DNA of 64,000 bases from Planobispora longispora. Lineage in GTDB: Bacteria > Actinomycetota > Actinomycetes > Streptosporangiales > Streptosporangiaceae. Within the stretch, counting starts at the first letter, position 1. The number at the start of each line of letters is the position of its first letter. Location of the stretch: NCBI RefSeq assembly GCF_016863135.1, contig NZ_BOOH01000048.1, positions 62,001 to 126,000 on the forward strand. The letters are read 5' to 3'. This document shows, piece after piece, positions 1 to 64,000 of this stretch. Under the pieces are notes generated by a model. It saw only the letters and a program-made list of their open reading frames with translations. It was not told the origin of the DNA and did no database searches. A program made the position numbers and the translations under genes.

Positions 1-1514
1 TGGTGGACAAGTCGCTGGTGGAGGTGGCCGGGGGCCGGTACCGGATGCTGGAGACGATCCGCGCCTTCTGCGCCGGGCAGCTCGCCGCGGCCGGGGAGGC
101 CGAGCGGCTGCGCCGGGCGCACGCCGACCACTTCCTGGACTTCGCCGAGACCGCCGACCCGCATCTGCGCCGGGCCGAGCAGCTGGAGTGGCTGGCCCGG
201 CTGGACGCCGAGCGGGACAACCTGCACGCCGCGCTGCGCCGTACGGTCGGGGACGCCGACGTCGGCCGCGCGCTGCGGCTGATGTCGGCCCTGGTCTGCT
301 ACTGGTGGCTGCGCGGGCTGCGCAGCGAGGGCGTGGCGCCGGCCCGCGCGCTGCTGAGGATGATCGGCTCCGTCCCGCCCCCGGATCTCGCCGACGAGTA
401 CGCGCTATGCGTGATGACCGTCGCCGCGGGCGGTGACCACGGCTCCGAGCTGGACGCGCATCTGGCGGCCACCCAGAAGATCATGACCGAGCGGGAGGCC
501 ATGCCCCGGCAGCCCTTCGTCAGCGTCTTGTGGGCGATGGTCGCCGGCCCTCCGGAGCGGCAGACCGCCCTGGGGCTGATGGACCGGTGGGAGCAGCTGA
601 AGATGGAGCCCTGGATGCGGGCGATCAGCCGTTTCGGCTGGGGCTACTTCCAGCTCTTCGAGGGCGACCCGGTGGCGGCCGAGCACGACTTCGCCATCGC
701 CCTCGCGGACTTCCGCGCCATCGGTGACCGCTGGGGCCTGGCGCAGACGCTCTCCGGGATGGCCGACCTCGCCGACTGGCGGGGAGACCGGGCCAGGTCC
801 GTCGCGCTCGCCGACGAGGCACTCGGCCTGGCCGAGCAGATCGGCGCCACCATCGACGTGGCCGAGCTGCTCCGGCGCCGCGCCGACGGCCGGGCGCGGG
901 ACGGGGACCTGGAGGGGGCCCGCGACGACTACGAGCGGGTGGAGGAGCTCGGGCGTCAGGCCGGCGCCTGGGAGCTGGTGGCCGGAGCGTGGCTCGGATT
1001 CGGCGAGCTCGCCCGCTTCCGCGGCGACCTGCGCGAGGCGCGCCGCCGGTGCGAGGCGGCCCTGGAGAAGTGCTCGGCGGGGTGGTTCGACGCCGACCAG
1101 ACGCGCCTGCTCGTGTACGTCGGGCTCGGGTGGATCGCCGTGGCGGAGGGCGACGCCGCCGAGGCCCTCGCCTGTCACCGACGGGCGCTCGCGGTCGGGT
1201 CCGGCGACCGCAACATGGCCGTGACGGCCCGCGTCGCCGAGGGCCTGGCGGGGGTGGCGATGCTGAAGGACGACGCCGAGCGGGCGGCGCTGCTGCTCGG
1301 CGTCGGCGCGGCGCTGCGCGGCTCCCAGCTCGCGGGGGATCCCGACGTGGCCCGGGTGAGCGCGTGGTGCCGCGACCGGATCGGCGAGACCGCCTGCGAC
1401 GCCGCCCGCGCGCGCGGCTCCCGACTGGTCCGGTGGGACAGGAGCGCTCTCGGCGGCCCGCCGCAGCCGGCGCTGACCGTCATCGGCGAGCAGCTGTCAG
1501 CGCTCGGTGAGTGA
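1..1514 (+). CDS. AfsR/BTAD-like transcriptional regulator, C-terminal part (5' truncated by window)
   Basis: The reading frame is open from the window edge, so the start and the DNA-binding and ATPase domains lie outside. The visible 503 residues match the winged-helix/TPR C-terminal part of AfsR-like STAND regulators. Landmarks near the N-terminal end are RYRMLETIRAF and HLRRAEQLEWLARLDAERDN, followed by helical TPR-like repeats rich in Ala, Leu and Arg. The same landmarks occur in the complete BTAD regulator at 53648-56791, so the two are paralogues. An MFS exporter starts 30 nt downstream on the same strand and is the likely regulated partner. The ligand is unknown. Confidence 0.8.
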   Translation, partial: VDKSLVEVAGGRYRMLETIRAFCAGQLAAAGEAERLRRAHADHFLDFAETADPHLRRAEQLEWLARLDAERDNLHAALRRTVGDADVGRALRLMSALVCYWWLRGLRSEGVAPARALLRMIGSVPPPDLADEYALCVMTVAAGGDHGSELDAHLAATQKIMTEREAMPRQPFVSVLWAMVAGPPERQTALGLMDRWEQLKMEPWMRAISRFGWGYFQLFEGDPVAAEHDFAIALADFRAIGDRWGLAQTLSGMADLADWRGDRARSVALADEALGLAEQIGATIDVAELLRRRADGRARDGDLEGARDDYERVEELGRQAGAWELVAGAWLGFGELARFRGDLREARRRCEAALEKCSAGWFDADQTRLLVYVGLGWIAVAEGDAAEALACHRRALAVGSGDRNMAVTARVAEGLAGVAMLKDDAERAALLLGVGAALRGSQLAGDPDVARVSAWCRDRIGETACDAARARGSRLVRWDRSALGGPPQPALTVIGEQLSALGE

Positions 1515-1544
1515 TCGGTCAGCACCGCCGGCGACGCTGTGGTC

Positions 1545-3074
1545 ATGAGAAACGACTCCCGCAAGTGGGGCACGCTGGTGATCGCGTGCCTGGCCATGCT
1601 GATGCTCTCCGTCGACCTGACCGTGCTTCACCTGGCCACGCCCATGTTGACCGCGGACCTGAACCCGTCGGCGCCCCAGCTGCTGTGGATCGCCGACGTG
1701 TACGGCTTCGCGCTGGCCGGACTGCTGGTGACCATGGGCAACCTGGGCGACCGGATCGGCCGCAGGCGGCTGCTGCTGATCGGCACCGCCGCGTTCGGCG
1801 CCGCCTCCCTGGTGACGGCCTACGCGCCGAACGCGGAGCTGCTGATCGCGGCCCGGGCGCTGCTCGGCGTGGCGGGCGCCACCATCATGCCCTCGACGCT
1901 CTCGTTGATCCGCAACGTGTTCACCGACTCCAAGGAGCGGACCACCGCGGTGGGCGTCTGGAGCAGCATCGGCGCGGCGGGCTTCGCCCTGGGTCCCGTG
2001 GTGGGCGGCGCGCTGCTGAACGAGTTCTGGTGGGGGTCGGTGTTCCTGGTCAACGTGCCGGTGGTCCTGGTGATCCTGCTGACCGGCCTGGCCGTGCTGC
2101 CCGAGTCGCGCAACCCGAACCCCGGCCGGATCGACCCGGTGAGCGTGCCGCTCTCCGTCATCGGCGTGATCGCGTTCATCTACGCGCTGAAGGAGGCCGC
2201 CCACGGGGGCGTCGGCCAGGCCCCGGTGATCGTCGCGACCGTGCTCGGCGTCGTCACGCTCGCCGTGTTCGTCCGGCGGCAGACCCGGCTGGCCGAGCCG
2301 CTCATCGACGTCCGGCTGTTCCGCAACCGCGCCTTCTCCGCGTCCGTCGGCTCCGCGATGATCGCCATGTTCGCGATGCTCTCGATGTCGCTCATCTTCG
2401 CCCAGTACTTCCAGCTCGTCCTGGGCTGGTCCCCGCTGACCGCGGGGCTGGCGGGGCTGCCCGGCGGGGTGGGGGCGGGCATCGGCGGGGCGGCCGCGGC
2501 TCCGCTGATCTCCCGGCTGGGCCGGGCCGGGGTGGTCGCGCTCGGCATGGCCCTGGCCGCCGCGGGGTTCGCCCTGTACAGCCGGACCGGCCTGGAGCTC
2601 GACTACGCCTACCTGGTCGTCGCGATGATCATCACCAGCACGGGCATCGGCCTGACCTTCGCCGTGGTCAACGACACCATCATCGCCAGCGCGCCCCGGG
2701 AGCGGGCGGGCGCGGCCGCCGCCATCTCCGAGACCGCCACCGAGATGGGCGGCGCCCTGGGCATCGCCGTCCTCGGCACCGTGCTGAACAGCGCCTACAG
2801 CGCCGGCCTCACCCTCCCCGCCGGTCTGCCCGCCGGCGTCGCCGTACCGGCCGGGGAGACTCTGAGCGCCGCCCTGAGCGCCGCCGCGACGCTCCCGTCG
2901 GACCTCGCCTCCGCCCTCACCGCGGCGGCCCGCCAGGCGTTCGTCGACGGCATGCAGACGACCGTGCTCACCGGCGCGGGCATCCTGCTGGTGCTCTCGG
3001 CGGCCGCGCTGTACGCCCTGCGGGGCGTGCCGAAGGAGATCCCCGAAGAGGTCGCCGAGCCCGCCCACGCGTGA
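1545..3074 (+). CDS. MFS multidrug exporter, EmrB/QacA (DHA2, 14-TM) family
   Basis: A 509-residue integral membrane protein with about 14 hydrophobic segments. Motif A (GNLGDRIGRRRLLLIG) lies between TM2 and TM3, and the start region (LMLSVDLTVLHLATPML, LLWIADVYGF) is typical of drug:H+ antiporters such as EmrB, QacA and LfrA. It probably exports a lipophilic compound using the proton gradient. The ATG at 1545 is preferred to the in-frame GTG at 1539; the two differ by two residues. It follows the AfsR-like regulator by 30 nt and is probably co-transcribed. A perfect palindrome just downstream can terminate it. The substrate cannot be inferred. Confidence 0.9.
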   Translation: MRNDSRKWGTLVIACLAMLMLSVDLTVLHLATPMLTADLNPSAPQLLWIADVYGFALAGLLVTMGNLGDRIGRRRLLLIGTAAFGAASLVTAYAPNAELLIAARALLGVAGATIMPSTLSLIRNVFTDSKERTTAVGVWSSIGAAGFALGPVVGGALLNEFWWGSVFLVNVPVVLVILLTGLAVLPESRNPNPGRIDPVSVPLSVIGVIAFIYALKEAAHGGVGQAPVIVATVLGVVTLAVFVRRQTRLAEPLIDVRLFRNRAFSASVGSAMIAMFAMLSMSLIFAQYFQLVLGWSPLTAGLAGLPGGVGAGIGGAAAAPLISRLGRAGVVALGMALAAAGFALYSRTGLELDYAYLVVAMIITSTGIGLTFAVVNDTIIASAPRERAGAAAAISETATEMGGALGIAVLGTVLNSAYSAGLTLPAGLPAGVAVPAGETLSAALSAAATLPSDLASALTAAARQAFVDGMQTTVLTGAGILLVLSAAALYALRGVPKEIPEEVAEPAHA

Positions 3075-3100
3075 ATCCCCGGGGAGATCGCCGCGGAGCT

Positions 3101-3126
3101 CCGCCTGACCCGGCCGGGTCAGGCGG
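3101..3126. terminator. Perfect 26-bp palindrome, bidirectional terminator
   Basis: Arms CCGCCTGACCCGG and CCGGGTCAGGCGG abut with no spacer. It lies between the convergent ends of the MFS gene and the decayed response regulator and overlaps the latter's stop codon. There is no U-tract, as is common for actinobacterial terminators. Confidence 0.6.
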
Positions 3127-3574
3127 GCGGGGTTTCGAGATCGGCATCGTGGACGTAGCGGGCCACCTGGACGCGGTTGGTGACCTCCAGTTTGGCGAAC
3201 ACGTTCCCGACGTGCGTTTTGACCGTCGCGACGCCCATGTGGAGCGAGTCGGCGATCTCGCTGTTCGCGAGCCCCTCAGCCGCCGCGAGCCGTCGGCCGG
3301 CCTGGTGACGGTCGCGATGAGGCGGCTCGTGACGCTGGGAGAGAGCAGCGGCCGAGCGCTCGCGCAGCCTGCGGGTGGCGGTGAGGCCGTCCATGTGGGG
3401 CATCCGGATGTCCATCAGGACGACGTCGGGCCGCTCGCGTGCGACGACGTCGAGCGCCTGCCGGCCGTCCGACGCCTCGGCCACCACGTCGATGTCGGGC
3501 GCGTCGTCGAGGATCATCCGCAGCCCGGCCCGCACCAGGGGTCGTCGACGACGATCACCCGCACCCTCGTCACG
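3119..3574 (-). pseudogene. Decayed NarL/LuxR-family response regulator
   Basis: It starts as GTG at 3574 with VRVIVVDD in frame, then shifts frame (a 4-nt loss fits) before PLVRAGLRMILDDAPDIDVV. The receiver continues through the phosphoacceptor region (VVLMDIRMPHMDGLTATRRL). The middle is then missing: remnants of the linker (LSPSVTSRLIATV) are out of frame and the first half of the LuxR HTH is lost. The HTH end (EGLANSEIADSLHMGVATVKTHVGNVFAKL) is intact. At least two frameshifts and one internal deletion rule out function. The GTG overlaps the stop of a kinase remnant, the usual kinase-regulator arrangement. Confidence 0.8.
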
Positions 3575-3715
3575 CCGGCCACGGCAGCCTCGCGTGCACC
3601 GCGAACGACCGGTCAGGCCGCTCGCCGTACTCGAGCTCGCCACCGGCCAGGCGCACCCGCTCCGCCAGGCCGGTGAGGCCGAGCCCGGCCGATGACGGGG
3701 CCGTGCCGGCCGCGG
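3570..3715 (-). pseudogene. C-terminal remnant of a NarL-type sensor histidine kinase
   Basis: About 45 codons reading GLGLTGLAERVRLAGGELEY and ending FAVHARLPWPA-stop. This is the G2-box/C-terminus of HisKA_3-type kinases, where GxGLxGLxERVxxxGG is diagnostic. Nothing of the dimerisation or membrane parts remains upstream. Its TGA overlaps the GTG of the response-regulator pseudogene, so a whole two-component pair has been lost here. Confidence 0.65.
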
Positions 3716-3730
3716 GGCGTCGATCCGGTT

Positions 3731-3875
3731 GATCGCGTTCGCGCTGCCCGACGTGCCCGGGCTGGTCCGCGATGTCGTCTCGCTCCCGACCGCCGCCGCC
3801 GAGTTCGGCCTCATGCTGTATCTGATCGTCCGTGGCGTGCGCACGCCCTCACCCGTCGCACACCACACGTCGTGA
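3731..3875 (+). pseudogene. C-terminal remnant of a small membrane protein (DUF4386-like)
   Basis: An open stretch without a start reads LPDVPGLVRDVVSLPTAAAE followed by FGLMLYLIVRGVRTP and a stop. It resembles the last transmembrane helix and tail of DUF4386-type membrane proteins. The family call is from memory of the tail pattern and is tentative. The codon bias is coding-like, but the upstream sequence belongs to the opposite-strand kinase remnant, so only a fragment survives. Confidence 0.4.
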
Positions 3876-3923
3876 AGGCCCGGCCGCGCCGAGCCGGATC
3901 CCGGGTCTCTCGCGGTGAACGGC

Positions 3924-3960
3924 GAGATCCCGTCCGATCGAGGCGATCGGACGGGATCTC
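3924..3960. repeat. Dispersed hairpin repeat, copy A
   Basis: Perfect inverted repeat: left arm GAGATCCCGTCCGATCG (3924-3940), loop AGG, right arm CGATCGGACGGGATCTC. Related copies occur at 57631-57667 and 60467-60502. Similarity to the third copy continues past the right arm (TCAAC-TGCTTCAG). It could act as a terminator or be a REP/MITE-like element. Confidence 0.75.
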
Positions 3961-3961
3961 C

Positions 3962-3980
3962 TCAACCTGCTTCAGGTTGA
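3962..3980. promoter_or_regulatory. Candidate MerR operator
   Basis: Perfect 8-3-8 inverted repeat TCAACCTG-CTT-CAGGTTGA, 57 nt upstream of the MerR gene and directly after hairpin copy A. The size and position suit a MerR-family dimer site. Binding is inferred. Confidence 0.4.
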
Positions 3981-4037
3981 CCCTCCCCCGGGGGGAGAGA
4001 CGACGGTGAGCGGACCAGGATGCGATTGGGGTTGACG

Positions 4038-4883
4038 ATGGCTCAGCTGGTGCTGATCGGTGCGTTCTCGGCCATGACCCGGCTGTCGGTCAAGGCGTTG
4101 CGCCTCTACGACGAGCTGGGCCTGCTGCGGCCGGCGAAGGTCGACGCCTCCAACGGCTATCGCTACTACGCGCTCAGCCAAACGGACAAGGCGGAGACGA
4201 TCCGCAGGCTGCGGGCGCTCGACATGCCGATCGAGGAGATCAAGCGGGTGCTGGCCGCCTCCCCCTCGGACGTCTCCGTCCTGCTGTCCGCGCACCGGCG
4301 ACGCCTGCGGGCGCAGCGCGATCGCCACGACCGCATGCTGGCCGCCATCACCCGATTGATCGACGGCGAGGAGAGCCTCATGAACTACACGATCACTGTC
4401 GAAACCCTGCCCGCGCAGACCGTGGCCTCGGTGCGCCGCCACACCGATCTGACCGGCGCCGGCGCAAGGGTCGCCGAGGGCTTCGGCGTCCTCGTCGAGG
4501 TCCTCACGCAAGCCGGCGAGCACCCGGCCGGCGCCCCCTTCCTGGTGCTCCACGATGTCATCGACGCCGACAACGACGGCGACATCGAGATCTGCATACC
4601 GATCACGTCACCCGTCGCCGCGGCCTCTCCCGTACGGGTCGACCGGCGGGCCGCGGTCACCGCCGCGGCCACCACCCACCGGGGCCGCCACGACGAGATC
4701 ACCCCCGCCTATCGCGCCCTGACCGCCTGGATCACCGAGCACGGCCACGAGATCGCCGGGCCGCCCCGGGAAACCTACCTCAACGACCCGGCCGTGACCG
4801 CCGAGGCCGACCTGCTCACCCAGGTGGCCTGGCCGATCCGCCCATCGAACGCGGTGGACGCCGGTGATCTCCCAGACGAGTGA
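4038..4883 (+). CDS. MerR-family regulator with C-terminal effector-binding domain
   Basis: 281 residues. The N-terminal winged HTH of the MerR family covers about residues 5-75 (MTRLSVKALRLYDELGLLRP, then NGYRYY). A short coiled coil (residues 85-115) leads to a GyrI-like/bacterial transcription activator effector domain (residues 118-270). This layout is that of BltR/BmrR/TipA-like regulators, which bind hydrophobic drugs. ATG 4038 is chosen because the HTH starts almost at once and GGGG lies 6 nt upstream; an in-frame ATG exists at 4020. No adjacent transporter is co-oriented, so its target is unknown. Confidence 0.8.
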   Translation: MAQLVLIGAFSAMTRLSVKALRLYDELGLLRPAKVDASNGYRYYALSQTDKAETIRRLRALDMPIEEIKRVLAASPSDVSVLLSAHRRRLRAQRDRHDRMLAAITRLIDGEESLMNYTITVETLPAQTVASVRRHTDLTGAGARVAEGFGVLVEVLTQAGEHPAGAPFLVLHDVIDADNDGDIEICIPITSPVAAASPVRVDRRAAVTAAATTHRGRHDEITPAYRALTAWITEHGHEIAGPPRETYLNDPAVTAEADLLTQVAWPIRPSNAVDAGDLPDE

Positions 4884-4999
4884 GTTCTAAGGCTGAGAGC
4901 GGGTACGGCGACGCGTATCGATCGGTGAACCCACCCGTGCAGCGCGTCCGTGGTGGGCCGGGTGTTGCCCGCCCGGGCTGCGCCTCACGGGAGATGAGC

Positions 5000-5025
5000 C
5001 CGGCCGGGTCGTCCACCCCGGCCGG
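5000..5025. terminator. Hairpin between convergent MerR and GH62 genes
   Basis: Arms CCGGCCGGG and CCCGGCCGG with an 8-nt loop, located between two convergent gene ends. No U-tract. Confidence 0.4.
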
Positions 5026-5040
5026 ACCCGCGTCACGCCG

Positions 5041-6492
5041 TCAGCGCTGCAGTGTCAGCACACCGGGCCGGTAGGGCAGGAGGCCGTAGTCGCCGCCGGA
5101 GTTGGGGCTCCGTCCCTGGTAGAGCAACTGCAGATTGCAGGGATCAACCGTCATGGTCTGATCGGGGTTGCTGCGGACCAGCTCCCCGTGGCTGATGTCG
5201 TTGGTCCAGGTGGCGCCGCTGTTGGCCTTGCCGGCGAAGGGATTGCCCTCCGTCGCGGCCTGCGGTGTCCACGAACCGTTCAGACTGGTGGCCGTGAACG
5301 AGCGGAAGTAGCGACCCTGCGAGCCGATCGCCTCGACGATCATGAGGTATCGGTTCTGGCCCTGGAGCTTGTAGACCTGAACGGCTTCGAACAGGTTGTT
5401 CGTCGTGTCACTCATGATCACCGTCGACGTGGTGCCGAAACTCCCCGGGAAATTTCCGATCGGCATACTAGCCCGGTAGATCTTGCCGTTGTCGCCGGCG
5501 AAGAACAGGTACATGTTCGTGCCGTCACCGATGAGCGTCTGGTCGATGGGTCCCGTTCCGGAGCCGGAGATGCTTCCGGAGAAGAGCACCTGCTCGGACG
5601 ACCAGCCGTTCGGGTTGGCGGGGTCACTCGACGTCCGGTAGGAGAAGGCGGTCCTGCCCCACTGGTAGGCGAGCACCCAGATGTTCTTGGGGGCGAAGTA
5701 GAAAAGCGTGGGCGCGACAGCGGAGAAAGACATCGCGTTCTGGCTGGCCGAGGCCATGTCGGACCAGTTGGTGAAGAGGCCGAAGTTCATCGAACCCCAT
5801 CTCGTTCCCGTGTCGTGCGTCGTCGCGTAGACGAGGTGCCTGCCGTTGTAGGGGGCGATGGTGAAGTCCTTGAGCGAGACCCAGCCCGACCTCGGCTGCG
5901 CCAGCGGGCCCGTCGATGTCCAGCGGTACGTCGACGGAAGATCGCACGTGCCGGGGTTGCCGCCGTCGACCTTGACGAGCTGCCACTGCTGGTTGGCGCC
6001 GCCCCAGTCGTCGTACTGGACGATGTTGGCACCGTCAGCGGTGGAGCCGCCCTGGACCTCCAGGGCCTTGTTGCTGTGGCGCGAGATGAACCTCACATGG
6101 CCGTCTGGGCTGTCGGCCAGCCGCCACTGCTGGTTGTTGCCGTTGAGGTCGGCCCACTGGACGATCGATCCGCCGTTGGCGGTGGAGAAGTTGTAGACGT
6201 CCAGCACCTTGCCGGAGTGGCGGGACTTGATGCGGTAGTAGCCGTTGCCGGAGTCGACGAACTGCCACTGCTGCTGGTTCTGGTTGTTCCTGGTCCACTG
6301 GGTGATGCGGCCGCCGTCGGCGGTCGAGAGGTTGTAGACGTCCAGGGCCTTGCCGCTGTTGCGGTTGACCAGGACGTACCAGGCGTTGGTGTCGACGGTG
6401 GCCGCGTTGGCGGGCTGAACCTGCATGGCGACGAACAGGCTCGCCAGTAAGGTGGCGACCGTCGCGAGGACGGCCAGGGATCTGGATTTCAC
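5041..6492 (-). CDS. Secreted GH62 alpha-L-arabinofuranosidase with N-terminal ricin-type lectin domain
   Basis: 483 residues. Signal peptide with likely cleavage after QPANA (residue 30). A ricin B-like/RICIN_2 carbohydrate-binding domain (about 32-175) has repeated QxW motifs (QQQWQF, NQQWRL, NQQWQL). The C-terminal GH62 catalytic domain (about 182-483) begins CDLPSTYRW. Candidate catalytic acids are the Asp of [12 protein letters not shown], the Asp of [11 protein letters not shown] and the Glu of [12 protein letters not shown], which match the family's conserved positions. It removes arabinose side chains from arabinoxylan outside the cell. The GTG start at 6492 has GGAG 6 nt upstream. 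It is the last gene of the minus-strand xylan arm. Confidence 0.92.
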
Positions 6493-6735
6493 AATGTGCT
6501 CCGATTCATCCGATTCAACGGATCGGGTCGCGCCGGACAGGGCCCTGCGCCCAGCCGGGCATCTGCGCGTGCCACAGCAGGGCGCGACCGCGGATCTTCA
6601 CGCCGCGCCCGACCGCGTGGTTCACAATCCGGTCGTGTTGGGGTAGGTGAAGGAGTTCCGGAACGGCTCGGTGGCGTCCCGCTCCACCTCGTTCTCGGCG
6701 GTGACCGAGTTGAGCTCCTTCCTGTGCCGACGTGT
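6493..6735 (-). pseudogene. Remnant of a GH10 xylanase
   Basis: Between GH43 and GH62 the minus strand encodes ELNSVTAENEVERDATEP, then after a frameshift [20 protein letters not shown] and [10 protein letters not shown]. These are the conserved early GH10 blocks; the intact xylanase at 9831-11300 has [17 protein letters not shown] and [14 protein letters not shown] in the same order. The regions with both catalytic glutamates are absent. This is a truncated, frameshifted relic of a third xylanase gene. Confidence 0.8.
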
Positions 6736-6739
6736 TCTG

Positions 6740-8767
6740 TCAGGGGGTGGTGAGGTCGAAGCGGCGCACGGTGACCGCTCCGCCGAGGGACTGGGTGGCG
6801 TAGTTGAAGATTCCGAAGCGGTAGCCCATGAAGAACTGCCAGGCGTTGTTCAACGTGAAGGCCGGGCCGAGACTGATGAAGTTCGTCCCGTCGGTGCTGT
6901 AGGAGAAGCGAGCCTGCCTGCCCGGACCCGGGCGGATGTCGGCACCGACCCGCAACCAGATCCGGCCGCCGGAGACGTTCGCGCTCGCCGCCTCGGTACC
7001 GGTGCCGGTGGTCTGCCACGAGCTGTTCATGGTCAGCCTGTTGGTCATCACGACCCGGTACGCGCCGTTGTCGCGTTTGACGCCGATCCAGGCCGACTGG
7101 TCGCGCAGCATCGCCAGACCGGCGCGGTCGCCGTTGGCCATCTGGGAGTAGTCGAGCTCGATCGTCGCCGTCGAGGACGGGCCCTGGATGCGGTGGGTCA
7201 GGGTGTTGCGGGCGTTGTAGAGGTCGCCGGTGACCGTGGCGGTCTGCAGGCGCAGGCCGTTGCCGGTGGAGAAGCGGCTGGTGTCGGGGTTGTGGTTCCA
7301 CTCCCACCGGTGGCCGAGGCTGCCCGAGGTGAAGGTGTCCGGGCCGATCATCGAGGCCACCGTCCGGTTGGTCTGGATGTTCGGCCGCGGGTAGCTCACG
7401 CCCCAGCCGCCGTTGACCGTCTGCACGGTCGGCCAGTCGTTGGTCCAGGTGATCGGGGCGAGTGCCGGGACCCGGCCGCCGGGGTAGGCGTCGACGAAGG
7501 ACATGTAGTACCAGTCGCCGGCCTGGGTCTGCACGAGCCCGCCCTGATGCGGGACGCCGCCGCCGGAGATCGGGCCGGGCATGTCCAGCAGGACCTGGCG
7601 CATCTCGTACGGACCCCACGGCGAGGTGGAGCGCAGCACGTACTGGCCGTTGGCCGGGCGGGTCAGCCAGATGTAGTAGTAGTCGCCCCGCTTGTAGAAG
7701 CGGGCGCCCTCCAGCGTGCCGACGCTGCTCGGGGTCTGGAAGACTTGCTGGGCGCGCACCTGGCTGAGCCCGTCGGCCGAGAGCTGGGCGACGCTGATGG
7801 TGCCGTTGCCGTAGGCGACGTACATGGTGTCGTTGCTGTCGATCAGCAGGCCGGCGTCGTAGTAGCAGTTGTTGATCTGCGAGCGCTTGGTCCACGTGCC
7901 GTCCACGGCGGAGGCGGTGTAAACGTAGGTCCGGTTGAACTCGACGCAGCCGATCCAGTAGTAGGTGCCGTTGCCGGGCCGGTAGTTCAGGGTCGAGGCC
8001 CAGATGCCCTTCACGTACGCCCGGCCGCCGGTGAGGTCGTAGGCGCCGGAGCCGAAGTCGAGTCTCGGGACCGAATGTCCGGCGTATTCCCAGTCGACCA
8101 GGTTGTAGGAGCGCAGGATCGGCGCGCCCGGCGAGTAGTGCATCGTCGAGGCCGAGTAGTAGTAGGCGTCACCGACCCGGATGATGTCGCCGTCGGCGAA
8201 GTCCTGCCAGGCGACCGGGTTGGTGTAGGCCCCACCCGGGTTTTGGGGGGTGCCGCCGACCTTCACGAGCTGCCATTGCTGGTTGCCGCCGCCCCAGTCG
8301 TCGTACTGGACGATGTTGGCGCCGTCGACGGCGGAGGCATTCTGGACCTCCAGGGCCTTGCCGCTGTTGCGGTTGATCAGTCGTACGTGGCCGCCGGCCG
8401 AGTCAGCGAGTCTCCATTGCTGGTTGGTGCCGTTGTGGTCGGCCCATTGGACAACGCCGGCGCCGTTGGCGGTGGAGAAGTTGTAGACGTCCAGCACCTT
8501 GCCGGAGTGGCGGGACTTGAGCCGGTAGTAGCCGCCGCCGGAGTCGACGAACTGCCACTGCTGCTGGTTGCCGTCGTTGCGGGTCCACTGGGTGATCCGG
8601 CCGCCGTCGGCGGTGGACAGGTTGTAGACGTCCAGGGCCTTGCCGCTGTTGCGGTTGACCAGGACGTACCACGCGTTGGTGTCGACCGTCGCGGCCGACG
8701 CCTCCTGGGCCGTGAGGAACACACCCAGGAAGAGCAGAGCCGAGAGAGCCGGGAGCACGCGCCTCAC
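6740..8767 (-). CDS. Secreted GH43 beta-xylosidase/arabinofuranosidase with N-terminal ricin-type lectin domain
   Basis: 675 residues. Signal peptide ending near AQEASA, then a RICIN domain (about 26-172) nearly identical to that of the GH62 enzyme, then a five-bladed GH43 catalytic domain (about 185-470) and a C-terminal beta-sandwich of the GH43_C2/laminin-G-like type. Candidate catalytic residues: general base Asp in DFADGDIIRVG, pKa-modulating Asp in NNCYYDAGLLID, acid Glu in VGTLEGARFY. It acts on xylo- or arabino-oligosaccharides outside the cell; the exact specificity is not decidable. The GTG start at 8767 overlaps the stop of the upstream relic (GTGA) and has GGAG just upstream, suggesting translational coupling. 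Confidence 0.9.
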   Translation of the reverse strand: MRRVLPALSALLFLGVFLTAQEASAATVDTNAWYVLVNRNSGKALDVYNLSTADGGRITQWTRNDGNQQQWQFVDSGGGYYRLKSRHSGKVLDVYNFSTANGAGVVQWADHNGTNQQWRLADSAGGHVRLINRNSGKALEVQNASAVDGANIVQYDDWGGGNQQWQLVKVGGTPQNPGGAYTNPVAWQDFADGDIIRVGDAYYYSASTMHYSPGAPILRSYNLVDWEYAGHSVPRLDFGSGAYDLTGGRAYVKGIWASTLNYRPGNGTYYWIGCVEFNRTYVYTASAVDGTWTKRSQINNCYYDAGLLIDSNDTMYVAYGNGTISVAQLSADGLSQVRAQQVFQTPSSVGTLEGARFYKRGDYYYIWLTRPANGQYVLRSTSPWGPYEMRQVLLDMPGPISGGGVPHQGGLVQTQAGDWYYMSFVDAYPGGRVPALAPITWTNDWPTVQTVNGGWGVSYPRPNIQTNRTVASMIGPDTFTSGSLGHRWEWNHNPDTSRFSTGNGLRLQTATVTGDLYNARNTLTHRIQGPSSTATIELDYSQMANGDRAGLAMLRDQSAWIGVKRDNGAYRVVMTNRLTMNSSWQTTGTGTEAASANVSGGRIWLRVGADIRPGPGRQARFSYSTDGTNFISLGPAFTLNNAWQFFMGYRFGIFNYATQSLGGAVTVRRFDLTTP

Positions 8768-8997
8768 AGGAATCTCCAGAGGTTGTCGCTCGAGCCGTTG
8801 TCGGCGGTCGACATGTTCTCGACGCCGAGCACCCTGCCGTTGCGCACGTTGCGGAACCGCAGCGCATTGCCACCGATCTCAGCTCTGACCGAGGGCGGTG
8901 CGGCCAGGGCGGGGGATGCGCCGGCCGTCTGGCCGGTGACCGTGAGCGCGGCGGCCGCGCCTGTGGCCTGGAAGAACTGACGACAGCTCAAAGACAT
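8764..8997 (-). pseudogene. Truncated Tat-signal protein with lectin tail, possibly now a leader ORF for GH43
   Basis: A 77-codon ORF starting MSLSCRQFFQATGAAAALTV, a Tat-like signal peptide in which the twin arginine has become Ser-Cys-Arg. It runs directly into RFRNVRNGRVLGVENMSTAD and NLWRFL, the C-terminus of a ricin-type domain. Everything between is missing. The arrangement looks like an internal deletion of a large secreted glycosidase; GH127-type enzymes have such ends, but that identity is a guess. Its stop overlaps the GH43 start, so translation here may set GH43 expression. Confidence 0.6.
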
Positions 8998-9110
8998 GCG
9001 GGGCTCCTGGGAGATGGGGGGTGGTGACCGGCTGCCGGTCATGCGTTCAGCGGGTCGGCATCTCGGGGGTGCCTGTGGTCGTCGGTGCGGAGACACCGTC
9101 CCCGGACAAG

Positions 9111-9124
9111 TGTTATCGCTAACA
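9111..9124. promoter_or_regulatory. LacI-family operator (imperfect)
   Basis: TGTTATCGCTAACA, one mismatch from the palindrome TGTTAGCGCTAACA. It lies 114 nt upstream of the relic/GH43 start. LacI-type sugar repressors use 14-bp palindromes with a central CG. Confidence 0.65.
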
Positions 9125-9335
9125 TTCCCTCTTGGAGAGATCCCGCGGAGAGCTGCGCGATCTGGTGCCACCTACTCCGTTGAGCGCGTTGTCGCGGAGT
9201 ACATCCAACGGTCCCGTCCGGCGTCGACGAGGGATCGCCTCGCACGCGAAGGCAGAGTGACGTACACGGAGCGGCCTTGGGCGTGTGGTGTCGCCCAGGC
9301 CTGACGACCTTGCGCGTCCCATGGGCGGGGATCCA

Positions 9336-9349
9336 TGTTAGCGCTAACA
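9336..9349. promoter_or_regulatory. LacI-family operator (perfect palindrome)
   Basis: TGTTAGCGCTAACA, a perfect 14-bp palindrome with central CG. With the site at 9111 it forms a pair 225 nt apart, which would suit looping by a tetrameric repressor. No LacI gene is in the window. Confidence 0.75.
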
Positions 9350-9501
9350 ATGTGCGGTGCGACCCTCCTCTCGACACCCCGCCGTCTTGGTGGTGATGGC
9401 GGCGAGTAAATACGGCGGACCCAGACGCCGTCAAGAGGGCTGCGGCCCGTGCGCGGCCGCGCCGGACAGGTATCGCTCGCCTGTACAGGCAATCTCCCTT
9501 G

Positions 9502-9516
9502 TTCGCAACTTGCGAA
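9502..9516. promoter_or_regulatory. 7-1-7 inverted repeat upstream of xylanase
   Basis: TTCGCAA-C-TTGCGAA, a perfect inverted repeat in the AT-rich stretch upstream of the xylanase. Candidate operator; the regulator is unknown. Confidence 0.35.
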
Positions 9517-9523
9517 TATGGTG

Positions 9524-9534
9524 TGAAATTTTCA
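9524..9534. promoter_or_regulatory. GAAA-N-TTTC site upstream of xylanase
   Basis: TGAAATTTTCA fits the GAAA-N-TTTC core seen upstream of actinomycete xylanase genes. It lies about 100 nt upstream of the better match at 9632. Confidence 0.4.
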
Positions 9535-9631
9535 TTGTCGATATCGGAGGATTTTTACCATCTTGCTCCGCACCGGCATCTTACGACTCCAGTGCATCGA
9601 TTCTCGATCATCGGTTCCGAGTCGATCATTC

Positions 9632-9642
9632 CGAAAGTTTCG
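9632..9642. promoter_or_regulatory. CGAAA-N-TTTCG xylanase operator
   Basis: CGAAAGTTTCG is a perfect 5-1-5 palindrome. Such palindromes have been described upstream of Streptomyces xylanase genes. It lies 8 nt before a possible -35 (TTGACA, 9651-9656) and 189 nt before the xylanase start. Confidence 0.6.
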
Positions 9643-9737
9643 CTTAGGTGTTGACATGTTTCGGTTGCGTTTCCACACTGATCTCCGATGCGGTCGGCTC
9701 CGTCTGATGTGGTGATCGGCGGGGCCGCCGGTCATGA

Positions 9738-12640
<2,903 letters not shown>

Positions 12641-12734
12641 CGCACTCCCCGGTCCGGGCGGCAACTCGCGAACCGCCCTCTCAGAGACGCGAAACGGCGG
12701 CATCCCGGAGGACACCGCCGTTGAAAGGACCTCG

Positions 12735-12779
12735 GCGTCACTCCACCACCGCCCTTGACGGGCGGTGGTGGAGTGACGC
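12735..12779. terminator. Strong 20-bp hairpin terminator after xylanase-esterase operon
   Basis: Perfect 20-bp arms (12735-12754 and 12760-12779) with loop TTGAC. The core is CACCACCGCCC/GGGCGGTGGTG. It lies between the operon end and the oppositely oriented tRNA gene and can serve both. Confidence 0.8.
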
Positions 12780-12787
12780 GACGTGGG

Positions 12788-12860
12788 TGGAGCTATGGGG
12801 ATTCGAACCCCAGACCTCTTCCATGCCATGGAAGCGCGCTACCAACTGCGCCATAGCCCC
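12788..12860 (-). tRNA. tRNA-Ala(GGC)
   Basis: A 73-nt cloverleaf on the minus strand. Acceptor GGGGCTA pairs with TAGCTCC (one G-U), discriminator A. The anticodon stem CTTCC/GGAAG encloses loop ATGGCAT with anticodon GGC, and the T-arm contains GGTTCGAATCC. CCA is not encoded. An identical gene lies at 60541-60613. Confidence 0.97.
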
Positions 12861-12980
12861 TTATGTGCCCGTCGCGGCGTTCACCCCTGCGGCACCCCGC
12901 CAGTGTATAGGACAACGGCCCGCACCCCGTAACCGTCGGGCCGATCCTGACCGGCGTTCCCGCTCCGGGAGGAACCGGCC

Positions 12981-13019
12981 CGGGGTCTCATCGCGGGAGC
13001 CGTCCGCGATGAGACCCCG
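12981..13019. terminator. 16-bp hairpin terminator of the VWA gene
   Basis: Arms CGGGGTCTCATCGCGG (12981-12996) and CCGCGATGAGACCCCG (13004-13019) with a 7-nt loop, 44 nt past the stop of the VWA lipoprotein gene. Confidence 0.75.
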
Positions 13020-13062
13020 GGATCCCGCCCGGCCGGGTGGTGCCAGGTCGTGGCCGGCGCTC

Positions 13063-14688
13063 TTAACCGAGTGCCGTGGCCCGGCCGATCAGGTCGGCCA
13101 GCTCGGTCACCATGGGGTCCTCGGTCGCCGCGGCCAGGCGGGTGGCGTGCCCGGGGAGGTCCAGGAGGCCGACGCCGGTGAGCGGCTCGCGGGTGCGGAG
13201 ATACTCGGCGAACGTCGCCGCCACCACGTCCACCTGGAACCTCGGCGAGGTCCCCTCCCAGGGGGACCCGGCCAGGGCCCGGGTCTCCAGCGACCTGCCG
13301 GCCTCGGCGGGCCGGCGGGTGTCGGGGTCCTGCCAGCGCACCGTCGCGGTGGCCAGCTGGCCGGAGGCGCCGCTGCGCAGCCGTACCCGGTACAGGGCCG
13401 TCACCGAGTGGCCGGGGCCGATCTCACCGCCGTCCTTGGCGTCGTCACGGAAGTCCTCGGCCGCCAGCGCGCGGTTCTCGTAGCCGATGAGGTGATAGGA
13501 CTCCACCACCGCGGGGTTGAACACGACCTGCGCCTTGGCGTCGCGGGCCCGCAGGTCGAGGGTGGTGCCCAGGCGCTCGACGAAGACCTTGCGCGCGTCC
13601 TCGACCGAGCTGACGTACACCGCGGCGCCGTCGCCGTTGTCGGCGAGCTGCTCCATGAGCCGGTCGCCGTACTCCCGGCCGACGCCCACGCAGAGCAGGG
13701 TGATCTGCCTGCCCGCGGACTCCGCGACCCGGTCCAGGATGCCCTGCCAGCTCGTTTCGCCGGTGTTGGCCAGGCCGTCGGAGAGCAGGATGACCCGGTT
13801 GGTGGCCATCGACCGGAACGCGCGGGACGCCTCGGCGTAGCCGGTGGTCAGGCCCGCCTCCAGATTCGTCGAGCCCTGTACGGCCAGCCGCTCCACGGCC
13901 CCGTGCAGCGTCTCCCGATCCGTCGCCGGGGTCATCGGGAGGACCAGCTCGGCCTCGTCGCTGAAGGTGACGATCGAGATCTGGTCTCCCGGCCCCAGCT
14001 GGTCGACGAGCTTGTGCAGGGCTTCCCTGACCAGGTCGAGGCGGCCGGGCTCGGCCATCGAGCCGGACACGTCCACCACGAAGGTCAGGCTCGCCGGACG
14101 CCGGGCCTCCGGGTCGTCCCGGCGGGTCTGCAGGCCGACCCGGAGCAGGGCGGTGCCGTTCTCGGGCGTCCGGGCGCCGTCGAGGTGGACGGAGAAACCG
14201 TCGTCCCCGGGTTCCTCGTAGTCCTGCCGGAAGGAGTTGACGAACTCCTCCGGGCGGATGTGGGCCGGGTCGGGCATGCGGCCCTCCTGCAGGGTCCGCC
14301 TGGCGTAACCGTAGGAGGCGGTGTCCACGTCGAGGGCGAACGTGGACACCTGTTCCGCGGTGGTGTCCCGGTCCTCCTGCTCGGCGGCGGCCCGGTCCTC
14401 CCCGGCGGCGGGGGCTTCCTCGTCCTCCCGGCCGGTGGAGGCGTCTTTCTGCCCGGAGGCGTAACGCCCGCCCCCGTCGGGGGACGGCGCGCCCCGGCCC
14501 TGGTTCGCCGGTCCGTCGGCGGGTCTGGTGTCCCCGCCGTCCATCCCTCCGCCGCCGCAGGCGACGGCGGAGAGCAACAGGGCGATCACGGCGAGAGCGA
14601 TGAGGATCGGACGCGCCCGCTGCGTCCGCCGTGTCCGCGGTCGGGTCCGCGGGCCTGTCCGGTGACATGTCTGGGGGGAAGTCTTCAT
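13063..14688 (-). CDS. Lipoprotein with von Willebrand factor A domain (YfbK-like)
   Basis: 541 residues. The ATG at 14688 has GGAGG 9 nt upstream. A basic N-terminus and hydrophobic segment end in LLLSAVAC (Cys44), a lipobox, so the protein is probably anchored outside the membrane. A low-complexity acidic stretch follows (45-110), then a VWF_A N-terminal domain (VDTASYGYARRTLQ), a VWA domain with MIDAS DVSGSM and the supporting TxxLSDG pattern, and a C-terminal DUF3520-like domain. Homologues are annotated Ca-activated chloride channel-like or YfbK. It probably mediates metal-dependent protein contacts; no partner is nearby. Confidence 0.85.
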   Translation of the reverse strand: MKTSPQTCHRTGPRTRPRTRRTQRARPILIALAVIALLLSAVACGGGGMDGGDTRPADGPANQGRGAPSPDGGGRYASGQKDASTGREDEEAPAAGEDRAAAEQEDRDTTAEQVSTFALDVDTASYGYARRTLQEGRMPDPAHIRPEEFVNSFRQDYEEPGDDGFSVHLDGARTPENGTALLRVGLQTRRDDPEARRPASLTFVVDVSGSMAEPGRLDLVREALHKLVDQLGPGDQISIVTFSDEAELVLPMTPATDRETLHGAVERLAVQGSTNLEAGLTTGYAEASRAFRSMATNRVILLSDGLANTGETSWQGILDRVAESAGRQITLLCVGVGREYGDRLMEQLADNGDGAAVYVSSVEDARKVFVERLGTTLDLRARDAKAQVVFNPAVVESYHLIGYENRALAAEDFRDDAKDGGEIGPGHSVTALYRVRLRSGASGQLATATVRWQDPDTRRPAEAGRSLETRALAGSPWEGTSPRFQVDVVAATFAEYLRTREPLTGVGLLDLPGHATRLAAATEDPMVTELADLIGRATALG

Positions 14689-14789
14689 GTCGCGCCTCCG
14701 TAGGATGCGTGTCATCCCCTACGACGACGCCCTCGCGGAACCGGCTCAGTCCTTGACCCAAGCGAGCGCCAACCGTGCCCGACGCGTGA

Positions 14790-15335
14790 TCAGGGTTTCC
14801 AGGCCGGGTCCCGTCCCGTCAGCCCGAGGGCCCGGTCGAACGCCGGGGCGTCCTCCGGCACGGCGACCTCGTCGCCGAAGACCCCGTTCTGCCGCGCCAT
14901 CGGCGCCATCTGCTCGACGTAGATCCGCATGGCCTCGGCGGTGTCGGGGTCCACCTCGTAGTCCTGCCCGGTGGCCCGGGCCAGGTCCCACCCGTGGAAG
15001 ACCAGGTCGCCCAGGCCCATCTGGAAGACCACGGTCATGGGGAGCTGCATCATGGGGCTCTCCCCCTCGAACGCCTCCTGGTGGGACCAGCCCTCGACCA
15101 TGCCCCGTACCCGGGTCTCCAGGGCATCGGGCTCGTTGTCCTCGGGCGGCATGGGCTCCTTGCGGGCCAGCGCCTCGAACAGCAGCGCCACCCAGGACAG
15201 GTGACCGAGCAGAGTCCGGACGTCGTACTCGGAGCAGGGGGTCGGCAGGTCGTACTGGTCCTCCCGGATCCCGCGGACCACGTCCACCGTACGGTCGGCA
15301 GCACGCGACAACATCTCGTTCATACGGGTAATCAT
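14790..15335 (-). CDS. TIGR03086-family (mycothiol-dependent maleylpyruvate isomerase-like) protein
   Basis: 181 residues of the DinB/MDMPI four-helix fold typical of TIGR03086 actinobacterial proteins. Landmarks are DLPTPCSEYDVRTLLGHL near the N-terminus and GDLVFHGWDLARATGQ in the middle, whose histidines are the usual metal ligands. Members are putative metal- and thiol-dependent enzymes, mostly uncharacterised. The start is uncertain between ATG 15335 (GGGA 5 nt upstream) and ATG 15323. The gene lies between the VWA gene and a divergent asparagine-synthetase-like gene. Confidence 0.75.
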   Translation of the reverse strand: MITRMNEMLSRAADRTVDVVRGIREDQYDLPTPCSEYDVRTLLGHLSWVALLFEALARKEPMPPEDNEPDALETRVRGMVEGWSHQEAFEGESPMMQLPMTVVFQMGLGDLVFHGWDLARATGQDYEVDPDTAEAMRIYVEQMAPMARQNGVFGDEVAVPEDAPAFDRALGLTGRDPAWKP

Positions 15336-15381
15336 TCCTTTCCCGTTCCGTCTTGTCCCAAAGAAACGCGACATAAGATCC

Positions 15382-17163
15382 ATGACCATGCGCGTTTATC
15401 TCGGCCTGGCGGCCAAGGACCCGGCCGCGGCGATTCCCGACGCGGTGCTGCACACCGTCAGGGGCGCGATCGAGGCCGCCTTCCCGGTCCCCGCCGAGGT
15501 CATCCGGGGTCGCGAGTGGCACCGCCCCAGCATCTCCCTGTTCGCCTGGACCAACGAGCCCGACGATTCCCGGCAGCCTCCGCTGCTGGTCACCGGGGCC
15601 GATCGGGCGGCCGGGATCAACGGCCACCTGGCCGAGCCCCGGGACGTGGAGGGGCTCGCGCACGCGGCCGGGCTCCGCACCGACGCGGTGGGCGGGTGCT
15701 TCTCGGTGTTCCGGGCGACCGGGGACGAGCTCTCCGCCGCCACCGCGATCAACCGGGTCTGCCCGGTCTTCCACGCCGAGACCCCCGAGCTCCACGTGAT
15801 CGGCAGCCGGGCGCTCCTGGTCCATCTGGCCTGCGGCGGCGACCGGGTCGAGTGGGACGTGCTCGCCCTGCAGACGATGATCCGCCAGGGGTTCTTCGTC
15901 TCCGACGAGACGCCCTACGCCGGGGTGAGCGCGCTGCCTCCGTCTGCGACGATCACCGTCCGGGGCGGCCGCCGTACGGTCACCGAGACCCCGCTCCCCG
16001 CCGCCGGGCCCGCGCCCGCCTCCGGCCGCCGGAAGAAGGCGCTCATCGGGGAGCTGGCCGAGGCGCTGCTGGCCACCGTCGCACCGCTGCGCGAGGCGGG
16101 CGAGCCGGTGAACCTGGCGCTGACCGGCGGCCGGGACACCCGTGTCCTGGCGGCGCTGCTGCACGCCGCCGGCGTCCCGTTCCGGGCGACGACGAACGGG
16201 CTCGACGACCACCCGGACGTGGTGATCGCCAGGATGATCGCCCGCGCGCTCGGCGTCGAGCACACGGTGATCCCCCCGGCCCGCGCCGAGAAGAAGGACG
16301 CGGTCGTGGTGGAGCACCCGCTGATGCGCGCCTACGAGACGCTGCGCACCTGCGAGGGCATGACCTCGGCCTACGAGTCGATCGTCACCTACCTGCCCTA
16401 CAGCGCCAAGCCGACCATGTCCGGGCAGAGCGGGGAGACCCTGCGGGCCGGGAGCCTGCTGCTGCTCCAGAGCGACCTGAGCCCCAAGGCGCTGCGCCGC
16501 AGGATCGACACGACCTTCTTCCTGAAGGACGTCCCGCTGTTCACCGACGCCGCCAACGAGCACGCGCGCGAGCTGGCGCGGCCGTGGCAGGAGCGGGCCG
16601 ACGCCATGGAGGCGCTCGACCACATGTACGTCTGGTACAAGGTCGGCCGCTGGCAGGCCAGCGCGCGGGCGGGCTCGCTGCGCCGGGGCGACCCGGTCCG
16701 CCCGTTCCTCGACAACCGGGTGGTCCGGGCCGCGCTCAGCCTCGACCAGTCGTGGCGGCTGTCGGAGGAGGTCATCCACGAGCTGATCACGACGTTCGCC
16801 CCGCGGCTGCGGAACGTGCCGATCGAGGGCAAGCCGTGGCGTTTCACCGCCGACCGGAAGTACTACCCCTGGCAGCGCAGGCCGGAGTTCCTCACCGCGC
16901 CGAAGACCGGGGGCGGCTGGAGCTGGCGGACCAGTCCGGGAGAGACGCTCAGCGCCGTGCTCCGCGACCACGTCCTGGACCACCTCGACCTACTGGCCCC
17001 CATCGTGAAGCCGGACGAGGTGCGCAAGCTCTTCGCCGACCCGGTGGTCAAGAAGCCGGGTACGGCCTGGCACCTGTACACGGTGGCCTCCATGCTCAGC
17101 GGCGTCCACCCCGGCAAGGCCCCCGAGGGCCTCGACCCGGTCCACGTCCCGATCCCGTCGTGA
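15382..17163 (+). CDS. Asparagine-synthetase-like ATP-pyrophosphatase protein (orphan)
   Basis: 593 residues. The C-terminal half has an AsnB-type ATP-pyrophosphatase fold: the P-loop is LALTGGRDTRVL (about residues 247-258) instead of SGGxDS, with a later SGQSGETLRAG block. The N-terminal half resembles a degenerate Ntn/glutaminase domain but has no Cys2, so it cannot use glutamine in the standard way. Length and layout resemble AsnB paralogues and lasso-peptide cyclases, but no precursor peptide, RRE or leader peptidase gene is visible nearby. It probably activates a carboxylate by adenylation; the substrate is unknown. In-frame ATG 15388 is an alternative start. The stop lies in a 20-nt tandem duplication. 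Confidence 0.7.
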   Translation: MTMRVYLGLAAKDPAAAIPDAVLHTVRGAIEAAFPVPAEVIRGREWHRPSISLFAWTNEPDDSRQPPLLVTGADRAAGINGHLAEPRDVEGLAHAAGLRTDAVGGCFSVFRATGDELSAATAINRVCPVFHAETPELHVIGSRALLVHLACGGDRVEWDVLALQTMIRQGFFVSDETPYAGVSALPPSATITVRGGRRTVTETPLPAAGPAPASGRRKKALIGELAEALLATVAPLREAGEPVNLALTGGRDTRVLAALLHAAGVPFRATTNGLDDHPDVVIARMIARALGVEHTVIPPARAEKKDAVVVEHPLMRAYETLRTCEGMTSAYESIVTYLPYSAKPTMSGQSGETLRAGSLLLLQSDLSPKALRRRIDTTFFLKDVPLFTDAANEHARELARPWQERADAMEALDHMYVWYKVGRWQASARAGSLRRGDPVRPFLDNRVVRAALSLDQSWRLSEEVIHELITTFAPRLRNVPIEGKPWRFTADRKYYPWQRRPEFLTAPKTGGGWSWRTSPGETLSAVLRDHVLDHLDLLAPIVKPDEVRKLFADPVVKKPGTAWHLYTVASMLSGVHPGKAPEGLDPVHVPIPS

Positions 17164-17196
17164 GCCCGTCCCGGGAGTCGTGAGCCCGTCCCGGGA
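17157..17196 (+). repeat. 20-nt tandem duplication spanning a stop codon
   Basis: Two perfect copies of GTCGTGAGCCCGTCCCGGGA. The first contains the TGA of the asparagine-synthetase-like gene; the second repeats it 20 nt later in another frame. Confidence 0.9.
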
Positions 17197-17214
17197 TCGG
17201 CTGGGGCGCGGTGA

Positions 17215-17748
17215 TCAGCAGGCGCAGGCGATGCCGGAGACGGGGGCGGTCAGGGGGTCGATCGGGCGGTGGGAGACGCCGCTCGCGGTCTCGATCGGGA
17301 AGCCTTCGCGGGCCCAGTACTCGAAGCCGCCCAGCATCTCCTTGACCGGGTAGCCGAGCTTGGCGAACTCCAGCGCGGCGCGGGTGGCGCCGTTGCAGCC
17401 CGGGCCCCAGCAGTAGGTCACCACGGTCGCCCCCGCCGGGACCACCTCGGCGGCGCGGGCGGCGATCCGGGCGGTGGGCAGGTGGACGGCGCCCTCGATG
17501 TGGCCCTGGTTCCAGCTCTCCTCACTGCGGGAGTCGATCACCACGATGCCCGGGACCCCGGCGGCCAGGTCGGCGGCGACGTCGGACACGTCGGTCTCGA
17601 ACGCCAGCCGGGCGGCGAAGTGGGCGAGCGCGGCGGCGTTGTCCGCGGCGGGGACCGCGGCGACGGCGCCGGAGACGGGGACGGCGGGAGCCGCGGAGGC
17701 GGCGGGAACGGCGGGGGCGGCAGGAGCGACAGCGGGGGTGGCGGACAT
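17215..17748 (-). CDS. Rhodanese-domain protein with Ala/Pro-rich N-terminus
   Basis: 177 residues. The first 40 are Ala/Pro/Val-rich and probably disordered. A rhodanese domain follows (about 50-165): GIVVIDSRSEESWNQGHIEG and the active-site loop YCWGPGCNGATRAA, whose Cys is the likely persulfide carrier. The C-terminus ends CAC. It probably moves sulfane sulfur or acts in thiol redox reactions. ATG 17748 is used; the frame stays open upstream to 17904, but that part is low-complexity DNA encoding Pro/Asp repeats and is unlikely to be translated. It is divergent from a GlxA-type regulator. Confidence 0.85.
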   Translation of the reverse strand: MSATPAVAPAAPAVPAASAAPAVPVSGAVAAVPAADNAAALAHFAARLAFETDVSDVAADLAAGVPGIVVIDSRSEESWNQGHIEGAVHLPTARIAARAAEVVPAGATVVTYCWGPGCNGATRAALEFAKLGYPVKEMLGGFEYWAREGFPIETASGVSHRPIDPLTAPVSGIACAC

Positions 17749-17829
17749 CTCGGGTGGCCTCTCGGTCGGGAGTCGGTCGGATCGGTCAGTTCGGGCGGGA
17801 ATCGGCTGGATCGGTCGGATCGCTCGGGT

Positions 17830-17901
17830 CGGGTCGGGCGGATCTGCTCGTCTGGCGGGGCCGGTCGGGTCGGGCGGATCTGCTCGTCTGGCGGGGCCGG
17901 T
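17830..17901. repeat. Two perfect 36-nt tandem repeats upstream of the rhodanese gene
   Basis: Copies at 17830-17865 and 17866-17901; each contains GGATCTGCTCGTCTGGCGGG. They are embedded in a wider GGTCGG-rich low-complexity stretch from about 17760. The spacing could place repeated regulator sites, or it is simple slippage. Confidence 0.9.
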
Positions 17902-17993
17902 CACTCGTGAGCGGCGGTGACGGAAGAAATGGTGCCCGGACCCGGTGGGCGCTCAACAGTGGCGTGAATGCCGCTTATCGCTAAGATTTCGCC

Positions 17994-18980
17994 ATGCTGC
18001 TCCCGCTCCCCGTGCCGCGCGCCGCGCGCCGTACCGTCTCCGTGCTCGCCTTCGACGGCATGGCTCCCTTCGAGCTGGGGTGCGTCGTGGAGATCTTCGG
18101 CATTCCCCGTCCCGAGCTGGACGCGTCCTGGTACGAGCTGGCCGTCTGCGCCGAGACCCGCGACGACCTGCGGGTCGTGGGCGGCTTCAGCATGCGCGCC
18201 GAGCACGGCCTGGACGTTCTCGCCGCGGCCGACACGGTGATCGTCCCGGGGGTTCCGGATGTGCGGGGCGGGGTCTCCCCGGCGGTGACGGCCGCGCTTC
18301 GGGCGGCGCACGACCGCGGTGCCCGGGTCGTCTCGATCTGCTCGGGGGCGTTCGCGCTGGCCGCCGCCGGGCTGCTGGACGGGCGGGAGGCGACGACCCA
18401 CTGGAAGTACGCCGGCCTGCTCCAGGAGAGGTTCCCCCGGGTGCGGGTGAATCCGGACGTGCTCTACGTGGACGGCGACGACGTGCTGACCAGCGCGGGC
18501 AGCGCGGCCGGGCTCGACCTGCTGCTCCACCTCGTGCGCAAGGACCACGGGCCGGGCGTGGCCAACACGGTCGCGCGGCGGCTGGTCATCCCGCCGCACC
18601 GGGAGGGCGGGCAGGCGCAGTTCGTCCAGGCGGCCGTCGCCCCGGTGGAGGACGACGACGCGGTGGCCGCCGCGATGGCCTGGGCCCTCGACCACCTGGC
18701 CGGGCCCATCGCGGTCGCCGATCTGGCGAGGGTCGCGCACATGTCGCAGCGCACCTTCATCAGGCATTTCAGCCGCCAGACCGGGACCAGCCCGCTGCGC
18801 TGGGTGATCTCCCAGCGGGTCGCGGCCAGCCTCGCCCTGCTGGAGTCCACCGCCGCGCCGGTCGAGGAGATCGCCGCCGCGGTCGGCTTCGACAGCCCGG
18901 TGACCTTCCGCCACCACTTCACCCGGGCGATGCGCACCTCCCCCTCGGCCTACCGCAGGGCCTTCCGCCCCTCGGCGTGA
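17994..18980 (+). CDS. GlxA-family transcriptional regulator (DJ-1/PfpI + AraC HTH)
   Basis: 328 residues. An N-terminal DJ-1/PfpI-like domain (about 15-180; FDGMAPFELGCVVEIFG, SICSGAFALAAAGLLDGR) is followed by a C-terminal AraC/XylS double HTH (about 225-325; RVAHMSQRTFIRHFSRQTG, AAAVGFDSPVTFRHHF). Members sense small molecules and regulate nearby genes; FtrA and GlxA are examples. A TAAGAT -10-like hexamer ends 6 nt before the ATG, so the transcript is probably leaderless. The divergent rhodanese gene is a plausible target. Confidence 0.9.
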   Translation: MLLPLPVPRAARRTVSVLAFDGMAPFELGCVVEIFGIPRPELDASWYELAVCAETRDDLRVVGGFSMRAEHGLDVLAAADTVIVPGVPDVRGGVSPAVTAALRAAHDRGARVVSICSGAFALAAAGLLDGREATTHWKYAGLLQERFPRVRVNPDVLYVDGDDVLTSAGSAAGLDLLLHLVRKDHGPGVANTVARRLVIPPHREGGQAQFVQAAVAPVEDDDAVAAAMAWALDHLAGPIAVADLARVAHMSQRTFIRHFSRQTGTSPLRWVISQRVAASLALLESTAAPVEEIAAAVGFDSPVTFRHHFTRAMRTSPSAYRRAFRPSA

Positions 18981-18990
18981 GCGGCGGCCC

Positions 18991-19755
18991 TCACGGCTCG
19001 ATCTCGAAACGGGCGAAGAGCCCGTCCAGATAGTCGAGCAGGTCCTGACGGCGCTCGGCGGCTCCGGGGTAGGCGGAGCCGTCCCCCGCGCGCAGGCGCA
19101 GCGCCTCAGCGAGGATCGGGAGCGGGCCGAACTCCTCCTGCGCCCACCGGCCCGCGCCGCTCTTGGAGGTGACCAGCCCGGTGGCGAGGGTGTGGCACAG
19201 GCGGGTCGTGCCGAGCACGGTCCACACCACGGAGTGGTCGTCGACCTGCTCCGGGGTGCTCACGGCGATCAGCTCGCGCCAGCCGCGCCAGTAATCGCGC
19301 AGGTTGCCGCGGGTCCACCCGGCCAGCCGCTCCGGGTCGGTGTGGACGTGCGGGGGCCCACCGCGCAGGACGACGGGGCACTGGGCGAGGGTCCGCCAGA
19401 CGGCGGGGTTGGTCTCGAAGCACTCGCCGACCTTGAACGCCCCCTCGAAGGCGTACGGCCGCGCGCCGCACCGGCCGGAGTCGTCGCGCAGGTCGGCGGC
19501 CGTCACGTAGACGCCGTCGAAGGGCATCGGCGGGGCCAGCTCCGCGTGCGCGCGGCCGAGGGCGGCGACCTGCTCCCCGGTGGGCTCGGCGGACATCCGG
19601 GCGACGAAGTCGATGTCGCTCCGTCCGGGGCGGTAGTCGTCGAGGGCCAGCGATCCGACGAGGTAGAACCCGTCGACGAGCCCCGGCGCATGGGTGTCGG
19701 CGAGGGCGAGGTAGCGGTCGGTGACGGCGAGGACTTCTGCGGGAAGCGCGGTCAT
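18991..19755 (-). CDS. Nucleotidyltransferase / aminoglycoside adenylyltransferase-like (DUF4111) protein
   Basis: 254 residues. The nucleotidyltransferase signature GSLALDDYRPGRSDIDF (about 34-50) has the GS and DxD metal-binding residues. A helical DUF4111 domain follows (about 150-250; NLRDYWRGWR, WTVLGTTRLCHTLATGLVTSK), as in AadA-type streptomycin/spectinomycin adenylyltransferases. The family includes resistance enzymes and uncharacterised paralogues, so resistance is only a possibility. It ends 10 nt from the convergent GlxA-type gene. The ATG at 19755 is preferred. Confidence 0.8.
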   Translation of the reverse strand: MTALPAEVLAVTDRYLALADTHAPGLVDGFYLVGSLALDDYRPGRSDIDFVARMSAEPTGEQVAALGRAHAELAPPMPFDGVYVTAADLRDDSGRCGARPYAFEGAFKVGECFETNPAVWRTLAQCPVVLRGGPPHVHTDPERLAGWTRGNLRDYWRGWRELIAVSTPEQVDDHSVVWTVLGTTRLCHTLATGLVTSKSGAGRWAQEEFGPLPILAEALRLRAGDGSAYPGAAERRQDLLDYLDGLFARFEIEP

Positions 19756-19860
19756 GCCCGGTGATCGTAATCGGCTCCGTCCGGGAGCGGGCGGGAAGAA
19801 CGCCGGTTCAGGCACGGGACAGCGGGGCGTCGCCCTCGAGAGCGGACGCGCAGCTCCGGT

Positions 19861-20799
19861 TCAGGCGCGGGCGCGCAGCGCGCCGGCCAGCCAGGCGAAG
19901 TCCTCTCCGTGGGACGGCTTGGGCGGCCGGCCCCTGACGACGGCCACCAGCCGGCGGTAGTGCTCGGCCTCGGAGTACACGCCCGTCTCCAGCCGCCGCA
20001 GGACCGCGGTCCGCCCCGCCTCGTCCATGTCTCCCAGGAGCCGGTCGAGGACGCCCGCGGCCTCGGGCGAGTCCGGGGTCACGCCGCGTTCCCGCGCCTC
20101 CCCCACCAGCCGGACGATCTTCTTGGCGAACCACACGGACGCCTCCGACTCCCGCTGCGGCCCCTCCCCGGCGCGTTCCCGGGTGTCGTTCTCCACCATG
20201 TCGCGCATCCGCCGCCGGAAGTCCGGGCGCCGGACCAGCCCGGCCAGCTCCACCCATGCCTCCACCTGCTCGGGGGTGGGATCGTCGGGCAGGTCCACGG
20301 CCGTGTGCCGCGTCCGCGCCCCGATATCCGGATCGACGATGTCCGGATCGGCGTCCACGCCGCCGAAGACCTCGGCCACGAAGTCCTCGATGATCCGCCT
20401 GCGCTCGTCGGCGGACAACCGTGCGAGATCGTTCAACAGTTTCGTCTCCTCCGTGCCGGACCGCCGCCTGGCCACGGTGCCGAGCACCGCGCGCCGTAGC
20501 AGCAGCGTGCGGATCTGCGCGTCCAGCGCCTTGACGTGAACGGCGGCGACGGCGGCGACGGTGGTCTCCCGCTCCAGGATCCGGCGCACGTCCTCCAGTC
20601 CGAGCCCCAGCTCCCGCAGCGTGCGGATCAGCTCCAGCCGGGCCACGGACGCGGCGTCGTAGAGGCGGTAGCCGCCCTCGGTACGGCCCGCCGGCGGCAG
20701 CGCGCCGACGTCGGACCAGTAGCGGATGGTGCGCACCGGCATCCCGGTGCGCTCGGAGAGCCGTCCGATGGTGAGCGGCTCGGGGCCGTCGTCGTCCAT
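19861..20799 (-). CDS. MerR-family regulator with long C-terminal domain
   Basis: 312 residues. MerR HTH at about 10-80 (LTIGRLSERTGMPVRTIRYW, then GGYRLYD) and a helical linker, followed by a long Arg/Glu-rich helical domain of unknown ligand. A textbook MerR-type promoter with a 19-bp spacer lies just upstream, with the -10 ending 7 nt before the ATG, indicating a leaderless, autoregulated transcript. The stop region is echoed 53 nt downstream (CCGGTTCAGGC repeated at 19804 and 19857). Confidence 0.85.
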   Translation of the reverse strand: MDDDGPEPLTIGRLSERTGMPVRTIRYWSDVGALPPAGRTEGGYRLYDAASVARLELIRTLRELGLGLEDVRRILERETTVAAVAAVHVKALDAQIRTLLLRRAVLGTVARRRSGTEETKLLNDLARLSADERRRIIEDFVAEVFGGVDADPDIVDPDIGARTRHTAVDLPDDPTPEQVEAWVELAGLVRRPDFRRRMRDMVENDTRERAGEGPQRESEASVWFAKKIVRLVGEARERGVTPDSPEAAGVLDRLLGDMDEAGRTAVLRRLETGVYSEAEHYRRLVAVVRGRPPKPSHGEDFAWLAGALRARA

Positions 20800-20806
20800 A
20801 CGGCCG

Positions 20807-20837
20807 AGTCTGGACCTTCCACCGGCTGGAGACTCAA
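20807..20837 (-). promoter_or_regulatory. MerR-type promoter with 19-bp spacer
   Basis: Minus strand: -35 TTGAGT (20837-20832), spacer of exactly 19 bp carrying the dyad CTCCAGCCGGTGGAAG, -10 CAGACT (20812-20807). MerR regulators act on such over-long spacers. The start codon of the MerR gene is 7 nt downstream. Confidence 0.75.
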
Positions 20838-20950
20838 GCCCCGCAGGTGCCGCAGGTTCCGCGGGCGCACGCCGTCCGGCGAGAACGGCTCGCCGCCGGC
20901 TGTGACGTCCGGGGCCCGGTGCCGGTCGAAGTCCCGGTCGTACGGCCCGG

Positions 20951-22627
20951 CTAGGCGGGCGTCAGCAGGCGCTCGCGCTCGACGGCCTCCAGCAGCAGCG
21001 TCTTGTAGCCGACCTCGTCGAACAGCACGGTGACGCGGTCGTTCTCCCGGCTCATCACCATGCCCGGCCCCCACTCGCTGTGCCGTACCCGGGCGTGCAT
21101 CGCGAAGGGGCCGGTGTCGTCGGGGGCCTCCGCCTCGCCGGCCCGGCAGGTGTCGCAGGTGCCGCAGAGGCGCTCGTACGGCTCGCCGAAGTACTCCAGC
21201 AGGAACCGGCGGCGGCAGCCGGTGGTCTCGGCGTAACCGCGCATCATCTCGACGCGGGAGGCGTCGACGCGCCGGCGGATCTCCTCCAGCTCGGCGGCCC
21301 GCTCGACGGCGCGGGCGGGGTCCGGGCCCCCGGCGGCCCCGCGCAGGTCGCCCCGGCCGGTGACCTCGATCGCCCCGGCGCGTTCCAGGAGGTTCACCGC
21401 CCGGGTCAGGCGGGCGGCGCCCACCCCGAGCAGTTCGCGGAGCTCGCGGGCGCGGACCGTGCCGCCGTGCTCGTTCAGCAGCGTCGCGACGCGCAGCAGG
21501 AACTCCTCGTCGGTCCGTCCTCCGGTGAAGAAGCGGCGCAGCCCCAGATCCTCGGGCCGGTAGAACAGCACCGCCGCGGCCGGCTCCCCGTCCCGTCCGG
21601 CGCGGCCGATCTCCTGGTAGTAGGAGTCCGGGGACTCGGGCGGCGCGGCGTGCAGGACGAACCGCACGTCGGGCTTGTCGATCCCCATGCCGAACGCCGA
21701 GGTCGCCACGGCGACGTCCAGCTCGCCGTCGCGGAACATCTCGTGGACGCGGTGCCGGTCGGCCGCCCGCATCCCCGCGTGGTACGGCTCCGCCCGCCGC
21801 CCCGCCTCCCGCAGCGCGGCGGCGTACTCCTCGGTGGCCCGGCGGGTGGCGGCGTAGACGAGCCCGAGTCCGGCGCGGGAGGCCGCCTCGTCCACCAGCG
21901 CCTGCCGCAGCTCGTCCGCGGCGACGAAGCGGCGCACCTCCAGCTCCAGGTTGGGCCGGTCGAAGCCGCGCACGACCTGGCGGACGTCCCGCAGGCCCAG
22001 CGCCGCCACGATCTCCTCGCGCACCGCCGGGGTCGCCGTGGCGGTCAGGGCCACCACCGGCGGGTGGCCGAGCCGCTCGATCACCTGGCAGAGCCGCAGG
22101 TAATCGGGGCGGAAGTCGTGGCCCCAGGCGGACACGCAGTGGGCCTCGTCGATCGCGATCAGCGAGGGGCGGGCGGCCCGCAGCCGCTCCACGATCTCGG
22201 GCTTGGCGAGCTGCTCGGGGGCCAGGAAGACGAATTCGGCGCGGCCCGCGTGCACCGCCTCCAGCGGGTCGTCGCCGCCGGTCTGCGCCGAGTTGAGCGC
22301 GACCGCCCCGCCCGCGCCGAGCTCCGCCAGCCCGGCGACCTGGTCACGCTGCAGCGCGATCAGCGGCGAGACGACCACCGTCGGGCCGTCGAGGAGCTGG
22401 GCGGGCACCTGGTAGACGGCCGACTTGCCGCCGCCGGTCGGCATGACCACGAGCGCGTCGCCGCCGCCCACCAGGTGGCTCATCGCCTCGATCTGCCCGG
22501 ATCGCAGGTCCTCCCAGCCGAAGACCTCGCGGGCCACGGCGCGCAGCCGTCCCGCCCGCGATCCGGGGAAGACCTTGCGGGCCGCGGCGCGCAGCCGTCC
22601 CGTCCGTGATCCGGATCCGTTTCCCAT
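20951..22627 (-). CDS. recQ: RecQ-family ATP-dependent DNA helicase
   Basis: 558 residues. Superfamily 2 helicase motifs in order: Walker A MPTGGGKSAVYQ, DEAH box IDEAHCVSAWGHDFRPDY, SAT-like TATATP, and motif VI QEIGRAGRDG. A RecQ zinc-binding block follows with four Cys (TTGCRRRFLLEYF, CGTCDTC). The HRDC domain is absent, as in short RecQ proteins. It unwinds 3'-5' during repair and recombination. The N-terminus contains a duplicated segment (GRLRAAARKVF and GRLRAVAREVF), so the true start could be the second copy. Confidence 0.92.
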   Translation of the reverse strand: MGNGSGSRTGRLRAAARKVFPGSRAGRLRAVAREVFGWEDLRSGQIEAMSHLVGGGDALVVMPTGGGKSAVYQVPAQLLDGPTVVVSPLIALQRDQVAGLAELGAGGAVALNSAQTGGDDPLEAVHAGRAEFVFLAPEQLAKPEIVERLRAARPSLIAIDEAHCVSAWGHDFRPDYLRLCQVIERLGHPPVVALTATATPAVREEIVAALGLRDVRQVVRGFDRPNLELEVRRFVAADELRQALVDEAASRAGLGLVYAATRRATEEYAAALREAGRRAEPYHAGMRAADRHRVHEMFRDGELDVAVATSAFGMGIDKPDVRFVLHAAPPESPDSYYQEIGRAGRDGEPAAAVLFYRPEDLGLRRFFTGGRTDEEFLLRVATLLNEHGGTVRARELRELLGVGAARLTRAVNLLERAGAIEVTGRGDLRGAAGGPDPARAVERAAELEEIRRRVDASRVEMMRGYAETTGCRRRFLLEYFGEPYERLCGTCDTCRAGEAEAPDDTGPFAMHARVRHSEWGPGMVMSRENDRVTVLFDEVGYKTLLLEAVERERLLTPA

Positions 22628-22699
22628 GTCCGTTCCCTCCGACTGCGGCCCTGGCCAGGTCCACCAGGTACCCCCGGATCAGGGCCGTAGTCGGAGTGA

Positions 22700-23542
22700 T
22701 CAGCGCCTGGCTCTGCGGTAGCGGCGCGCGGAGAGCGGCGCGAAGATCGCCACGATCACCACGGGCCAGACCACGGCCATGAGCGTCGCGTTCTGCGCGA
22801 TCCAGGAGTCGCCTCCCAGGCCGGGGTTGCCGAACAGCTCGCGGACCGCGGCGACCGTGGAGGAGAGCGGGTTCCAGGCGGCGACGGCGCCGAGCCAGCC
22901 CGGCATCATCTCCGGGGCGACGAAGGCGTTGGAGATCATCGTGAGCGGGAAGAGCAGCGCGTAGAAGTTGCCCGCCTGCTCCGCGTTCTTCGCCACCAGC
23001 CCCATGTAGATGCCGACCCAGATGAAGGCGAACCGCAGCAGCAGCAACAGGCCGACCGCCGCCAGGGTCTCCCCGATCGTCCCGTGCGCCCGCCAGCCCA
23101 CGATCAGGCCGCAGCCGACCAGGATGACCAGGTCCATGAGGGAGTTGATCATGTCGGCCGCGCTCCGGCCGACCACCACCCCGGAGCGGGCCATCGGCAT
23201 CGACCGGAACCGGTCGGTGATGCCCTTGTCGGCGTCGGTGGTGACGCCCATCATCGTGTTGCCGATGCCGAACATCATGGTCATGCCGAACAGGCCCGGC
23301 AGCAGGAACTCGCGGTAGTCGCCGCCTCCCGGCACCACCATGGCGCTGCCGAAGACGTAGCCGAACAGCAGCACCGAGACCATCGGATACATCAGCCCCC
23401 ACACGATGTAGGAGGGCTCGCGCACCCAGTGGATCAGGTAGCGGCGGGTGATGGTCCAGCTGTCGGCGATCGTCCAGCGGACCCGGGACAGGGCGGACGC
23501 CGGGATCGGCCGGGCCGGCGCGGCGGGTGCGGTCGTGGTCAT
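22700..23542 (-). CDS. ABC-2 type exporter permease (DrrB-like)
   Basis: 280 residues with six predicted TM helices of the ABC-2 permease type (VREPSYIVWGLMYPMVSVLL, GITDRFRSMPMARSG, NPLSSTVAAVRELFGNPG). These are hallmarks of DrrB-like subunits of daunorubicin-type drug exporters. The start ATG overlaps the stop of the ATPase gene by 4 nt (ATGA), so the two are co-translated. It forms the channel for the neighbouring ATPase; the substrate is unknown. Confidence 0.92.
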   Translation of the reverse strand: MTTTAPAAPARPIPASALSRVRWTIADSWTITRRYLIHWVREPSYIVWGLMYPMVSVLLFGYVFGSAMVVPGGGDYREFLLPGLFGMTMMFGIGNTMMGVTTDADKGITDRFRSMPMARSGVVVGRSAADMINSLMDLVILVGCGLIVGWRAHGTIGETLAAVGLLLLLRFAFIWVGIYMGLVAKNAEQAGNFYALLFPLTMISNAFVAPEMMPGWLGAVAAWNPLSSTVAAVRELFGNPGLGGDSWIAQNATLMAVVWPVVIVAIFAPLSARRYRRARR

Positions 23543-24651
23543 ACGGTCGTCTCCTTCTCCACTCGGCGGCCGGCGGACGCCGCGCGCGCTCCCCCGGATC
23601 CCGCTCCTTCCTCCCCGCGGCCGCCGGGCGCCGGGCGCCCGCCCGCGAGCTCCGCGAGCTCCGCGAGCTCCGCGCCCTCCCCGCCGGCTTCCGCCCGGTG
23701 CCCGGTGAGCCGGAGGAACACCTCGTCCAGGGTCGGCCGCCGCAGGGCGATGTCCTCCACCGCGATCCCGGCGTCGTCCAGGGCGCGGACGGCCTCGACG
23801 AGGACGGTCGCCGCGAGGGCGGTGGTGCGGTGCCGCACCGGGGCGGTGATCCCCCGGGTGTCCGGCCGGACCTCGGGTTCGGCCCCGCAGACGCCGGCGA
23901 CGATCCGCGCCGCTCCGGCCAGCTCGGCGGCGTCGGCGACGACCAGGTCGAGCTGGTCGCCGCCGATGGTGGACTTGAGCCGCTCCGGCGACCCCTCGGC
24001 GATCATCCGGCCCCGGTCGAGGACCACGATCCGGTCGGCGAGCCGGTCGGCCTCCTCGAGGTACTGGGTGGTCAGCAGGACCGTGGTGCCCCCGGCGACC
24101 AGCGAGCGGATCGCCTCCCACACCTCGATGCGGCCGCGCGGGTCCAGGCCGGTGGTGGGCTCGTCGAGGAAGAGCACCTGGGGGGCCATGATGAGGCTGG
24201 CCGCCAGGTCGAGCCGGCGGCGCATGCCGCCGGAGTAGTGCTTGACCGACTTGCCCGCGGTGTCGGCCAGCCCGAACCGCTCCAGCAGCCCGTCCGCCCG
24301 GCGGCGGGCCTCGGCCGCGCCGAGGTGGTAGAGCCGCCCGAACATCTCCAGGTTCTGCCGGCCGGTGAGGATCTCGTCGACCGCCGCGCTCTGCCCGGTC
24401 ACGCCGATCCGGTAGCGCACCTGCGCGGCCTGCCGTACGACGTCGAACCCGGCGACCTCGGCCCGGCCGCCGTCGAACTCCAGCAGCGTGGACAGGATCC
24501 GCACCGCCGTGGTCTTGCCGGCCCCGTTAGGACCGAGCAGCCCGCAGACCGAGCCCTCGGGGACGGTCAGGTCGAACCCGTCGAGGGCTCTGGTCTGCTT
24601 GTACTCCTTCCGCAGTCCTTCGGCGACGATCGCCGCTCCGCTCGGGGCCAT
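23539..24651 (-). CDS. ABC exporter ATPase (DrrA-like)
   Basis: 370 residues. Walker A LGPNGAGKTTAVRIL, signature HYSGGMRRRLDLAASL, Walker B VLFLDEPTTGLDP, and the DrrA-type C-terminal domain ending DEVFLRLTGH. A low-complexity tail contains an ELA repeat encoded by a 9-nt tandem repeat. It powers the DrrB-like permease, with which it overlaps by 4 nt. A divergent TetR gene and shared operator indicate a repressor-exporter pair, probably induced by the exported compound. Confidence 0.93.
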   Translation of the reverse strand: MAPSGAAIVAEGLRKEYKQTRALDGFDLTVPEGSVCGLLGPNGAGKTTAVRILSTLLEFDGGRAEVAGFDVVRQAAQVRYRIGVTGQSAAVDEILTGRQNLEMFGRLYHLGAAEARRRADGLLERFGLADTAGKSVKHYSGGMRRRLDLAASLIMAPQVLFLDEPTTGLDPRGRIEVWEAIRSLVAGGTTVLLTTQYLEEADRLADRIVVLDRGRMIAEGSPERLKSTIGGDQLDLVVADAAELAGAARIVAGVCGAEPEVRPDTRGITAPVRHRTTALAATVLVEAVRALDDAGIAVEDIALRRPTLDEVFLRLTGHRAEAGGEGAELAELAELAGGRPAPGGRGEEGAGSGGARAASAGRRVEKETTV

Positions 24652-24674
24652 GACGGCCTCCTTACTGGGTACGG

Positions 24675-24703
24675 TGTACGAAGTTATGCGTACAGCATAC
24701 GCA
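24675..24703. promoter_or_regulatory. Overlapping palindromes between DrrAB and TetR genes
   Basis: Two overlapping inverted repeats: TGTACG-8-CGTACA (24675-24694) and TGCGTA-CAGCA-TACGCA (24687-24703). They lie in the 71-nt gap between divergent drrA-like and tetR-like starts, the expected place for the TetR operator. Confidence 0.7.
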
Positions 24704-24722
24704 GTCCTATGATGAGCGCAAG

Positions 24723-25529
24723 ATGTCGACGGAATACAGCGGCCGCGGAGACCTGTCGTTCAGCCTCAAAGTGATGTGGGGCGGCGGCGAACGGCCCGCG
24801 CGCGGACCCAGACCCGGGCTCAGCGTGGAGCGCATCGTCAAGGCCGCGATCGAGGTCGCCGACGCCGAGGGGCTGACCGCGCTCTCCATGCGCCGGATCG
24901 CCACCGCGCTCGGGGTCGGCACCATGTCGCTCTACCGCTACGTGCCGGGCAAGGCCGAACTCGTCGACCTCATGCTCGACGCGGTGTACGGCGAGGACCT
25001 CGATCCCGGGCAGGATCCCGGGCAGGAGGCCGGACGCCTGCGCGCCAAGGGCTGGCGCGCCGGGCTGGAGGAGATCGCCCGCGGGTCGCTGGCGCTCCAC
25101 CTGCGCCACCCGTGGATCCTCCAGGTCTCCCAGGCCCGGCCGGTGCTGGGCCCCAGCTCCATCAGAGGGCTGGAGGTCGCCCTGCGCCTGCTCGACGGCA
25201 TCGGCCTGGACGCGTTCGAGATGATGAAGGTGATCACGCTCGTCGACGGTTACGTGACCGGGTTCGCCCGCCTCATCGTGGAGGCGGGCCAGGCCGCGCA
25301 GCGCACCGGGGTCAGCGACGAGCAGTTCTGGCAGGCGCAGGGGCCGTTCCTGATGCGCTTCCTGGACGACGGACGCTTCGCGACGCTCAGGCGCGTCGCC
25401 GACGCGGGCGTGTTCTCCCCCGACAACGACGACGACGGCTTCGAGTTCGGCCTGCAGCGCGTGCTGGACGGCGTCGAGGTCTACGTGGCGGCGGCCGTGC
25501 GGGATCGCGCGACGCCCGGTGACACGTGA
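24723..25529 (+). CDS. TetR-family repressor with TetR_C domain
   Basis: 268 residues. N-terminal HTH at about 35-85 (IVKAAIEVADAEGLTALSMR, ALGVGTMSLYRYVPGKAELV), then a TetR_C ligand domain as in repressors that control DrrAB exporters. It is divergent from that exporter and probably represses both itself and drrAB through the palindromes between them. The stop codon lies in a 41-nt imperfect tandem duplication (25495-25576). Confidence 0.9.
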   Translation: MSTEYSGRGDLSFSLKVMWGGGERPARGPRPGLSVERIVKAAIEVADAEGLTALSMRRIATALGVGTMSLYRYVPGKAELVDLMLDAVYGEDLDPGQDPGQEAGRLRAKGWRAGLEEIARGSLALHLRHPWILQVSQARPVLGPSSIRGLEVALRLLDGIGLDAFEMMKVITLVDGYVTGFARLIVEAGQAAQRTGVSDEQFWQAQGPFLMRFLDDGRFATLRRVADAGVFSPDNDDDGFEFGLQRVLDGVEVYVAAAVRDRATPGDT

Positions 25530-25576
25530 CGCCGGCCGTACGGGATCGCGCGGCGCGGGACGGCACGTGACGCCGG
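25495..25576 (+). repeat. 41-nt imperfect tandem duplication spanning the tetR stop
   Basis: Copies 25495-25535 and 25536-25576 share CGGGATCGCGCG and CACGTGACGCCGG. The first copy contains the TGA of the TetR gene; the second repeats CACGTGA. Confidence 0.85.
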
Positions 25577-25592
25577 ACGGCGGGAAGGCATC

Positions 25593-25615
25593 GCCCGGGG
25601 GGATCCGCCCCGGGC
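25593..25615. terminator. GC hairpin between tetR and FUSC genes
   Basis: Perfect arms GCCCGGGG and CCCCGGGC with a 7-nt loop, 64 nt after the TetR stop and 13 nt before the next start. It may terminate tetR or affect translation of the next gene. Confidence 0.4.
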
Positions 25616-25628
25616 ACCCGGGGGGATC

Positions 25629-26714
25629 ATGAATGTCGATGTGCGGGGCCGGCTGGAACGGCTGGCGCTCATGGGGCCGTCCATCGCCCAGTGCGCCGTC
25701 GCCGCCGCGCTCGCGTGGGTCGTGGCCAAGGACGTGCTCGGCCACGGCCGCCCGTTCTTCGCGCCGATCGCCGTGGTGATCTGCATCGGGGTGGCCGTCG
25801 GCCAGCGCGTGCGCCGCCTGGCCGAACTGGTCGCCGGGGTGAGCCTCGGCGTGGGGATCGGCGACCTGCTGATCCTCCAGATCGGCTCCGGGCCGTGGCA
25901 GATCGCCCTCGTCGTCGCGCTGGCGATGAGCGCGGCGGTCCTGCTGGACAGCGGGTCGCTGATCGTCCTCCAGGCGGGATCGTCCGCGGTGCTGGTCGCC
26001 ACCCTGCTGCCGCCCACCGGCGTCGGCGGCCTCGACCGCATGGTCGACGCGATGGTCGGCGGGGCGCTGGGCATCGCCGCCGTCGCCCTGCTGCCCACCG
26101 GTCCCGCCGCCATCGTCCACCGGCACGCCGCCGCCGTGCTGGAGGCCCTGGCCGCCGCCCTCCGCGGCGCCGCGGACGCCGTCGCGGAGCGCGACCCGGA
26201 ACGCGCCGCCGACACGCTGGAGGAGGTCAGGGGGACGCAGCAGGCGGTGGAGGACCTCGACGACGCCCTGAAGACGGGCAAGGAGATGACGACCATCGCC
26301 CCGCTACGGCGGCGGCTCCGCACGCGGCTCGGAAGATACGAGACGGCCGCCCCGCCGGTCGACCGCGCGCTCCGCAACACCCGGGTGCTCGTCCGGCGCG
26401 CCGTGGCCGCGCTGCACGCCGGCGAGACCCCGCCCGCCTCGTTCTCCCCGGTCCTGCGGGAGCTCGCCGCCGCCGTCCTGACCCTCCGCGACGAGCTGGC
26501 CGCCGGTCACCCGCCCGACGGGGCCAGGGCCGCGATCATGGAGGCGGCCGCCCGGCTGGACGGCGTCCCCACCGCCCTCGCGGGTTTCTCCACCGCCGCG
26601 ATGATCGCCCAGCTCCGGTCCATCGTCGTCGACCTCCTCGAAGCCACCGGGACCGACCGCGAGACCGCCCTCGCCGCGCTCCCCCCGCTCACCCGCCCGG
26701 CGGACGGGCACTGA
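25629..26714 (+). CDS. FUSC/aromatic-acid-exporter-like membrane protein
   Basis: 361 residues. The N-terminal half has about six TM segments in two hydrophobic clusters (IAQCAVAAALAWVVAKDVL, FFAPIAVVICIGVAVGQRV, MSAAVLLDSGSLIVLQAG). The C-terminal half is a soluble helical domain. This matches the FUSC/ArAE-type (DUF939-like) family of putative efflux proteins. A Gly-rich ribosome-binding stretch (GGGGGG) lies 3 nt before the ATG. It ends 2 nt from the convergent MerR gene. The substrate is unknown. Confidence 0.75.
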   Translation: MNVDVRGRLERLALMGPSIAQCAVAAALAWVVAKDVLGHGRPFFAPIAVVICIGVAVGQRVRRLAELVAGVSLGVGIGDLLILQIGSGPWQIALVVALAMSAAVLLDSGSLIVLQAGSSAVLVATLLPPTGVGGLDRMVDAMVGGALGIAAVALLPTGPAAIVHRHAAAVLEALAAALRGAADAVAERDPERAADTLEEVRGTQQAVEDLDDALKTGKEMTTIAPLRRRLRTRLGRYETAAPPVDRALRNTRVLVRRAVAALHAGETPPASFSPVLRELAAAVLTLRDELAAGHPPDGARAAIMEAAARLDGVPTALAGFSTAAMIAQLRSIVVDLLEATGTDRETALAALPPLTRPADGH

Positions 26715-26716
26715 TC

Positions 26717-27148
26717 TCAGCCCTCGCAGTGGGTCTCGCACGGGACCTCGCCCGCCGTGAGCATGCGCCGGAACTCCGGGCACTCGAAGAAGTCCTCCGC
26801 GGGGCACGCCAGCACGTGCTCGATCATCTCCATGGAGGTGCGCAGCCGATCCATCCGCAGGGCCAGCTCGGCCCGGTGCCGGGCGAGGATCTCCCGCCTG
26901 CGCGCCCCGTCGCCCGCGGTCACCAGCTCGCGGATCTGCTCCAGCGAGGCCCCGGCCTCCTTGGCGCGCACGATCAGCGCGACCCGGGCGTCGTCCTCGG
27001 GCCCGTAGCGGCGCCGGCCGTTGGCCCGGCGGGCGGGGGTGAGCAGGCCCATCGCCTCCCAGTGGCGCAGGACGTGGGTCGCCAGGCCGTACCGGCCCGC
27101 CAGCTCGCCGATCTCGACCGTCTCCGCGACACTTGACTTCATGTTCAC
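26717..27148 (-). CDS. MerR-family regulator with Cys-rich C-terminus
   Basis: About 143 residues from GTG 27148 (or 141 from ATG 27142). MerR HTH at about 12-80 (EIGELAGRYGLATHVLRHWE, then NGRRRYGPED), then a dimerisation coiled coil and a tail with LACPAEDFFECPEF and CETHC. Clustered cysteines suggest metal or redox sensing, but the pattern is not one of the defined CueR/SoxR motifs. A MerR-type promoter with 19-bp spacing lies upstream. The divergent methyltransferase gene is a possible target. Confidence 0.8.
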   Translation of the reverse strand: MNMKSSVAETVEIGELAGRYGLATHVLRHWEAMGLLTPARRANGRRRYGPEDDARVALIVRAKEAGASLEQIRELVTAGDGARRREILARHRAELALRMDRLRTSMEMIEHVLACPAEDFFECPEFRRMLTAGEVPCETHCEG

Positions 27149-27177
27149 ATTAACCTGCAGATTGGGGCGAAGGTCAA
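27147..27177 (-). promoter_or_regulatory. MerR-type promoter upstream of the Cys-rich MerR gene
   Basis: Minus strand: -35 TTGACC (27177-27172), 19-bp spacer, -10-like TAATGT (27152-27147). ACCT and AGGT half-sites bracket the spacer, as in MerR operators. It overlaps the start codon region, so the transcript would be leaderless or nearly so. Confidence 0.55.
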
Positions 27178-27198
27178 CATCGGAGAGGACGTGATGGG

Positions 27199-27753
27199 AT
27201 GTCGTATTTCGAGGGCCGGAGCGGCGAGCGCTACGACCGGCGGGCGGCCCGCCTCAACCGCCCCCTGTTCCGCAAGATCTGCCGGGAGATCGCCGACGCG
27301 GCCCCGCGGGACGGCGCGGTCCTCGACGCGGGGACCGGCTCCGGTCACCTGCTGCTGGAGCTCGCCCGGCTCCGCCCGGACCTCCGCCTGAGCGGCATGG
27401 ACCTGTCGAAGGACATGATCGCGATCGGCCGCCGCCACGTGCGCGACGCCTCCCTGGAGGACCGGGTCGCCCTGGACGTGGCGGACGTCGCCGCGCTGCC
27501 CTACCCGGACGGCGCGTTCGACCTCGTCGTCTCGACGCTCAGCATGCACCACTGGGATCGGGTGGACCGGGCCGTGGCCGAGTTCGCCCGGGTGCTGAAG
27601 CCGGAGGCGCCCCTGTGGATCTACGACTTCCGGTTCGTCTCCGCCCGGGGGCTCGCGGCGGCGGCACGGGAGCGTTTCCCCGGGCGGCCGATCCGGCGCA
27701 CGCTGGTGCGCGCCCTGCTGCCGTTCCCCGCCTTCGCCGGGTACGCGATCTGA
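27199..27753 (+). CDS. Class I SAM-dependent methyltransferase
   Basis: 184 residues. Methyltransf_11/25-type Rossmann fold: motif I VLDAGTGSGHLLLELA, acidic loop LSGMDLSKDMIAIGRRH, motif IV FDLVVSTLSMHHWD, post-motif region ARVLKPEAPLWIYDF. The substrate is unknown. It is divergent from the Cys-rich MerR gene and may belong to its regulon. Its stop codon lies in an 8-nt duplication (TGACGTCC twice, 27751-27766). Confidence 0.88.
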   Translation: MSYFEGRSGERYDRRAARLNRPLFRKICREIADAAPRDGAVLDAGTGSGHLLLELARLRPDLRLSGMDLSKDMIAIGRRHVRDASLEDRVALDVADVAALPYPDGAFDLVVSTLSMHHWDRVDRAVAEFARVLKPEAPLWIYDFRFVSARGLAAAARERFPGRPIRRTLVRALLPFPAFAGYAI

Positions 27754-27815
27754 CGTCCTGACGTCCGGCCGGGCGGCCCGCGAGCGGCACGGTCGGTGAG
27801 CCGTACGGCCCGCAG

Positions 27816-27914
27816 GCCCGTCGAACCCGCAGGCCCGTCGAACCCGCGGGCCCGTCGAACCCGCGGACCGGTGAACCCGCGGACCGGTGAACCCGCGGAC
27901 CGGTGAACCGCAGG
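27816..27914. repeat. Composite minisatellite (3 x 17 nt plus 3 x 16 nt)
   Basis: Three units of the type GCCCGTCGAACCCGCAG are followed by three of the type ACCGGTGAACCCGCGG. They share GAACCCGC and keep nearly equal spacing. The array lies in the 184-nt gap between the methyltransferase and serpin genes, ending 23 nt before the serpin start. Confidence 0.9.
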
Positions 27915-27937
27915 CCCCCCGCGGACGTTTGAAGGGC

Positions 27938-29200
27938 ATGAATCGTCGCGCGTTCGCTCTCGGCCTGCTGGCCGTCGCCGCCCTCGCCGCGTGCGGGGGC
28001 GAGCCCGCGGCCCGTGTGATCACCGCCGAGGGGGTGAAGCGGGAGACCCCGGACGGCGCCCCGGTCAGGAACCTGCAGCCGGCCCTGGCCGCCTTCGGCC
28101 ACACGCTGTTCACCGCGGTCGCCGAGCCCGGGACCAACACCGTGCTGTCCCCGCTGAGCATCGCCTACGCCTACGGCATGGCCAGGGCGGGCGCGGACCG
28201 GGCGACCGGGGCCGAGCTGGACGAGGTCTTCGGCTTCCCGTCCGAGGGACCGCACTCGGCGTTCAACACGTTGTCCCGCGTGATCACCACGATCGACGGG
28301 CCGCCGCCCGTCCCCGACCGGGACGCGGTGCGGGACGCCCAGGACGCGGGCGGCGAGCCCGAGCCGCCGGTGGTCAGCCTCGCGAGCGGCCTGTTCGTCC
28401 AGGACGGCCTGGCGGTCAAGCAGGAGTTCCTGCGCACGCTCGCCGCCAAGTACGGCGCGGGCGCGCGCCAGGTGGACTTCACCGGGAACGCCTCCGACGT
28501 CATCGACGCCTGGGCCGAGAAGCAGACCGCCGGACGGATCAAGAAGGTGTTCGACCGGCTGGACCCCGGCACGAAGCTGGTCATCGCCAACGCCCTCTAC
28601 CTGAAGGCGGACTGGGCCACCCCGTTCACCGACCCGCCGGAGGAGAACGCCGTCTTCACCCGCGCCGACGGCACGACGGTGAACACGGCCCTGATGCGGC
28701 AGGAGGCCGCGTTCGGCTACGCGAGCGGGCCCGGCTGGCAGGCCGTCGAGCTGCCCTACGCCGAGAGCGGGCTGGCCATGTGGATCCTGCTCCCGCAGGC
28801 GGGCGGCTCCCCCGCCGACCGGCTCTCCCCCGAGGCGCTCACCGAGACGGCCGGGGGACTGAAGAAGACCAGGGTGCGGGTCGTCATGCCCCGCTGGGAC
28901 TTCTCCACCGGCCTGGACCTGGGCGAGTCGCTGGCGGGGCTCGGGCTGAGGAGCACGGGCTACTCCGGCATCTCCGACGGGCTCTTCCTGCAGCAGGCCG
29001 CGCACAAGGTGAACATCACCGTGGACGAGTGGGGCACCGAGGCCGCCGCCGTCACCGGCCTGGCCTTCGCCGTCTCGGCTCCGCCGCCCGCCGAGGCCGA
29101 GCTCCGCGCCGACCGGCCGTTCGCCTTCGCGATCGTCCACCTGCCGACGCGGGTGCCGCTCTTCATCGGCCAGGTCGCCGACCCGACCGCGACGGACTGA
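27938..29200 (+). CDS. Serpin-family protease inhibitor, lipoprotein
   Basis: 420 residues. The N-terminal signal ends LAVAALAAC (Cys19), a lipobox, so the protein is probably tethered outside the membrane. The serpin fold is clear: NTVLSPLSIAYAYGMARAGA, TKLVIANALYLKADW, HKVNITVDEWGTEAAA, RPFAFAIVH, plus a C-terminal PLFIGQVADP. The hinge GTEAAAVT (about 366-373) keeps the small residues needed for loop insertion, so an inhibitory mechanism is likely. The P1 residue in the AFAVSAPPP region is not certain. Serpins are patchily distributed in bacteria. ATG 27938 is chosen because the lipoprotein signal begins there. The stop lies in a 14-nt tandem repeat. Confidence 0.9.
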   Translation: MNRRAFALGLLAVAALAACGGEPAARVITAEGVKRETPDGAPVRNLQPALAAFGHTLFTAVAEPGTNTVLSPLSIAYAYGMARAGADRATGAELDEVFGFPSEGPHSAFNTLSRVITTIDGPPPVPDRDAVRDAQDAGGEPEPPVVSLASGLFVQDGLAVKQEFLRTLAAKYGAGARQVDFTGNASDVIDAWAEKQTAGRIKKVFDRLDPGTKLVIANALYLKADWATPFTDPPEENAVFTRADGTTVNTALMRQEAAFGYASGPGWQAVELPYAESGLAMWILLPQAGGSPADRLSPEALTETAGGLKKTRVRVVMPRWDFSTGLDLGESLAGLGLRSTGYSGISDGLFLQQAAHKVNITVDEWGTEAAAVTGLAFAVSAPPPAEAELRADRPFAFAIVHLPTRVPLFIGQVADPTATD

Positions 29201-29224
29201 CCGTGACGGACTGACCGTGACGGA
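29191..29224 (+). repeat. 14-nt tandem repeat spanning the serpin stop
   Basis: Two copies of GACGGACTGACCGT plus a partial third. Each full copy carries a TGA; the first is the serpin stop. Confidence 0.9.
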
Positions 29225-29263
29225 CCGGCCGGTCCCGCCGGCGATCGGGTGACCGGCCCGGAC

Positions 29264-29307
29264 CTGACCCGCGGCGCCGGACGGGCGTGACCGGCGCCGC
29301 GGGTCAG
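29264..29307. terminator. 17-bp hairpin between convergent serpin and SCO6745-like genes
   Basis: Perfect arms CTGACCCGCGGCGCCGG and CCGGCGCCGCGGGTCAG with a 10-nt loop. The right arm overlaps the stop codon of the minus-strand gene. Likely bidirectional terminator. Confidence 0.8.
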
Positions 29308-30143
29308 CCGCCGACGTTCAGCAGGCCCGCGTTCACCACGCCGCGGCCGAAGGTCCGGGCCAGCTCGGCCAGGCGGGCCAGCTCGTCGTCGGAGAGCGCG
29401 GCGTAGGCGGGCAGGGCCAGTTCGTCGGTGCGGTCCTCGATCCGCTGCCGCAGCGCCCGCCCCTCGGCGGTCAGCTCGTCGCCCGCCAGCAGCCCGCGCT
29501 CGCGCAGCCGCTCCTCGGTCGCCAGCCACTCCTCCTCCGGCCAGGCCCGACTGATCTTCAGGAAGATCACGGGCAGGCCGGAGCCGGCGGCGCCGTGCAG
29601 GACCAGCGCCTCCAGCGGCCCGACCCCCTCGGCGAGCAGGGTGGCGACGTGCCCGTCGCCCCGGAACTCGCGCAGCAGGGTCTGGGCGTGCCACAACTCC
29701 AGCAGGGGGTCGTCCGACGGCCAGGGCAGCGCGGCGTGCGCGGCGAACAGCGGGCGGCCCTGGGGGTGCTCGCAGGCGCGCTCGGCCGCCCGCCTGGCCA
29801 GCGCCGCCGTCTCGGCCAGGCCGGGCAGCTCGTGGATCCCGCCCCGGCGCAGGGCCGCGTCGGCGGCGTCGTAGCGGGCCCGCAGGACCTTCTCCGGGGT
29901 CGTGCTCTCCCAGGCCGCCGGGAGCGCCTTGCGGACGAGCGCCGGGCAGAAGTTGTAGAAGGTGGCGATGACCAGCTCGGGCGAGGCGGCGCCGAAGGCC
30001 GCGGCGCGGGAGGCGAAGTAGCCCGCGTGCTTGTCGAGCCCGAGCGCGGCGTAACGCTCGGCGGCCTCGGGGACGAAGTAGATCATCCCGTGGAGGGGCT
30101 CCAGGCGGCGCCAGGACTGCCGGGCGAGCTGGACGTCGGTCAT
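29304..30143 (-). CDS. SCO6745-family (SalK-like) helical/HTH protein
   Basis: 279 residues. It matches the actinobacterial SCO6745/SalK-type family: GMIYFVPEAAERYAALGLD near the N-terminus, FASRAAAFG, ATFYNFCPALV and the C-terminal helical region with LTAEGRALRQRIEDRTDELA, which resembles a MarR-like winged helix. The function of the family is not established. GGAGG lies 6 nt before ATG 30143. A palindrome at the promoter suggests regulation by itself or a MarR/TetR protein. Confidence 0.75.
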   Translation of the reverse strand: MTDVQLARQSWRRLEPLHGMIYFVPEAAERYAALGLDKHAGYFASRAAAFGAASPELVIATFYNFCPALVRKALPAAWESTTPEKVLRARYDAADAALRRGGIHELPGLAETAALARRAAERACEHPQGRPLFAAHAALPWPSDDPLLELWHAQTLLREFRGDGHVATLLAEGVGPLEALVLHGAAGSGLPVIFLKISRAWPEEEWLATEERLRERGLLAGDELTAEGRALRQRIEDRTDELALPAYAALSDDELARLAELARTFGRGVVNAGLLNVGG

Positions 30144-30165
30144 CGTTCCTCCGCGGGATCCGCAA

Positions 30166-30188
30166 CTTCTAGAATGTATGTCTAGAAG
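30166..30188 (-). promoter_or_regulatory. Operator palindrome upstream of the SCO6745-like gene
   Basis: CTTCTAGA-ATGTATG-TCTAGAAG, a perfect 8-7-8 inverted repeat, strikingly AT-rich for this genome. On the minus strand it follows a possible promoter (TTGACG, 18 bp, TACCTT), placing it near the transcription start, a repressor position. Confidence 0.65.
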
Positions 30189-30211
30189 GTATTTCTACCC
30201 GTCGGTAACCG

Positions 30212-30961
30212 TCAACGGCGGCGCAGCACGAAGACGCCCCAGCCGAGGTACCGCCTGCCGTACTCCACATGCGACCTGCGGCAGCGCTCCAGGAACGCGC
30301 GCACCTCCTCGACCTCGGGGTCGCCGGGGTTGGCGCGCAGCCAGTCGCTCAGCGTCCACCACTGGCTCGCCACGTAGCGGTCCCAGCTGCCGGGGTCGGC
30401 CAGGACCATCTCCAGGACCTCCGTACCGGCCGCCTCGAACCGGTCGAAGGTCCCGGCCAGCGAGGTGAAGTCCGCCGGCCCGAAGCCGAACGCCTCGTAG
30501 GCCCCGGCGGGCGGCTCGGAGATCCAGTACGGCTCGCCGACGAGGAGGATCCCGTCCTCCTTGAGCGCCGGGAGCATCAGCTTGACCGTCCCCTCCACCC
30601 CGTCACCGATCCACGTCGCCCCGAGGCACGACACGACGTCGAAGGAGCCCGGCTCGGCCGGGTGGGCCCCGGCGTCGCCCCGCTCGAACCGGATCCTCCC
30701 GGCCACCCCCAGCTCCACCGCCCGCTCGTGCGCCGCGTCCAGGAAGACCTCGCTGATGTCGACCCCCACCCCCTCGATCCCGTGCTCCAGGGCCCAGCGG
30801 CAGAGCATCTCCCCCTTGCCGCAGCACAGGTCGAGCAGGCGCATGCCGTGGCGGAGCCGGGCGACCTCGCCCAGCAGCGCCAGCTTGTCGTCGGTGAACG
30901 GGTTGAGGATGCGGTGACCGCCCTCGGCGATCTCGTGGAAGCGCAGTGACATGCCCGCCAT
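30212..30961 (-). CDS. SAM-dependent methyltransferase
   Basis: About 249 residues. Motif I LLDLCCGKGEMLCRWA, acidic loop GVDISEVFLDAAHERA, motif IV SFDVVSCLGATWIGDGVEG, then LMLPALKEDGILLVGEPYW. This resembles uncharacterised small-molecule methyltransferases common in actinomycetes. ATG 30961 has GGAG 4 nt upstream; ATG 30952 is the alternative. The promoter of the downstream gene lies across its 3' end. Confidence 0.85.
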   Translation of the reverse strand: MAGMSLRFHEIAEGGHRILNPFTDDKLALLGEVARLRHGMRLLDLCCGKGEMLCRWALEHGIEGVGVDISEVFLDAAHERAVELGVAGRIRFERGDAGAHPAEPGSFDVVSCLGATWIGDGVEGTVKLMLPALKEDGILLVGEPYWISEPPAGAYEAFGFGPADFTSLAGTFDRFEAAGTEVLEMVLADPGSWDRYVASQWWTLSDWLRANPGDPEVEEVRAFLERCRRSHVEYGRRYLGWGVFVLRRR

Positions 30962-31040
30962 GCTGCTCCGCCGGCGTCCTCGCGCCAACCGATTATCCGC
31001 GCGCCCGCCCCTTCCCCGCCGCCCCCGCCTTCCGGGAGCC

Positions 31041-31071
31041 TTGACCCTGACACCGTGTGAGGCCCTACACC
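31041..31071 (+). promoter_or_regulatory. MerR-type promoter with 19-bp spacer and dyad
   Basis: -35 TTGACC (31041-31046), 19-bp spacer containing CTGACACCGTGTGAG (a near-palindrome of CTNACAC-N-GTGTNAG), -10 TACACC (31066-31071), 10 nt before the MerR start. Classic MerR/TipA-type autoregulated promoter. Confidence 0.75.
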
Positions 31072-31081
31072 TGGAAGCATC

Positions 31082-31900
31082 ATGTTCAGCATCGGAGACT
31101 TCGCCCAGCTCGGCCGCGTGTCGGTGCGGATGCTGCGCCACTACGACGCGCTCGGGCTGCTGCGGCCCGCCCGCGTCGACCCGGCCAGCGGCTACCGCTT
31201 CTACCGGGCCGCCCAGCTCTCGCGGCTCAATCGCATCATCGCCCTGAAGGACCTCGGCTTCACCCTGAACCAGATCGCCTCGATCATCGAGGAGAAGGTG
31301 AGCCCGGAGGAGCTGCACGGCATGGTACGGCTGCGCCGCGCGGAGCTGGAGGAGCGCATCGCGGCGGACACCGCCCGGCTGCTCCGGGTCGAGGCGAGGC
31401 TCCGGGCCATCGAGACGGAGGGTCTCATGAGCACAGAGGAAGTCCTGGTCAAGCGGGTCGCCCCGGTCCGGGTCGCGGAGCTCAGAGCGGTGGCGGCGAG
31501 CTACGAGAGCGAGGACATCGGCCCGGTCATCCAGCCGCTCTACCAGGAGCTGTGCGCGCGGCTGGAGCGCGCCGGGGTCGTGACCACCGGTCCGGGCATC
31601 GCCTGCTACGAGGCCGAGGAGGACGGCAAGGTGATCGTGCGCGCCGGGATGGAGGTCGCGGCGGCCCCGGAACGGGAGCACGACTTCGCCATCGTGGACC
31701 TGCCGCCGATCGAGACGGCCGCCACGATCCTCCACCGGGGCCCGATGGAGGAGGTCGGCCCGAGCTTCCAGGTCCTCGCCCAGTGGGTCGAGGAGAACGG
31801 CTACCGCGTGGTCGGCCTCGCCCGCGAGGTCTACCTCGACTGCCCGGAGGACCGGAGCCAGTGGGTGACCGAGCTGCAGATGACGGTCACCCCCGCATGA
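31082..31900 (+). CDS. MerR-family regulator with GyrI-like effector domain
   Basis: 272 residues. N-terminal MerR HTH (FSIGDFAQLGRVSVRMLRHY, GYRFYRAAQLSRLNRI), coiled coil at about 75-115, and a GyrI-like/AraC-effector domain at about 120-268 that binds hydrophobic ligands in BmrR/BltR relatives. It is paralogous in layout to the regulator at 4038-4883. A 19-bp-spaced promoter directly upstream indicates autoregulation. Its last codons lie in the first unit of a 32-nt triplication shared with the convergent gene. Confidence 0.87.
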   Translation: MFSIGDFAQLGRVSVRMLRHYDALGLLRPARVDPASGYRFYRAAQLSRLNRIIALKDLGFTLNQIASIIEEKVSPEELHGMVRLRRAELEERIAADTARLLRVEARLRAIETEGLMSTEEVLVKRVAPVRVAELRAVAASYESEDIGPVIQPLYQELCARLERAGVVTTGPGIACYEAEEDGKVIVRAGMEVAAAPEREHDFAIVDLPPIETAATILHRGPMEEVGPSFQVLAQWVEENGYRVVGLAREVYLDCPEDRSQWVTELQMTVTPA

Positions 31901-31971
31901 CCGGGCCGCGGACGACGGTCACGCCTTCGTGACCGGGCCGCAGATGACGGTCACGCCTTCGTGACCGCGGG
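31876..31971. repeat. 32-nt triplication covering the ends of two convergent genes
   Basis: Units 31876-31907, 31908-31939 and 31940-31971 share GACGGTCACGCC and TGACCGGGCC. The first unit encodes the MerR C-terminus and its stop. The third, read on the other strand, encodes the last residues and stop of the diacylglycerol-kinase-like gene. Confidence 0.9.
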
Positions 31972-32934
31972 CTCCCGGCCGGTCCCGGCCTTCTCCCCGG
32001 AGGGGGCCGGCCGGGAGGGCTCCTCCTCGGCGGGGGCCGGCCGGGGGGCGCGGAGGACGAGGCCGCCGGGGACGACCTCGGCCTTGAGCCGGGTGACCGT
32101 GCCCTTGGCGCCGCCGTCCAGCTCGTAGGACATGGCCCTGCCCAGCTTGACGGTGACCTTCCGGGCGCGGGTCATCCGGACGAACGGCGAGGAGTCGGAG
32201 CGGCTCACGCTCATCCGGCCGAGCGTGCGGGCCCACTGGATGGGCCCGCTGGCCGTGGTGACGCCGACCTCCAGCCAGCCGTCGTCGGGGCGGGCGTCGT
32301 CGAACGCCTCGATGCCGCCGGTGATCGTGCCCACGTTGCCGAACAGCACGCAGCTGGCCTCGCCCTCGAACCAGGGCGTCCCGTCGATCTTGATCTGCAT
32401 CGTGACGAGCTCGCCGCGGACGTGCCGCAGGCCGGTCCAGAAGTAGGCGGCCCGGCCCATCCGGTCCTTCAGCCCCCGGTCCGCGTCCTTGATCATCTCC
32501 GCGTCGAACCCGACCCCGGCCATCACCGCGAAGTGCTCGCCGTTGACCCTGCCGAGGTCGAGCTTGCGGTCCTCGCCGTGGAAGGCGATCCGCACGGCCT
32601 CCGGCAGGTCCTCGGGGATGCCGAGGTTCTTGGCGAACATGTTGGCCGTACCGGCGGGGATGATCCCCACCCGCGTGCCGGAGCCCGCGAGCGCGTCCAC
32701 GCACCGCTGCACCATGCCGTCGCCGCCCCACACGATGACCAGGTCGGCGCCCTTCTTCACGGCCTTCCTCGCCTGCTTGGGCGCCTTCTTGCTCTTGGGC
32801 ACCTCGTACCAGAGCAGCTCGTCCACGCCCTCGTCGGCCAGGAGGCGGCGCAGCTCGTCCAGACCGCCGCCGAGCGACTTGCGCTGGTGGGCGATCACGG
32901 CCACCGTGCCGGCCTTCCCCTGCTTCTTCGTCAT
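31951..32934 (-). CDS. Diacylglycerol/sphingosine-kinase-like lipid kinase
   Basis: 327 residues. DAGK catalytic fold with the nucleotide-binding VIVWGGDGMVQRCVDALAG and GIIPAGTANMFAKNLGIP, then FAVMAGVGFDAEMI and a beta-sandwich C-terminal domain. It probably phosphorylates a membrane lipid; YegS/DgkB are the closest named models. The N-terminal region (KKAPKQARKAVKK) and C-terminal tail (Pro/Glu-rich) are low complexity. ATG 32934 is preceded by GGAGG (8 nt). Confidence 0.88.
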   Translation of the reverse strand: MTKKQGKAGTVAVIAHQRKSLGGGLDELRRLLADEGVDELLWYEVPKSKKAPKQARKAVKKGADLVIVWGGDGMVQRCVDALAGSGTRVGIIPAGTANMFAKNLGIPEDLPEAVRIAFHGEDRKLDLGRVNGEHFAVMAGVGFDAEMIKDADRGLKDRMGRAAYFWTGLRHVRGELVTMQIKIDGTPWFEGEASCVLFGNVGTITGGIEAFDDARPDDGWLEVGVTTASGPIQWARTLGRMSVSRSDSSPFVRMTRARKVTVKLGRAMSYELDGGAKGTVTRLKAEVVPGGLVLRAPRPAPAEEEPSRPAPSGEKAGTGREPAVTKA

Positions 32935-33008
32935 GGTGACCTCCCGCAGCCATCCGTCCCGCGATGACCAACGGCTGCCCCGGCCGGCAAGATCCAAACG
33001 CCGGACGA

Positions 33009-33950
33009 TCAGTCGCGCCCCGGACCGGGCGGGCGCGCCGGGCCGGGACGGCCCCCGCCGACGGTGAGGACGTCGCCCTGGCGGGCCACCTCGGCGACGC
33101 CCGCCAGTTCCTTCGCCAGGGCGTCCAGCTCGTCGTCGGTGCGGCCGGGGGCGTGGTGGGTGAGCACCAGGCGGCGGGCGCCGCAGCGGGCGGCGAAGGC
33201 CACCGCGTCCGGCACGGTGGCGTGGCCGTACCGGTCGGCGACGTCCTGCTCGCAGGCGAGGAACTGGCCGTCGTGCAGCAGCAGGTCCACTCCGGAGGCC
33301 AGCTCCTCGGCGGCCGCCGAGCCGAACTGCGGGGCGTGGTCGGGCAGGTAGGCCAGGGAGACGCCGTCGCACTCGACGCGGGTGCCGACGGTGACGCCCC
33401 CCTTGTGGACGATCTCGGCCTGGGTGACCGTGCAGCCGCCGATCCGCCGGGGCCCCGCCGTCGCCGGCAGGAAGCGCCAGGCGCCCAGCAGCCCGCCCGG
33501 AGTGATCGGGAAGTGCGGCGGGGACATCGCCCCGGCCAGCAGCGCCTCGGGCTCCGCCGGCTCCGCGGGGACGCCGGGCAGCACGAGGTCGACGCGGGCG
33601 CCGGGATGGTCGACGGAGCGGCTGAACGGCAGGCCCTGGACGTGGTCCCAGTGCAGGTGGCTCAGGAGGATCGTGCCGCGGAACGGCGCCCCGTCCAGGT
33701 GGCGGCCCAGCTCGCGCAGGCCGGTCCCGGCGTCCAGCACCAGGACGGGCGCGGGCTCCCCGCGACCGGACAGGACGGCCGGGATCCCGGCGCATCCGGC
33801 GGACGTCGCCCAGCGGTCCCGCCCGGCGGCGCGGCCGGCGGGCGGGTGCTCCGGGATGACGGCGACGCAGCTGGTGTGGCCGCCGTACCGGACGAACTCG
33901 GCGCCGGGGGCCGGGGTGGACCCCCGCACGCCGAGCAGCGCCACCCTCAC
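33009..33950 (-). CDS. MBL-fold metallo-hydrolase (possible cyclic-nucleotide phosphodiesterase)
   Basis: 313 residues. Metallo-beta-lactamase fold of the RNase Z/PhnP-like group. It begins LLGVRGSTPAPGAEFVRYGG, has the metal motif SHLHWDH (His98, His100, Asp102, His103) and later acidic/His ligands (YLPDHAP, LLHDGQF, LTHHAP). Members hydrolyse phosphodiesters, including RNA ends and cyclic nucleotides. The GTG start at 33950 overlaps the stop of the cyclic-nucleotide-binding gene by 4 nt, so both are co-translated, and a nucleotide cyclase is divergent. A role in degrading or relaying the cyclic nucleotide is inferred from this context only. Confidence 0.8.
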   Translation of the reverse strand: MRVALLGVRGSTPAPGAEFVRYGGHTSCVAVIPEHPPAGRAAGRDRWATSAGCAGIPAVLSGRGEPAPVLVLDAGTGLRELGRHLDGAPFRGTILLSHLHWDHVQGLPFSRSVDHPGARVDLVLPGVPAEPAEPEALLAGAMSPPHFPITPGGLLGAWRFLPATAGPRRIGGCTVTQAEIVHKGGVTVGTRVECDGVSLAYLPDHAPQFGSAAAEELASGVDLLLHDGQFLACEQDVADRYGHATVPDAVAFAARCGARRLVLTHHAPGRTDDELDALAKELAGVAEVARQGDVLTVGGGRPGPARPPGPGRD

Positions 33951-34936
33951 AGACCGGACCTCTCGCGGCGGTGGCCCTCGGCGAGACGGACCAGGAACGA
34001 CCGGTCGATCGCGTCGGCCGGGGCCTCGGCCACCCGGACGGGGGTCACCGCGGTGAGCGTGGCGGTACGGCTCCCGCCCTCCAGCAGGGCGCGCTCGCCC
34101 AGCACCGCGCCGGGCCCCAGCTCGGCCAGGACGCCGCCGCCCACGTCCACCGAGACCACCCCGTCCAGCAGCAGGAACAGGGAGTCGCCCGGATCGCCCT
34201 GGCGGACCAGGACCTCTCCCTGGCGGAGCTCGCGGACGACCGGCCTGGCCCCGCCGTGCATGAGCCGGGTGGACAGCTCCCGCTCCAGCGCCGTCTCGGC
34301 GGCGGTGACCACCACCGGGGAGTCCTCGGCGCCCCAGGGGGTGGCGATCTGCCCCGCCCACGCCTTGAAGTCGGCCACGCCCGCCTTGAGGCAGAGCCGG
34401 TCGGCGGAGTCGTACACCCAGTGCCGGGGGAAGGGGCTGGCCCCGACGAGTCCGACCGCCGAGCGGCCGTCGGCGTGCAGGGTGAGCGAGAGCGTCGTCC
34501 AGACCAGCGGAGCCTGCCAGCGGACGAACGGCGCCCTGGCGAGGGTGCGGGGGAACGGCAGCGCGGTACGGCCGCCGGCGGTCTGGGTGAACCGCACCCA
34601 GCCGTCGCCCGTCTCGGCCGGGGCGCGCAGATCGGGCAGGGGGACGGCGGCGAACGTGGCGCCGAGCCTGCCCAGCCGGACCGTGGTGGACCCGATGACC
34701 ACGCCGCCCTCGACGCCGTAGTCCACCGGCCGTCCCCCGGAGAACTCGGCCCAGGCGTGGATGCGGTTGGCGAACCGGTAGGCGTCGGCGTCGCGCATCC
34801 CCTCCAGATCGTCGAGCACGTCGGGCGGCGGGGAGTCGTAGTGGGAGATTCCTGCGGCGAACATCGTCCGGGTGTAACCCTTCACCGCTTCGGACGGAAT
34901 CCAAGACAGGGACGTCGCATGGGATTCGATACGCAT
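33947..34936 (-). CDS. Cyclic-nucleotide-binding-domain protein without HTH
   Basis: 329 residues. The C-terminal cNMP-binding domain (about 220-318) has LRQGEVLVRQGDPGDSLFLL and a phosphate-binding cassette GERALLEGGSRTATL (280-294) with the expected Glu and Arg. The first 210 residues form a domain I do not recognise (VKGYTRTMFAAGISHYDSPP, PFVRWQAPLVWTTLSLTLHA). There is no DNA-binding HTH, so it is not a CRP-type regulator. It is co-translated with the MBL hydrolase and divergent from the cyclase, and it probably acts as an effector or sensor for that cyclase's product. Confidence 0.8.
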   Translation of the reverse strand: MRIESHATSLSWIPSEAVKGYTRTMFAAGISHYDSPPPDVLDDLEGMRDADAYRFANRIHAWAEFSGGRPVDYGVEGGVVIGSTTVRLGRLGATFAAVPLPDLRAPAETGDGWVRFTQTAGGRTALPFPRTLARAPFVRWQAPLVWTTLSLTLHADGRSAVGLVGASPFPRHWVYDSADRLCLKAGVADFKAWAGQIATPWGAEDSPVVVTAAETALERELSTRLMHGGARPVVRELRQGEVLVRQGDPGDSLFLLLDGVVSVDVGGGVLAELGPGAVLGERALLEGGSRTATLTAVTPVRVAEAPADAIDRSFLVRLAEGHRRERSGL

Positions 34937-35017
34937 CGCCGCCTCCTTTTCGGCTCGATTCGCCTCGACGTTAGGCCGCGGACCGGCCCTGCCCGAAGGG
35001 CGCTGCCCACCGGGTCA

Positions 35018-35037
35018 GGGGGGTGCTAGCACCCCCC
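35018..35037. promoter_or_regulatory. 20-bp perfect palindrome between CNB and cyclase genes
   Basis: GGGGGGTGCTAGCACCCCCC, perfectly self-complementary, in the 156-nt gap between divergent starts. The position suits an operator for a dimeric regulator such as the NarL-type protein of this locus. As RNA it could also form a hairpin. Confidence 0.55.
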
Positions 35038-35092
35038 GCCCGTAGGGCTCAGCCCTCTTGGCCGGGTATGCCGGAAGGAGGACATTCGGATC

Positions 35093-36430
35093 GTGGAACG
35101 CATCACCGTGCTGCTCGCGGACGACAACCTGATCGTCCGCGAAGGGGTGCGCGCGCTGCTGTCCAGGGATCCCGCCCTGGACGTGGTCGGCGTGGCGGCC
35201 GACTACGACGAGCTGGTCTCCCGGGCCGTGGAGCTGCGCCCGCAGGTCCTGGTCACCGACATCCGGATGCCGCCCACCTTCCAGAACGAGGGCATCGACG
35301 CGGCCCGGGAGGTGCGCGGGCGGCTGCCCGGCACCGGCGTGGTCGTGCTCAGCCAGTACGACGACCCCGAGTACGCGGTCGGGCTGCTGGCCGGCGGCGC
35401 CGACGGCTACGCCTACCTGCTGAAGGACAGGGTCGCCGACTCCGGCCTGCTGGGCCGGGCGATCCGCGAGGTGGCCGCCGGGGGATCGATGCTCGACCCC
35501 GTGATCGTGCGGGAGCTGCTCTCCCCCGCCCGCGCCGACGGCGAGCTGTCGGCCGAGGACGACGACCTGCTGGGCCAGATCGCGGAGGGCCGCTCGGTGA
35601 AGGCCGTCGCCGCCGCCCGCGGCGAGCCGCCGGAGGCGGTCAACGCGGCGATCGAGCGGCTCTTCCTCGGCCTGGCCCGGGACGCCAGCGTGGGACGGCA
35701 GAGCGCGCTGCGCCGGCTGCGCATGCTGCACACCGCGATCCTGCGGCGCGAGGAGCACGGCGAGAAGTTGTCGCGGCTGCTGCCCAGCGGCGTCGCCGAG
35801 CGGCTCCGCAGCGGCCTGGGCGAGCACACCGAGCGGCTGGTCGTCACCGTGCTCATGTCGGACGTCCGCGGCTACTCGGCCATCGCCGAACGCACCGACC
35901 CGGCCGTGCTGGCCGGTCAGCTCAACGCGCACCGGCGTGCCATGAACGCCGCCATCCTCAGCGGCGGCGGCACCGTCATGCAGTACGTCGGGGACGCGGT
36001 GATGGCCGTGTTCGGCGCCCCCTCCCCGCTGGAGGACCACGGCCCGCGGGCCGTACGGGCCGCCGCCGGCATGCACCTGCGGCAGCGCGAGCTGAACCGG
36101 GAGTGGGCGGCGCGCGGCGCCGCCCCGTTCGACCTGGGCATCGGGCTGTGCTCCGGCGAGGTCGCCGCCGCCCTGCTGGGCAGCGAGGAACGGCTCGAAT
36201 ACACGCTGGTCGGGGACACGGTCAACCTCGCCCAGCGGATGCAGGACCTGGCCCGGCCGTACGGCACGGTGGCCGCGGAGAGCACGGTGCGGGCGGCCGG
36301 GGACGCCTGGCCGTGGAAACCGCTCGGCTCCCGCGTCGTCAAGGGCCGCACCACCCCCGTCACCGCCTACCACCTCCTGGAGACCCCCGATGACCACCGA
36401 ACCGACCCGACAGGATCTGGCGACCACTGA
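35093..36430 (+). CDS. Response regulator fused to class III nucleotide cyclase
   Basis: 445 residues from GTG 35093 (GGAGG 10 nt upstream). Receiver domain 4-130: acidic pair Asp10/Asp11, phosphoacceptor Asp56 (VTDIRMPP), VVVLSQYDD and Lys111. Residues about 150-196 (LSAEDDDLLGQIAEGRSVKA) align with the LuxR HTH of the NarL regulator at 46020-46691 but look degenerate. The cyclase homology domain (248-428) keeps both metal Asp (257, 301) and the Asn378/Arg382 pair (GDTVNLAQR). The usual substrate-selecting Lys is Gln297, so cAMP versus cGMP cannot be called. Phosphorylation probably controls second-messenger synthesis. It heads the ABC-transporter/kinase operon. Confidence 0.9.
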   Translation: MERITVLLADDNLIVREGVRALLSRDPALDVVGVAADYDELVSRAVELRPQVLVTDIRMPPTFQNEGIDAAREVRGRLPGTGVVVLSQYDDPEYAVGLLAGGADGYAYLLKDRVADSGLLGRAIREVAAGGSMLDPVIVRELLSPARADGELSAEDDDLLGQIAEGRSVKAVAAARGEPPEAVNAAIERLFLGLARDASVGRQSALRRLRMLHTAILRREEHGEKLSRLLPSGVAERLRSGLGEHTERLVVTVLMSDVRGYSAIAERTDPAVLAGQLNAHRRAMNAAILSGGGTVMQYVGDAVMAVFGAPSPLEDHGPRAVRAAAGMHLRQRELNREWAARGAAPFDLGIGLCSGEVAAALLGSEERLEYTLVGDTVNLAQRMQDLARPYGTVAAESTVRAAGDAWPWKPLGSRVVKGRTTPVTAYHLLETPDDHRTDPTGSGDH

Positions 36431-37208
36431 GACGGCCGGGCCGGGCCCTGTCACCGCAGGGGTCACCGCCGGGGTCACCGCCGGGCCCGACCTCGCGACC
36501 GCCCTCGGGGCGGAGTCCGGGGTGGGGTCCGGACCGGGCCCCGCGGTCCGGATCCGCGGCGTCCGGCGCACCTTCGCCGCCGAGCTGGCGCCGGTGCGCG
36601 CGCTGCGCGGGCTCGACCTGGACGTCGCCGCGGGCGAGTTCATCGCGGTGACGGGCCCCTCGGGCTGCGGCAAGTCGACCCTGCTCAACGTCATCGCCGG
36701 TCTCGACCGGGTGGACGAGGGCGGCGTCGAGGTGGCCGGGGAACGGGTGGACGGCCGGGACGAGGACTGGCTGGCCCGCTTCCGCCGCCACCACATCGGC
36801 TTCGTGTTCCAGTTCTTCAACCTGCTGGACGGGGTGTCCGCGCTGGACAACCTGGTCATGCCGGGCGTGCTGGGCGGGATGCGCCGCCGGGCCGCCGAGT
36901 CCCGCGCCCGCGACCTGCTGGACCTGCTCGGCCTGGGCGACCGCGTCAGCCAGGTGCCCGCGGTGCTGTCCGGAGGTCAGCGCCAGCGGCTCGCCATCGC
37001 CAGGGCCCTGGTCAACCGGCCGACCCTGCTCCTGGCCGACGAGCCCACCGGCGCCCTGGACAGCGAGGGCGGGCTGGAGGTGCTGGAGCTGTTCCGGCGG
37101 CTGCACGACGACGGCCAGACGATCGTCATGGTCACCCACTCGGCCGAGGTGGCCTCGGGGGCCTCCCGCATCGTGCGGATGCGCGACGGCAAGATCGACA
37201 CCCCGTGA
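36390..37208 (+). CDS. ABC transporter ATPase, MacB/LolD family
   Basis: 272 residues. A low-complexity N-terminal extension of about 52 residues (repeat VTAGVTAGVTAG) precedes a LolD/MacB-type ATPase: Walker A GPSGCGKSTLLNVIAGLD, Q-loop FVFQFFNLLD, signature LSGGQRQRLAIARAL, Walker B LLLADEPTGALDS, switch His in VMVTHSAEVA. It overlaps the cyclase gene by 41 nt in a different frame, giving tight coupling. It drives the two FtsX-type permeases downstream; such systems work as mechanotransmitters or exporters. An ATG further in could also be used, since the extension is not conserved in the family. Confidence 0.92.
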   Translation: MTTEPTRQDLATTETAGPGPVTAGVTAGVTAGPDLATALGAESGVGSGPGPAVRIRGVRRTFAAELAPVRALRGLDLDVAAGEFIAVTGPSGCGKSTLLNVIAGLDRVDEGGVEVAGERVDGRDEDWLARFRRHHIGFVFQFFNLLDGVSALDNLVMPGVLGGMRRRAAESRARDLLDLLGLGDRVSQVPAVLSGGQRQRLAIARALVNRPTLLLADEPTGALDSEGGLEVLELFRRLHDDGQTIVMVTHSAEVASGASRIVRMRDGKIDTP

Positions 37209-37269
37209 TCCCCGCGCGCTCCGGTTCCCGATCCGGCTGCGCGCCGCCGACCCGCTGAGGAGCGAGGAG

Positions 37270-39657
37270 ATGACCGCGATCTGGTTCCGCCTGGAACTGC
37301 GCCGCCGCCGGCGCTCACTGATCGTGCTCGCCCTGCTGGTCGCCCTGGCCACCGCCACCGTGCTCGCGGCGGCCGCGGGGGCCCGCCGCGGGCACACCTC
37401 GATGGACCGGCTGCGCGCCGTGACGCTGCCGGGGGACGCCGTGGTGCTGCCCAACCAGCCGGGCTTCGACTGGGACCGGGTCCGCGCCATACCCGGCGTC
37501 ATCGCGGTCGGCACCTTCCCGGTCTCCGGTTTCCACGTCGAGGACCTGCCGGGCGGCCCGCTGCCGGTGTGGATCCCCGGCCCCTCCGACACCGAGATGT
37601 GGCACACCATCGAGCGCCCCGTGCTGCTCGCGGGCCGGTTGCCGGCCCCCGGGCGCGCGGACGAGATCGCGGTGTCCGCCCGGTTCGCCGACGCCTACGG
37701 CAGAGGCCCCGGCGACACCCTCGCCCTCCGCCTGGCCTCCGCCGAGCAGTTGCGCAGCGTCCCGGACGCGGCGTTCGCGGTGCCGCAGGGTCCCCGGATC
37801 ACCGTGCGGATCACCGGGATCGTCCGCTCCCCCTGGTTCCGGGACCACATCGGGCAGGGCGGGGTCCCGTTCGTCTCCGCCGCCCTGTTCCAGCGCTACC
37901 GCGCCAACTTCATGGGGAGCGGGCGGGAGCAGCTGTTCGTCAACGCGCTGGTCCGGCTGGCCGGCGGCACCGACGCCCGGTCCCTGTCCCGGTTCAAGGA
38001 GGACCTGGCCAGGGTGACCGGACGCTCCGACATCGACGTGTGGAACGCGGCCGAGGACGTCCGGCACATCGGCGAGGTGCTGGACTACGAGGCGCTGTCC
38101 CTGCTCGCGTTCGGGCTGGCCGCGCTCGCCGCGGCCACCGTGCTGACCGGCCAGTCCATCGCCCGGTACTGCTGGGCCGCGGCGGCCGAGCTCCAGGTGC
38201 TGCGCGCCGTCGGCCTCGTCCGGCGCCAGGCGGTGGCCGCGGCCGCCCTTCCCGTGCTCGCCGCCGTCGCGGCGGGCGCCGCGCTGGGGCTGGCCGGCGC
38301 GGTGGCCGCCTCGCACTGGACGCCGATCGGCATCGCCGCCGACCTCGAACCCGCCCCGGGGCTCGACGCCGACTGGTGGGTCCTGGCCCCGGGGGCGCTG
38401 CTCGCGGTCGCACTCGGCGCTCTCGGCGCCGCCGTGTCCACGTGGCGGGCGCTGCGCGGTCCCCGGCCGGCCGACATACGGCCGTCGGCGGTGGCGACGG
38501 CCGCGGCCCGGGCCGGCCTGCCGGTGCCGGCCGTGCTGGGCGCCCGCTTCGCCCTGGAACGCGGCCGGGGCACGGTCCCGGTGCGTCCCGCGCTGCTGGG
38601 AGCGGTGGTGGGCGTGCTCGGCGTGCTGGCCAGCTTCACTTTCGCCGCCGGCGTCTCGGAGGCCGCGGGCAATCCCGTCAGGTTCGGCCAGACCCACCAG
38701 CTCGAAGCCATGATCGGCCTCAACGGCAAGGGGGACGATCCGTCGCGGACGCTCTCCGCGATCGCCGCCGTGCCGGAGGTCGCCGGGATCAACGACGGCC
38801 GGATAGCGGTCGCCCAGGCGGGAGACGTCGCGGTCCCGGTCTTCAGCCACGCGCCCGTCGGCCGGGCGGTGCCGGCCGTCCTCGTCGAGGGCCGGATGCC
38901 CGCCTCGGACGCGGAGGCGGTGCTGGCGGTGAGCACCGCCCGCCGCCTGGAGGCCGGGGTCGGGGACAGGGTGTCGCTCACCGGGCAGCGCGGCACCCGC
39001 GCGTTCACCGTCACCGGGATCGGCTTCGTGCCGATGAGCCCGCACAACGAGTACGACGAGGGCGCCTACCTCACATCCGCGGGATGGACCTCGCTGTTCG
39101 GCTCCTTCAAGTACCGCATCGTGCAGATCCTGCTCCACCCCGGAAGCGATCCCGCGGCCGCCGCGGAGCGGATCGGCGCGGCCACCGCCGAAGCTGGAAT
39201 CCCGGTCGAAGCCGGACCGGTCCTGCCGCCGAGGCAGCTGGCCGAGCTCAGGGACGTGGAGGTGCTGCCGGTGCTGCTGGGCGGGTTCCTGGCGCTGCTG
39301 GCGGTCGGCGCGGTCGGCCACGCCCTGGCCACCGCCGTACGGCGCCGCCGCCGCGAACTGGCCGTCATGCGCGCCCTGGGCCTGACCCGCCGCCAGGCCG
39401 GGCGGACCGTCACCGTCCAGGCCGCCCTCATCGCCCTGACCGGCCTGATCTTCGGCGTCCCCCTCGGTCTGGCCCTCGGCCGCGTCCTGTGGCGGGCCGT
39501 CGCCGAGCACACCCCGCTGCTGCACCACCCGCCGACCGCCCTGTGGACGCTGGTCCTCATCGCTCCGGCCGCCCTGCTCACCGCGGCCCTGCTCGCGGCC
39601 TGGCCGGGCCGCACCGCCGCCCGGCTGCGCGTCGCCGACGTCCTGAGGAGCGAGTAG
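37270..39657 (+). CDS. FtsX-like ABC permease, copy 1
   Basis: 795 residues. The arrangement is that of fused FtsX-type permeases: an N-terminal TM helix (RRRRSLIVLALLVALATATV), a large extracellular MacB-like domain (about 45-260), three TM helices, a second extracellular domain (about 455-650) and a C-terminal FtsX block (ALATAVRRRRRELAVMRALG). It works with the ATPase 61 nt upstream. It abuts a paralogue with no gap. Their first 25 codons and the last 130 codons are almost identical, the middles divergent. Confidence 0.92.
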   Translation: MTAIWFRLELRRRRRSLIVLALLVALATATVLAAAAGARRGHTSMDRLRAVTLPGDAVVLPNQPGFDWDRVRAIPGVIAVGTFPVSGFHVEDLPGGPLPVWIPGPSDTEMWHTIERPVLLAGRLPAPGRADEIAVSARFADAYGRGPGDTLALRLASAEQLRSVPDAAFAVPQGPRITVRITGIVRSPWFRDHIGQGGVPFVSAALFQRYRANFMGSGREQLFVNALVRLAGGTDARSLSRFKEDLARVTGRSDIDVWNAAEDVRHIGEVLDYEALSLLAFGLAALAAATVLTGQSIARYCWAAAAELQVLRAVGLVRRQAVAAAALPVLAAVAAGAALGLAGAVAASHWTPIGIAADLEPAPGLDADWWVLAPGALLAVALGALGAAVSTWRALRGPRPADIRPSAVATAAARAGLPVPAVLGARFALERGRGTVPVRPALLGAVVGVLGVLASFTFAAGVSEAAGNPVRFGQTHQLEAMIGLNGKGDDPSRTLSAIAAVPEVAGINDGRIAVAQAGDVAVPVFSHAPVGRAVPAVLVEGRMPASDAEAVLAVSTARRLEAGVGDRVSLTGQRGTRAFTVTGIGFVPMSPHNEYDEGAYLTSAGWTSLFGSFKYRIVQILLHPGSDPAAAAERIGAATAEAGIPVEAGPVLPPRQLAELRDVEVLPVLLGGFLALLAVGAVGHALATAVRRRRRELAVMRALGLTRRQAGRTVTVQAALIALTGLIFGVPLGLALGRVLWRAVAEHTPLLHHPPTALWTLVLIAPAALLTAALLAAWPGRTAARLRVADVLRSE

Positions 39658-42051
39658 ATGACCGCGATCTGGCTCCGCCTGGAACTGCGCCGCCGCCGGC
39701 GCTCGCTGATCGTGCTGGCCCTGCTGGTGGCCCTGGCCACGACCACCGTGCTGGCGTCGGTGGCCGGGGCGCGCCGGGGGATGTCCTCCGCCGAGCGGCT
39801 GCTCGCCGAGACCCTGCCCGGGCACGCGGTGGTCCTGCCCAACCAGGCCGGTTTCGACTGGGACAGGATCCGCGCCCTGCCGACGGTGGAGGCGGTGGCC
39901 ACGTTCGCCCTGTCGGGCTTCCACATAGAGGGCATACCGGGCGGATCGATGACCGACTGGCTGCCGACCATCGCCGACGACCAGAGCTGGCGCACCATCG
40001 AGAGGCCGCTCGTGCTGGAGGGCCGGCTGCCCGCCCCGCACAGCACCGACGAGCTGGCCGTCTCGCCCTACTTCCTGAAGCGGTGGAACCTCCAGGTGGG
40101 CGACACGGTGACGGTCCTGATGCCCAGCCCGGAACAGATGGACGACCCCATGCGGAACCCGGCGGCCATACGGCCCGCCGGGCCCCGGTTCCCGGCCAGG
40201 ATCACCGGGGTCATCCGGTCCATGTGGTTCTCCGACCAGGTGGACGGCGAGGGTTTCGCCCTCGGTTCGTACGGCATGTTCACCGAGTACCGCGCCAACA
40301 TCATGGGCTCCCGGGAGAGCGTGAACATCAACGCGCTGGTCCGGCTGCACGACGGCACGGACGGCATCCCGGCGTTCAAACAGGAGCTCGCCCGGGCGAC
40401 CGGCGACAACAACATCGACGTCTGGGACATGGGCCAGGAACTGGAGCACATCAACCAGGTGCTGGCCTTCGAGGCGCTGTCGCTGCTGGCGTTCGCGCTC
40501 GCCGCGCTCGCCGCGGCGGCGATCCTGATCGGCCAGTCCATGGCCCGCTACTGCGCCGCCGCGGTCGCCGAGCTCCAGTCGCTGCGCGCGGTCGGGCTCA
40601 CCCCCCGGCAGACCGTCACGGCGGCGGCGCTGGCCCCCGCCGTCGCAGCCGCCGCGGGCGCCGGGCTGGGCGTGGCGGGGGCGTTCGCGGCCTCGAACTG
40701 GATGCCGATCGGCATGGCGGCGCTCGGCGAACCCTATCCGGGCCTGGACGCCGACTGGCTGGTGCTGGCCCCGGGGTGGCTGGCCGTGACCGCCCTGGCC
40801 GCCCTGGCGGCGGCGGGGTCGGCCTGGATCGCCCTGCGCGGCTCCCGTCCGGCGGCGCGGCCGTCGGCGGTGGCGACGGGCGCGGCCCGGGCCGGACTGC
40901 CGGTGCCGGTGGTGGTCGGCGCCCGTTTCGCCCTGGAACGCGGACGCGGACGCGGGCGCGGCGCCGTCCCGGTCCGCCCCGCCCTGCTCGGCGCGGTCGT
41001 CGGCGTCCTCGGGGTGCTGGCCGCCCTCACCTTCGCCGCAGGCGTCTCCGACGCCGGGCGCAACCCGGCCCGCTACGGCCAGACCCACCAGGTCAACGTC
41101 TACCTGGGATTCGGCGGCCGGGGCGTCGGCGCCGACCGGGTGCTGCCCTGGCTGGCCGGTGACCGCGACGTCATCGGGGTCAACGAGGGCCGCAACGCGG
41201 TGGCGCAGTCCGGGGAGATCGCGGTCAGCACGTACTCCTACGCCCCGGTGGGACGGCCGATCCCCACGGTCGTCAGCGAGGGCCGGATGCCAGCCGCCGA
41301 CCACGAGGTGATGCTCGCGGTGAACACGGCCCGTCTGCTGAAGGCCGGGGTGGGGGACGCCGTATCGCTCGCCGGGGAGGACGGCACGGCCCGCGGGTTC
41401 ACCGTGACCGGCGTCGGCTTCGTGCCGATCGGCTCGCACAACGGCTACGCCGAGGGCGCGTACGTGACCGCCCGGGCGTGGGACGCCCTGTTCGACACCT
41501 TCAAGTTCCACATGGCGCACGTCGCGCTGCGCCCGGGCGCCGACCCCGAGGCGACGGCCGCGCGGTTCCAGTCGGAGGCCGGGCGTCTGCGGCTGCAGGT
41601 CGTGTTCGAGGCGACGGAACCGCCGCCGGAACTCGCCGAGATCAGGGACGTGGAGGTACTGCCGGTGCTGCTGGCCGGGTTCCTGGCGCTGCTGGCGGTC
41701 GGCGCGGTCGGCCACGCCCTGGCCACCGCCGTACGGCGCCGCCGCCACGAACTGGCCGTCATGCGCGCCCTGGGCCTGACCCGCCGCCAGGCCCGCTGGA
41801 TCGTCACCGTCCAGGCCACCCTCATCGCCCTGACCGGCCTGATCTTCGGCATCCCCCTCGGCCTGGCCCTCGGCCGCGCCCTGTGGCAGACCGTCGCTCA
41901 CCACGCGCCCCTCTTCTACCACCCGCCGGTGGCCTTCTGGGCCCTTCTCCTGGTGGGCCCGGTCGCGATCGTGACGGCCAACCTGCTCGCCGCCTGGCCC
42001 GGGCGCCTCGCGGCCCGGCTCAGGCTCGGCGACGTCCTGAGGACGGAGTGA
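39658..42051 (+). CDS. FtsX-like ABC permease, copy 2
   Basis: 797 residues; same topology as the preceding gene and starting on the nucleotide after its stop. The extracellular parts differ (IEGIPGGSMTDWLPTIADDQ; EYRANIMGSRESVNINALV), while the FtsX block (ALATAVRRRRHELAVMRALG) is near-identical. Two dissimilar permeases with one ATPase suggest a heterodimer. A histidine kinase follows after 42 nt, as in transporter-linked two-component systems that sense cell-envelope stress or peptides. Confidence 0.92.
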   Translation: MTAIWLRLELRRRRRSLIVLALLVALATTTVLASVAGARRGMSSAERLLAETLPGHAVVLPNQAGFDWDRIRALPTVEAVATFALSGFHIEGIPGGSMTDWLPTIADDQSWRTIERPLVLEGRLPAPHSTDELAVSPYFLKRWNLQVGDTVTVLMPSPEQMDDPMRNPAAIRPAGPRFPARITGVIRSMWFSDQVDGEGFALGSYGMFTEYRANIMGSRESVNINALVRLHDGTDGIPAFKQELARATGDNNIDVWDMGQELEHINQVLAFEALSLLAFALAALAAAAILIGQSMARYCAAAVAELQSLRAVGLTPRQTVTAAALAPAVAAAAGAGLGVAGAFAASNWMPIGMAALGEPYPGLDADWLVLAPGWLAVTALAALAAAGSAWIALRGSRPAARPSAVATGAARAGLPVPVVVGARFALERGRGRGRGAVPVRPALLGAVVGVLGVLAALTFAAGVSDAGRNPARYGQTHQVNVYLGFGGRGVGADRVLPWLAGDRDVIGVNEGRNAVAQSGEIAVSTYSYAPVGRPIPTVVSEGRMPAADHEVMLAVNTARLLKAGVGDAVSLAGEDGTARGFTVTGVGFVPIGSHNGYAEGAYVTARAWDALFDTFKFHMAHVALRPGADPEATAARFQSEAGRLRLQVVFEATEPPPELAEIRDVEVLPVLLAGFLALLAVGAVGHALATAVRRRRHELAVMRALGLTRRQARWIVTVQATLIALTGLIFGIPLGLALGRALWQTVAHHAPLFYHPPVAFWALLLVGPVAIVTANLLAAWPGRLAARLRLGDVLRTE

Positions 42052-42096
42052 TGACACCGTGAACCCGAGGAGCGGCCGTACGGGGAGGGCGGGGTG

Positions 42097-44037
42097 ATGG
42101 GCGCCGCCTCGGCGGTGGCCGTCGCTCTGGCCGTGGCGTGGGCGGCCGTCGCGCTGGTCCTGGCGCCCCGCCACGACGCCCGCGCGCTGGCGCGCGGCGC
42201 CGGGCTGCTCGCGGCGGCCCAGGCGGCCGCGGCGGCGTGGACGGCCGCGGTCCCGGTCGTGATCGGAGGCTGGTTCTGCCTGGCGCTCGAACTGCCCGGC
42301 GGGCGGCTGGGCTCGCCGTGGCGGCGGCTGGCGGCGGGTGCGGTCCTGCTCGGCGGCGGCGTCTGGACGGCGCTGCTCCTGCGGGACGGCGACCCCGGCT
42401 CCGGGCTCCGGTTCGGCCTGGCGTTCGCGGGCTGCGCGGCCGTGGCGGGCCCGGCGATGGCGCTGCGCTGCATGCGCGCCTCCGCCCGGGAACGCGCGGC
42501 GCTGCAGTGGACCGCGGCCACCGCGCTGCTGGCGGGTGCGGCCACCGCGGTGCTGCTCTCGCTGAGGCTGCTGATGGGCGTCCCGGCCGACCCGCTGCCC
42601 TGGGTGCTGGCGACGCTGTCGCTGATCCCGCTGGGGGTGACGCTGGGCGCTCTGCCCGCGACCGCCCGGGCCGGGGAGCGGGCGCTCACCGAGGCGGTCG
42701 TGGTCTCCGGATTCACCGCCATGATCGCCGCGGTGTACCTGGTGATGGTGATCGGGCTGGGCCGCGTCCCGGAGGAGGGCGAGCGGGACATCCTGCTGGC
42801 CGGCATGGCCGCGGCGGGCGTGGTGGCGGTGCTCGCGCTGCCGTTCCGGGCCCGGATGACCGCCACCGCGCACTCCCTGATCGGGCGCGCCGAGGTGCCG
42901 CCCGAGGAGCTGCTGGCCACCTTCGGCGCCCGGATGAGCCGCGCCGTGCCGTTCGACGAGCTGCTGCTCCAGCTCACGGAGTCGCTGCGGGCGACGCTGG
43001 GCCAGGCCGGGGCGGAGGTGTGGGTGGGATCGGACGGCATCCTGACTCGCGCGGTGAGCGTGCCGGACCGGCCCCAGGAACGGCTGGAGCTGGACGAGCG
43101 GGAGCGGGTGGTGGTGGGCAGGACGCGGGTGTCCGGCGCCGGCTGGCTGGCGATCTGGCTGCCCGGGCTGCTGGCGGGGCACCCGGACGGGACGCCGATC
43201 AGGGTGGCGCCCGTCTCCCACCTGGGCGAGCTGCTCGGGCTGATCATGGTGCGCAGGCCGGGCGACGGCCTGCCGTACACCGAGGAGGACGACCGGGTGC
43301 TGGTCGAGCTGGCCCGCCAGGTCGGGCTGGCGCTGCACAACATGCGCCTGGACTCGGCGCTCCAGGCGTCCCTGGACGAGCTGCGGCGGCGCAACGAGGA
43401 GCTCCAGGCGTCCCGGCTGCGGATCGTGACCGCGGCCGACGCGGCCCGCCGCGCCATCGAGCGGGACCTGCACGACGGCGCCCAGCAGCACCTGGTGGCG
43501 CTCTCGGTGAAGCTGGGACTGGCCACCGAGCTGGCCGACGAGGACCCGGACCTGGTCAAGGCCCTCCTCGGAGAGCTGCGGGAGGACGTGCAGCAGACCA
43601 TCACGGCGGTGCGGGAACTGGCCCACGGCATCTACCCGCCGCTGCTGCGCAACCACGGCCTCGGCCAGGCGCTGAACTCGGCGGCCAGGCGTTCGCCGCT
43701 GCCGTGCGCGGTCGAGGTGGACCTGCCGGGCCGGTACTCGGAGGAGATCGAGGCCGCGGTGTACTTCTGCTGCCTGGAGGCCATGCAGAACGCGGGCAAG
43801 TACGCCGGCGACGGCGCCGCCGTCACCGTGGAGGTGTCGGTCGCGAACTCCTCGCTCCGCTTCGAGGTGGCCGACGACGGCGTCGGGTTCACGGTGGAGG
43901 AGCGGGGACACGGGTTCGTCAACATGCGGGACCGGCTGGGCGCGATCGGCGGCAGGCTCGCCGTGGAGTCGCGCCCCGGCGCCGGAACCCGGATCCGGGG
44001 GGAGGTGCCGCTGCTCAGACCGGCGCGGAGGACATGA
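42097..44037 (+). CDS. Membrane histidine kinase with GAF domain (NarL-type partner)
   Basis: 646 residues from ATG 42097 (in-frame GTG 42094). About eight TM segments fill residues 1-255 and a GAF-like domain follows (about 265-420; ELLATFGARMSRAVPFDELL). HisKA_3 carries the phosphorylatable His at about 459 (IERDLHDGAQQHLVALSVKL), and the HATPase ends with DDGVGFTVEERGHGFVNMRD and GGRLAVESRPGAGTRI. It is the likely donor for the cyclase-fused receiver at 35093 and/or the NarL regulator at 46020. Position in the ABC operon suggests it senses transporter state or substrate. Confidence 0.92.
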   Translation: MGAASAVAVALAVAWAAVALVLAPRHDARALARGAGLLAAAQAAAAAWTAAVPVVIGGWFCLALELPGGRLGSPWRRLAAGAVLLGGGVWTALLLRDGDPGSGLRFGLAFAGCAAVAGPAMALRCMRASARERAALQWTAATALLAGAATAVLLSLRLLMGVPADPLPWVLATLSLIPLGVTLGALPATARAGERALTEAVVVSGFTAMIAAVYLVMVIGLGRVPEEGERDILLAGMAAAGVVAVLALPFRARMTATAHSLIGRAEVPPEELLATFGARMSRAVPFDELLLQLTESLRATLGQAGAEVWVGSDGILTRAVSVPDRPQERLELDERERVVVGRTRVSGAGWLAIWLPGLLAGHPDGTPIRVAPVSHLGELLGLIMVRRPGDGLPYTEEDDRVLVELARQVGLALHNMRLDSALQASLDELRRRNEELQASRLRIVTAADAARRAIERDLHDGAQQHLVALSVKLGLATELADEDPDLVKALLGELREDVQQTITAVRELAHGIYPPLLRNHGLGQALNSAARRSPLPCAVEVDLPGRYSEEIEAAVYFCCLEAMQNAGKYAGDGAAVTVEVSVANSSLRFEVADDGVGFTVEERGHGFVNMRDRLGAIGGRLAVESRPGAGTRIRGEVPLLRPARRT

Positions 44038-44102
44038 CGACGGCGGGACGGGAGTGGAAGGGTGAACGGGAACGGCTCCGGCGGCGGGAGGGGGACGCGA
44101 AC

Positions 44103-45515
44103 ATGAGGGCGGACGGGTTCGACGCGGTGGTGGTCGGCTCCGGGCCGAACGGCCTGGCCGGGGCGCTGACCCTGGCCGGGGCGGGACGCCGGGTCCTGCT
44201 GCTGGAGGCCGCGGAGCGCTTCGGCGGCGGGCTGCGCAGCGAGGAGCTGACGCTGCCGGGGTTCACGCACGACGTGTGCGCGACGGCGCTGCCGATGGCC
44301 GCAGTCTCGGCCGCGTTCCGTTCGCTCGCCCTGCCCGTCGACTTCGCCCACGCCCCGCTCCCGGTGGCGCACCCGCTCGACGGCGGCTCCGCCGTGCTGG
44401 TGCACCGCGACCCGGCGCAGACCGCCGCCGGACTCGGCCGCGACGGGCGGGCCTGGCAGGCCGTGATCGGGGCGACCGCCCGCGCCGGGGACCCGCTGGT
44501 GGACACCCTGCTGGCGCCGCTCGGCCTGCCCCGGGCGCCGCTGGCCGCCGCCCGGTTCGGGGTGCTCGGGGCGCAACCGGCGACGGTGCTGGCCCGGCTG
44601 GCCTTCCGCACCGTCCCGGGGCGGGCCGCGCTGGCGGGGATGGCCGCCCACTCCATGCTGGACCTGCGCTCCCCCATCACCGCAGGCTTCGGGATGACGC
44701 TGGCCGCCCTCGCCCACCACGCGGGCTGGCCGGTGGTGCGCGGCGGCTCGCAACGGCTGGCCGACCTGATGGTGGACCGGCTGCGCGAGCTGGGCGGCGA
44801 GACCGTGGCCGGGCACCGGGTGACCTCCCTGGCCGGCCTGCCGCCCGCGCGCACGGTCCTGCTGGACGTCACGCCGCGCCAGTTCCTCGCCATGGCCGGC
44901 GACCGGCTGCCGCCGCGCTACGCCCGCCGCCTGGCCCGCTACCGGTACGGGCCCGGCGTCTTCAAGCTGGACTGGGCCCTGGACGGGCCGGTGCCGTGGA
45001 AGGATCCGGCGGTCGGCCGGGCCGGCACGGTCCACCTGGGCGGCACGCTGGAGGAGATCGCGCTCAGCGAGGCGCAGGTGGCCCGGGGCGTCCACCCCGC
45101 GCGGCCGTACGTGCTGCTGGTGCAGCCGTGCGTGGCCGATCCGTCCCGCGCCCCGGAGGGCCGGCACACCCTGTGGGCCTACTGCCACGTGCCCAACGGC
45201 TCCGCCGTGGACATGACCGCGGCGATCGAGGACCAGATCGAGCGCTTCGCCCCCGGCTTCCGCGACCGCGTCCTGGCCAGGCACGCCCTGGACTGCGCCG
45301 CCATGCAGGAGCGCAACGCCAACTACGTCGGCGGCGACATCGGGGCGGGCCTCGCCGACGTGCGCCAGTTCGCGGGCCGCCCGGTGTACTCGGCGCGCCC
45401 CTGGCGGACCCCGCTGCCCGGCGTCTACCTCTGCTCGGCCGCGACCCCGCCGGGCCCCGGGGTGCACGGGATGGGCGGCTACCAGGCCGCCCGGCTGGCC
45501 CTGCGCGCCGGTTAG
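44103..45515 (+). CDS. FAD-dependent oxidoreductase, phytoene-desaturase-like
   Basis: 470 residues from ATG 44103; an in-frame ATG at 44034 overlaps the kinase stop (ATGA) and would add 23 residues. Rossmann FAD-binding motif VVVGSGPNGLAGALTLAGAG near the N-terminus, then the GGGLRSEELTLPGF block and a C-terminal VYLCSAATPPGPGVHGMGGY typical of CrtI/amine-oxidase-like flavoproteins. No carotenoid genes are nearby, so the substrate is open. Its place at the end of the signalling operon may be incidental or functional. Confidence 0.87.
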   Translation: MRADGFDAVVVGSGPNGLAGALTLAGAGRRVLLLEAAERFGGGLRSEELTLPGFTHDVCATALPMAAVSAAFRSLALPVDFAHAPLPVAHPLDGGSAVLVHRDPAQTAAGLGRDGRAWQAVIGATARAGDPLVDTLLAPLGLPRAPLAAARFGVLGAQPATVLARLAFRTVPGRAALAGMAAHSMLDLRSPITAGFGMTLAALAHHAGWPVVRGGSQRLADLMVDRLRELGGETVAGHRVTSLAGLPPARTVLLDVTPRQFLAMAGDRLPPRYARRLARYRYGPGVFKLDWALDGPVPWKDPAVGRAGTVHLGGTLEEIALSEAQVARGVHPARPYVLLVQPCVADPSRAPEGRHTLWAYCHVPNGSAVDMTAAIEDQIERFAPGFRDRVLARHALDCAAMQERNANYVGGDIGAGLADVRQFAGRPVYSARPWRTPLPGVYLCSAATPPGPGVHGMGGYQAARLALRAG

Positions 45516-45601
45516 CCGGAAGGGCCGGGCCGGCGGCGGGGAGACCGGCGGGGGCTCCGGGTCCGGCGGCGGGGAAACCGGCGGAGCGGCGGGAAGGCCG
45601 G

Positions 45602-45961
45602 TCAGGCGGCGGGGAGGAACTCGCGGAGCCGGGACGGCGTCAGGTGGTCCTTGCGGATGTAGCCGGCGGCGCCGCAGGTGCGCGCCTCCGGCGGCAGGTC
45701 CTCGGCCGCGTAGGTGGACACCAGCACGACCGAGATCCCGGGGTGCTCGTCCACGATCCTGCGGGTCGCCTCGATGCCGCTGATGCCGGGCAGGTTGATG
45801 TCCATCAGGATCACCTCCGGCCTGGCCTCGGCGACCCGGGCGAGCGCCTCCTCCCCCGACACCGCCTCGCCGACGACCCTCCAGCCGGCGACCAGCCCCA
45901 CCAGCCTCCTCGCCGCCGCGCGGAACGGGCCCTGGTCATCGACGATGAACACCTCGACCAC
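45602..45961 (-). CDS. Single-domain response-regulator receiver
   Basis: 119 residues: only a receiver domain (FIVDDQGPFRAAARRLVGLV, phosphoacceptor Asp54 in VILMDINLPG, VLVSTY, Lys in GYIRKDHLTP). The protein stops right after the receiver, without an output domain and with no HTH remnant downstream. It may act as a phosphate sink or by protein contact, in the manner of CheY or Spo0F. It lies 59 nt downstream of the NarL regulator on the same strand and may be co-transcribed. Confidence 0.88.
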   Translation of the reverse strand: MVEVFIVDDQGPFRAAARRLVGLVAGWRVVGEAVSGEEALARVAEARPEVILMDINLPGISGIEATRRIVDEHPGISVVLVSTYAAEDLPPEARTCGAAGYIRKDHLTPSRLREFLPAA

Positions 45962-45995
45962 CCCCTCAGGGTGCCCCGCCGGCCGCCGGTCCGCC

Positions 45996-46013
45996 AGGGG
46001 TGTTATCCCTACC
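45996..46013. promoter_or_regulatory. Degenerate copy of the 35018 palindrome
   Basis: AGGGGTGTTATCCCTACC resembles one half and the centre of the palindrome at 35018 (GGGGTG-TA), 35 nt upstream of the receiver gene. Weak; recorded because both sites are in the same signalling locus. Confidence 0.2.
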
Positions 46014-46019
46014 GCTGCC

Positions 46020-46691
46020 TCACTTCGCCTGCCGCTCCGACAGGTACAGCAGGACCGCGAGCACGCGGCGGTTCACCTCGGGGGCGGCCTCCAGGCCGAG
46101 CTTGGCGAACAGCACGTTGATGTGCTTCTCCACCGACTTCTCGCTGAGGAACAGCGCCCGGCCGACGGCGGCGTTGCTCCTGCCCTGCGCGATCTGGGCC
46201 AGCACCTCCAGCTCCCGCTGGGTGAGCGAGGCCAGCGGGGAGGCCTTGCGGCGCAGCGAGTCGGCCAGGATGGCGTCCACCACCACCGGGTCGATCACCG
46301 AGCCGCCCCTGACCACCGCCAGCACCGCCTCCACCAGCTGGCCGGGCTCCCCCACCCGCTCCTTGAGCAGGTAGGCCCGGCCCGCGCTGCCCTCGGCGAG
46401 CAGCGGCGCCGCGTAGGCGGGCTCGGCGTACTGGGAGAGCACCACCACGCCGGTGCGCGGGTGGCTGCGCCGCAGCCGGGTCGCCGCCTGGATGCCCTCG
46501 TCCGTCGAGGTGGGGGGCATCCGCACGTCCGTCACCACGACGTCCGGGCCGTGCTCCTCCACCGCGCCCATCAGCTGGGGCAGGTCGGCGCACTCGGCGA
46601 CCACCTCGATGTCGGGGTGACGGGAGAGCACCCGCTGCACGCCCTCGCGGACCAGCAGGGAATCCTCGGCGATGACGACCCGGACAGTCAC
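46020..46691 (-). CDS. NarL/LuxR-family response regulator
   Basis: 223 residues from GTG 46691. Receiver: VRVVIAEDSLLVREGVQRVL, Asp55 in VVVTDVRMPP, and TSTDEGIQAATRLR, the extended loop also seen in the cyclase-fused receiver at 35093. LuxR HTH at the C-terminus: LTQRELEVLAQIAQGRSNAA and SEKSVEKHINVLFAKLGL. It is the probable transcriptional output of the kinase at 42097 and a candidate binder of the palindrome at 35018. Confidence 0.93.
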   Translation of the reverse strand: MTVRVVIAEDSLLVREGVQRVLSRHPDIEVVAECADLPQLMGAVEEHGPDVVVTDVRMPPTSTDEGIQAATRLRRSHPRTGVVVLSQYAEPAYAAPLLAEGSAGRAYLLKERVGEPGQLVEAVLAVVRGGSVIDPVVVDAILADSLRRKASPLASLTQRELEVLAQIAQGRSNAAVGRALFLSEKSVEKHINVLFAKLGLEAAPEVNRRVLAVLLYLSERQAK

Positions 46692-46807
46692 CCGGGCAGC
46701 GTAACCGCTCGGTGGACCGTGCGCATCGGCCGGCGCCGTCCCGGTGCGAGAGTGCACGGCCGCCGGGTCGCCGCGGTCCGCAGGAGCGCGGGACGCCGGG
46801 TCCGGGG

Positions 46808-47326
46808 TCACCCGGCGGTGAGCTTGCCGAAATCGGTGGCGTAGACGGTCATCCAGTGCGGGTGCAGCCGGTAGTAGACCACGTCGTCGTCCCAGTCGAA
46901 GGCGTCGTGGCCGTAGAAGTCCTTGAAGTACGCGAGCAGGTCCGGCCAGTCCGCGGCGGATTCGCCGTCCCGGGGGTTGAGGATCTCCACCGTGCCGTGC
47001 GTGAACACTCCCAGGTCCTCGCCTCGCATGTGCGCGACGCTGGCGGCCGGGCGGGCGGCGAGGTGGCGCGCCTTGGCGGCGCCGCGCGCCGTGCCGAAGT
47101 GCCACCTGCCGTGCAGGAAATGCCCGTCCGCGCCGCTGATCCGCGGCTCGCCCTTCGCCGTCACGGTGGACAGGGCGAGAGTGCGCATGCCGGTCAGGAT
47201 CCGGGTGAGCTGCTCCGCGGTCAGGGTGCGCCCGCCGACGATCGAGCGGAGGTGCGGGGTGGAGCGGGAGAGGGAGGCGTCGAGAAGGGTCTGGAGCTCT
47301 TCGAGCTCTTCTGGCGTTTCGCGCAT
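46808..47326 (-). CDS. Pyridoxamine 5'-phosphate oxidase-family (FMN/F420-binding) protein
   Basis: 172 residues with a split-barrel flavin-binding fold: LALSTVTAKGEPRISGADGH, FHTARG-like WHFGTARGAAKARHLAARP, ASVAHMRGEDLGVFTHGTVE. Such actinobacterial proteins bind FMN, F420 or heme and reduce small molecules. No partner is evident. It is divergent from the MHS transporter gene, with which it shares a promoter region. Confidence 0.85.
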   Translation of the reverse strand: MRETPEELEELQTLLDASLSRSTPHLRSIVGGRTLTAEQLTRILTGMRTLALSTVTAKGEPRISGADGHFLHGRWHFGTARGAAKARHLAARPAASVAHMRGEDLGVFTHGTVEILNPRDGESAADWPDLLAYFKDFYGHDAFDWDDDVVYYRLHPHWMTVYATDFGKLTAG

Positions 47327-47379
47327 GGGGTTCCTTGTCTATCCGTACGCCCGGCCCGCGTCTGCCGTCGGCGCCGGCC

Positions 47380-47398
47380 GGTGGAGCCATGCTCCACC
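47380..47398. promoter_or_regulatory. 8-3-8 inverted repeat between PNPOx and MHS genes
   Basis: GGTGGAGC-CAT-GCTCCACC, perfect, 54 nt upstream of the PNPOx-family start. Candidate operator. Confidence 0.4.
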
Positions 47399-47453
47399 TG
47401 AAACCCGACACCCTGTGTCATGTTTCTGACGGCACCGCATGTTCGGCACTCCA

Positions 47454-47482
47454 TTGACGGCAGTCACTAAATTGCTTAACTT
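47454..47482 (+). promoter_or_regulatory. Sigma-70-like promoter of the MHS transporter
   Basis: -35 TTGACG (47454-47459), 17-bp spacer, -10 TAACTT (47477-47482), 74 nt before the transporter start, in an unusually AT-rich stretch. Confidence 0.55.
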
Positions 47483-47555
47483 TCTGGGCAACATTGTGAT
47501 GTGCGCCATACGCGTGGCCGTCCGGCGCCGGCCACCTGACAGACAGGGCACCGCC

Positions 47556-48875
47556 ATGTCAGACACTCACGCACTCCAGCCGTCAGCCACCCAGCTCAGG
47601 CGGGCCGTACTGTCCAGCTACCTCGGCAGCCTGATCGAGTTCTACGACTTCCTGCTGTACGCCACCGCGGCGGCGACCTTCTTCCGCCAGGTCTTCTTCT
47701 CCAACCTCGATCCGCGCGTCGGGACCGTCGCCGCACTGGGCACCTTCACCACGGGCTACCTGGCCAGGCCGCTGGGCGGCATCCTGTTCGGCCACTTCGG
47801 CGACCGGCTGGGCCGCAAGCGGATGCTGGTGATCACCATGACCATGATGGGGGTGGCCAGCACGCTCATCGGCCTGCTCCCGACCTACGGCCAGGTCGGC
47901 CTCCTGGCGCCGGTCCTCCTGGTGCTCCTGAGGATCGTGCAGGGCATCGCGATCGGCGGCGAGTGGGGCGGCGCGGTGTTGATCTCGGCGGAGCACGCGA
48001 CCTCGCGGCGCGGCCTGTGGGCCGGGTTCACCAACGCCGGGGCCCCCAGCGGCATGGTGGTCTCCTCGCTGGTCCTGGCCCTCATGGCCGCGGTCACCAC
48101 CGAGGAGCAGTTCCTGTCCTGGGGCTGGCGGGTGCCGTTCCTGCTCAGCATCCTGCTGCTGGCGCTGGGCCTGTTCGTGCGGCTGAAGGTCGAGGAGACC
48201 CCGGTGTTCGCCCGCGCCCGGCGGGGCGGGGTCGAGCGCATGCCGGTGGTGGAGGTGTTCCGCCGCCGGCCCGGGACCCTCGCGCTCGCGGTCGGCGTGG
48301 GCTTCGCGGCCTTCGTCACGCAGGCCACCATCACCACCTTCGTCATCTCCTTCGCGGTGGAGGAGGCGGGATTCACCCGGCCGACGGTGCTGAACGCCCT
48401 CACCCTGTCCTCCGCCCTCGCGGTGGTCGCCATCCTGGCCTTCGCCGCCCTGTCCGACCGCGTCGGCCGGCGCCCGGTGGTGCTCGGCGGCGCGGTCGCC
48501 ATGGCCCTGCTGAGCTTCGCGCTCTTCCCCCTGATCAGCAGCGGATCGGCCGCCCTGCTCACGGTCGCGGTCGTGCTCGGCCAGTCACTCGCGCACCCCG
48601 CCATGTACGGCCCGCTGGCCGCCCTCTACGCCGAGATGTTCGCCACCAGGACCCGCTACACCGGCGCCTCGCTCGGCTACCAGATCGCGGCCACCGGGGC
48701 CGGGTTCGCCCCGCTCGCCTTCGCCGCCATCCTGGAGTCGGGCGGCTCCACCGTGATCATCTCCGCCGTGATGGCCGCGTGCTGCCTGGTCACGGCGGTG
48801 TCCATCCTCGTGACGCGGGAGAGCCACCGGGCGGATCTCAGTGAGGAGCCCGCCACGGCGCGGACGGCCTCCTGA
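47556..48875 (+). CDS. MFS transporter of the metabolite:H+ symporter (MHS) family
   Basis: 439 residues and 12 TM helices. MHS hallmarks: SYLGSLIEFYDFLLYATAAA near the N-terminus, GYLARPLGGILFGHFGDRLG with motif A DRLGRKRML, and GIAIGGEWGGAVLISAEHA. Family members import shikimate, proline/betaine, citrate or alpha-ketoglutarate with protons. The neighbouring MetE-like, acyl-CoA ligase and PaaX-remnant genes hint at catabolism of an organic acid but do not fix the substrate. Confidence 0.92.
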   Translation: MSDTHALQPSATQLRRAVLSSYLGSLIEFYDFLLYATAAATFFRQVFFSNLDPRVGTVAALGTFTTGYLARPLGGILFGHFGDRLGRKRMLVITMTMMGVASTLIGLLPTYGQVGLLAPVLLVLLRIVQGIAIGGEWGGAVLISAEHATSRRGLWAGFTNAGAPSGMVVSSLVLALMAAVTTEEQFLSWGWRVPFLLSILLLALGLFVRLKVEETPVFARARRGGVERMPVVEVFRRRPGTLALAVGVGFAAFVTQATITTFVISFAVEEAGFTRPTVLNALTLSSALAVVAILAFAALSDRVGRRPVVLGGAVAMALLSFALFPLISSGSAALLTVAVVLGQSLAHPAMYGPLAALYAEMFATRTRYTGASLGYQIAATGAGFAPLAFAAILESGGSTVIISAVMAACCLVTAVSILVTRESHRADLSEEPATARTAS

Positions 48876-48920
48876 CGGCGGCGCGGAACCGCCCGCCGGC
48901 GACCGCGTGGGACCGCCCGG

Positions 48921-50042
48921 TCAGCCCCAGACCTCCCGGGCGGTCTCGGCGATGAGGGCCAGTTTGGCGAACTGCTCCTCCTCACCGAGCACGTTGCCCT
49001 CGACCGTGGAGGAGAAGCCGCACTGCGGCGACAGGCACAGCCGGTCGCCGTCGACGAACTTGGCCGCCTCCTCGATGCGGCGCTTGAGGGCGTCCTTGGA
49101 CTCCAGCGCGCCGCTCTTGGTGGTGACCAGCCCGAGCACCACCGTCTTGCCGGGCGGGACGAAGCGCAGCGGCTCGAACCCGCCGGACCGCTCGTCGTCG
49201 TACTCCAGGAAGAAGCCGTCCACGGCCAGCTCGCCGAAGAGCGCCTCGGCGACGAAGTCGTAGCCGCCCGCCGCGGCCCAGGAGGACCGGAAGTTGCCCC
49301 GGCACATGTGGGTGGTGACCGTCATGCCCTCCGGCCTGGCGGCCAGCGCGGCGTTGATCTGCTTGATGTACCGCAGGTGCAGGTGCTCGGCGTCGTCGCC
49401 GCGCGCGGCGATCCCGGCCCGCTGCGCGGGGTCGTTGAGGTAGGCCAGGCTGGTGTCGTCGAACTGCAGGTAGGCGCAGCCCAGCTCGCCGATCCGGCGG
49501 ACCTGCTCGGCGTAGGCGGCGCTGAGGTCCGTCCAGAACTCCTCGACGTCGGGATAGACGCCGGGGTCGATCGAGGCGGGGCCGCCGCGGTAGTGGACCA
49601 TGCTGGGCGAGGGGATGGTCAGCTTGGGGGTGGCCGTGGTGACCGTGTCGCGCAGGAAGGCGAAGTCGTCGGCGAAGATCGTCTCGTCGAGCCGGATCCG
49701 GTCGTGGACCCGCAGCGCGGCGGAGGTGAACTCGAGCCCTCCCCGCGCGTTGACGAACTTCACGGCGATGCGCTCGTCGGGGTTCGGGGCGACGCCGCCC
49801 AGCCGGTAGATGAAGTCCATGTGCCAGGACGCGCGGCGGAACTCGCCGTCGGTGGCCGACCGCAGGCCGATCTCCTCCTGCCTGCGCACCGCCTCGCGGA
49901 TCGCCTCGTCCTCGATCTCGCGCAGCCGTCCGGCGGGGAGCCTCCCGGCGGCGTGGTCGTCCCGGGCCCGCAGCAGCCGCTCCGGGCGCAGCAGGCTGCC
50001 GACGTGGTCGGCGCGGAAGGGGGGTCTGGTACGCATCTGCAT
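48921..50042 (-). CDS. MetE-like cobalamin-independent methyltransferase (YxjG/YxjH type)
   Basis: 373 residues: a single MetE C-terminal-type barrel. Landmarks are FRADHVGSLLRPERLL, ATDGEFRRASWHMDF, and zinc ligands in VTTHMCRGNFRSSW and SPQCGFSSTVEGN. Members transfer methyl groups to a thiol; some are B12-independent methionine synthases lacking the N-terminal domain. The start at 50042 has GGAG 5 nt upstream, and that ribosome-binding segment sits in a 17-nt tandem duplication. It lies 68 nt downstream of the acyl-CoA ligase gene on the same strand. Confidence 0.87.
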   Translation of the reverse strand: MQMRTRPPFRADHVGSLLRPERLLRARDDHAAGRLPAGRLREIEDEAIREAVRRQEEIGLRSATDGEFRRASWHMDFIYRLGGVAPNPDERIAVKFVNARGGLEFTSAALRVHDRIRLDETIFADDFAFLRDTVTTATPKLTIPSPSMVHYRGGPASIDPGVYPDVEEFWTDLSAAYAEQVRRIGELGCAYLQFDDTSLAYLNDPAQRAGIAARGDDAEHLHLRYIKQINAALAARPEGMTVTTHMCRGNFRSSWAAAGGYDFVAEALFGELAVDGFFLEYDDERSGGFEPLRFVPPGKTVVLGLVTTKSGALESKDALKRRIEEAAKFVDGDRLCLSPQCGFSSTVEGNVLGEEEQFAKLALIAETAREVWG

Positions 50043-50043
50043 C

Positions 50044-50077
50044 ACTTCTCCCACATCGGAACTTCTCCCACATCGGA
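50044..50077 (-). repeat. 17-nt tandem duplication carrying the ribosome-binding site
   Basis: Plus-strand unit ACTTCTCCCACATCGGA repeated exactly twice. On the minus strand each unit supplies GGGAGAAG; the nearer one is the functional Shine-Dalgarno of the MetE-like gene. Confidence 0.85.
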
Positions 50078-50110
50078 CGGCCGCGGTCGCGACGGGCCCG
50101 CCGAAGGCGA

Positions 50111-51589
50111 TCACGGTGCTCCGTACACCGTTCTGAGCTGTCCCTTCAGCACCTTGCCCGCGGCGTTCCTGGGTAATTGGGGGACGAATTCCACATATTT
50201 CGGGATCTTGAAGCGGGCCAGCCGGCCGTCCAGGTAGGCCAGCAGGTCGGCGTGCTCGATCTTCACCTCCGGGCGCAGGACGACCAGGGCCTTGCCGACC
50301 TCGCCCCACGTGCCGTCGGGCACGCCGATCACCGCGCACTCCGCCACCGCCGGGTGCCCGTACAGCGCGCCCTCCACCTCGGCGGGGTAGACGTTCTCCC
50401 CGCCAGAGATGATCATGTCGTCGATCCGGTCGGAGATGCGGACGTACCCGTCGTCGTCGGCGACGCCGACGTCGCCCGAGCGGAACCAGCCGTCGTCCGA
50501 CAGCGCCTTCGCGGTCTCCTCGGGACGGCGCCAGTAGCCCGGCGTCACGTTCGGCCCCTGCACGTGGACCTCCCCCGGCTCCCCCGGGGCCGCGGGCGCG
50601 CCGTCGGGCCTCACCAGCCGCACGTCGGAGAAGAAGCACGGCACGCCGGCCGTGCCGGCCTTGGCGACGGAGTGCTCGGCCCCCAGGAACAGCGCTCCCG
50701 GCGACGTCTCGGTCATCCCGTACCCCTGCAGGAACGTCAGGCCGCGCTCCTGGTAGATCCTGATCAGCGGCTCGGGGACCGGCGCTCCCCCGCACAGCAG
50801 GTAGCGCAGGCTGGACAGGTCGGCCCCGGGCCAGCGCGGGGACTGGGCGAGGAAGGTGAACATCGCCGGGACGCCGAACATGACCGTGACCCGCTCCGAC
50901 TCGATCAGGTCGAAGGTCCGCCCCACGTCGAAGGCCGGCTCCAGCACGGCCGTGCCGCCCTTGAGCACGGTGGGGATCAACGTCTGGGCCAGCGCGGCGA
51001 TGTGGAAGAGCGGGGCGCTGATCAGGGTGACCTCGTCGTGCGCCAGCGGGACGTCGACCAGCAGATTGAAGGTGTTCCACGTGAGGTTGGCGTGGGTCAG
51101 CATCGCGCCCTTGGGGCGGCCCGTGGTGCCCGAGGTGTACATGATCAGGCACACCTCGTCCCGGTCCACGGGCTCGTCGATCGGGGCGGGGTCGCCCGCC
51201 GCCGCCAGCTCCCCGTGGTCGGCCGGCCGGGCGGAGAGACCCGCGGCGAGCTCCGCGTGCTCGGCCCCCGCCAGGAGGACGGCGGCCCCGGCGTCCCGCA
51301 GGATGTAGTCGAGCTCCGGTACGGCCAGGCGGGTGTTGAGCGGCACGAACACCGCGCCCAGCGTCCCGGCCGCGAAGAAGGTCTCCACCAGCGCCGGATG
51401 GTTCGCCCCGAGGTACGCGACGCGGTCGCCGCGCCGTACGCCCAGATCGCGCAGGGCCGAGGCGAGCCGGTTCACCCCCGCGTGCAGCTCCCGGTAGGTC
51501 GTCCGGCCGCCGCGATGGCTCAGCGCCGTCCGGTCCGGCGTCATCCTCGCCCTGCGCGCCGGCCACGAGCCGAGTCCCTGATTGCGCAT
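50111..51589 (-). CDS. AMP-forming acyl-CoA ligase
   Basis: 492 residues of the ANL superfamily: A3 motif MYTSGTTGRPKGAML, A5 QGYGMTETSPG, A7 GWFRSGDVG, A8 ISDRIDDMIISGGENVYPAE and the A10 lysine in PRNAAGKVLKGQL. It activates a carboxylic acid as acyl-AMP and then acyl-CoA; the chain length is undecidable. A MetE-like gene follows and a fragment of a PaaX-family regulator lies just upstream on the same strand, consistent with an aromatic or fatty-acid catabolic setting. Confidence 0.93.
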   Translation of the reverse strand: MRNQGLGSWPARRARMTPDRTALSHRGGRTTYRELHAGVNRLASALRDLGVRRGDRVAYLGANHPALVETFFAAGTLGAVFVPLNTRLAVPELDYILRDAGAAVLLAGAEHAELAAGLSARPADHGELAAAGDPAPIDEPVDRDEVCLIMYTSGTTGRPKGAMLTHANLTWNTFNLLVDVPLAHDEVTLISAPLFHIAALAQTLIPTVLKGGTAVLEPAFDVGRTFDLIESERVTVMFGVPAMFTFLAQSPRWPGADLSSLRYLLCGGAPVPEPLIRIYQERGLTFLQGYGMTETSPGALFLGAEHSVAKAGTAGVPCFFSDVRLVRPDGAPAAPGEPGEVHVQGPNVTPGYWRRPEETAKALSDDGWFRSGDVGVADDDGYVRISDRIDDMIISGGENVYPAEVEGALYGHPAVAECAVIGVPDGTWGEVGKALVVLRPEVKIEHADLLAYLDGRLARFKIPKYVEFVPQLPRNAAGKVLKGQLRTVYGAP

Positions 51590-51626
51590 CGGCGCTCCTC
51601 GACGGACGAGTCATCCCGCCCTCAAG

Positions 51627-51890
51627 TTAGGCCAATGTCTCACCGCTGTCACCATTGTGCCGAACATTGTCCGGGACGACGTCGAGCAGACCGGCCACGA
51701 CCTCCGCGGCCCCCGGGCGGAACCGCTCGTGCAGGGCGTGGCACACCCGCTGCGCCTTCTCGGCGGGCCAGCCGCGCGGAAGGTGGCGGACGGGCAGCCG
51801 CGGATCGGTCCTGATGATCCGCAACCACTCGGTGAGCATGGGCAGCGAGCGGGCCAGGTCGCACGCCTGGATCCGGTGGAGAAAGCGGCC
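51627..51890 (-). pseudogene. C-terminal remnant of a PaaX-family regulator
   Basis: An open frame without N-terminal domain reads LARSLPMLTEWLRIIRTDPR, LPVRHLPRGWPAEKAQ and CHALHERFRPGAAE, ending near 51627. This is the PaaX C-terminal pattern (short helix, DPxLPxxxLPxxWP, then LHxRxxP). The winged-helix N-terminus and central domain are absent upstream. PaaX represses phenylacetate catabolism in other bacteria. A small downstream ATG (51839) opens a 70-codon frame, but no independent function is likely. Confidence 0.55.
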
Positions 51891-51952
51891 GGAGGCCGTG
51901 TCAGCGGCCGTGTCAGCACGGCGACGGCCCGGTATCAGCGCGCCCGGCGATC

Positions 51953-52906
51953 GTGAATGCCATGAACGGTTCAGCCATTGCGGCCTCGGGGCTGCGGAAG
52001 GCCTACAAAGACAAGCCCGTGCTCGACGGCATCGATCTGGACGTCCGGACCGGCACGATCTTCGCCCTCCTCGGGCCGAACGGCGCCGGCAAGACCACGA
52101 CGGTGAACGTGCTGACCACGCTGCTGACGCCGGACGCCGGGAAGGTGCTCGTCGCCGGGCACGACGTGGTCACGGAGGCCAAGGCGGTGCGCGCGGCGAT
52201 CGGCGTCACCGGGCAGTTCGCCTCGGTGGACAACCTGCTCACCGGCAGGGAGAACCTGCTGATGATGGCGGATCTCCTGCACCTGCCCAAGACGGAGGGC
52301 CGGCGGATCACCGACCGGCTGCTCGACCGGTTCGACCTGGTCGAGGCGGCGGGCAAGCCGGCGGCGTCCTACTCCGGCGGCATGCGCCGCAAGCTGGACC
52401 TCGCCATGACGCTGGTCGGCGGTCCGCAGATCATCTTCCTGGACGAGCCCACGACGGGACTCGATCCACGCAGCCGCCGCACCATGTGGGAGATCATCCG
52501 GGACCTGGTCGCCGACGGCGCGACCATCTTCCTCACCACCCAGTATCTGGAGGAGGCCGACCAGCTCGCCGACCGCATCGCCGTACTCGATCAGGGACGG
52601 CTGGTCGCCGAGGGCACCGCCGGCGAGCTCAAGCGCCGGATTCCCGGCAGCCATGTCCGGCTCCGGTTCACCAGCCGGCCCGAACTCGACGCCGCGGCGC
52701 GAGTCCTGCACGAGTCCACCGAGGACGGCGATGAACTGACCTTGCGGGTACCCGGCGACGGCGGGGTGAAGTCACTTCGCGCGCTGCTCGATCGGCTCGA
52801 CGCGCACTCCGTCGAAGTCGAGGAACTGTCGGTGCACACACCGGACCTGGATGACGTCTTCCTCGCGCTCACCGGTCACGGAAACAAGGAGGTCAACGCA
52901 CGATGA
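51953..52906 (+). CDS. ABC exporter ATPase (DrrA-like), second set
   Basis: 317 residues from GTG 51953 (ATG 51962 possible). Walker A LGPNGAGKTTTVNVLTTLL, signature YSGGMRRKLDLAMTL, Walker B IIFLDEPTTGLDP, and a DrrA C-terminus (LDDVFLALTGHGNKEV). Its base composition is slightly less GC-rich than its neighbours. It overlaps the permease gene by 4 nt. It differs from the 24-kb set in being adjacent to an AfsR-like regulator instead of a TetR. Confidence 0.93.
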   Translation: MNAMNGSAIAASGLRKAYKDKPVLDGIDLDVRTGTIFALLGPNGAGKTTTVNVLTTLLTPDAGKVLVAGHDVVTEAKAVRAAIGVTGQFASVDNLLTGRENLLMMADLLHLPKTEGRRITDRLLDRFDLVEAAGKPAASYSGGMRRKLDLAMTLVGGPQIIFLDEPTTGLDPRSRRTMWEIIRDLVADGATIFLTTQYLEEADQLADRIAVLDQGRLVAEGTAGELKRRIPGSHVRLRFTSRPELDAAARVLHESTEDGDELTLRVPGDGGVKSLRALLDRLDAHSVEVEELSVHTPDLDDVFLALTGHGNKEVNAR

Positions 52907-53664
52907 ACGCCATCTCAGCTTCCCTGACGGATTCCGCGACCATGATGCGGCGCAGCTACCGGCATACGATGCGGAATCCGCTGACGCTGCTCAACGCCAT
53001 CATCATGCCGATCTTCCTGATGTTCCTCATGGTCTATGTGCTCGGCGGCGGATTCAGCGTCGGTACGGACTACGTCGACTACGCGACGCCAGGGTTGATC
53101 ATCATGACCATCGGCTACGGGATCGGCCCCACCGCGACCGGGGTGAACGCCGACATGACGACCGGATTCATCAACCGGCTCCGCGTCATGCACGTGTCCC
53201 GGGCCGCGGTGCTGAACGCGCACGTGGTCGCGACCATGCTCCGGACCCTGGTGGCCATCGCACTCGTCGTCGGGGTCGCGTTCCTGATGGGATTCAGCCC
53301 GTCGGCGGGCTTCCCGGAGTGGCTCGGCGCGATCGGCGTCGTCGTCCTGGCGACACTGGCGATCAGCTGGCTGACCATCGCGGCCGGTCTCGCGGCGAAG
53401 ACACCGGAGAGCGCGGGCATCCTCGGCGTCCCGCTGATGCTCCTCCCCTTCCTGAGCAGCGCGTTCGTGCCGGCCGACAAGATGGGACCGGGCGTGCGGG
53501 AGTTCGCGGAGTACCAGCCGTTCACCCCGATCATCGAGGCCCTGCGCGGGTTCCTGACCGGCACGCCGTCGACGGGCACGACCATCACGGCGATCGCCTG
53601 GTGCGCGGGACTCTCGCTGATCGGCTACCTGTGGGCGCGCAAGTCGTTCACGAAGCGAGCGTGA
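52903..53664 (+). CDS. ABC-2 type exporter permease (DrrB-like), second set
   Basis: 253 residues and six TM helices; NPLTLLNAIIMPIFLMFLMV, TGFINRLRVMHVSRAAVL, QPFTPIIEALRGFLTG are typical of DrrB-like proteins. Its ATG overlaps the ATPase stop (ATGA). Its 3' end overlaps the end of the convergent AfsR-like regulator by 17 nt, so expression of the two may interfere. Confidence 0.92.
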   Translation: MNAISASLTDSATMMRRSYRHTMRNPLTLLNAIIMPIFLMFLMVYVLGGGFSVGTDYVDYATPGLIIMTIGYGIGPTATGVNADMTTGFINRLRVMHVSRAAVLNAHVVATMLRTLVAIALVVGVAFLMGFSPSAGFPEWLGAIGVVVLATLAISWLTIAAGLAAKTPESAGILGVPLMLLPFLSSAFVPADKMGPGVREFAEYQPFTPIIEALRGFLTGTPSTGTTITAIAWCAGLSLIGYLWARKSFTKRA

Positions 53665-56600
53665 TCCCGGCCAGCTCGCGCCAGTCCCGTCGCCGCCCGT
53701 CGCGGGTCGCCTCTGCGAACAGAGTTTCGCCGAGGCGATTCCGCGTCTCCGCGGTGATCCTGGCGACGTCCGGCAGCGAACGGTCCGGCGTGCCGCGCAC
53801 GACGTCGCTCGCCGCGAGCAGCCGCACGGCCTGCTCGTACTCACCCTGGCGCAGCGCGAGATCCGCGATCCCGGTCAACATCTCGGCGATCGTCGGCGGA
53901 TGTATGTGCTCCATGTCCGCGACCGAGTGGAACGCCTCGGCCTGATACGCGCGGGCCTTCTCGAGGTCCTCGGTGAGAGAGCCGTCCAGGAACATGGTCA
54001 TGGCACGGATGGAGCCCGTCATCTCCGCGCCCAGAACCTCCCGCACCGCGGCCAGGTGCTCGCGTGCCTCGTCCGGCTCGCCGCGCCAGCGCGCCAGCTG
54101 CGCCTTCGCGAGCGCCAGCTCGGCGAGCGTGTCCGGCCAGGCGATCCCGCCCGCGCACCGCTGCGCGTCCGCCATGGCGGACGCGCTGGAGCGCTCATCG
54201 CCGAGCAGCCAGTACAGCTGGGCCAGCCGCGCCCGCATGCCGACCACGTCCTCGATCGCGCCCGCCTCGGTCAGCGCCACGACCGCCTCTTCGTAGTGCT
54301 CACACGCACGTGCGAACTCACCGCGCATGGCGAGCCGGTCGGCCAGGAAGGTCAGCGACAGCGAGATCCCCATCCGGTCGCCCAGGGCGCGGAACTCGGC
54401 GAGGGCGATCTCGGCGTCGGCGTCCACATCGGTCTCGTCGCCGCCGAGCATGAACCGGAACCGGCCGCGGCTGAGCCTGGCCTGCGCGCGCACCCACGGA
54501 TCGTCGTCGGCGATGAGCGGTTCGAGCGCGGGCAGGAACCCCGTCGGGGCCTGCAGCATCTGCTCCAGCAGCCGGGCGAACCCGAGCAGCGGGTGGCGGG
54601 ACCCGCTGAGCTGGGCAAACCGGTGAGCCTCGCGGATCCACTCCTGCGCCCGGTACTGGTCGCCGCCGACCCCGGAGGTCAGGAACAACGTCACCATGAG
54701 GTATGCCAGCGCCCTCACCTCATCGGGCACCTCACCGGGCAGCGAGGCCGCCGCGATGCTCAACTCGGCGCCCTCGGCCCGGTGCCCGCTCAGGTACCAG
54801 TACCAGCCCGCGGCCGCGACCAGCCGCATCGCCTCCGGGGCCCAGCCCTCGGCGATCGCCCCGCGCAGGGCCGCACCGATGTTGTCGTGCTCGGCTCTCA
54901 GCGTGGCCAGCCATCTCAGCTGCTCGGCCCGGCGCAGGTGCGGCTCGGCCGTCTCGGCCAGCTCGATGAAGCAGGCGAGGTGCGCCCGGCGCGCCGATTC
55001 GGTCTCCCCGGCTTCGTCGAGCCGCTGCGCCGCGTACTCCCTGATGGTGTTGAGCATCCGGTAGCGCGGCGCGTCCTCGCCGTCGGCGAGCAGCAGCGAC
55101 TTCTCGATCAACGCGGTCAGCACGTCGAACACGTGCTCCCCGGCGACCCCGTTCCCGCACACCCGTTCGGCCGCCTCCAGGCTCGCCCCGCCGGAGAACA
55201 CCGAGAGCCGCCGCAGCACGCCGCGTTCGGCCTCGGTCAGCAGATCCCAGCTCCAGTCCACGACCGCGCGCAGCGTCTTGTGATGGGGAAGCGCCGTACG
55301 GCTGCCGCCGGTCAACAGGCGGAACCGGTCATCGAGCCGGCGTGCCAGCTGATCGACGGACATGGTTCGCAGCCGCGCCGCGGCCAGTTCGATCGCCAGC
55401 GGGATCCCGTCGAGCGCCCGGCAGATCCGTTCCATGGCCGACAAGGTGTGCGCGTCGGAGCCGATGTCCTTGCGCACCAGCTCCGCGCGGTCCCGCAGCA
55501 GCCGCACCGCGGGCGAGGACCCGACCTCGGCGGAGTCCGCCCCCTTCCCGGGCAGCGCGAGCGGCTCGACCTGCCACAACACCTCCCCGGTGATACCGAG
55601 CGGTTCCCTGCTCGTGGCCAGGATCCGCAGCCCCCGGCACTCCCCCAGGAGTCGATCCGCGAAAGCCGCGGCCGCCTCGATCAGGTGCTCGCAGTTGTCC
55701 AGGATCAGCAGGATCGCGCGCTCGCGGACCGCGGCGATGAGCCGATCCATCGGTTCCCCGCCCCGCGCCTCACCCAGCAACCCCTGGTCACGCAGGCCGA
55801 GCGCGCTGAGGGCGGCCTGCGCCAGCTCACCGCCCGACTGCACCGAGGCCAGTTCGACCAGCCACGCCCCGTCCGGCAGCTCGGCGAGCATCGTCCGCGC
55901 GGTCTCGGCGGCCAGCCTGGTCTTGCCGGAGCCACCCGCCCCCGTCAAGGTGACCAGCCGGTGGTTCATGGCCAGCCCGGCGACCGCGCCGATGTCGGCG
56001 TCCTTGCCGACGAAGCTCGTCAGCTCGGCGCGCAGGTTCGTCCTGCGGTTCTCCGCCCGCTCGCCCAGCTCGCCGCGGAGCAGCGCGGTGTGCAGCGCGG
56101 AGAGCTCCGCCGACGGATCGGCGCCCAGCTCCTCGGCGAGCAGCTCGCGCGTCCGCTGGTACAGGGTCAGCGCCTCGTTGCCGCGCCCCGCCTCGGCGAG
56201 CGCCCGCATCAGGGCCGCCACGAACCCCTCCCGCAGCGGGTACGCGGCGACCAGCTCGGTCAGCTCGGAGACCAGCTCCGAGCCGCGGCCGAGGCGGATG
56301 TCCGCATCCACCCGGTCCCCGAGCGCGGCGACGTGGAGTTCGTCCAGACGCGCGACCGCGGCGTCGAACGCGTCGCTGTCCTGCAGCGCGATGTCCGCCA
56401 GGGCCGTGCCGCGCCACAGTGCCAGGGCCGAGCGCAGCAGATCCGCCCGCGCCGCGGGCTCGGCGGCACGGGCCTGACCGACCAGGCGCTCGAACCGGCT
56501 CACGTCCACGGCGTCGGGAGCCACGGCCAGCCGGTACCCGCCGGAATCCGCCTCGATCACCCCGTCCGGCAGCACCCTGCGCAGCCTGGACACCAACGCC

Positions 56601-56791
56601 TGCAGGGCGTTCACTTCGTCCGCGGGCGGCCGCCGCCCCCAGATCCAGTCCACCAGCCTCGCACGCGTGACGATCCGGCCGGGTTCGAGGGCGAGCGCGG
56701 CGAGCAGCGCGCGCAACCGGGCCCCGGGAACCTCCACCACGGCCCCATCGGGGTTCCGGACCTCGAACGGTCCCAGCAATCCAACTCGCAC
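53648..56791 (-). CDS. AfsR-like regulator: BTAD/SARP DNA-binding, NB-ARC ATPase and TPR domains
   Basis: 1047 residues from GTG 56791, where VRVGLLGPFEVRNPDG opens the OmpR-type winged HTH (1-95). BTAD domain about 98-245 (DVSRFERLVGQARAAEP, GRGNEALTLYQRTRELLAEE). The ATPase has Walker A LTGAGGSGKTRLAAETA and Walker B AILLILDNCEHLI. A winged helix and long TPR region complete it. Activity is probably switched by ATP and a ligand. It is a paralogue of the truncated gene at 1-1514 and ends across the DrrB-like gene. Two 22-nt direct repeats lie just upstream. Confidence 0.93.
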   Translation of the reverse strand: MRVGLLGPFEVRNPDGAVVEVPGARLRALLAALALEPGRIVTRARLVDWIWGRRPPADEVNALQALVSRLRRVLPDGVIEADSGGYRLAVAPDAVDVSRFERLVGQARAAEPAARADLLRSALALWRGTALADIALQDSDAFDAAVARLDELHVAALGDRVDADIRLGRGSELVSELTELVAAYPLREGFVAALMRALAEAGRGNEALTLYQRTRELLAEELGADPSAELSALHTALLRGELGERAENRRTNLRAELTSFVGKDADIGAVAGLAMNHRLVTLTGAGGSGKTRLAAETARTMLAELPDGAWLVELASVQSGGELAQAALSALGLRDQGLLGEARGGEPMDRLIAAVRERAILLILDNCEHLIEAAAAFADRLLGECRGLRILATSREPLGITGEVLWQVEPLALPGKGADSAEVGSSPAVRLLRDRAELVRKDIGSDAHTLSAMERICRALDGIPLAIELAAARLRTMSVDQLARRLDDRFRLLTGGSRTALPHHKTLRAVVDWSWDLLTEAERGVLRRLSVFSGGASLEAAERVCGNGVAGEHVFDVLTALIEKSLLLADGEDAPRYRMLNTIREYAAQRLDEAGETESARRAHLACFIELAETAEPHLRRAEQLRWLATLRAEHDNIGAALRGAIAEGWAPEAMRLVAAAGWYWYLSGHRAEGAELSIAAASLPGEVPDEVRALAYLMVTLFLTSGVGGDQYRAQEWIREAHRFAQLSGSRHPLLGFARLLEQMLQAPTGFLPALEPLIADDDPWVRAQARLSRGRFRFMLGGDETDVDADAEIALAEFRALGDRMGISLSLTFLADRLAMRGEFARACEHYEEAVVALTEAGAIEDVVGMRARLAQLYWLLGDERSSASAMADAQRCAGGIAWPDTLAELALAKAQLARWRGEPDEAREHLAAVREVLGAEMTGSIRAMTMFLDGSLTEDLEKARAYQAEAFHSVADMEHIHPPTIAEMLTGIADLALRQGEYEQAVRLLAASDVVRGTPDRSLPDVARITAETRNRLGETLFAEATRDGRRRDWRELAGITLAS

Positions 56792-56817
56792 GCCAGTAAT
56801 TGTGCCGAACCAGGACG

Positions 56818-56861
56818 ACGACTGACGAACCCACTGCTGACGACTGATGAACCCACCGCTG
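56818..56861 (-). promoter_or_regulatory. Two 22-nt direct repeats upstream of the AfsR-like gene
   Basis: ACGACTGACGAACCCACTGCTG is repeated with two changes at 56840. SARP-type proteins bind direct repeats spaced by whole helical turns; 22 nt is two turns. The site is 27-70 nt upstream of the start, so autoregulation is plausible but unproven. Confidence 0.4.
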
Positions 56862-57072
56862 CGGCCCGCGACACACCGCCGCGTCCGTCCCTCCCCACGC
56901 ACCGCGGTTCCCGCGCGGCGTCCCCGGTGGCACCGCATCGCGAGGCGGTTCTCACCAGCCGCTTCCAAGGAGGGCACAAGCCGGCTCGAGCACACTGGCG
57001 AATCGTCGGCCCGTCGCCGTCCGGAGGCGCTCTCGGGTGACAGAGCATCCGCGACGGACAGGAAGGCCCAGG

Positions 57073-57528
57073 ATGACGCTCCGCCAGGCATGGGAGGCCC
57101 CCGAAGCGTCACTGTGCCAGCCGTACTCGATGAATGATCTGGGTCTGCCCATCGAGGAGCTCAACCTCACAGTCCGCACCTACAGCTGTCTCAAACGCGC
57201 GGGCATCAACACCTTCGGCGAGCTGACCGCCCGCGAAGAGCGGCGCATACTGGCGATCAAGGGCGTCGAAACCGAGACTCTCGAGGAGATCGAGCGGCGG
57301 CTCGCCTCCTTCGACCTGACGTTGAAAGCCACCTGGGAAAGCTCGATGCGGGATCCCGTCCACTCCATCGATCACCTTCCGGCGCGACCGGTCTCCGCGG
57401 TGGCCTTCCACCCGGACGGCCGCCTGCTGGCCACCGCCGGCGCGGACGGCACGGCACGCCTGTGGAACATTGGCGACAACGTTCACGATGCGCCCGCGGA
57501 ACACGTGACCCCCGCATCCGATCGGTGA
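57073..57528 (+). CDS. RNA polymerase alpha-CTD-like domain fused to a single WD40 repeat
   Basis: 151 residues from ATG 57073 (GGAAGG 6 nt upstream; in-frame GTG 57037 would add 12). Residues 26-84 match the RpoA C-terminal domain: PIEELNLTVRTYSCLKRAGI, NTFGELTAREERRILAIKG, EEIERRLASFDLTL. The DNA-contact set is only partly kept: Arg35 and Cys39 match R265 and C269, but N268 is Ser and G296/K298 align with Glu. Residues 106-132 form one WD40 repeat (VAFHPDGRLLATAGADGTAR, LWN), far too few for a propeller. Either a truncated WD40 protein or a small stand-alone alpha-CTD adaptor. No operon partner is clear. Confidence 0.8.
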   Translation: MTLRQAWEAPEASLCQPYSMNDLGLPIEELNLTVRTYSCLKRAGINTFGELTAREERRILAIKGVETETLEEIERRLASFDLTLKATWESSMRDPVHSIDHLPARPVSAVAFHPDGRLLATAGADGTARLWNIGDNVHDAPAEHVTPASDR

Positions 57529-57630
57529 GCACCGGGCAGGTCGCGAGTGCGAGAGATGCCGGGCCGTACAGCACGCGTGCTCACAGGGTGACCAGGAGAG
57601 TCAGACGGCCGCGACGTCCGGCAAAACGAC

Positions 57631-57667
57631 GAGATCCCGTCCGATCACTCCGAGCGGACGGGATCTC
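57631..57667. repeat. Dispersed hairpin repeat, copy B
   Basis: Arms GAGATCCCGTCCG and CGGACGGGATCTC with an 11-nt loop. Pairing extends outwards (AAACGACGAG with CTCGCCGTTT, one mismatch). It lies between the alpha-CTD/WD40 gene and the LRR fragment. Confidence 0.75.
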
Positions 57668-57688
57668 GCCGTTTCCCCGGATGGCGGC

Positions 57689-58079
57689 GTGACCGTCGGC
57701 AGGCTCTTCCGATTGGCCGCTCTGCTGGCCGCGGCTCTGGCCGCACCGGATGCGATCACCGAGGTGGATCTGTCCGGCGAACGCCTGCACCGCCTCCCCG
57801 AAGCGCCCGGCACGTTGACCGGCCTCGTCCGGCTCACCCTGCAAGACACCCCGCTGACCGGCCTGGACGGGATCGGCGGCGCCCATCGTCTGCAGTGGCT
57901 GTCGATCAGGAAGACCCCGGTGGAGTCGCTGGCACCGCTGCTGACCCTGCCGCATCTGACCTACCTGGATGTGTCCTACTGCGCCGGTGTGACGGACTGG
58001 CCGATCCTGGCCGATCTGCCCGGACTGCAGACGGCGGTGGCGCACGGCTGCCGGTTGCCGGATCAGCTCCGCCGCGGAA
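57689..58079 (+). pseudogene. Leucine-rich-repeat protein fragment
   Basis: From GTG 57689 the frame encodes about four LRRs: ITEVDLSGERLHRLPEAPG, LVRLTLQDTPLTGLDGIGG, LQWLSIRKTPVESLAPLLT, LTYLDVSYCAGVTDWPILAD. After about residue 130 the frame runs antisense into the next gene and loses the LRR pattern, with no proper stop. It is probably the broken end of a longer LRR or NACHT-LRR-type protein. No ribosome-binding site is convincing, and hairpin copy B sits 22 nt upstream. Confidence 0.5.
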
Positions 58080-58171
58080 GATCGATCTCAGCGAGTTCGG
58101 GGGCGAACGCCGCCGGCTCCTGGTCGCGGCCGTTCCTGAGACGGCTTGCAGGTGGACGCGGTGATCACGGT

Positions 58172-59119
58172 TCAGGACGAACCGATCGGCTCCAACGGAG
58201 TCGGTGTGACCTCCAGCACCACCGTCCGGCCGCTGTGCGCCCGCGCCTCCCACACGAGCCAGTCCTGTCCGACGGCATCGGCGGAGACGGGCTCGTACGA
58301 CAGGTGGAATGCCTGCCTCGACTTCCCGTCGAGGAAGTTGACCGTGGGGGCGTCCGGGTCGGCCCTCACCCGCCGGTAGACCACGTCCAGACCGCGTTCG
58401 CGTACGTCGGCGAGCACCTGGGCCACAGTGCGACCGCTGACGGTTACGCCTTCCAGCGCCTCGCCCTCCGCGGTGGCGGCGGCACCCGTCTGGTACGGCT
58501 CGCCCGGCCGGGCCGGGCGGCCCAACTGGGCCCGCACTTCCCCGGTGAACCCGACGGGGATGCGGAAGGCCAGGTGGCAGCCGAGCGCACCGGGCGTGCA
58601 TCCCTCGGGCTCGACGCCGGCGCTGAACTCACCGGCCGGCCCGGAAGGGCCGGGGGCACCGGGGTGGAACATGGGCACGACGGGCTGCCCGACCAGGCTG
58701 GGGGAGGCCGGCACCAGTTCCAGGGTGACGTCCAGCCCCAAGGACTCGAAGCCCTCGCGGTACCTCTCGTGCTCGGCCAACGGATCCTTGATCCGGGCCA
58801 CCCAGTTCCCTCCCTCCTGGACGATGTCGATGGCGGCGCTGGCGTAGGACTTCGCGCCGGCGGCGCCACCCGGGACGAGGCTCGGACCGAGCACGGCGGC
58901 CATCACGGCCCCTACCAGGACCGCGGCGCCGGCCGCCACCCGCCACGCCGTTCCCGCGCGCATGGTGCCGATCAGCCCGGGGAGCCGCCGCCGGACTCCC
59001 CGAGGGGTTCGCGCGATGTGTCGGGTGGGCGGCTCCCACCCGACGGCCCGGGCCAGCTCGTCGGGGTCGCGCAGGGGGATCCGGGACCTCATCTTCTCCA
59101 GCACTTCGAGTTCATTCAT
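58172..59119 (-). CDS. Membrane-anchored partner of the ECF sigma factor (anti-sigma or CU044_5270-like)
   Basis: 315 residues. The cytoplasmic N-terminus (MNELEVLEKMRSRIPLRDPD, ELARAVG) is followed by one TM helix at about 59-82 (AWRVAAGAAVLVGAVMAAVL) and a long extracellular domain of about 230 residues that I do not recognise. The start overlaps the end of the sigma-factor gene by 8 nt, so the two are co-translated. Topology and coupling suggest it restrains the sigma factor or passes an envelope signal to it. No ZAS zinc motif is visible. Confidence 0.75.
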   Translation of the reverse strand: MNELEVLEKMRSRIPLRDPDELARAVGWEPPTRHIARTPRGVRRRLPGLIGTMRAGTAWRVAAGAAVLVGAVMAAVLGPSLVPGGAAGAKSYASAAIDIVQEGGNWVARIKDPLAEHERYREGFESLGLDVTLELVPASPSLVGQPVVPMFHPGAPGPSGPAGEFSAGVEPEGCTPGALGCHLAFRIPVGFTGEVRAQLGRPARPGEPYQTGAAATAEGEALEGVTVSGRTVAQVLADVRERGLDVVYRRVRADPDAPTVNFLDGKSRQAFHLSYEPVSADAVGQDWLVWEARAHSGRTVVLEVTPTPLEPIGSS

Positions 59120-59702
59120 CTGCGGGGTCTCCCATGGATCTGCGGATCTTGGTCCGGGCTCGGTTGACCCGTGAGCGCACGGTGCCCACGGGGAGGCCCA
59201 GGACGTCGGCGACCTGCTGGTAGGTCAGCTCACCCCAGGCGGTCAGGAGAAGAACGTCGCGGTCCTCCTTGCGCAGGCCCGCCAGGGCGGCTGACAAACG
59301 GACGGTCTCCGCAGCGGCCGTGACGCGGTCGGCGACCACGTCGGCGTGGCCCTCCAGCACCGGGTCGACGCCGGTACGGGCTAGCGCCCGGTAGAACCGG
59401 GTCTCCGATCTGTGGTGGCGGCGGATCAGGTTGGTGGTTATCCGCCACAGCCAGGCTCGCACGTCGCCCCGGGTGGAGTCGTATCCTTCCCGGCCGCGGA
59501 AGGCCTGGTGGAACGTCTCCGCCACGATGTCGTCGGCGAGGTCGCCGCCGAGGCGGCGGGCCGCGTACCGGTGCAGCGGTGGAGCGTGCCGCCGGAACAG
59601 CTCACCGAAGCAGCGGGGGTCGTTCAGGGACGCAGCGACCAATGATGCGTCGTCCCGTTCCTGGTAGGTCGCATCAAGGGGGGCCATGTACGCCTTTCTC
59701 AT
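59112..59702 (-). CDS. ECF RNA polymerase sigma factor
   Basis: 196 residues from ATG 59702 (a GGGGGTGA stretch upstream); ATG 59687 also has a usable site. Region 2: CFGELFRRHAPPLHRYAARR, DIVAETFHQAFRGR. Region 4: AALAGLRKEDRDVLLLTAWG, ELTYQQVADVLGLPVGTVRS, RVNRARTKIRR. It directs transcription of an unknown regulon, with the overlapping membrane protein as likely signal partner. Its promoter region has been invaded by an IS30 remnant whose end lies 6 nt from the start. Confidence 0.92.
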   Translation of the reverse strand: MRKAYMAPLDATYQERDDASLVAASLNDPRCFGELFRRHAPPLHRYAARRLGGDLADDIVAETFHQAFRGREGYDSTRGDVRAWLWRITTNLIRRHHRSETRFYRALARTGVDPVLEGHADVVADRVTAAAETVRLSAALAGLRKEDRDVLLLTAWGELTYQQVADVLGLPVGTVRSRVNRARTKIRRSMGDPADE

Positions 59703-59708
59703 CGGATG

Positions 59709-60331
59709 TCACCCCCTACTAGCCCGAAACCGGGTGAGGAGTTCCAACCGCGCGGCATCGTGATCGCCGAACACGTCGTGGTGGGTCGAGGGGGCGTGCT
59801 CCTCGATCGGCCGTGCCCCGGTGATCTGGGAACGCCACTGGCCCTTGACCGTGTTCTTCTTGCTCTTGCCGATGGGACGGCCCGTACGCAGCTTGGTGCG
59901 CAGCTCACGCGGGATCAGCTTCCACCGGGTCGTGTAGATCACGCGGTAGATGCTCTCGTGGCTGATCCGCATGAGCGGGTTGCCGGCGTGCATCAGCCGT
60001 AGATGCCCCACGATCTGCTCCGGGGACCATTCGTTGCCGAGCAGTTCGATCACCAGCCGGCGCAGCACCGGATTGTCCTGCAGCGCCGACGGTTTCGGGC
60101 GACGTACCTGCTGTTGAGCGCGTTACTCGGCGGCGACCGCACGGTATTCGCTCGGCCGGCGCGATGCCGCCATGGTGCTTCAGCACCGTGAAAACCGACC
60201 CCGGGGGGCTTGCCCAGTGCCCGGGAGATCATGCTGATGGAGTCACCGGCGCGCCACCGCCGACACAAGTCCTCTTTCATCGCGTCCGACATTCCCGGCG
60301 GACCCATCCGAGCCACGATCCACTCATCCAC
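59709..60331 (-). mobile_element. IS30-family transposase remnant
   Basis: An N-terminal HTH (MSDAMKEDLCRRWRAGDSIS, MISRALGKPPG) shifts frame and is followed by a degraded middle and then EWSPEQIVGHLRLMHAGNPL, MRISHESIYRVIY and ELRTKLRTGRPIGKSKKNTV. This is the order in IS30-type transposases. The reading frame ends in unrelated codons before the DDE catalytic core. At least one frameshift and a 3' deletion make it inactive. Terminal inverted repeats are not evident. Confidence 0.85.
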
Positions 60332-60540
60332 CAGCAGCGTTGCGTTGATCGTCTGAAGCTAAGCGTGCTGCGCCCGCAGTGACCGCACACCGCCGGCGCC
60401 CTTCTCCACGGCCGCCGCACCCGCTCGCAAGAGCCCGCCGACGGTCACACCATCCGGAGAAACGACGAGATCCCGTCCGATCGAGGCGATCGGCGGGATC
60501 TCGTCAACGTGCTTCAGACCATTTCAAGAACGGCCCGCTG
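60332..60540. other. Intergenic stretch between IS30 remnant and tRNA-Ala
   Basis: No supportable gene. It contains hairpin copy C and then the conserved flank TCAACGTGCTTCAG that resembles the flank of copy A. The rest has no recognised content. Confidence 0.5.
60467..60502. repeat. Dispersed hairpin repeat, copy C
   Basis: Left arm GAGATCCCGTCCGATCG, loop AGG, right arm CGATCGGCGGGATCTC, which lacks one A compared with copy A. It lies 38 nt from the tRNA 3' end, between it and the IS30 remnant. Confidence 0.75.
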
Positions 60541-60613
60541 TGGAGCTATGGGGATTCGAACCCCAGACCTCTTCCATGCCATGGAAGCGCGCTACCAACT
60601 GCGCCATAGCCCC
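60541..60613 (-). tRNA. tRNA-Ala(GGC), second identical copy
   Basis: All 73 nt are identical to the gene at 12788-12860, in the same orientation; anticodon GGC in loop ATGGCAT. No CCA is encoded. Flanking sequences differ. Confidence 0.97.
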
Positions 60614-60747
60614 TTGCGGTGGGTGACGCGCCCTCTGCGGAGCGCGGCACTGGGAAAATCCTAGCCGACTCCGAGCCCGTCTCGCGCCATCGATCCCGTG
60701 CCCGGCCGGTGCGGGGTGAGATGCCGGAGATTCCCGTTCCGGGACTG

Positions 60748-60775
60748 TGTCACGCCGAAGGGTCCGTGATACGTC
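60748..60775 (+). promoter_or_regulatory. ECF41-type promoter of the sigma factor gene
   Basis: TGTCACG (60748-60754), 17 nt, CGTC (60772-60775), then 9 nt to the ATG. The same motif pair and spacing precede the downstream gene. Reported ECF41 promoters have TGTCAC-like and CGTC-like elements. Indicates autoregulation and a leaderless transcript. Confidence 0.7.
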
Positions 60776-60784
60776 TCTTCTTCT

Positions 60785-61672
60785 ATGACCGTCGAGCGCT
60801 TCGAGGAACACCGTGATCTGCTGACCGGGGTCGCCTACCGGATCCTGGGCAGCGCCGCCGATGCCGAGGACGTCGTGCAGGAGGCGTGGCTGCGCTGGTC
60901 GGGTGTGGACGCCGACGCCGTCGAGAACGACCGGGCCTACCTGATCAGGGTGACCACGCGGCTGTCCGTCGACCGGTTGCGGCGGATCGGGGCCCGGCGG
61001 GAGTCGTACGTCGGGGAGTGGCTGCCCGAGCCGGTCGCCACGACCCTCGGTGTGGACGATCGGGTCGAGCTGACCACGTCGGTGGAGCTGGCGCTGCTGG
61101 TGGTCCTGGAGACGCTGTCCCCGCTGGAGCGGGCGGTGTTCGTGCTGCGGGAGGCGTTCGGCCTGCCGTACGCGGAGATCGGCGAGGCGATCGGGCGCGG
61201 CGAGGCGGCCGCCCGGCAGCTCGGCCGCCGGGCCAAGCGGCATGTCGAGGAGCGGCGTCCCCGCTTCGACGTGGACCGGGCCCGGCGCCGTGAGATCACC
61301 GAGCGCTTCGTCGGCGCCGCCGCGGGCGGGGACCTGGAGGGGCTCATCTCGATGCTCGCCGCCGACGCCACCCTGGTGGGCGACGGCGGCGGGAAGGCCA
61401 AGGCCCCGCTGCGGACCGTCGCCGGCGCCCGGAAGGTCGCGCGCCTGCTCGTCTCGATCGCGAGCGAGGCGGGCGCCCAGCGGTTCCTGGACTCCATCGG
61501 CGTCGCGGCGGCCGACGGCATCGCCGTGGAGTTCCCCGAGGTCAACGGCGCTCCGGCAGCCGTGGTGACCGCCGGCGGACGGCCGATCACGCTGTTCTCC
61601 CTGGTCATCAGCGACGGGCTGATCGAGACGATCTACCTCGTCTCCAATCCGGAGAAACTCGCCCGCCTCTGA
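60785..61672 (+). CDS. sigJ: ECF41-type (SigJ-like) RNA polymerase sigma factor
   Basis: 295 residues. Sigma region 2 (LTGVAYRILGSAADAEDVVQ, EAWLRW) and region 4 (LETLSPLERAVFVLREAFGL, PYAEIGEAIGR) are followed by a C-terminal SnoaL/NTF2-like domain (about 170-290; EITERFVGAAAGGDLEGLIS, LLADATLVGDGGG-type). This fused domain replaces a separate anti-sigma factor and modulates activity in the ECF41 group. No anti-sigma gene is adjacent. The flavoprotein gene downstream has the same promoter motif, as expected since ECF41 regulons are usually the neighbouring enzyme gene. Confidence 0.92.
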   Translation: MTVERFEEHRDLLTGVAYRILGSAADAEDVVQEAWLRWSGVDADAVENDRAYLIRVTTRLSVDRLRRIGARRESYVGEWLPEPVATTLGVDDRVELTTSVELALLVVLETLSPLERAVFVLREAFGLPYAEIGEAIGRGEAAARQLGRRAKRHVEERRPRFDVDRARRREITERFVGAAAGGDLEGLISMLAADATLVGDGGGKAKAPLRTVAGARKVARLLVSIASEAGAQRFLDSIGVAAADGIAVEFPEVNGAPAAVVTAGGRPITLFSLVISDGLIETIYLVSNPEKLARL

Positions 61673-61683
61673 TCGCGAAACGA

Positions 61684-61711
61684 TGTCACGAATGTCTCCG
61701 CCGGCTGCGTC
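61684..61711 (+). promoter_or_regulatory. ECF41-type promoter of the flavoprotein gene
   Basis: TGTCACG (61684-61690), 17 nt, CGTC (61708-61711), then 8 nt to the ATG at 61720. The layout is identical to that at 60748, marking the flavoprotein as the predicted target of the adjacent sigma factor. Confidence 0.75.
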
Positions 61712-61719
61712 GTGGGGGC

Positions 61720-62883
61720 ATGAGACGAGAAATCACCATCATCGGTGGCGGCCTCGCCGGGCTGACCGCGGCCATCGCGTGCGCCGAGGGCGGCGCCGCC
61801 GTCACCCTCCACGAGGCCCACCGGGCACTGGGCGGGCGGGCCCGCTCGTCCGCCGCGCCGTACATCGCCAATGACGGCACGCACGTCTTCTACTCCGACG
61901 GCGGGCCGTGGCGCTGGATGGCGGCCCGGAAGCTGGTCCAGCCGTTCCGCAAGCCGACGCTCGGCGAGATCGCGCGGGCCCGGTTCCGGTACGGCGGCCG
62001 CCTGACCCTGACCCCTCCCTGGTCGCTGGTGAACGCGCTCACCAAGCGGAAGACGGTGGCCCCGGTGGACCGGGACTTCCGGAGCTGGGCCACGGAGCGG
62101 TTCGGCGCGGAGGCGATGCGGGCGGCCTGCGGGCTCGTCGGCGTCATCACCTACGACGCCGACCCCGGACGGCTGTCGGCCGCGTTCGTCTGGGAGCGGG
62201 CGCTGCGGGCGAGCTCGCCGCAGTACCCGGCCCCGCGCTACGTCGTCGGCGGCTGGCAGAAGGTGGTCGACCGGATGGCCGGCCACGCCCGCGGGCTCGG
62301 CGTGCGGATCGAGACCGGCGCGCGGGTGGACCGCCTGCCGGAGGACACCCCCGTGATCGTCGCGACCTCGCTGGACGCGGCCAGGACCCTGCTGGGCGAC
62401 GAGTCCCTGCGCTGGGAGAGCGGCCGGGCGGTCCTGCTCGACCTCGGACTCACCCGGAGCCCGAAGGACGTGTTCATCGCCTCGGACCTGGACGAGGGCG
62501 GGTTCGTCGAGCAGTACAGCCTGGCCGACCGCACCCTCGCCCCCGCCGGGCACACGCTCGCGCAGCTGGAGATGCCGCTGCGGGCGGGTGAGACGAAGGC
62601 CGAGGGGCTCGCCCGGCTGGAGCGCCTGGCCGATCTCGCACTGCCCGGCCGGCGGGAGCGCACCACCTGGCGGCGGGAGGCCGTGTCCAACGGCCGCAGC
62701 GGCGCCCTGGACCTGCCCGGTTTCTCCTGGCGGGACCGCCCGGCGATCGACCGGGGCGACGGCGTCTGGCTGGCCGGTGACGCGGTCGCGGCCCCCGGCA
62801 TGCTCAGCGAGGTCTCCACGCACAGCGCCCTGGCCGCGGCGCGGGCGGCGCTGCGCGCCGTCGGCTCGCCGGTGGCGGCCTGA
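61720..62883 (+). CDS. FAD-dependent oxidoreductase (amine oxidase/phytoene-desaturase-like)
   Basis: 387 residues. N-terminal dinucleotide-binding motif ITIIGGGLAGLTAAIACAEG, the following HEAHRALGGRARSSAAPYIA, and a C-terminal GDGVWLAGDAVAAPGMLSEV typical of flavin amine oxidase-like enzymes. The substrate is unknown. It is preceded by an ECF41-type promoter and is the likely regulon of the sigma factor 47 nt upstream. The stop lies in a 26-nt imperfect tandem duplication. Confidence 0.88.
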   Translation: MRREITIIGGGLAGLTAAIACAEGGAAVTLHEAHRALGGRARSSAAPYIANDGTHVFYSDGGPWRWMAARKLVQPFRKPTLGEIARARFRYGGRLTLTPPWSLVNALTKRKTVAPVDRDFRSWATERFGAEAMRAACGLVGVITYDADPGRLSAAFVWERALRASSPQYPAPRYVVGGWQKVVDRMAGHARGLGVRIETGARVDRLPEDTPVIVATSLDAARTLLGDESLRWESGRAVLLDLGLTRSPKDVFIASDLDEGGFVEQYSLADRTLAPAGHTLAQLEMPLRAGETKAEGLARLERLADLALPGRRERTTWRREAVSNGRSGALDLPGFSWRDRPAIDRGDGVWLAGDAVAAPGMLSEVSTHSALAAARAALRAVGSPVAA

Positions 62884-62916
62884 CCCTCCCCTCACCGGTG
62901 GCGGCCCGCCCTCCTC
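62865..62916 (+). repeat. 26-nt imperfect tandem duplication spanning the flavoprotein stop
   Basis: Unit CTCGCCGGTGGCGGCCTGAC... is repeated at 62891 as CTCACCGGTGGCGGCCCGCC... The first unit contains the TGA; in the second the same position reads CGC. Confidence 0.75.
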
Positions 62917-62931
62917 TCCCGGGCGCGCGGG

Positions 62932-63777
62932 TCAGGGCGGGGAGACGGTGGTGATCATGGTCAGCTCGGAGCCGTCCGCCGACAGCTCCAGGGTGACGGC
63001 GGCCGCGCCGAGCTCGGAGGTGCGGGACAGGTGGGTGCCCCCGCAGGGGATGGTCACCTCGCCCTCGGGCAGGCCGCAGTGCCAGGCGCGGCGCGCGGTC
63101 AGCTCGGCTCCCGGACTGTCGATCCGGACCGGGGCGTCGGCCGCGATCCACTCCTTGAGCCGGTCCCCGGCCCGCCGGGCGATCTCGGGGAGGTCCTCGG
63201 CCAGGCCGTCGGCGGTGAAGCCCTTGCGGCGCAGGGACTTGCCCAGCCGGTAGACGTCGCGGCTGCCGTACGGCTCGATCCGCGAGGAGGTGATGGCGGT
63301 CCGGTCGAAGTCGGGGCTGCCCAGCCCGTCGGCGGGCGCCTCCTTGCGCCAGCGGTCGGCCAGCGCGGAGTTGAGCGCGAGGGCGGCCAGGTGGCAGGCG
63401 GTGTGCCCGGCCGACAGGGCGCGGCGGCGCCCGGCGTCCACCACCAGATCGACCTCCCCCTCCAGGGGCGCGCCGGTGATGTGGACGACGAGCCAGCTCC
63501 AGCCGGGCTCGCCCCGGCGGACCGGGATGTCCGCGCCGAGGTGGACGGTCTCCTCGCCGTCCCGCACGGCCCCGGTGACGCAGTCGGCGACCGCGGCCCC
63601 GCCGATCGTGCCGGTGTCGGCGGGCTGGTCCGGCCAGGTGTGGTCGAGGGGGTGGAACGGGGTCTCGGCGACGATCACTCCGTACCGGTCCCCCACCGGC
63701 ACGACCCCCACGACGGCCGAGCGCCCTCCGGTCTCCCCCGCGGGATAGGTGACCAGCGTCGATGTCTCGATCTTCAT
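62932..63777 (-). CDS. AlaX-like alanyl-tRNA editing protein
   Basis: 281 residues resembling the editing domain of alanyl-tRNA synthetase and free-standing AlaX. Landmarks are TPFHPLDHTWPDQPADTGTI (glycine-motif/barrel), GHTACHLAALALNSAL with the HxxxH zinc ligands, and PCGGTHLSRTSEL with the Cys and His that complete the metal site. It probably deacylates mischarged Ser- or Gly-tRNA(Ala). Two tRNA-Ala genes lie in this window, the nearer 2.3 kb away. Confidence 0.8.
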   Translation of the reverse strand: MKIETSTLVTYPAGETGGRSAVVGVVPVGDRYGVIVAETPFHPLDHTWPDQPADTGTIGGAAVADCVTGAVRDGEETVHLGADIPVRRGEPGWSWLVVHITGAPLEGEVDLVVDAGRRRALSAGHTACHLAALALNSALADRWRKEAPADGLGSPDFDRTAITSSRIEPYGSRDVYRLGKSLRRKGFTADGLAEDLPEIARRAGDRLKEWIAADAPVRIDSPGAELTARRAWHCGLPEGEVTIPCGGTHLSRTSELGAAAVTLELSADGSELTMITTVSPP

Positions 63778-63834
63778 CTGCCCATCCTCTCAGCACGGTC
63801 CTCGCCCGACGCCGCTGCGGCCTTCCCCGACGCC

Positions 63835-63875
63835 GGTACGGCCTGCGTCGCCCCCGAGGAGACGCAGGCCGTACC
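63835..63875. terminator. 15-bp hairpin after the partial membrane-protein gene
   Basis: Arms GGTACGGCCTGCGTC and GACGCAGGCCGTACC with an 11-nt loop, 30 nt past the stop of the minus-strand gene at the window end. Confidence 0.7.
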
Positions 63876-63904
63876 ACCGCACGGGTGTGCCGCTCCGGCG
63901 GACG

Positions 63905-64000
63905 TCAGCGGGACGGCGCCCGCTCGTCCTCCAGGTAGCGGGCGCGGCCGGCGTACAGGCCGACGGCCAGCTGCACCGCGACCACCGCGAACAGCAGTAG
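63905..64000 (-). CDS. C-terminal end of a membrane protein (truncated by window)
   Basis: The last 31 codons read LLLFAVVAVQLAVGLYAG, a TM helix, then RARYLEDERAPSR and a stop at 63905. The rest lies beyond the window. The family cannot be assigned. Confidence 0.6.
   Translation of the reverse strand, partial: LLLFAVVAVQLAVGLYAGRARYLEDERAPSR

Follow-up and report, generated by a model that had tools for sequence, protein, structure and literature searches.

A predicted LuxR/NarL-type helix-turn-helix fold between the receiver and cyclase domains of an actinobacterial response regulator

Cyanobacterial CyaC, with its receiver domains, is a known receiver (REC)-class III cyclase, and regulators of the NarL/FixJ family, among them those resembling MadR/MctR, carry a receiver followed by a tetrahelical helix-turn-helix (HTH). 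In mycobacteria, CHD+LuxR proteins (Rv0386 and its kin) hold a cyclase and a LuxR-type HTH in one protein, and an unusual mode of substrate selection has been attributed to Rv0386 (FEBS J 2005 272:3085, as cited in PMC3466318). PMC3466318 gives CHD+LuxR and REC+LuxR architectures, and a REC+LuxR+CHD architecture did not appear in its searched passages; the available text of PMC2447327 yielded no match on the subject.

Here, we analyze a receiver-cyclase gene in a stretch of 64,000 nucleotides from Planobispora longispora (contig NZ_BOOH01000048.1, positions 62,001 to 126,000; hereafter the window, to which all positions refer). As in CyaC-type proteins, a receiver is predicted to control a class III cyclase domain, a likeness drawn from the general description of CyaC and not from its connector; in the present protein the connector is a former LuxR-type HTH. 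With NarL/FixJ regulators, especially the MadR/MctR-like ones, the protein shares a colinear REC and tetrahelical HTH of equal length, and its receiver half scores on the NCBIfam MctR/MadR models below their cut-offs. It differs from them in that the DNA contacts are lost, a cyclase domain is appended and the HTH lies below the Pfam GerE cut-off. Whereas Rv0386 and its kin, as presented in the available text of PMC3466318, have a recognisable LuxR domain in the order CHD+LuxR, the order here is REC+HTH+CHD. REC-cyclase regulators, NarL regulators and mycobacterial cyclase+LuxR proteins are known kinds; neither a NarL-derived REC-HTH-cyclase nor a cyclase with a vestigial HTH was directly described in the open literature searched, a search outside which most subscription journals lie.

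The receiver, the cyclase and the fold between them

35093-36430, plus strand: receiver-cyclase gene, 445 aa (Pfam receiver 6-106, class III cyclase 251-426)
35102-35476, plus strand: receiver domain, aa 4-128 (Pfam Response_reg 6-106; homolog residue counts)
35258-35260, plus strand: phospho-acceptor Asp56, with the acid pair D10/D11, S87 and K111
35546-35689, plus strand: remodelled LuxR/NarL-type HTH, aa 152-199 (PDB profile search, hhalign, AF2, Foldseek)
35630-35680, plus strand: former recognition helix, aa 180-196 (residues tallied by alignment column in 82 cyclases, 44 linked regulators and 60 further ones)
35690-35833, plus strand: lengthened fourth helix (200-222) and conserved connector into the cyclase (AF2 helix; connector REEQGETLSRLLPxGLAEKL)
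35834-36376, plus strand: class III nucleotide cyclase domain, aa 248-428 (Pfam Guanylate_cyc; residue counts; alignment with Cya2 and CyaB)

The residues of a response-regulator receiver (D10, D11, D56, S87 and K111) are invariant among 82 homologs, as are the metal-binding D257 and D301 and the transition-state N378 and R382 of the catalytic domain, which matches Guanylate_cyc with a Pfam E-value of 9.9e-17. Because of this invariance, both ends of the protein, receiver and catalytic, are predicted to be functional. The closest solved catalytic domains are those of Cya2 and CyaB (2w01, 3r5g; E about 1e-38), which have the same metal and transition-state residues. At the two substrate-selecting positions the family departs from the canonical class III pair, which is Lys with Asp or Thr for ATP and Glu/Cys for GTP: aa 297 (35981-35983) is Gln in 82/82 homologs, as against Lys in CyaB and Glu in Cya2, and aa 371 (36203-36205) is Thr in 78/82, giving a non-canonical pair of Gln with Thr/Ser. 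The substrate pair varies among known active class III cyclases, Rv0386 being one example. With Gln297/Thr371 the substrate may be ATP or GTP, which limits prediction of the product and not membership of class III.

Domain annotation of the single sequence gives REC and cyclase only and misses the HTH module. Pfam returns no GerE or other HTH match for this sequence, even at E 10; weak GerE matches appear in 21 of 51 cyclase homologs at E up to 10, the best (1.2e-4) still not above the curated cut-off. A profile of the linker (residues 134-250, built from 54 homologs) run against the PDB is more informative, with the E. coli NarL HTH as its top match (E 0.0013), then the HTH domains of LiaR-type proteins, VraR, DesR and DosR in the same register; most of the 29 PDB matches are LuxR/NarL-type HTH chains, in register. 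The full-length cyclase profile aligns VraR, DevR and NarL across REC and HTH together.

A first-pass annotation, made from the letters of the DNA, had aligned the linker with the HTH of a NarL regulator nearby and had suggested structure prediction and HMM-HMM comparison as checks. Both bear the alignment out, the quoted 20-mers being offset by one residue. In hhalign, the cyclase linker reached 95.7% over 45 columns against 60 NarL-type regulators from outside the subfamily, compared with at most 3% for 60 column-shuffled profiles and 0.4% for a reversed profile. AF2 models the full-length cyclase (mean pLDDT 85) with four NarL-like helices in NarL order, at 154-164, 169-176, 180-196 and 200-222, the first three lying within residues 152-199 and the last longer than in NarL. 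The isolated linker segment was modelled with a mean pLDDT of 65.5; nearly all of its Foldseek neighbours are LuxR/NarL HTHs, the best at 0.7-1.0 Å over about 45 residues, with E-values of 0.5 and above that are non-significant for so small an HTH alone. Judged by profiles and models together, residues 152-199 are a real LuxR/NarL-type HTH of the NarL/FixJ fold. A generic coiled coil or signalling helix that resembles an HTH by chance would suit the Pfam blank on the single sequence and the way in which the linker runs on into a long helix (the fourth helix and connector region has 67% mean pairwise identity). This reading is ruled out, to within the slightest remaining probability, by the agreement in register of the profile, the HMM-HMM comparison with its controls, the AF2 model and the fold neighbours.

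The recognition-helix residues through which NarL contacts DNA, numbered as in the NarL-DNA structure 1je8, are absent at the corresponding positions of the 82 cyclase homologs. K188 is replaced by N/D (also A/S), V189 mostly by A, H190 mostly by A (also E/L) and K192 by E in 77/82. Over its 48 residues the HTH has a mean net charge of -3.0 in the cyclases, -0.6 in the linked NarL regulators and +2.3 in ordinary regulators. Across 43 loci the HTH of the cyclases is less conserved (0.56, or 56%) than their receiver (0.72, or 72%), and in the linked regulators of the same loci the order is reversed (HTH 0.68, or 68%; receiver 0.61, or 61%). The length and core of the cyclase HTH are nevertheless kept over the 82 homologs, with G166, K170 and A173 invariant and E188 and F191 nearly so. 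With core and length conserved and the DNA contacts gone, DNA reading appears to have been given up and the fold kept. The earlier description of this HTH as decayed is not supported, given its conservation in fold, length and core, and "remodelled scaffold" fits better.

NarL-type HTHs dimerise via their last helix, and the conserved fold and core, including the invariant K170, might suggest that the HTH of the cyclase still acts on nucleic acid in a bifunctional protein, or that it pairs with the linked NarL regulator and titrates it. We consider this improbable, given the N/D, A, A and E now found at the NarL contact positions, the net charge of about -3 against +2.3 in ordinary regulators, and several surface positions of the recognition helix that vary freely among the 82 homologs.

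The linked NarL regulator and the age of the fusion

46020-46691, minus strand: linked NarL-type response regulator, 223 aa (Pfam REC and GerE), the best genomic match of the cyclase
46083-46226, minus strand: intact GerE HTH of the linked NarL regulator (Pfam)

The linked NarL gene lies 9.6 kb from the cyclase gene. Among 77 matches in the whole genome it is the best non-self match of the cyclase (E 1.5e-40, 46% identity over residues 4-199; next-best 8.8e-31), and it also leads a search with the receiver only (51%, 2.9e-38; next 5.5e-30). Identity between the two proteins is 35% over HTH columns and 51% over receivers. Receiver helix 1 (DDNLIVREGV in the cyclase, EDSLLVREGV in the linked NarL) and the beta5-alpha5 loop, which are the usual kinase-contact surfaces, are nearly the same in both. 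The first-pass annotation had noted an unusual MPPT-x-EGI loop and an LSQY motif common to these receivers. Both receivers do carry them, but they are not private to the pair, since eight other NarL-type regulators of the genome have an MPP-type loop and/or an LSQY-like motif; on sequence comparison the MPPT..EG/LSQY marks characterise a subfamily with about ten members in this genome and not the cyclase/NarL pair alone.

Receiver phylogenies, likewise proposed there, were calculated from REC+HTH and from REC only, with and without outgroup, and complemented by AU tests (128-222 columns). They place cyclases and linked NarLs in one NarL subfamily with 100% support, and the cyclases are a single clade in the REC+HTH trees. 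The stronger claim that cyclase and linked NarL are sister proteins is not borne out to the same degree, as the nearest relative of the cyclases differs between trees and neither trees nor AU tests single out the linked NarL. The careful REC+HTH tree joins the cyclases to the L099/L120 branch (84/87, not starred), nested among linked NarLs. The careful REC-only tree, built on 128 columns and distantly rooted, sets them apart from all regulators (99/98), the linked NarLs grouping with the others. Within the subfamily the inner branches are short compared with that of the cyclases, and 128-222 columns offer too little signal to order them.

Both topologies would agree with a cyclase derived from another NarL of the subfamily, such as one of the L099/L120 branch, that joined the cluster later, an origin that would leave the descent of the HTH untouched. 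We regard this as unlikely: the linked NarL is the best match of the cyclase in the genome, the receivers of the cyclases are on average slightly closer in identity to those of linked NarLs (0.51, against 0.48 and 0.42), the linkage is kept over the phylum and includes direct adjacency in a divergent clade, and AU tests accept a grouping of cyclases with linked NarLs (p 0.34-0.76). The same tests also accept cyclases with other branches of the subfamily, and with REC only none of the tested orders was rejected. Descent of the cyclase from a NarL-type regulator, claimed from the outset, is corroborated by the HTH-derived linker, the colinearity of the whole REC-HTH part with NarL regulators and the lost DNA contacts.

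Full-length homologs with 58-79% identity occur in Streptosporangiaceae, Frankia, Jiangella, Pseudonocardia, Agromyces, Acidimicrobiia and others, and 33 of 296 genomes sampled over Actinomycetota encode homologs, down to 43% identity. The presence of homologs throughout the phylum in a conserved neighbourhood indicates that the fusion is ancient, that it is older than the family's spread across several Actinomycetota classes and that the pair has travelled together. A recent local fusion in the Planobispora genome, which two sister genes 10 kb apart might have suggested, is thereby ruled out. In most of the divergent cyclase clade (43-52% identity) the NarL gene adjoins the cyclase gene on the opposite strand; among cyclases L189-L199 (43-49% identity) this direct adjacency is seen in 9/11, usually with several kinases nearby, and it is possibly the older gene order. 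In one congener (L016; G003:C16:10000-26000, about 10687-11856) the cyclase gene is short by about 290 and 160 bp compared with that in the window, with NarL, kinase and transporter genes recognisable nearby, through gene decay or a draft-assembly artefact.

The conserved gene cluster

33009-33953, minus strand: metallo-beta-lactamase-fold hydrolase (Pfam Lactamase_B_2), weak candidate for a cNMP phosphodiesterase
33947-34936, minus strand: protein with C-terminal cNMP-binding domain (Pfam cNMP_binding, E 5.7e-19), divergent to the cyclase gene, candidate effector
36390-37208, plus strand: ABC transporter ATPase, MacB/LolD-like (Pfam/NCBIfam)
37270-39657, plus strand: FtsX/MacB-like permease 1 (Pfam)
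39658-42051, plus strand: FtsX-like permease 2 (Pfam)
42094-44037, plus strand: sensor histidine kinase with GAF-like, HisKA_3 and HATPase_c domains (Pfam), candidate common kinase
45611-45964, minus strand: stand-alone receiver, 118 aa, adjoining the NarL gene (NCBIfam receiver matches)

The transporter ATPase gene lies directly downstream of the cyclase gene in 70/77 loci, and FtsX permeases are present in 45/55. The histidine kinase, with a conserved R[DN]LHDGAQQ motif, is encoded downstream on the same strand in 47/55 loci. A linked NarL-type gene is present in 39/55 loci with enough sequence, and the stand-alone receiver is found beside it in 37/39. In the window, the cluster comprises a single kinase and three receivers, and other regulators of the subfamily mostly adjoin kinases of their own. 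The stand-alone receiver (45611-45964) would be the third receiver served by the kinase of the cluster and might act as a phosphate sink. In this genome and many relatives the NarL gene lies on the other strand at a distance of several genes, and its co-regulation with the cyclase gene is therefore not given.

Upstream of the cyclase gene, the gene for the cNMP-binding protein is divergently oriented in 60/72 loci, and the phosphate-binding cassette GERAxLEGGxRT is common among homologs of this protein. The metallo-hydrolase is found in 52/68 cyclase loci and has HLHWDH in 35/35 homologs checked; its match to an NCBIfam cyclic-nucleotide phosphodiesterase model is far below the cut-off. The two proteins (33009-34936, minus strand) are a likely reader and a possible eraser of the cyclase product.

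Proposed origin and mechanism

We propose that the cyclase is a response regulator whose output moved from DNA binding to second-messenger synthesis, an explanation that, taken as a whole, we hold to be fairly probable. Its firm ground, established by sequence comparison and modelling, is the HTH homology, the lost DNA contacts, the conserved catalytic and phosphorylation residues and the conserved cluster. The ancestor would have been a NarL-type regulator of the MPP[TS]..EG subfamily in an early actinobacterium, probably copied from the NarL still present in the cluster, to whose C-terminal end a class III cyclase domain was added. The HTH would then have kept its fold and dropped its DNA contacts, its last helix lengthening into the connector to the cyclase.

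For the present-day protein we infer kinase sharing, a dimer relay, a product and an effector. The single HisKA_3 kinase of the cluster would phosphorylate both regulators, the NarL protein on its Asp and the cyclase on Asp56. In the cyclase this might free the contact between receiver and HTH, upon which the former HTH and helix 4 could pair up and draw two cyclase domains together as an active dimer. The resulting cyclic nucleotide would be read by the divergently encoded cNMP-binding protein, the putative effector, while the metallo-hydrolase may remove it. A single sensor could in this way serve a transcriptional branch and a second-messenger branch. That such a branched two-component system (one kinase, two paralogous regulators, a former HTH as relay and a cNMP effector encoded next door) operates throughout the phylum is a more tentative proposal, which we regard as possible rather than probable.

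The family offers a fairly clear example of a transcription factor turned enzyme, with the DNA-binding fold kept as a connector and a related intact regulator still present in the same cluster across the phylum. It makes testable what role an HTH may take on once it no longer reads DNA, here that of a dimer relay, and whether one kinase can feed both a gene-expression branch and a second-messenger branch.

Follow-up and report, generated by a model that had tools for sequence, protein, structure and literature searches.

Results

The Locus and Its Gene

The window, a 64,000-nucleotide stretch of contig NZ_BOOH01000048.1 from the soil actinobacterium Planobispora longispora, contains a small open reading frame that joins a domain resembling the C-terminal domain of the RNA polymerase alpha subunit (alpha-CTD) to one WD40 blade and a tail (table 1). 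Both domains named in the initial annotation were recovered by Pfam above the cut-offs, RNA_pol_A_CTD at 60.8 bits against 23.8 and WD40 at 38 bits against 27, the latter as a single stretch. A Pfam search of the 151-residue protein for an alpha-NTD gave no match, and the NCBIfam RpoA models align with it by their C-terminal ends only, scoring no more than 59.5 bits where the cut-offs are at least 227.8.

Table 1. Coordinates of the gene and its parts in the window.
Feature	Position	Strand	Evidence
ORF of 151 aa (alpha-CTD-like domain, single WD40 blade, tail)	57073..57528	+	ATG start
Alpha-CTD-like domain, residues 22-78	57136..57306	+	PF03118, E 1e-16; alignment with RpoA of the same genome
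WD40 blade (only one), residues 96-132, at the blade-1 place of the seven-bladed relative	57358..57468	+	PF00400, E 2e-9; continuous match with P. takensis head and blade 1
Tail with stop codon, corresponding to what follows blade 7 in P. takensis	57469..57528	+	
5' leader, homologous to the P. takensis and P. venezuelensis leaders	56950..57072	+	blastn; alignment
Site of absent 17-nt leader element (present in 5/6 aligned relatives)	57059..57060	+	
Likely ribosome-binding site AGGAAGG	57060..57066	+	sequence; identical letters in 4/6 relatives, one-letter variants in 2/6

A promoter and terminator scan of 56800-57750 found none. A palindrome at 57630-57668 (CGAGATCCCGTCCG...CGGACGGGATCTCG), absent from the list of that terminator scan, resembles a stretch beside a tRNA-Ala gene in another genome of the genus (G001). 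Farther downstream lies a fragment of an LRR protein (57689-58165, forward strand; PF12799, E 1.7e-7), which is probably a pseudogene because its coding sequence may carry on in a different frame (ORF 57895-58164, without a Pfam match). The reverse strand of 58172-60068 holds an ECF sigma factor gene recognized by Pfam (59112-59702), an ORF with no Pfam match that overlaps it and may encode an anti-sigma partner (58172-59119), and a fragment that we take to resemble an IS30-type transposase (59709-60068).

Residues of the Alpha-CTD-Like Domain

Residues 21-86 of the window protein are 53% identical to the protein that we read as RpoA in the same genome. The initial annotation held that DNA-contact residues had been partly replaced by acidic ones, and the alignment bears this out: the loop RNFGAKS of RpoA is KGVETET in the window protein. 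Using Escherichia coli residue numbers, the equivalents of G296 and K298 are both Glu, that of S299 is Thr and that of N268 is Ser, while R265 and C269 are retained; G296, K298 and S299, the DNA-contact residues of the second hairpin, are all replaced. Across the seven aligned family members, the K298 equivalent is absent from all seven, the G296 equivalent is present in one (Streptosporangium amethystogenes) and the R265 equivalent in every one, so the loop replacements are not peculiar to the window protein. The segment LPIEELNLTVR, within the part richest in invariant residues, is the same in the window protein and in RpoA of the same genome.

The alpha-CTD-like domain is used as a module in other proteins too, because it weakly matches positions 797-860 of the NCBIfam BREX PglW model (E 9e-6), because two relatives (L041 and L042) carry such a domain between an apparent SRPBCC/CoxG domain and a hydrophobic stretch at the C-terminus, and because a 200-aa frame in another (L044) shows two alpha-CTD-like stretches by eye.

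A Family of Alpha-CTD–WD40 Proteins

Relatives were sought in four sets, comprising 60 relatives, 341 family-level genomes, 394 class-level genomes and a collection of genome contigs. A full head, consisting of alpha-CTD, linker and first blade, was found with profile A2 in 7 of the 341 family-level genomes, including the window's own, at E values of 5e-71 to 1e-64; the next best match in that set, at 3.3e-28, begins a series limited to the alpha-CTD. The rows of profile A2 are these same seven heads, and the score of the window protein (E 1e-70) is therefore high by construction. Among the 394 class-level genomes, which are a sample, full heads occur only in G000, G003 and G235; the idea that the architecture is widespread was dropped, as none of these genomes outside the family had one. 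Among the best 80 of 262 relatives in the contig search, the first four alone span residues 1-130. The other 76, whose matches cover approximately residues 20-85, were classed as RpoA-like, in 10 cases on reading the translation.

The initial annotation proposed a search for longer homologues with the same domain order, and these exist. The P. takensis protein (G003; NZ_BOOK01000016.1, L059:6001-7209) has 403 aa and seven Pfam blades, as do those of S. amethystogenes (G329; 434 aa, seven blades) and S. carneum (G333; 396 aa, seven blades) in blade number, and two further Streptosporangium genomes encode proteins of 349 aa with five blades (G339) and 313 aa with four (G330). These are Pfam stretches, and counts of LW motifs are higher where blades are mangled (9 against 7 in G329, 7 against 5 in G339 and 5 against 4 in G330). 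The Planomonospora venezuelensis protein (G235; L060:6001-6444) has 148 aa and one Pfam blade. An eighth genome, G001, which belongs to the window's genus, has a relative made up of one blade and the tail without an alpha-CTD, and profile searches found no family member in G002, a genome of the same genus that is 92% complete. Five of the seven other members therefore have four to seven Pfam blades, P. venezuelensis is as short as the window protein and G001 is shorter. The initial annotation had named as its refutation that all close homologues be long and the window copy alone truncated; most of them are long, but not all.

A description of an alpha-CTD fused to WD40 repeats was not found in the openly licensed literature searched, and the available part of a systematic survey of WD40 proteins in prokaryotes does not mention one (PMC5587647). 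The parent family, an alpha-CTD fused to a seven-bladed propeller, thus appears to be undescribed, a new combination of known parts.

Predicted Structures

AlphaFold2 gave no confident fold for the window protein (pLDDT 50.2, pTM 0.33; 26 aligned sequences) and a confident one for its seven-bladed P. takensis relative (pLDDT 81.6, pTM 0.73; 4 aligned sequences); predictions from such shallow alignments are weak negative evidence. The P. takensis model has helices in the alpha-CTD followed by propeller strands, and its best match in the PDB is the PkwA propeller 5YZV (TM 0.96 on the target, rmsd 1.2, 41% identity). By analogy with PkwA, a strand predicted at residues 97-100, ahead of blade 1, would close the last blade.

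WD40 beta-propellers have four to twelve blades, nearly always in a single chain, according to the abstract of one paper (PMC6805158), and the window protein has one blade by Pfam. Section 6 of the same paper reports that single-blade WD40 constructs, a permuted one among them and with PkwA as one of the parents, failed to fold; the abstract states that blocks of one to six blades yield oligomers, a wording at odds with section 6. For a different type of propeller, assembly of short motifs has been reported (PMC4735018).

Anatomy of the Blade Loss

At the protein level, the window sequence follows P. takensis through the head (75% identity over residues 1-135) and blade 1, and then continues with the residues that follow blade 7. 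The DNA match starts at 56950 in the leader and extends across blade 1 as far as 57468; the interval 57398-57528 additionally matches the end of blade 7, the tail and the stop codon. The comparison shows an in-frame loss of six blades that brought blade 1 directly against the tail of the seven-bladed form. The initial suggestion that the protein is the surviving head of a larger WD40 protein was right as to the head and can be refined, since the original tail also survives, with six blades gone from between. The crossover has no exact position, as some blade bases are nearer to blade 7 and the tail codon GGC is common to blade 1 and P. venezuelensis. Taken alone, the blade core barely favors blade 1 (nucleotide identity 0.86 to P. 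takensis blade 1, 0.84 to its blade 6 and likewise 0.86 to blade 4 of two Streptosporangium proteins), and it is the unbroken match with the head that supports the blade-1 assignment. In G001 the tail directly follows the blade as it does in the window, whereas the P. venezuelensis junction differs.

P. takensis and Streptosporangium have their blades in the same order (for example, GWDYGVRLWEV...RLIALFTGHT), so the many-bladed state is the older one, and two independent losses, one in the lineage of the window and G001 and one in P. venezuelensis, are the simplest history. A maximum likelihood tree of the seven heads places P. takensis with P. venezuelensis and the window outside (bootstraps 77/100 for nucleotides and 82/100 for protein); G001, having no alpha-CTD, was left out of this tree and of the pN/pS comparison below. 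P. takensis and P. venezuelensis also differ from the window at two codons (AGAAGG or AGGAGG against GAAGAG), which the aligner renders as a compensated 1/1 gap pair. A single loss followed by regain of blades in P. takensis is a less simple alternative, for which the lower pS of blades 2-4 (see Discussion) leaves some room.

Selection on the Head and the Leader

The pN/pS ratio of the head is 0.85 between the window and P. takensis and 0.84 between the window and P. venezuelensis, values that lie inside a neutral simulation (medians 0.95-1.12), are compatible with neutrality and have wide bootstrap ranges (0.51-1.59 and 0.54-1.31). For the alpha-CTD (residues 22-86), the ratios are 1.03 and 1.05, respectively. 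Head ratios elsewhere are 0.54-0.87 among the four Streptosporangium members, 0.70 between P. takensis and P. venezuelensis, 0.78-0.93 between P. takensis and Streptosporangium, and 0.85-1.03 between the window and Streptosporangium. The family as a whole thus evolves fast, and the window gene stands no more than at the high end of it. Head dN/dS values are 0.82 (window and P. takensis) and 0.88 (window and P. venezuelensis), and the G001 blade gives 0.69 against the window. Controls run with the same code gave 0.04 and 0.11 for RpoA, 0.51, 0.53 and 0.45 for a regulator, 0.26 (over 81 aa only) and 0.21 for an ABC ATPase, 0.40 for a SigJ-like protein and 0.23 for an FAD protein. An ABC permease at 52903-53664 (forward strand) has high NG86 dN/dS values of 1.08 against G002 and 0.57 against G003.

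When P. takensis is compared with two Streptosporangium species, pN is 0.14-0.16 in blades 2-4, 0.22-0.23 in blade 1, 0.26-0.30 in blades 5-7 and 0.32-0.33 in the alpha-CTD and linker. The blades missing from the window gene thus include the most constrained stretch of the family.

In the 132-codon head, alignment to P. takensis or P. venezuelensis revealed no uncompensated frameshift; within the coding sequence the gaps comprise 3 nt and a compensated 1/1 pair for the former, and the 1/1 pair for the latter. Leader gaps, in comparison, would break a frame (1 and 17 nt against P. takensis; 1, 5, 1, 2, 2 and 2 nt against P. venezuelensis), a pattern suggestive of selection on the ORF, whether earlier or ongoing. 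A stop was gained in 53-71% of the neutral simulation runs, so the lack of stops alone is weak evidence for retention.

A 17-nt element (GAGAG...) ahead of the ribosome-binding site is found in five of the six aligned relatives and is absent from the window; G330 is the relative in which it is not clearly present. The possibility that the leader is a multicopy mobile end or a shared promoter was dropped, since G000, G003 and G235 each gave a single strong match. Among the candidates scored, at most 40 per genome, there was no strong one in G001, G002 or G234, the remaining pieces being short, with E values of 0.002 or worse.

Genomic Context

The window gene and the G001 remnant have common flanks, downstream at 60431-63997 (85% identity) and more distantly upstream at 49505-51667 (92%), and the DNA between the upstream flank and the gene differs between the two genomes. 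Similarly, G329 and G339 have approximately 1.9 kb of downstream DNA in common. The P. takensis gene sits between the equivalents of window positions 4994 and 5018 and the P. venezuelensis gene elsewhere again, and the unit common to the window and these two genomes is the gene with its leader of approximately 120 bp. A neighborhood conserved across genera was considered and dropped, no common neighbors being found; the GNAT gene upstream of the P. takensis gene is not beside the window gene.

Two other candidate associations were abandoned. A functional link with the neighboring ECF sigma gene did not hold up, as 57540-60431 is unmatched beside the G001 remnant except for a palindromic 82-base piece. 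The same was true of the upstream regulator block, as DNA matching 53.6-56.8 kb is present in G003, G002 and G235 without the gene beside it; in G002 and G003 the matching DNA covers all or part of the ABC genes.

A dispersed repeat of approximately 80 bp (window 4915-5020) has at least 4 matches in the window's genome, itself counted, at least 33 in G003 and at least 55 in G001 (E ≤ 0.01). It lies at the boundary of the P. takensis insertion and downstream of the G001 remnant, and one might speculate that it has a role in gene movement. The window also contains two tRNA-Ala (GGC) genes, at 12786-12860 and 60540-60613; the alpha-CTD–WD40 gene ends approximately 3 kb from one of them, and approximately 4 kb separate the P. 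takensis copy from the equivalent of the second.

Discussion

A Probable Collapsed and Decaying Propeller Gene

We favor the view, at a probability of roughly 0.68, that the window gene is a collapsed and probably decaying copy of an alpha-CTD–seven-bladed WD40 gene. An ancestor would have encoded the alpha-CTD-like domain fused to a seven-bladed propeller, and an in-frame loss of six blades, which the sequence comparison shows, placed blade 1 against the tail. The likely cause is recombination or slippage between similar blade repeats. A gene reduced to one repeat would be locked in that state, as no second copy is left for recombination, which would explain why one-bladed forms have arisen at least twice. 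Without a propeller the protein presumably cannot do the job of the family. The gene has probably begun to decay and may still yield a short alpha-CTD peptide. In G001 the gene is apparently dispensable because the remnant at the same locus has no alpha-CTD. Several points speak against decay. The head is free of uncompensated frameshifts; high substitution ratios are also seen between P. takensis and the Streptosporangium members and in the ABC permease, and are not special to one-bladed genes; and retention could also underlie the one-bladed form seen in another genus.

An alternative is a retained small regulator, in which the alpha-CTD part would act alone after blade loss, for instance as a decoy contacting sigma or activators through its RpoA-like face without binding DNA. 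The identity of LPIEELNLTVR to RpoA of the same genome, alongside a degraded second DNA-contact loop, fits such a role, as does the intact frame of both one-bladed genes that have an alpha-CTD, known from two genera. We nevertheless consider it unlikely, since purifying selection on the alpha-CTD is undetectable, the leader element is absent from the window, the alpha-CTD is gone in G001 and the only common flanks are within genera. The adaptor mimicking alpha-CTD proposed in the initial annotation accordingly gained little positive support, the low-confidence model of the window protein adding to these objections. An extended version, in which propeller loss recurs in a lineage-specific alpha-CTD–WD40 regulator that then persists as a stand-alone decoy that has kept the sigma and activator face of RpoA and lost the DNA-contact loop, is distinctly unlikely; if true, blade loss would convert a sensor-scaffold into a small anti-activator.

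It is very improbable that the single blade is a seed from which the seven-bladed proteins were amplified. New propellers have been reported to arise from single blades (Pereira and Lupas 2022; PMC9218822, available part), and a one-blade seed would likewise resemble a chimera of blades 1 and 7. However, P. takensis and Streptosporangium have individual, nonidentical blades in identical order, and the P. takensis blades are 62-87% identical to one another at the DNA level and so not freshly amplified. Moreover, in the comparison of P. takensis with two Streptosporangium species, blades 5-7 have a pS of 0.36-0.37 against 0.36-0.38 in the alpha-CTD region, the 0.26-0.29 of blades 2-4 leaving some room for later exchange. 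A repeat array collapsed by short-read assembly is scarcely credible, for although repeats with a period of approximately 129 bp are risky for short reads, the longest exact match between any two P. takensis blades (33-codon blocks) is 45 bases, and 15 between blades 1 and 7 (the ancestral array of the window may have differed), and the G235 and G001 assemblies are also one-bladed in different surroundings.

The window gene illustrates how a repeat-propeller gene can drop to one blade in frame, on the simplest history at least twice in related genera. Such leftover ORFs resemble novel small two-domain proteins and can mislead annotation.

Comparison with Known Systems

The window protein resembles the alpha-CTD of RNA polymerase (PF03118) in its domain match, first helix and R265 equivalent, and differs in having no alpha-NTD, no G296 and K298 equivalents and a WD40 blade after the domain. 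Its seven-bladed relative has the PkwA WD40 propeller of Thermomonospora curvata (5YZV) as top structural match, but PkwA is named as a serine/threonine-protein kinase and is not an alpha-CTD protein. With the P. takensis gene the window gene shares its head, a homologous leader, and a corresponding tail and stop, whereas P. takensis has seven blades, a confidently predicted propeller and another genomic place. The P. venezuelensis protein is likewise an alpha-CTD with one blade (67% identity), but its junction keeps more of blade 1 (LWDAGTGG) ahead of the tail and its gene also lies elsewhere. A further comparison is with the disrupted beta-propellers that Pereira and Lupas described (2022; PMC9218822), young propeller genes harmed by deletion. 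In the available part of that paper, removal of blades by in-frame deletion is expected, and the two worked examples are broken by a frameshift or a stop; the window gene, in contrast, was reduced in frame to a single blade.
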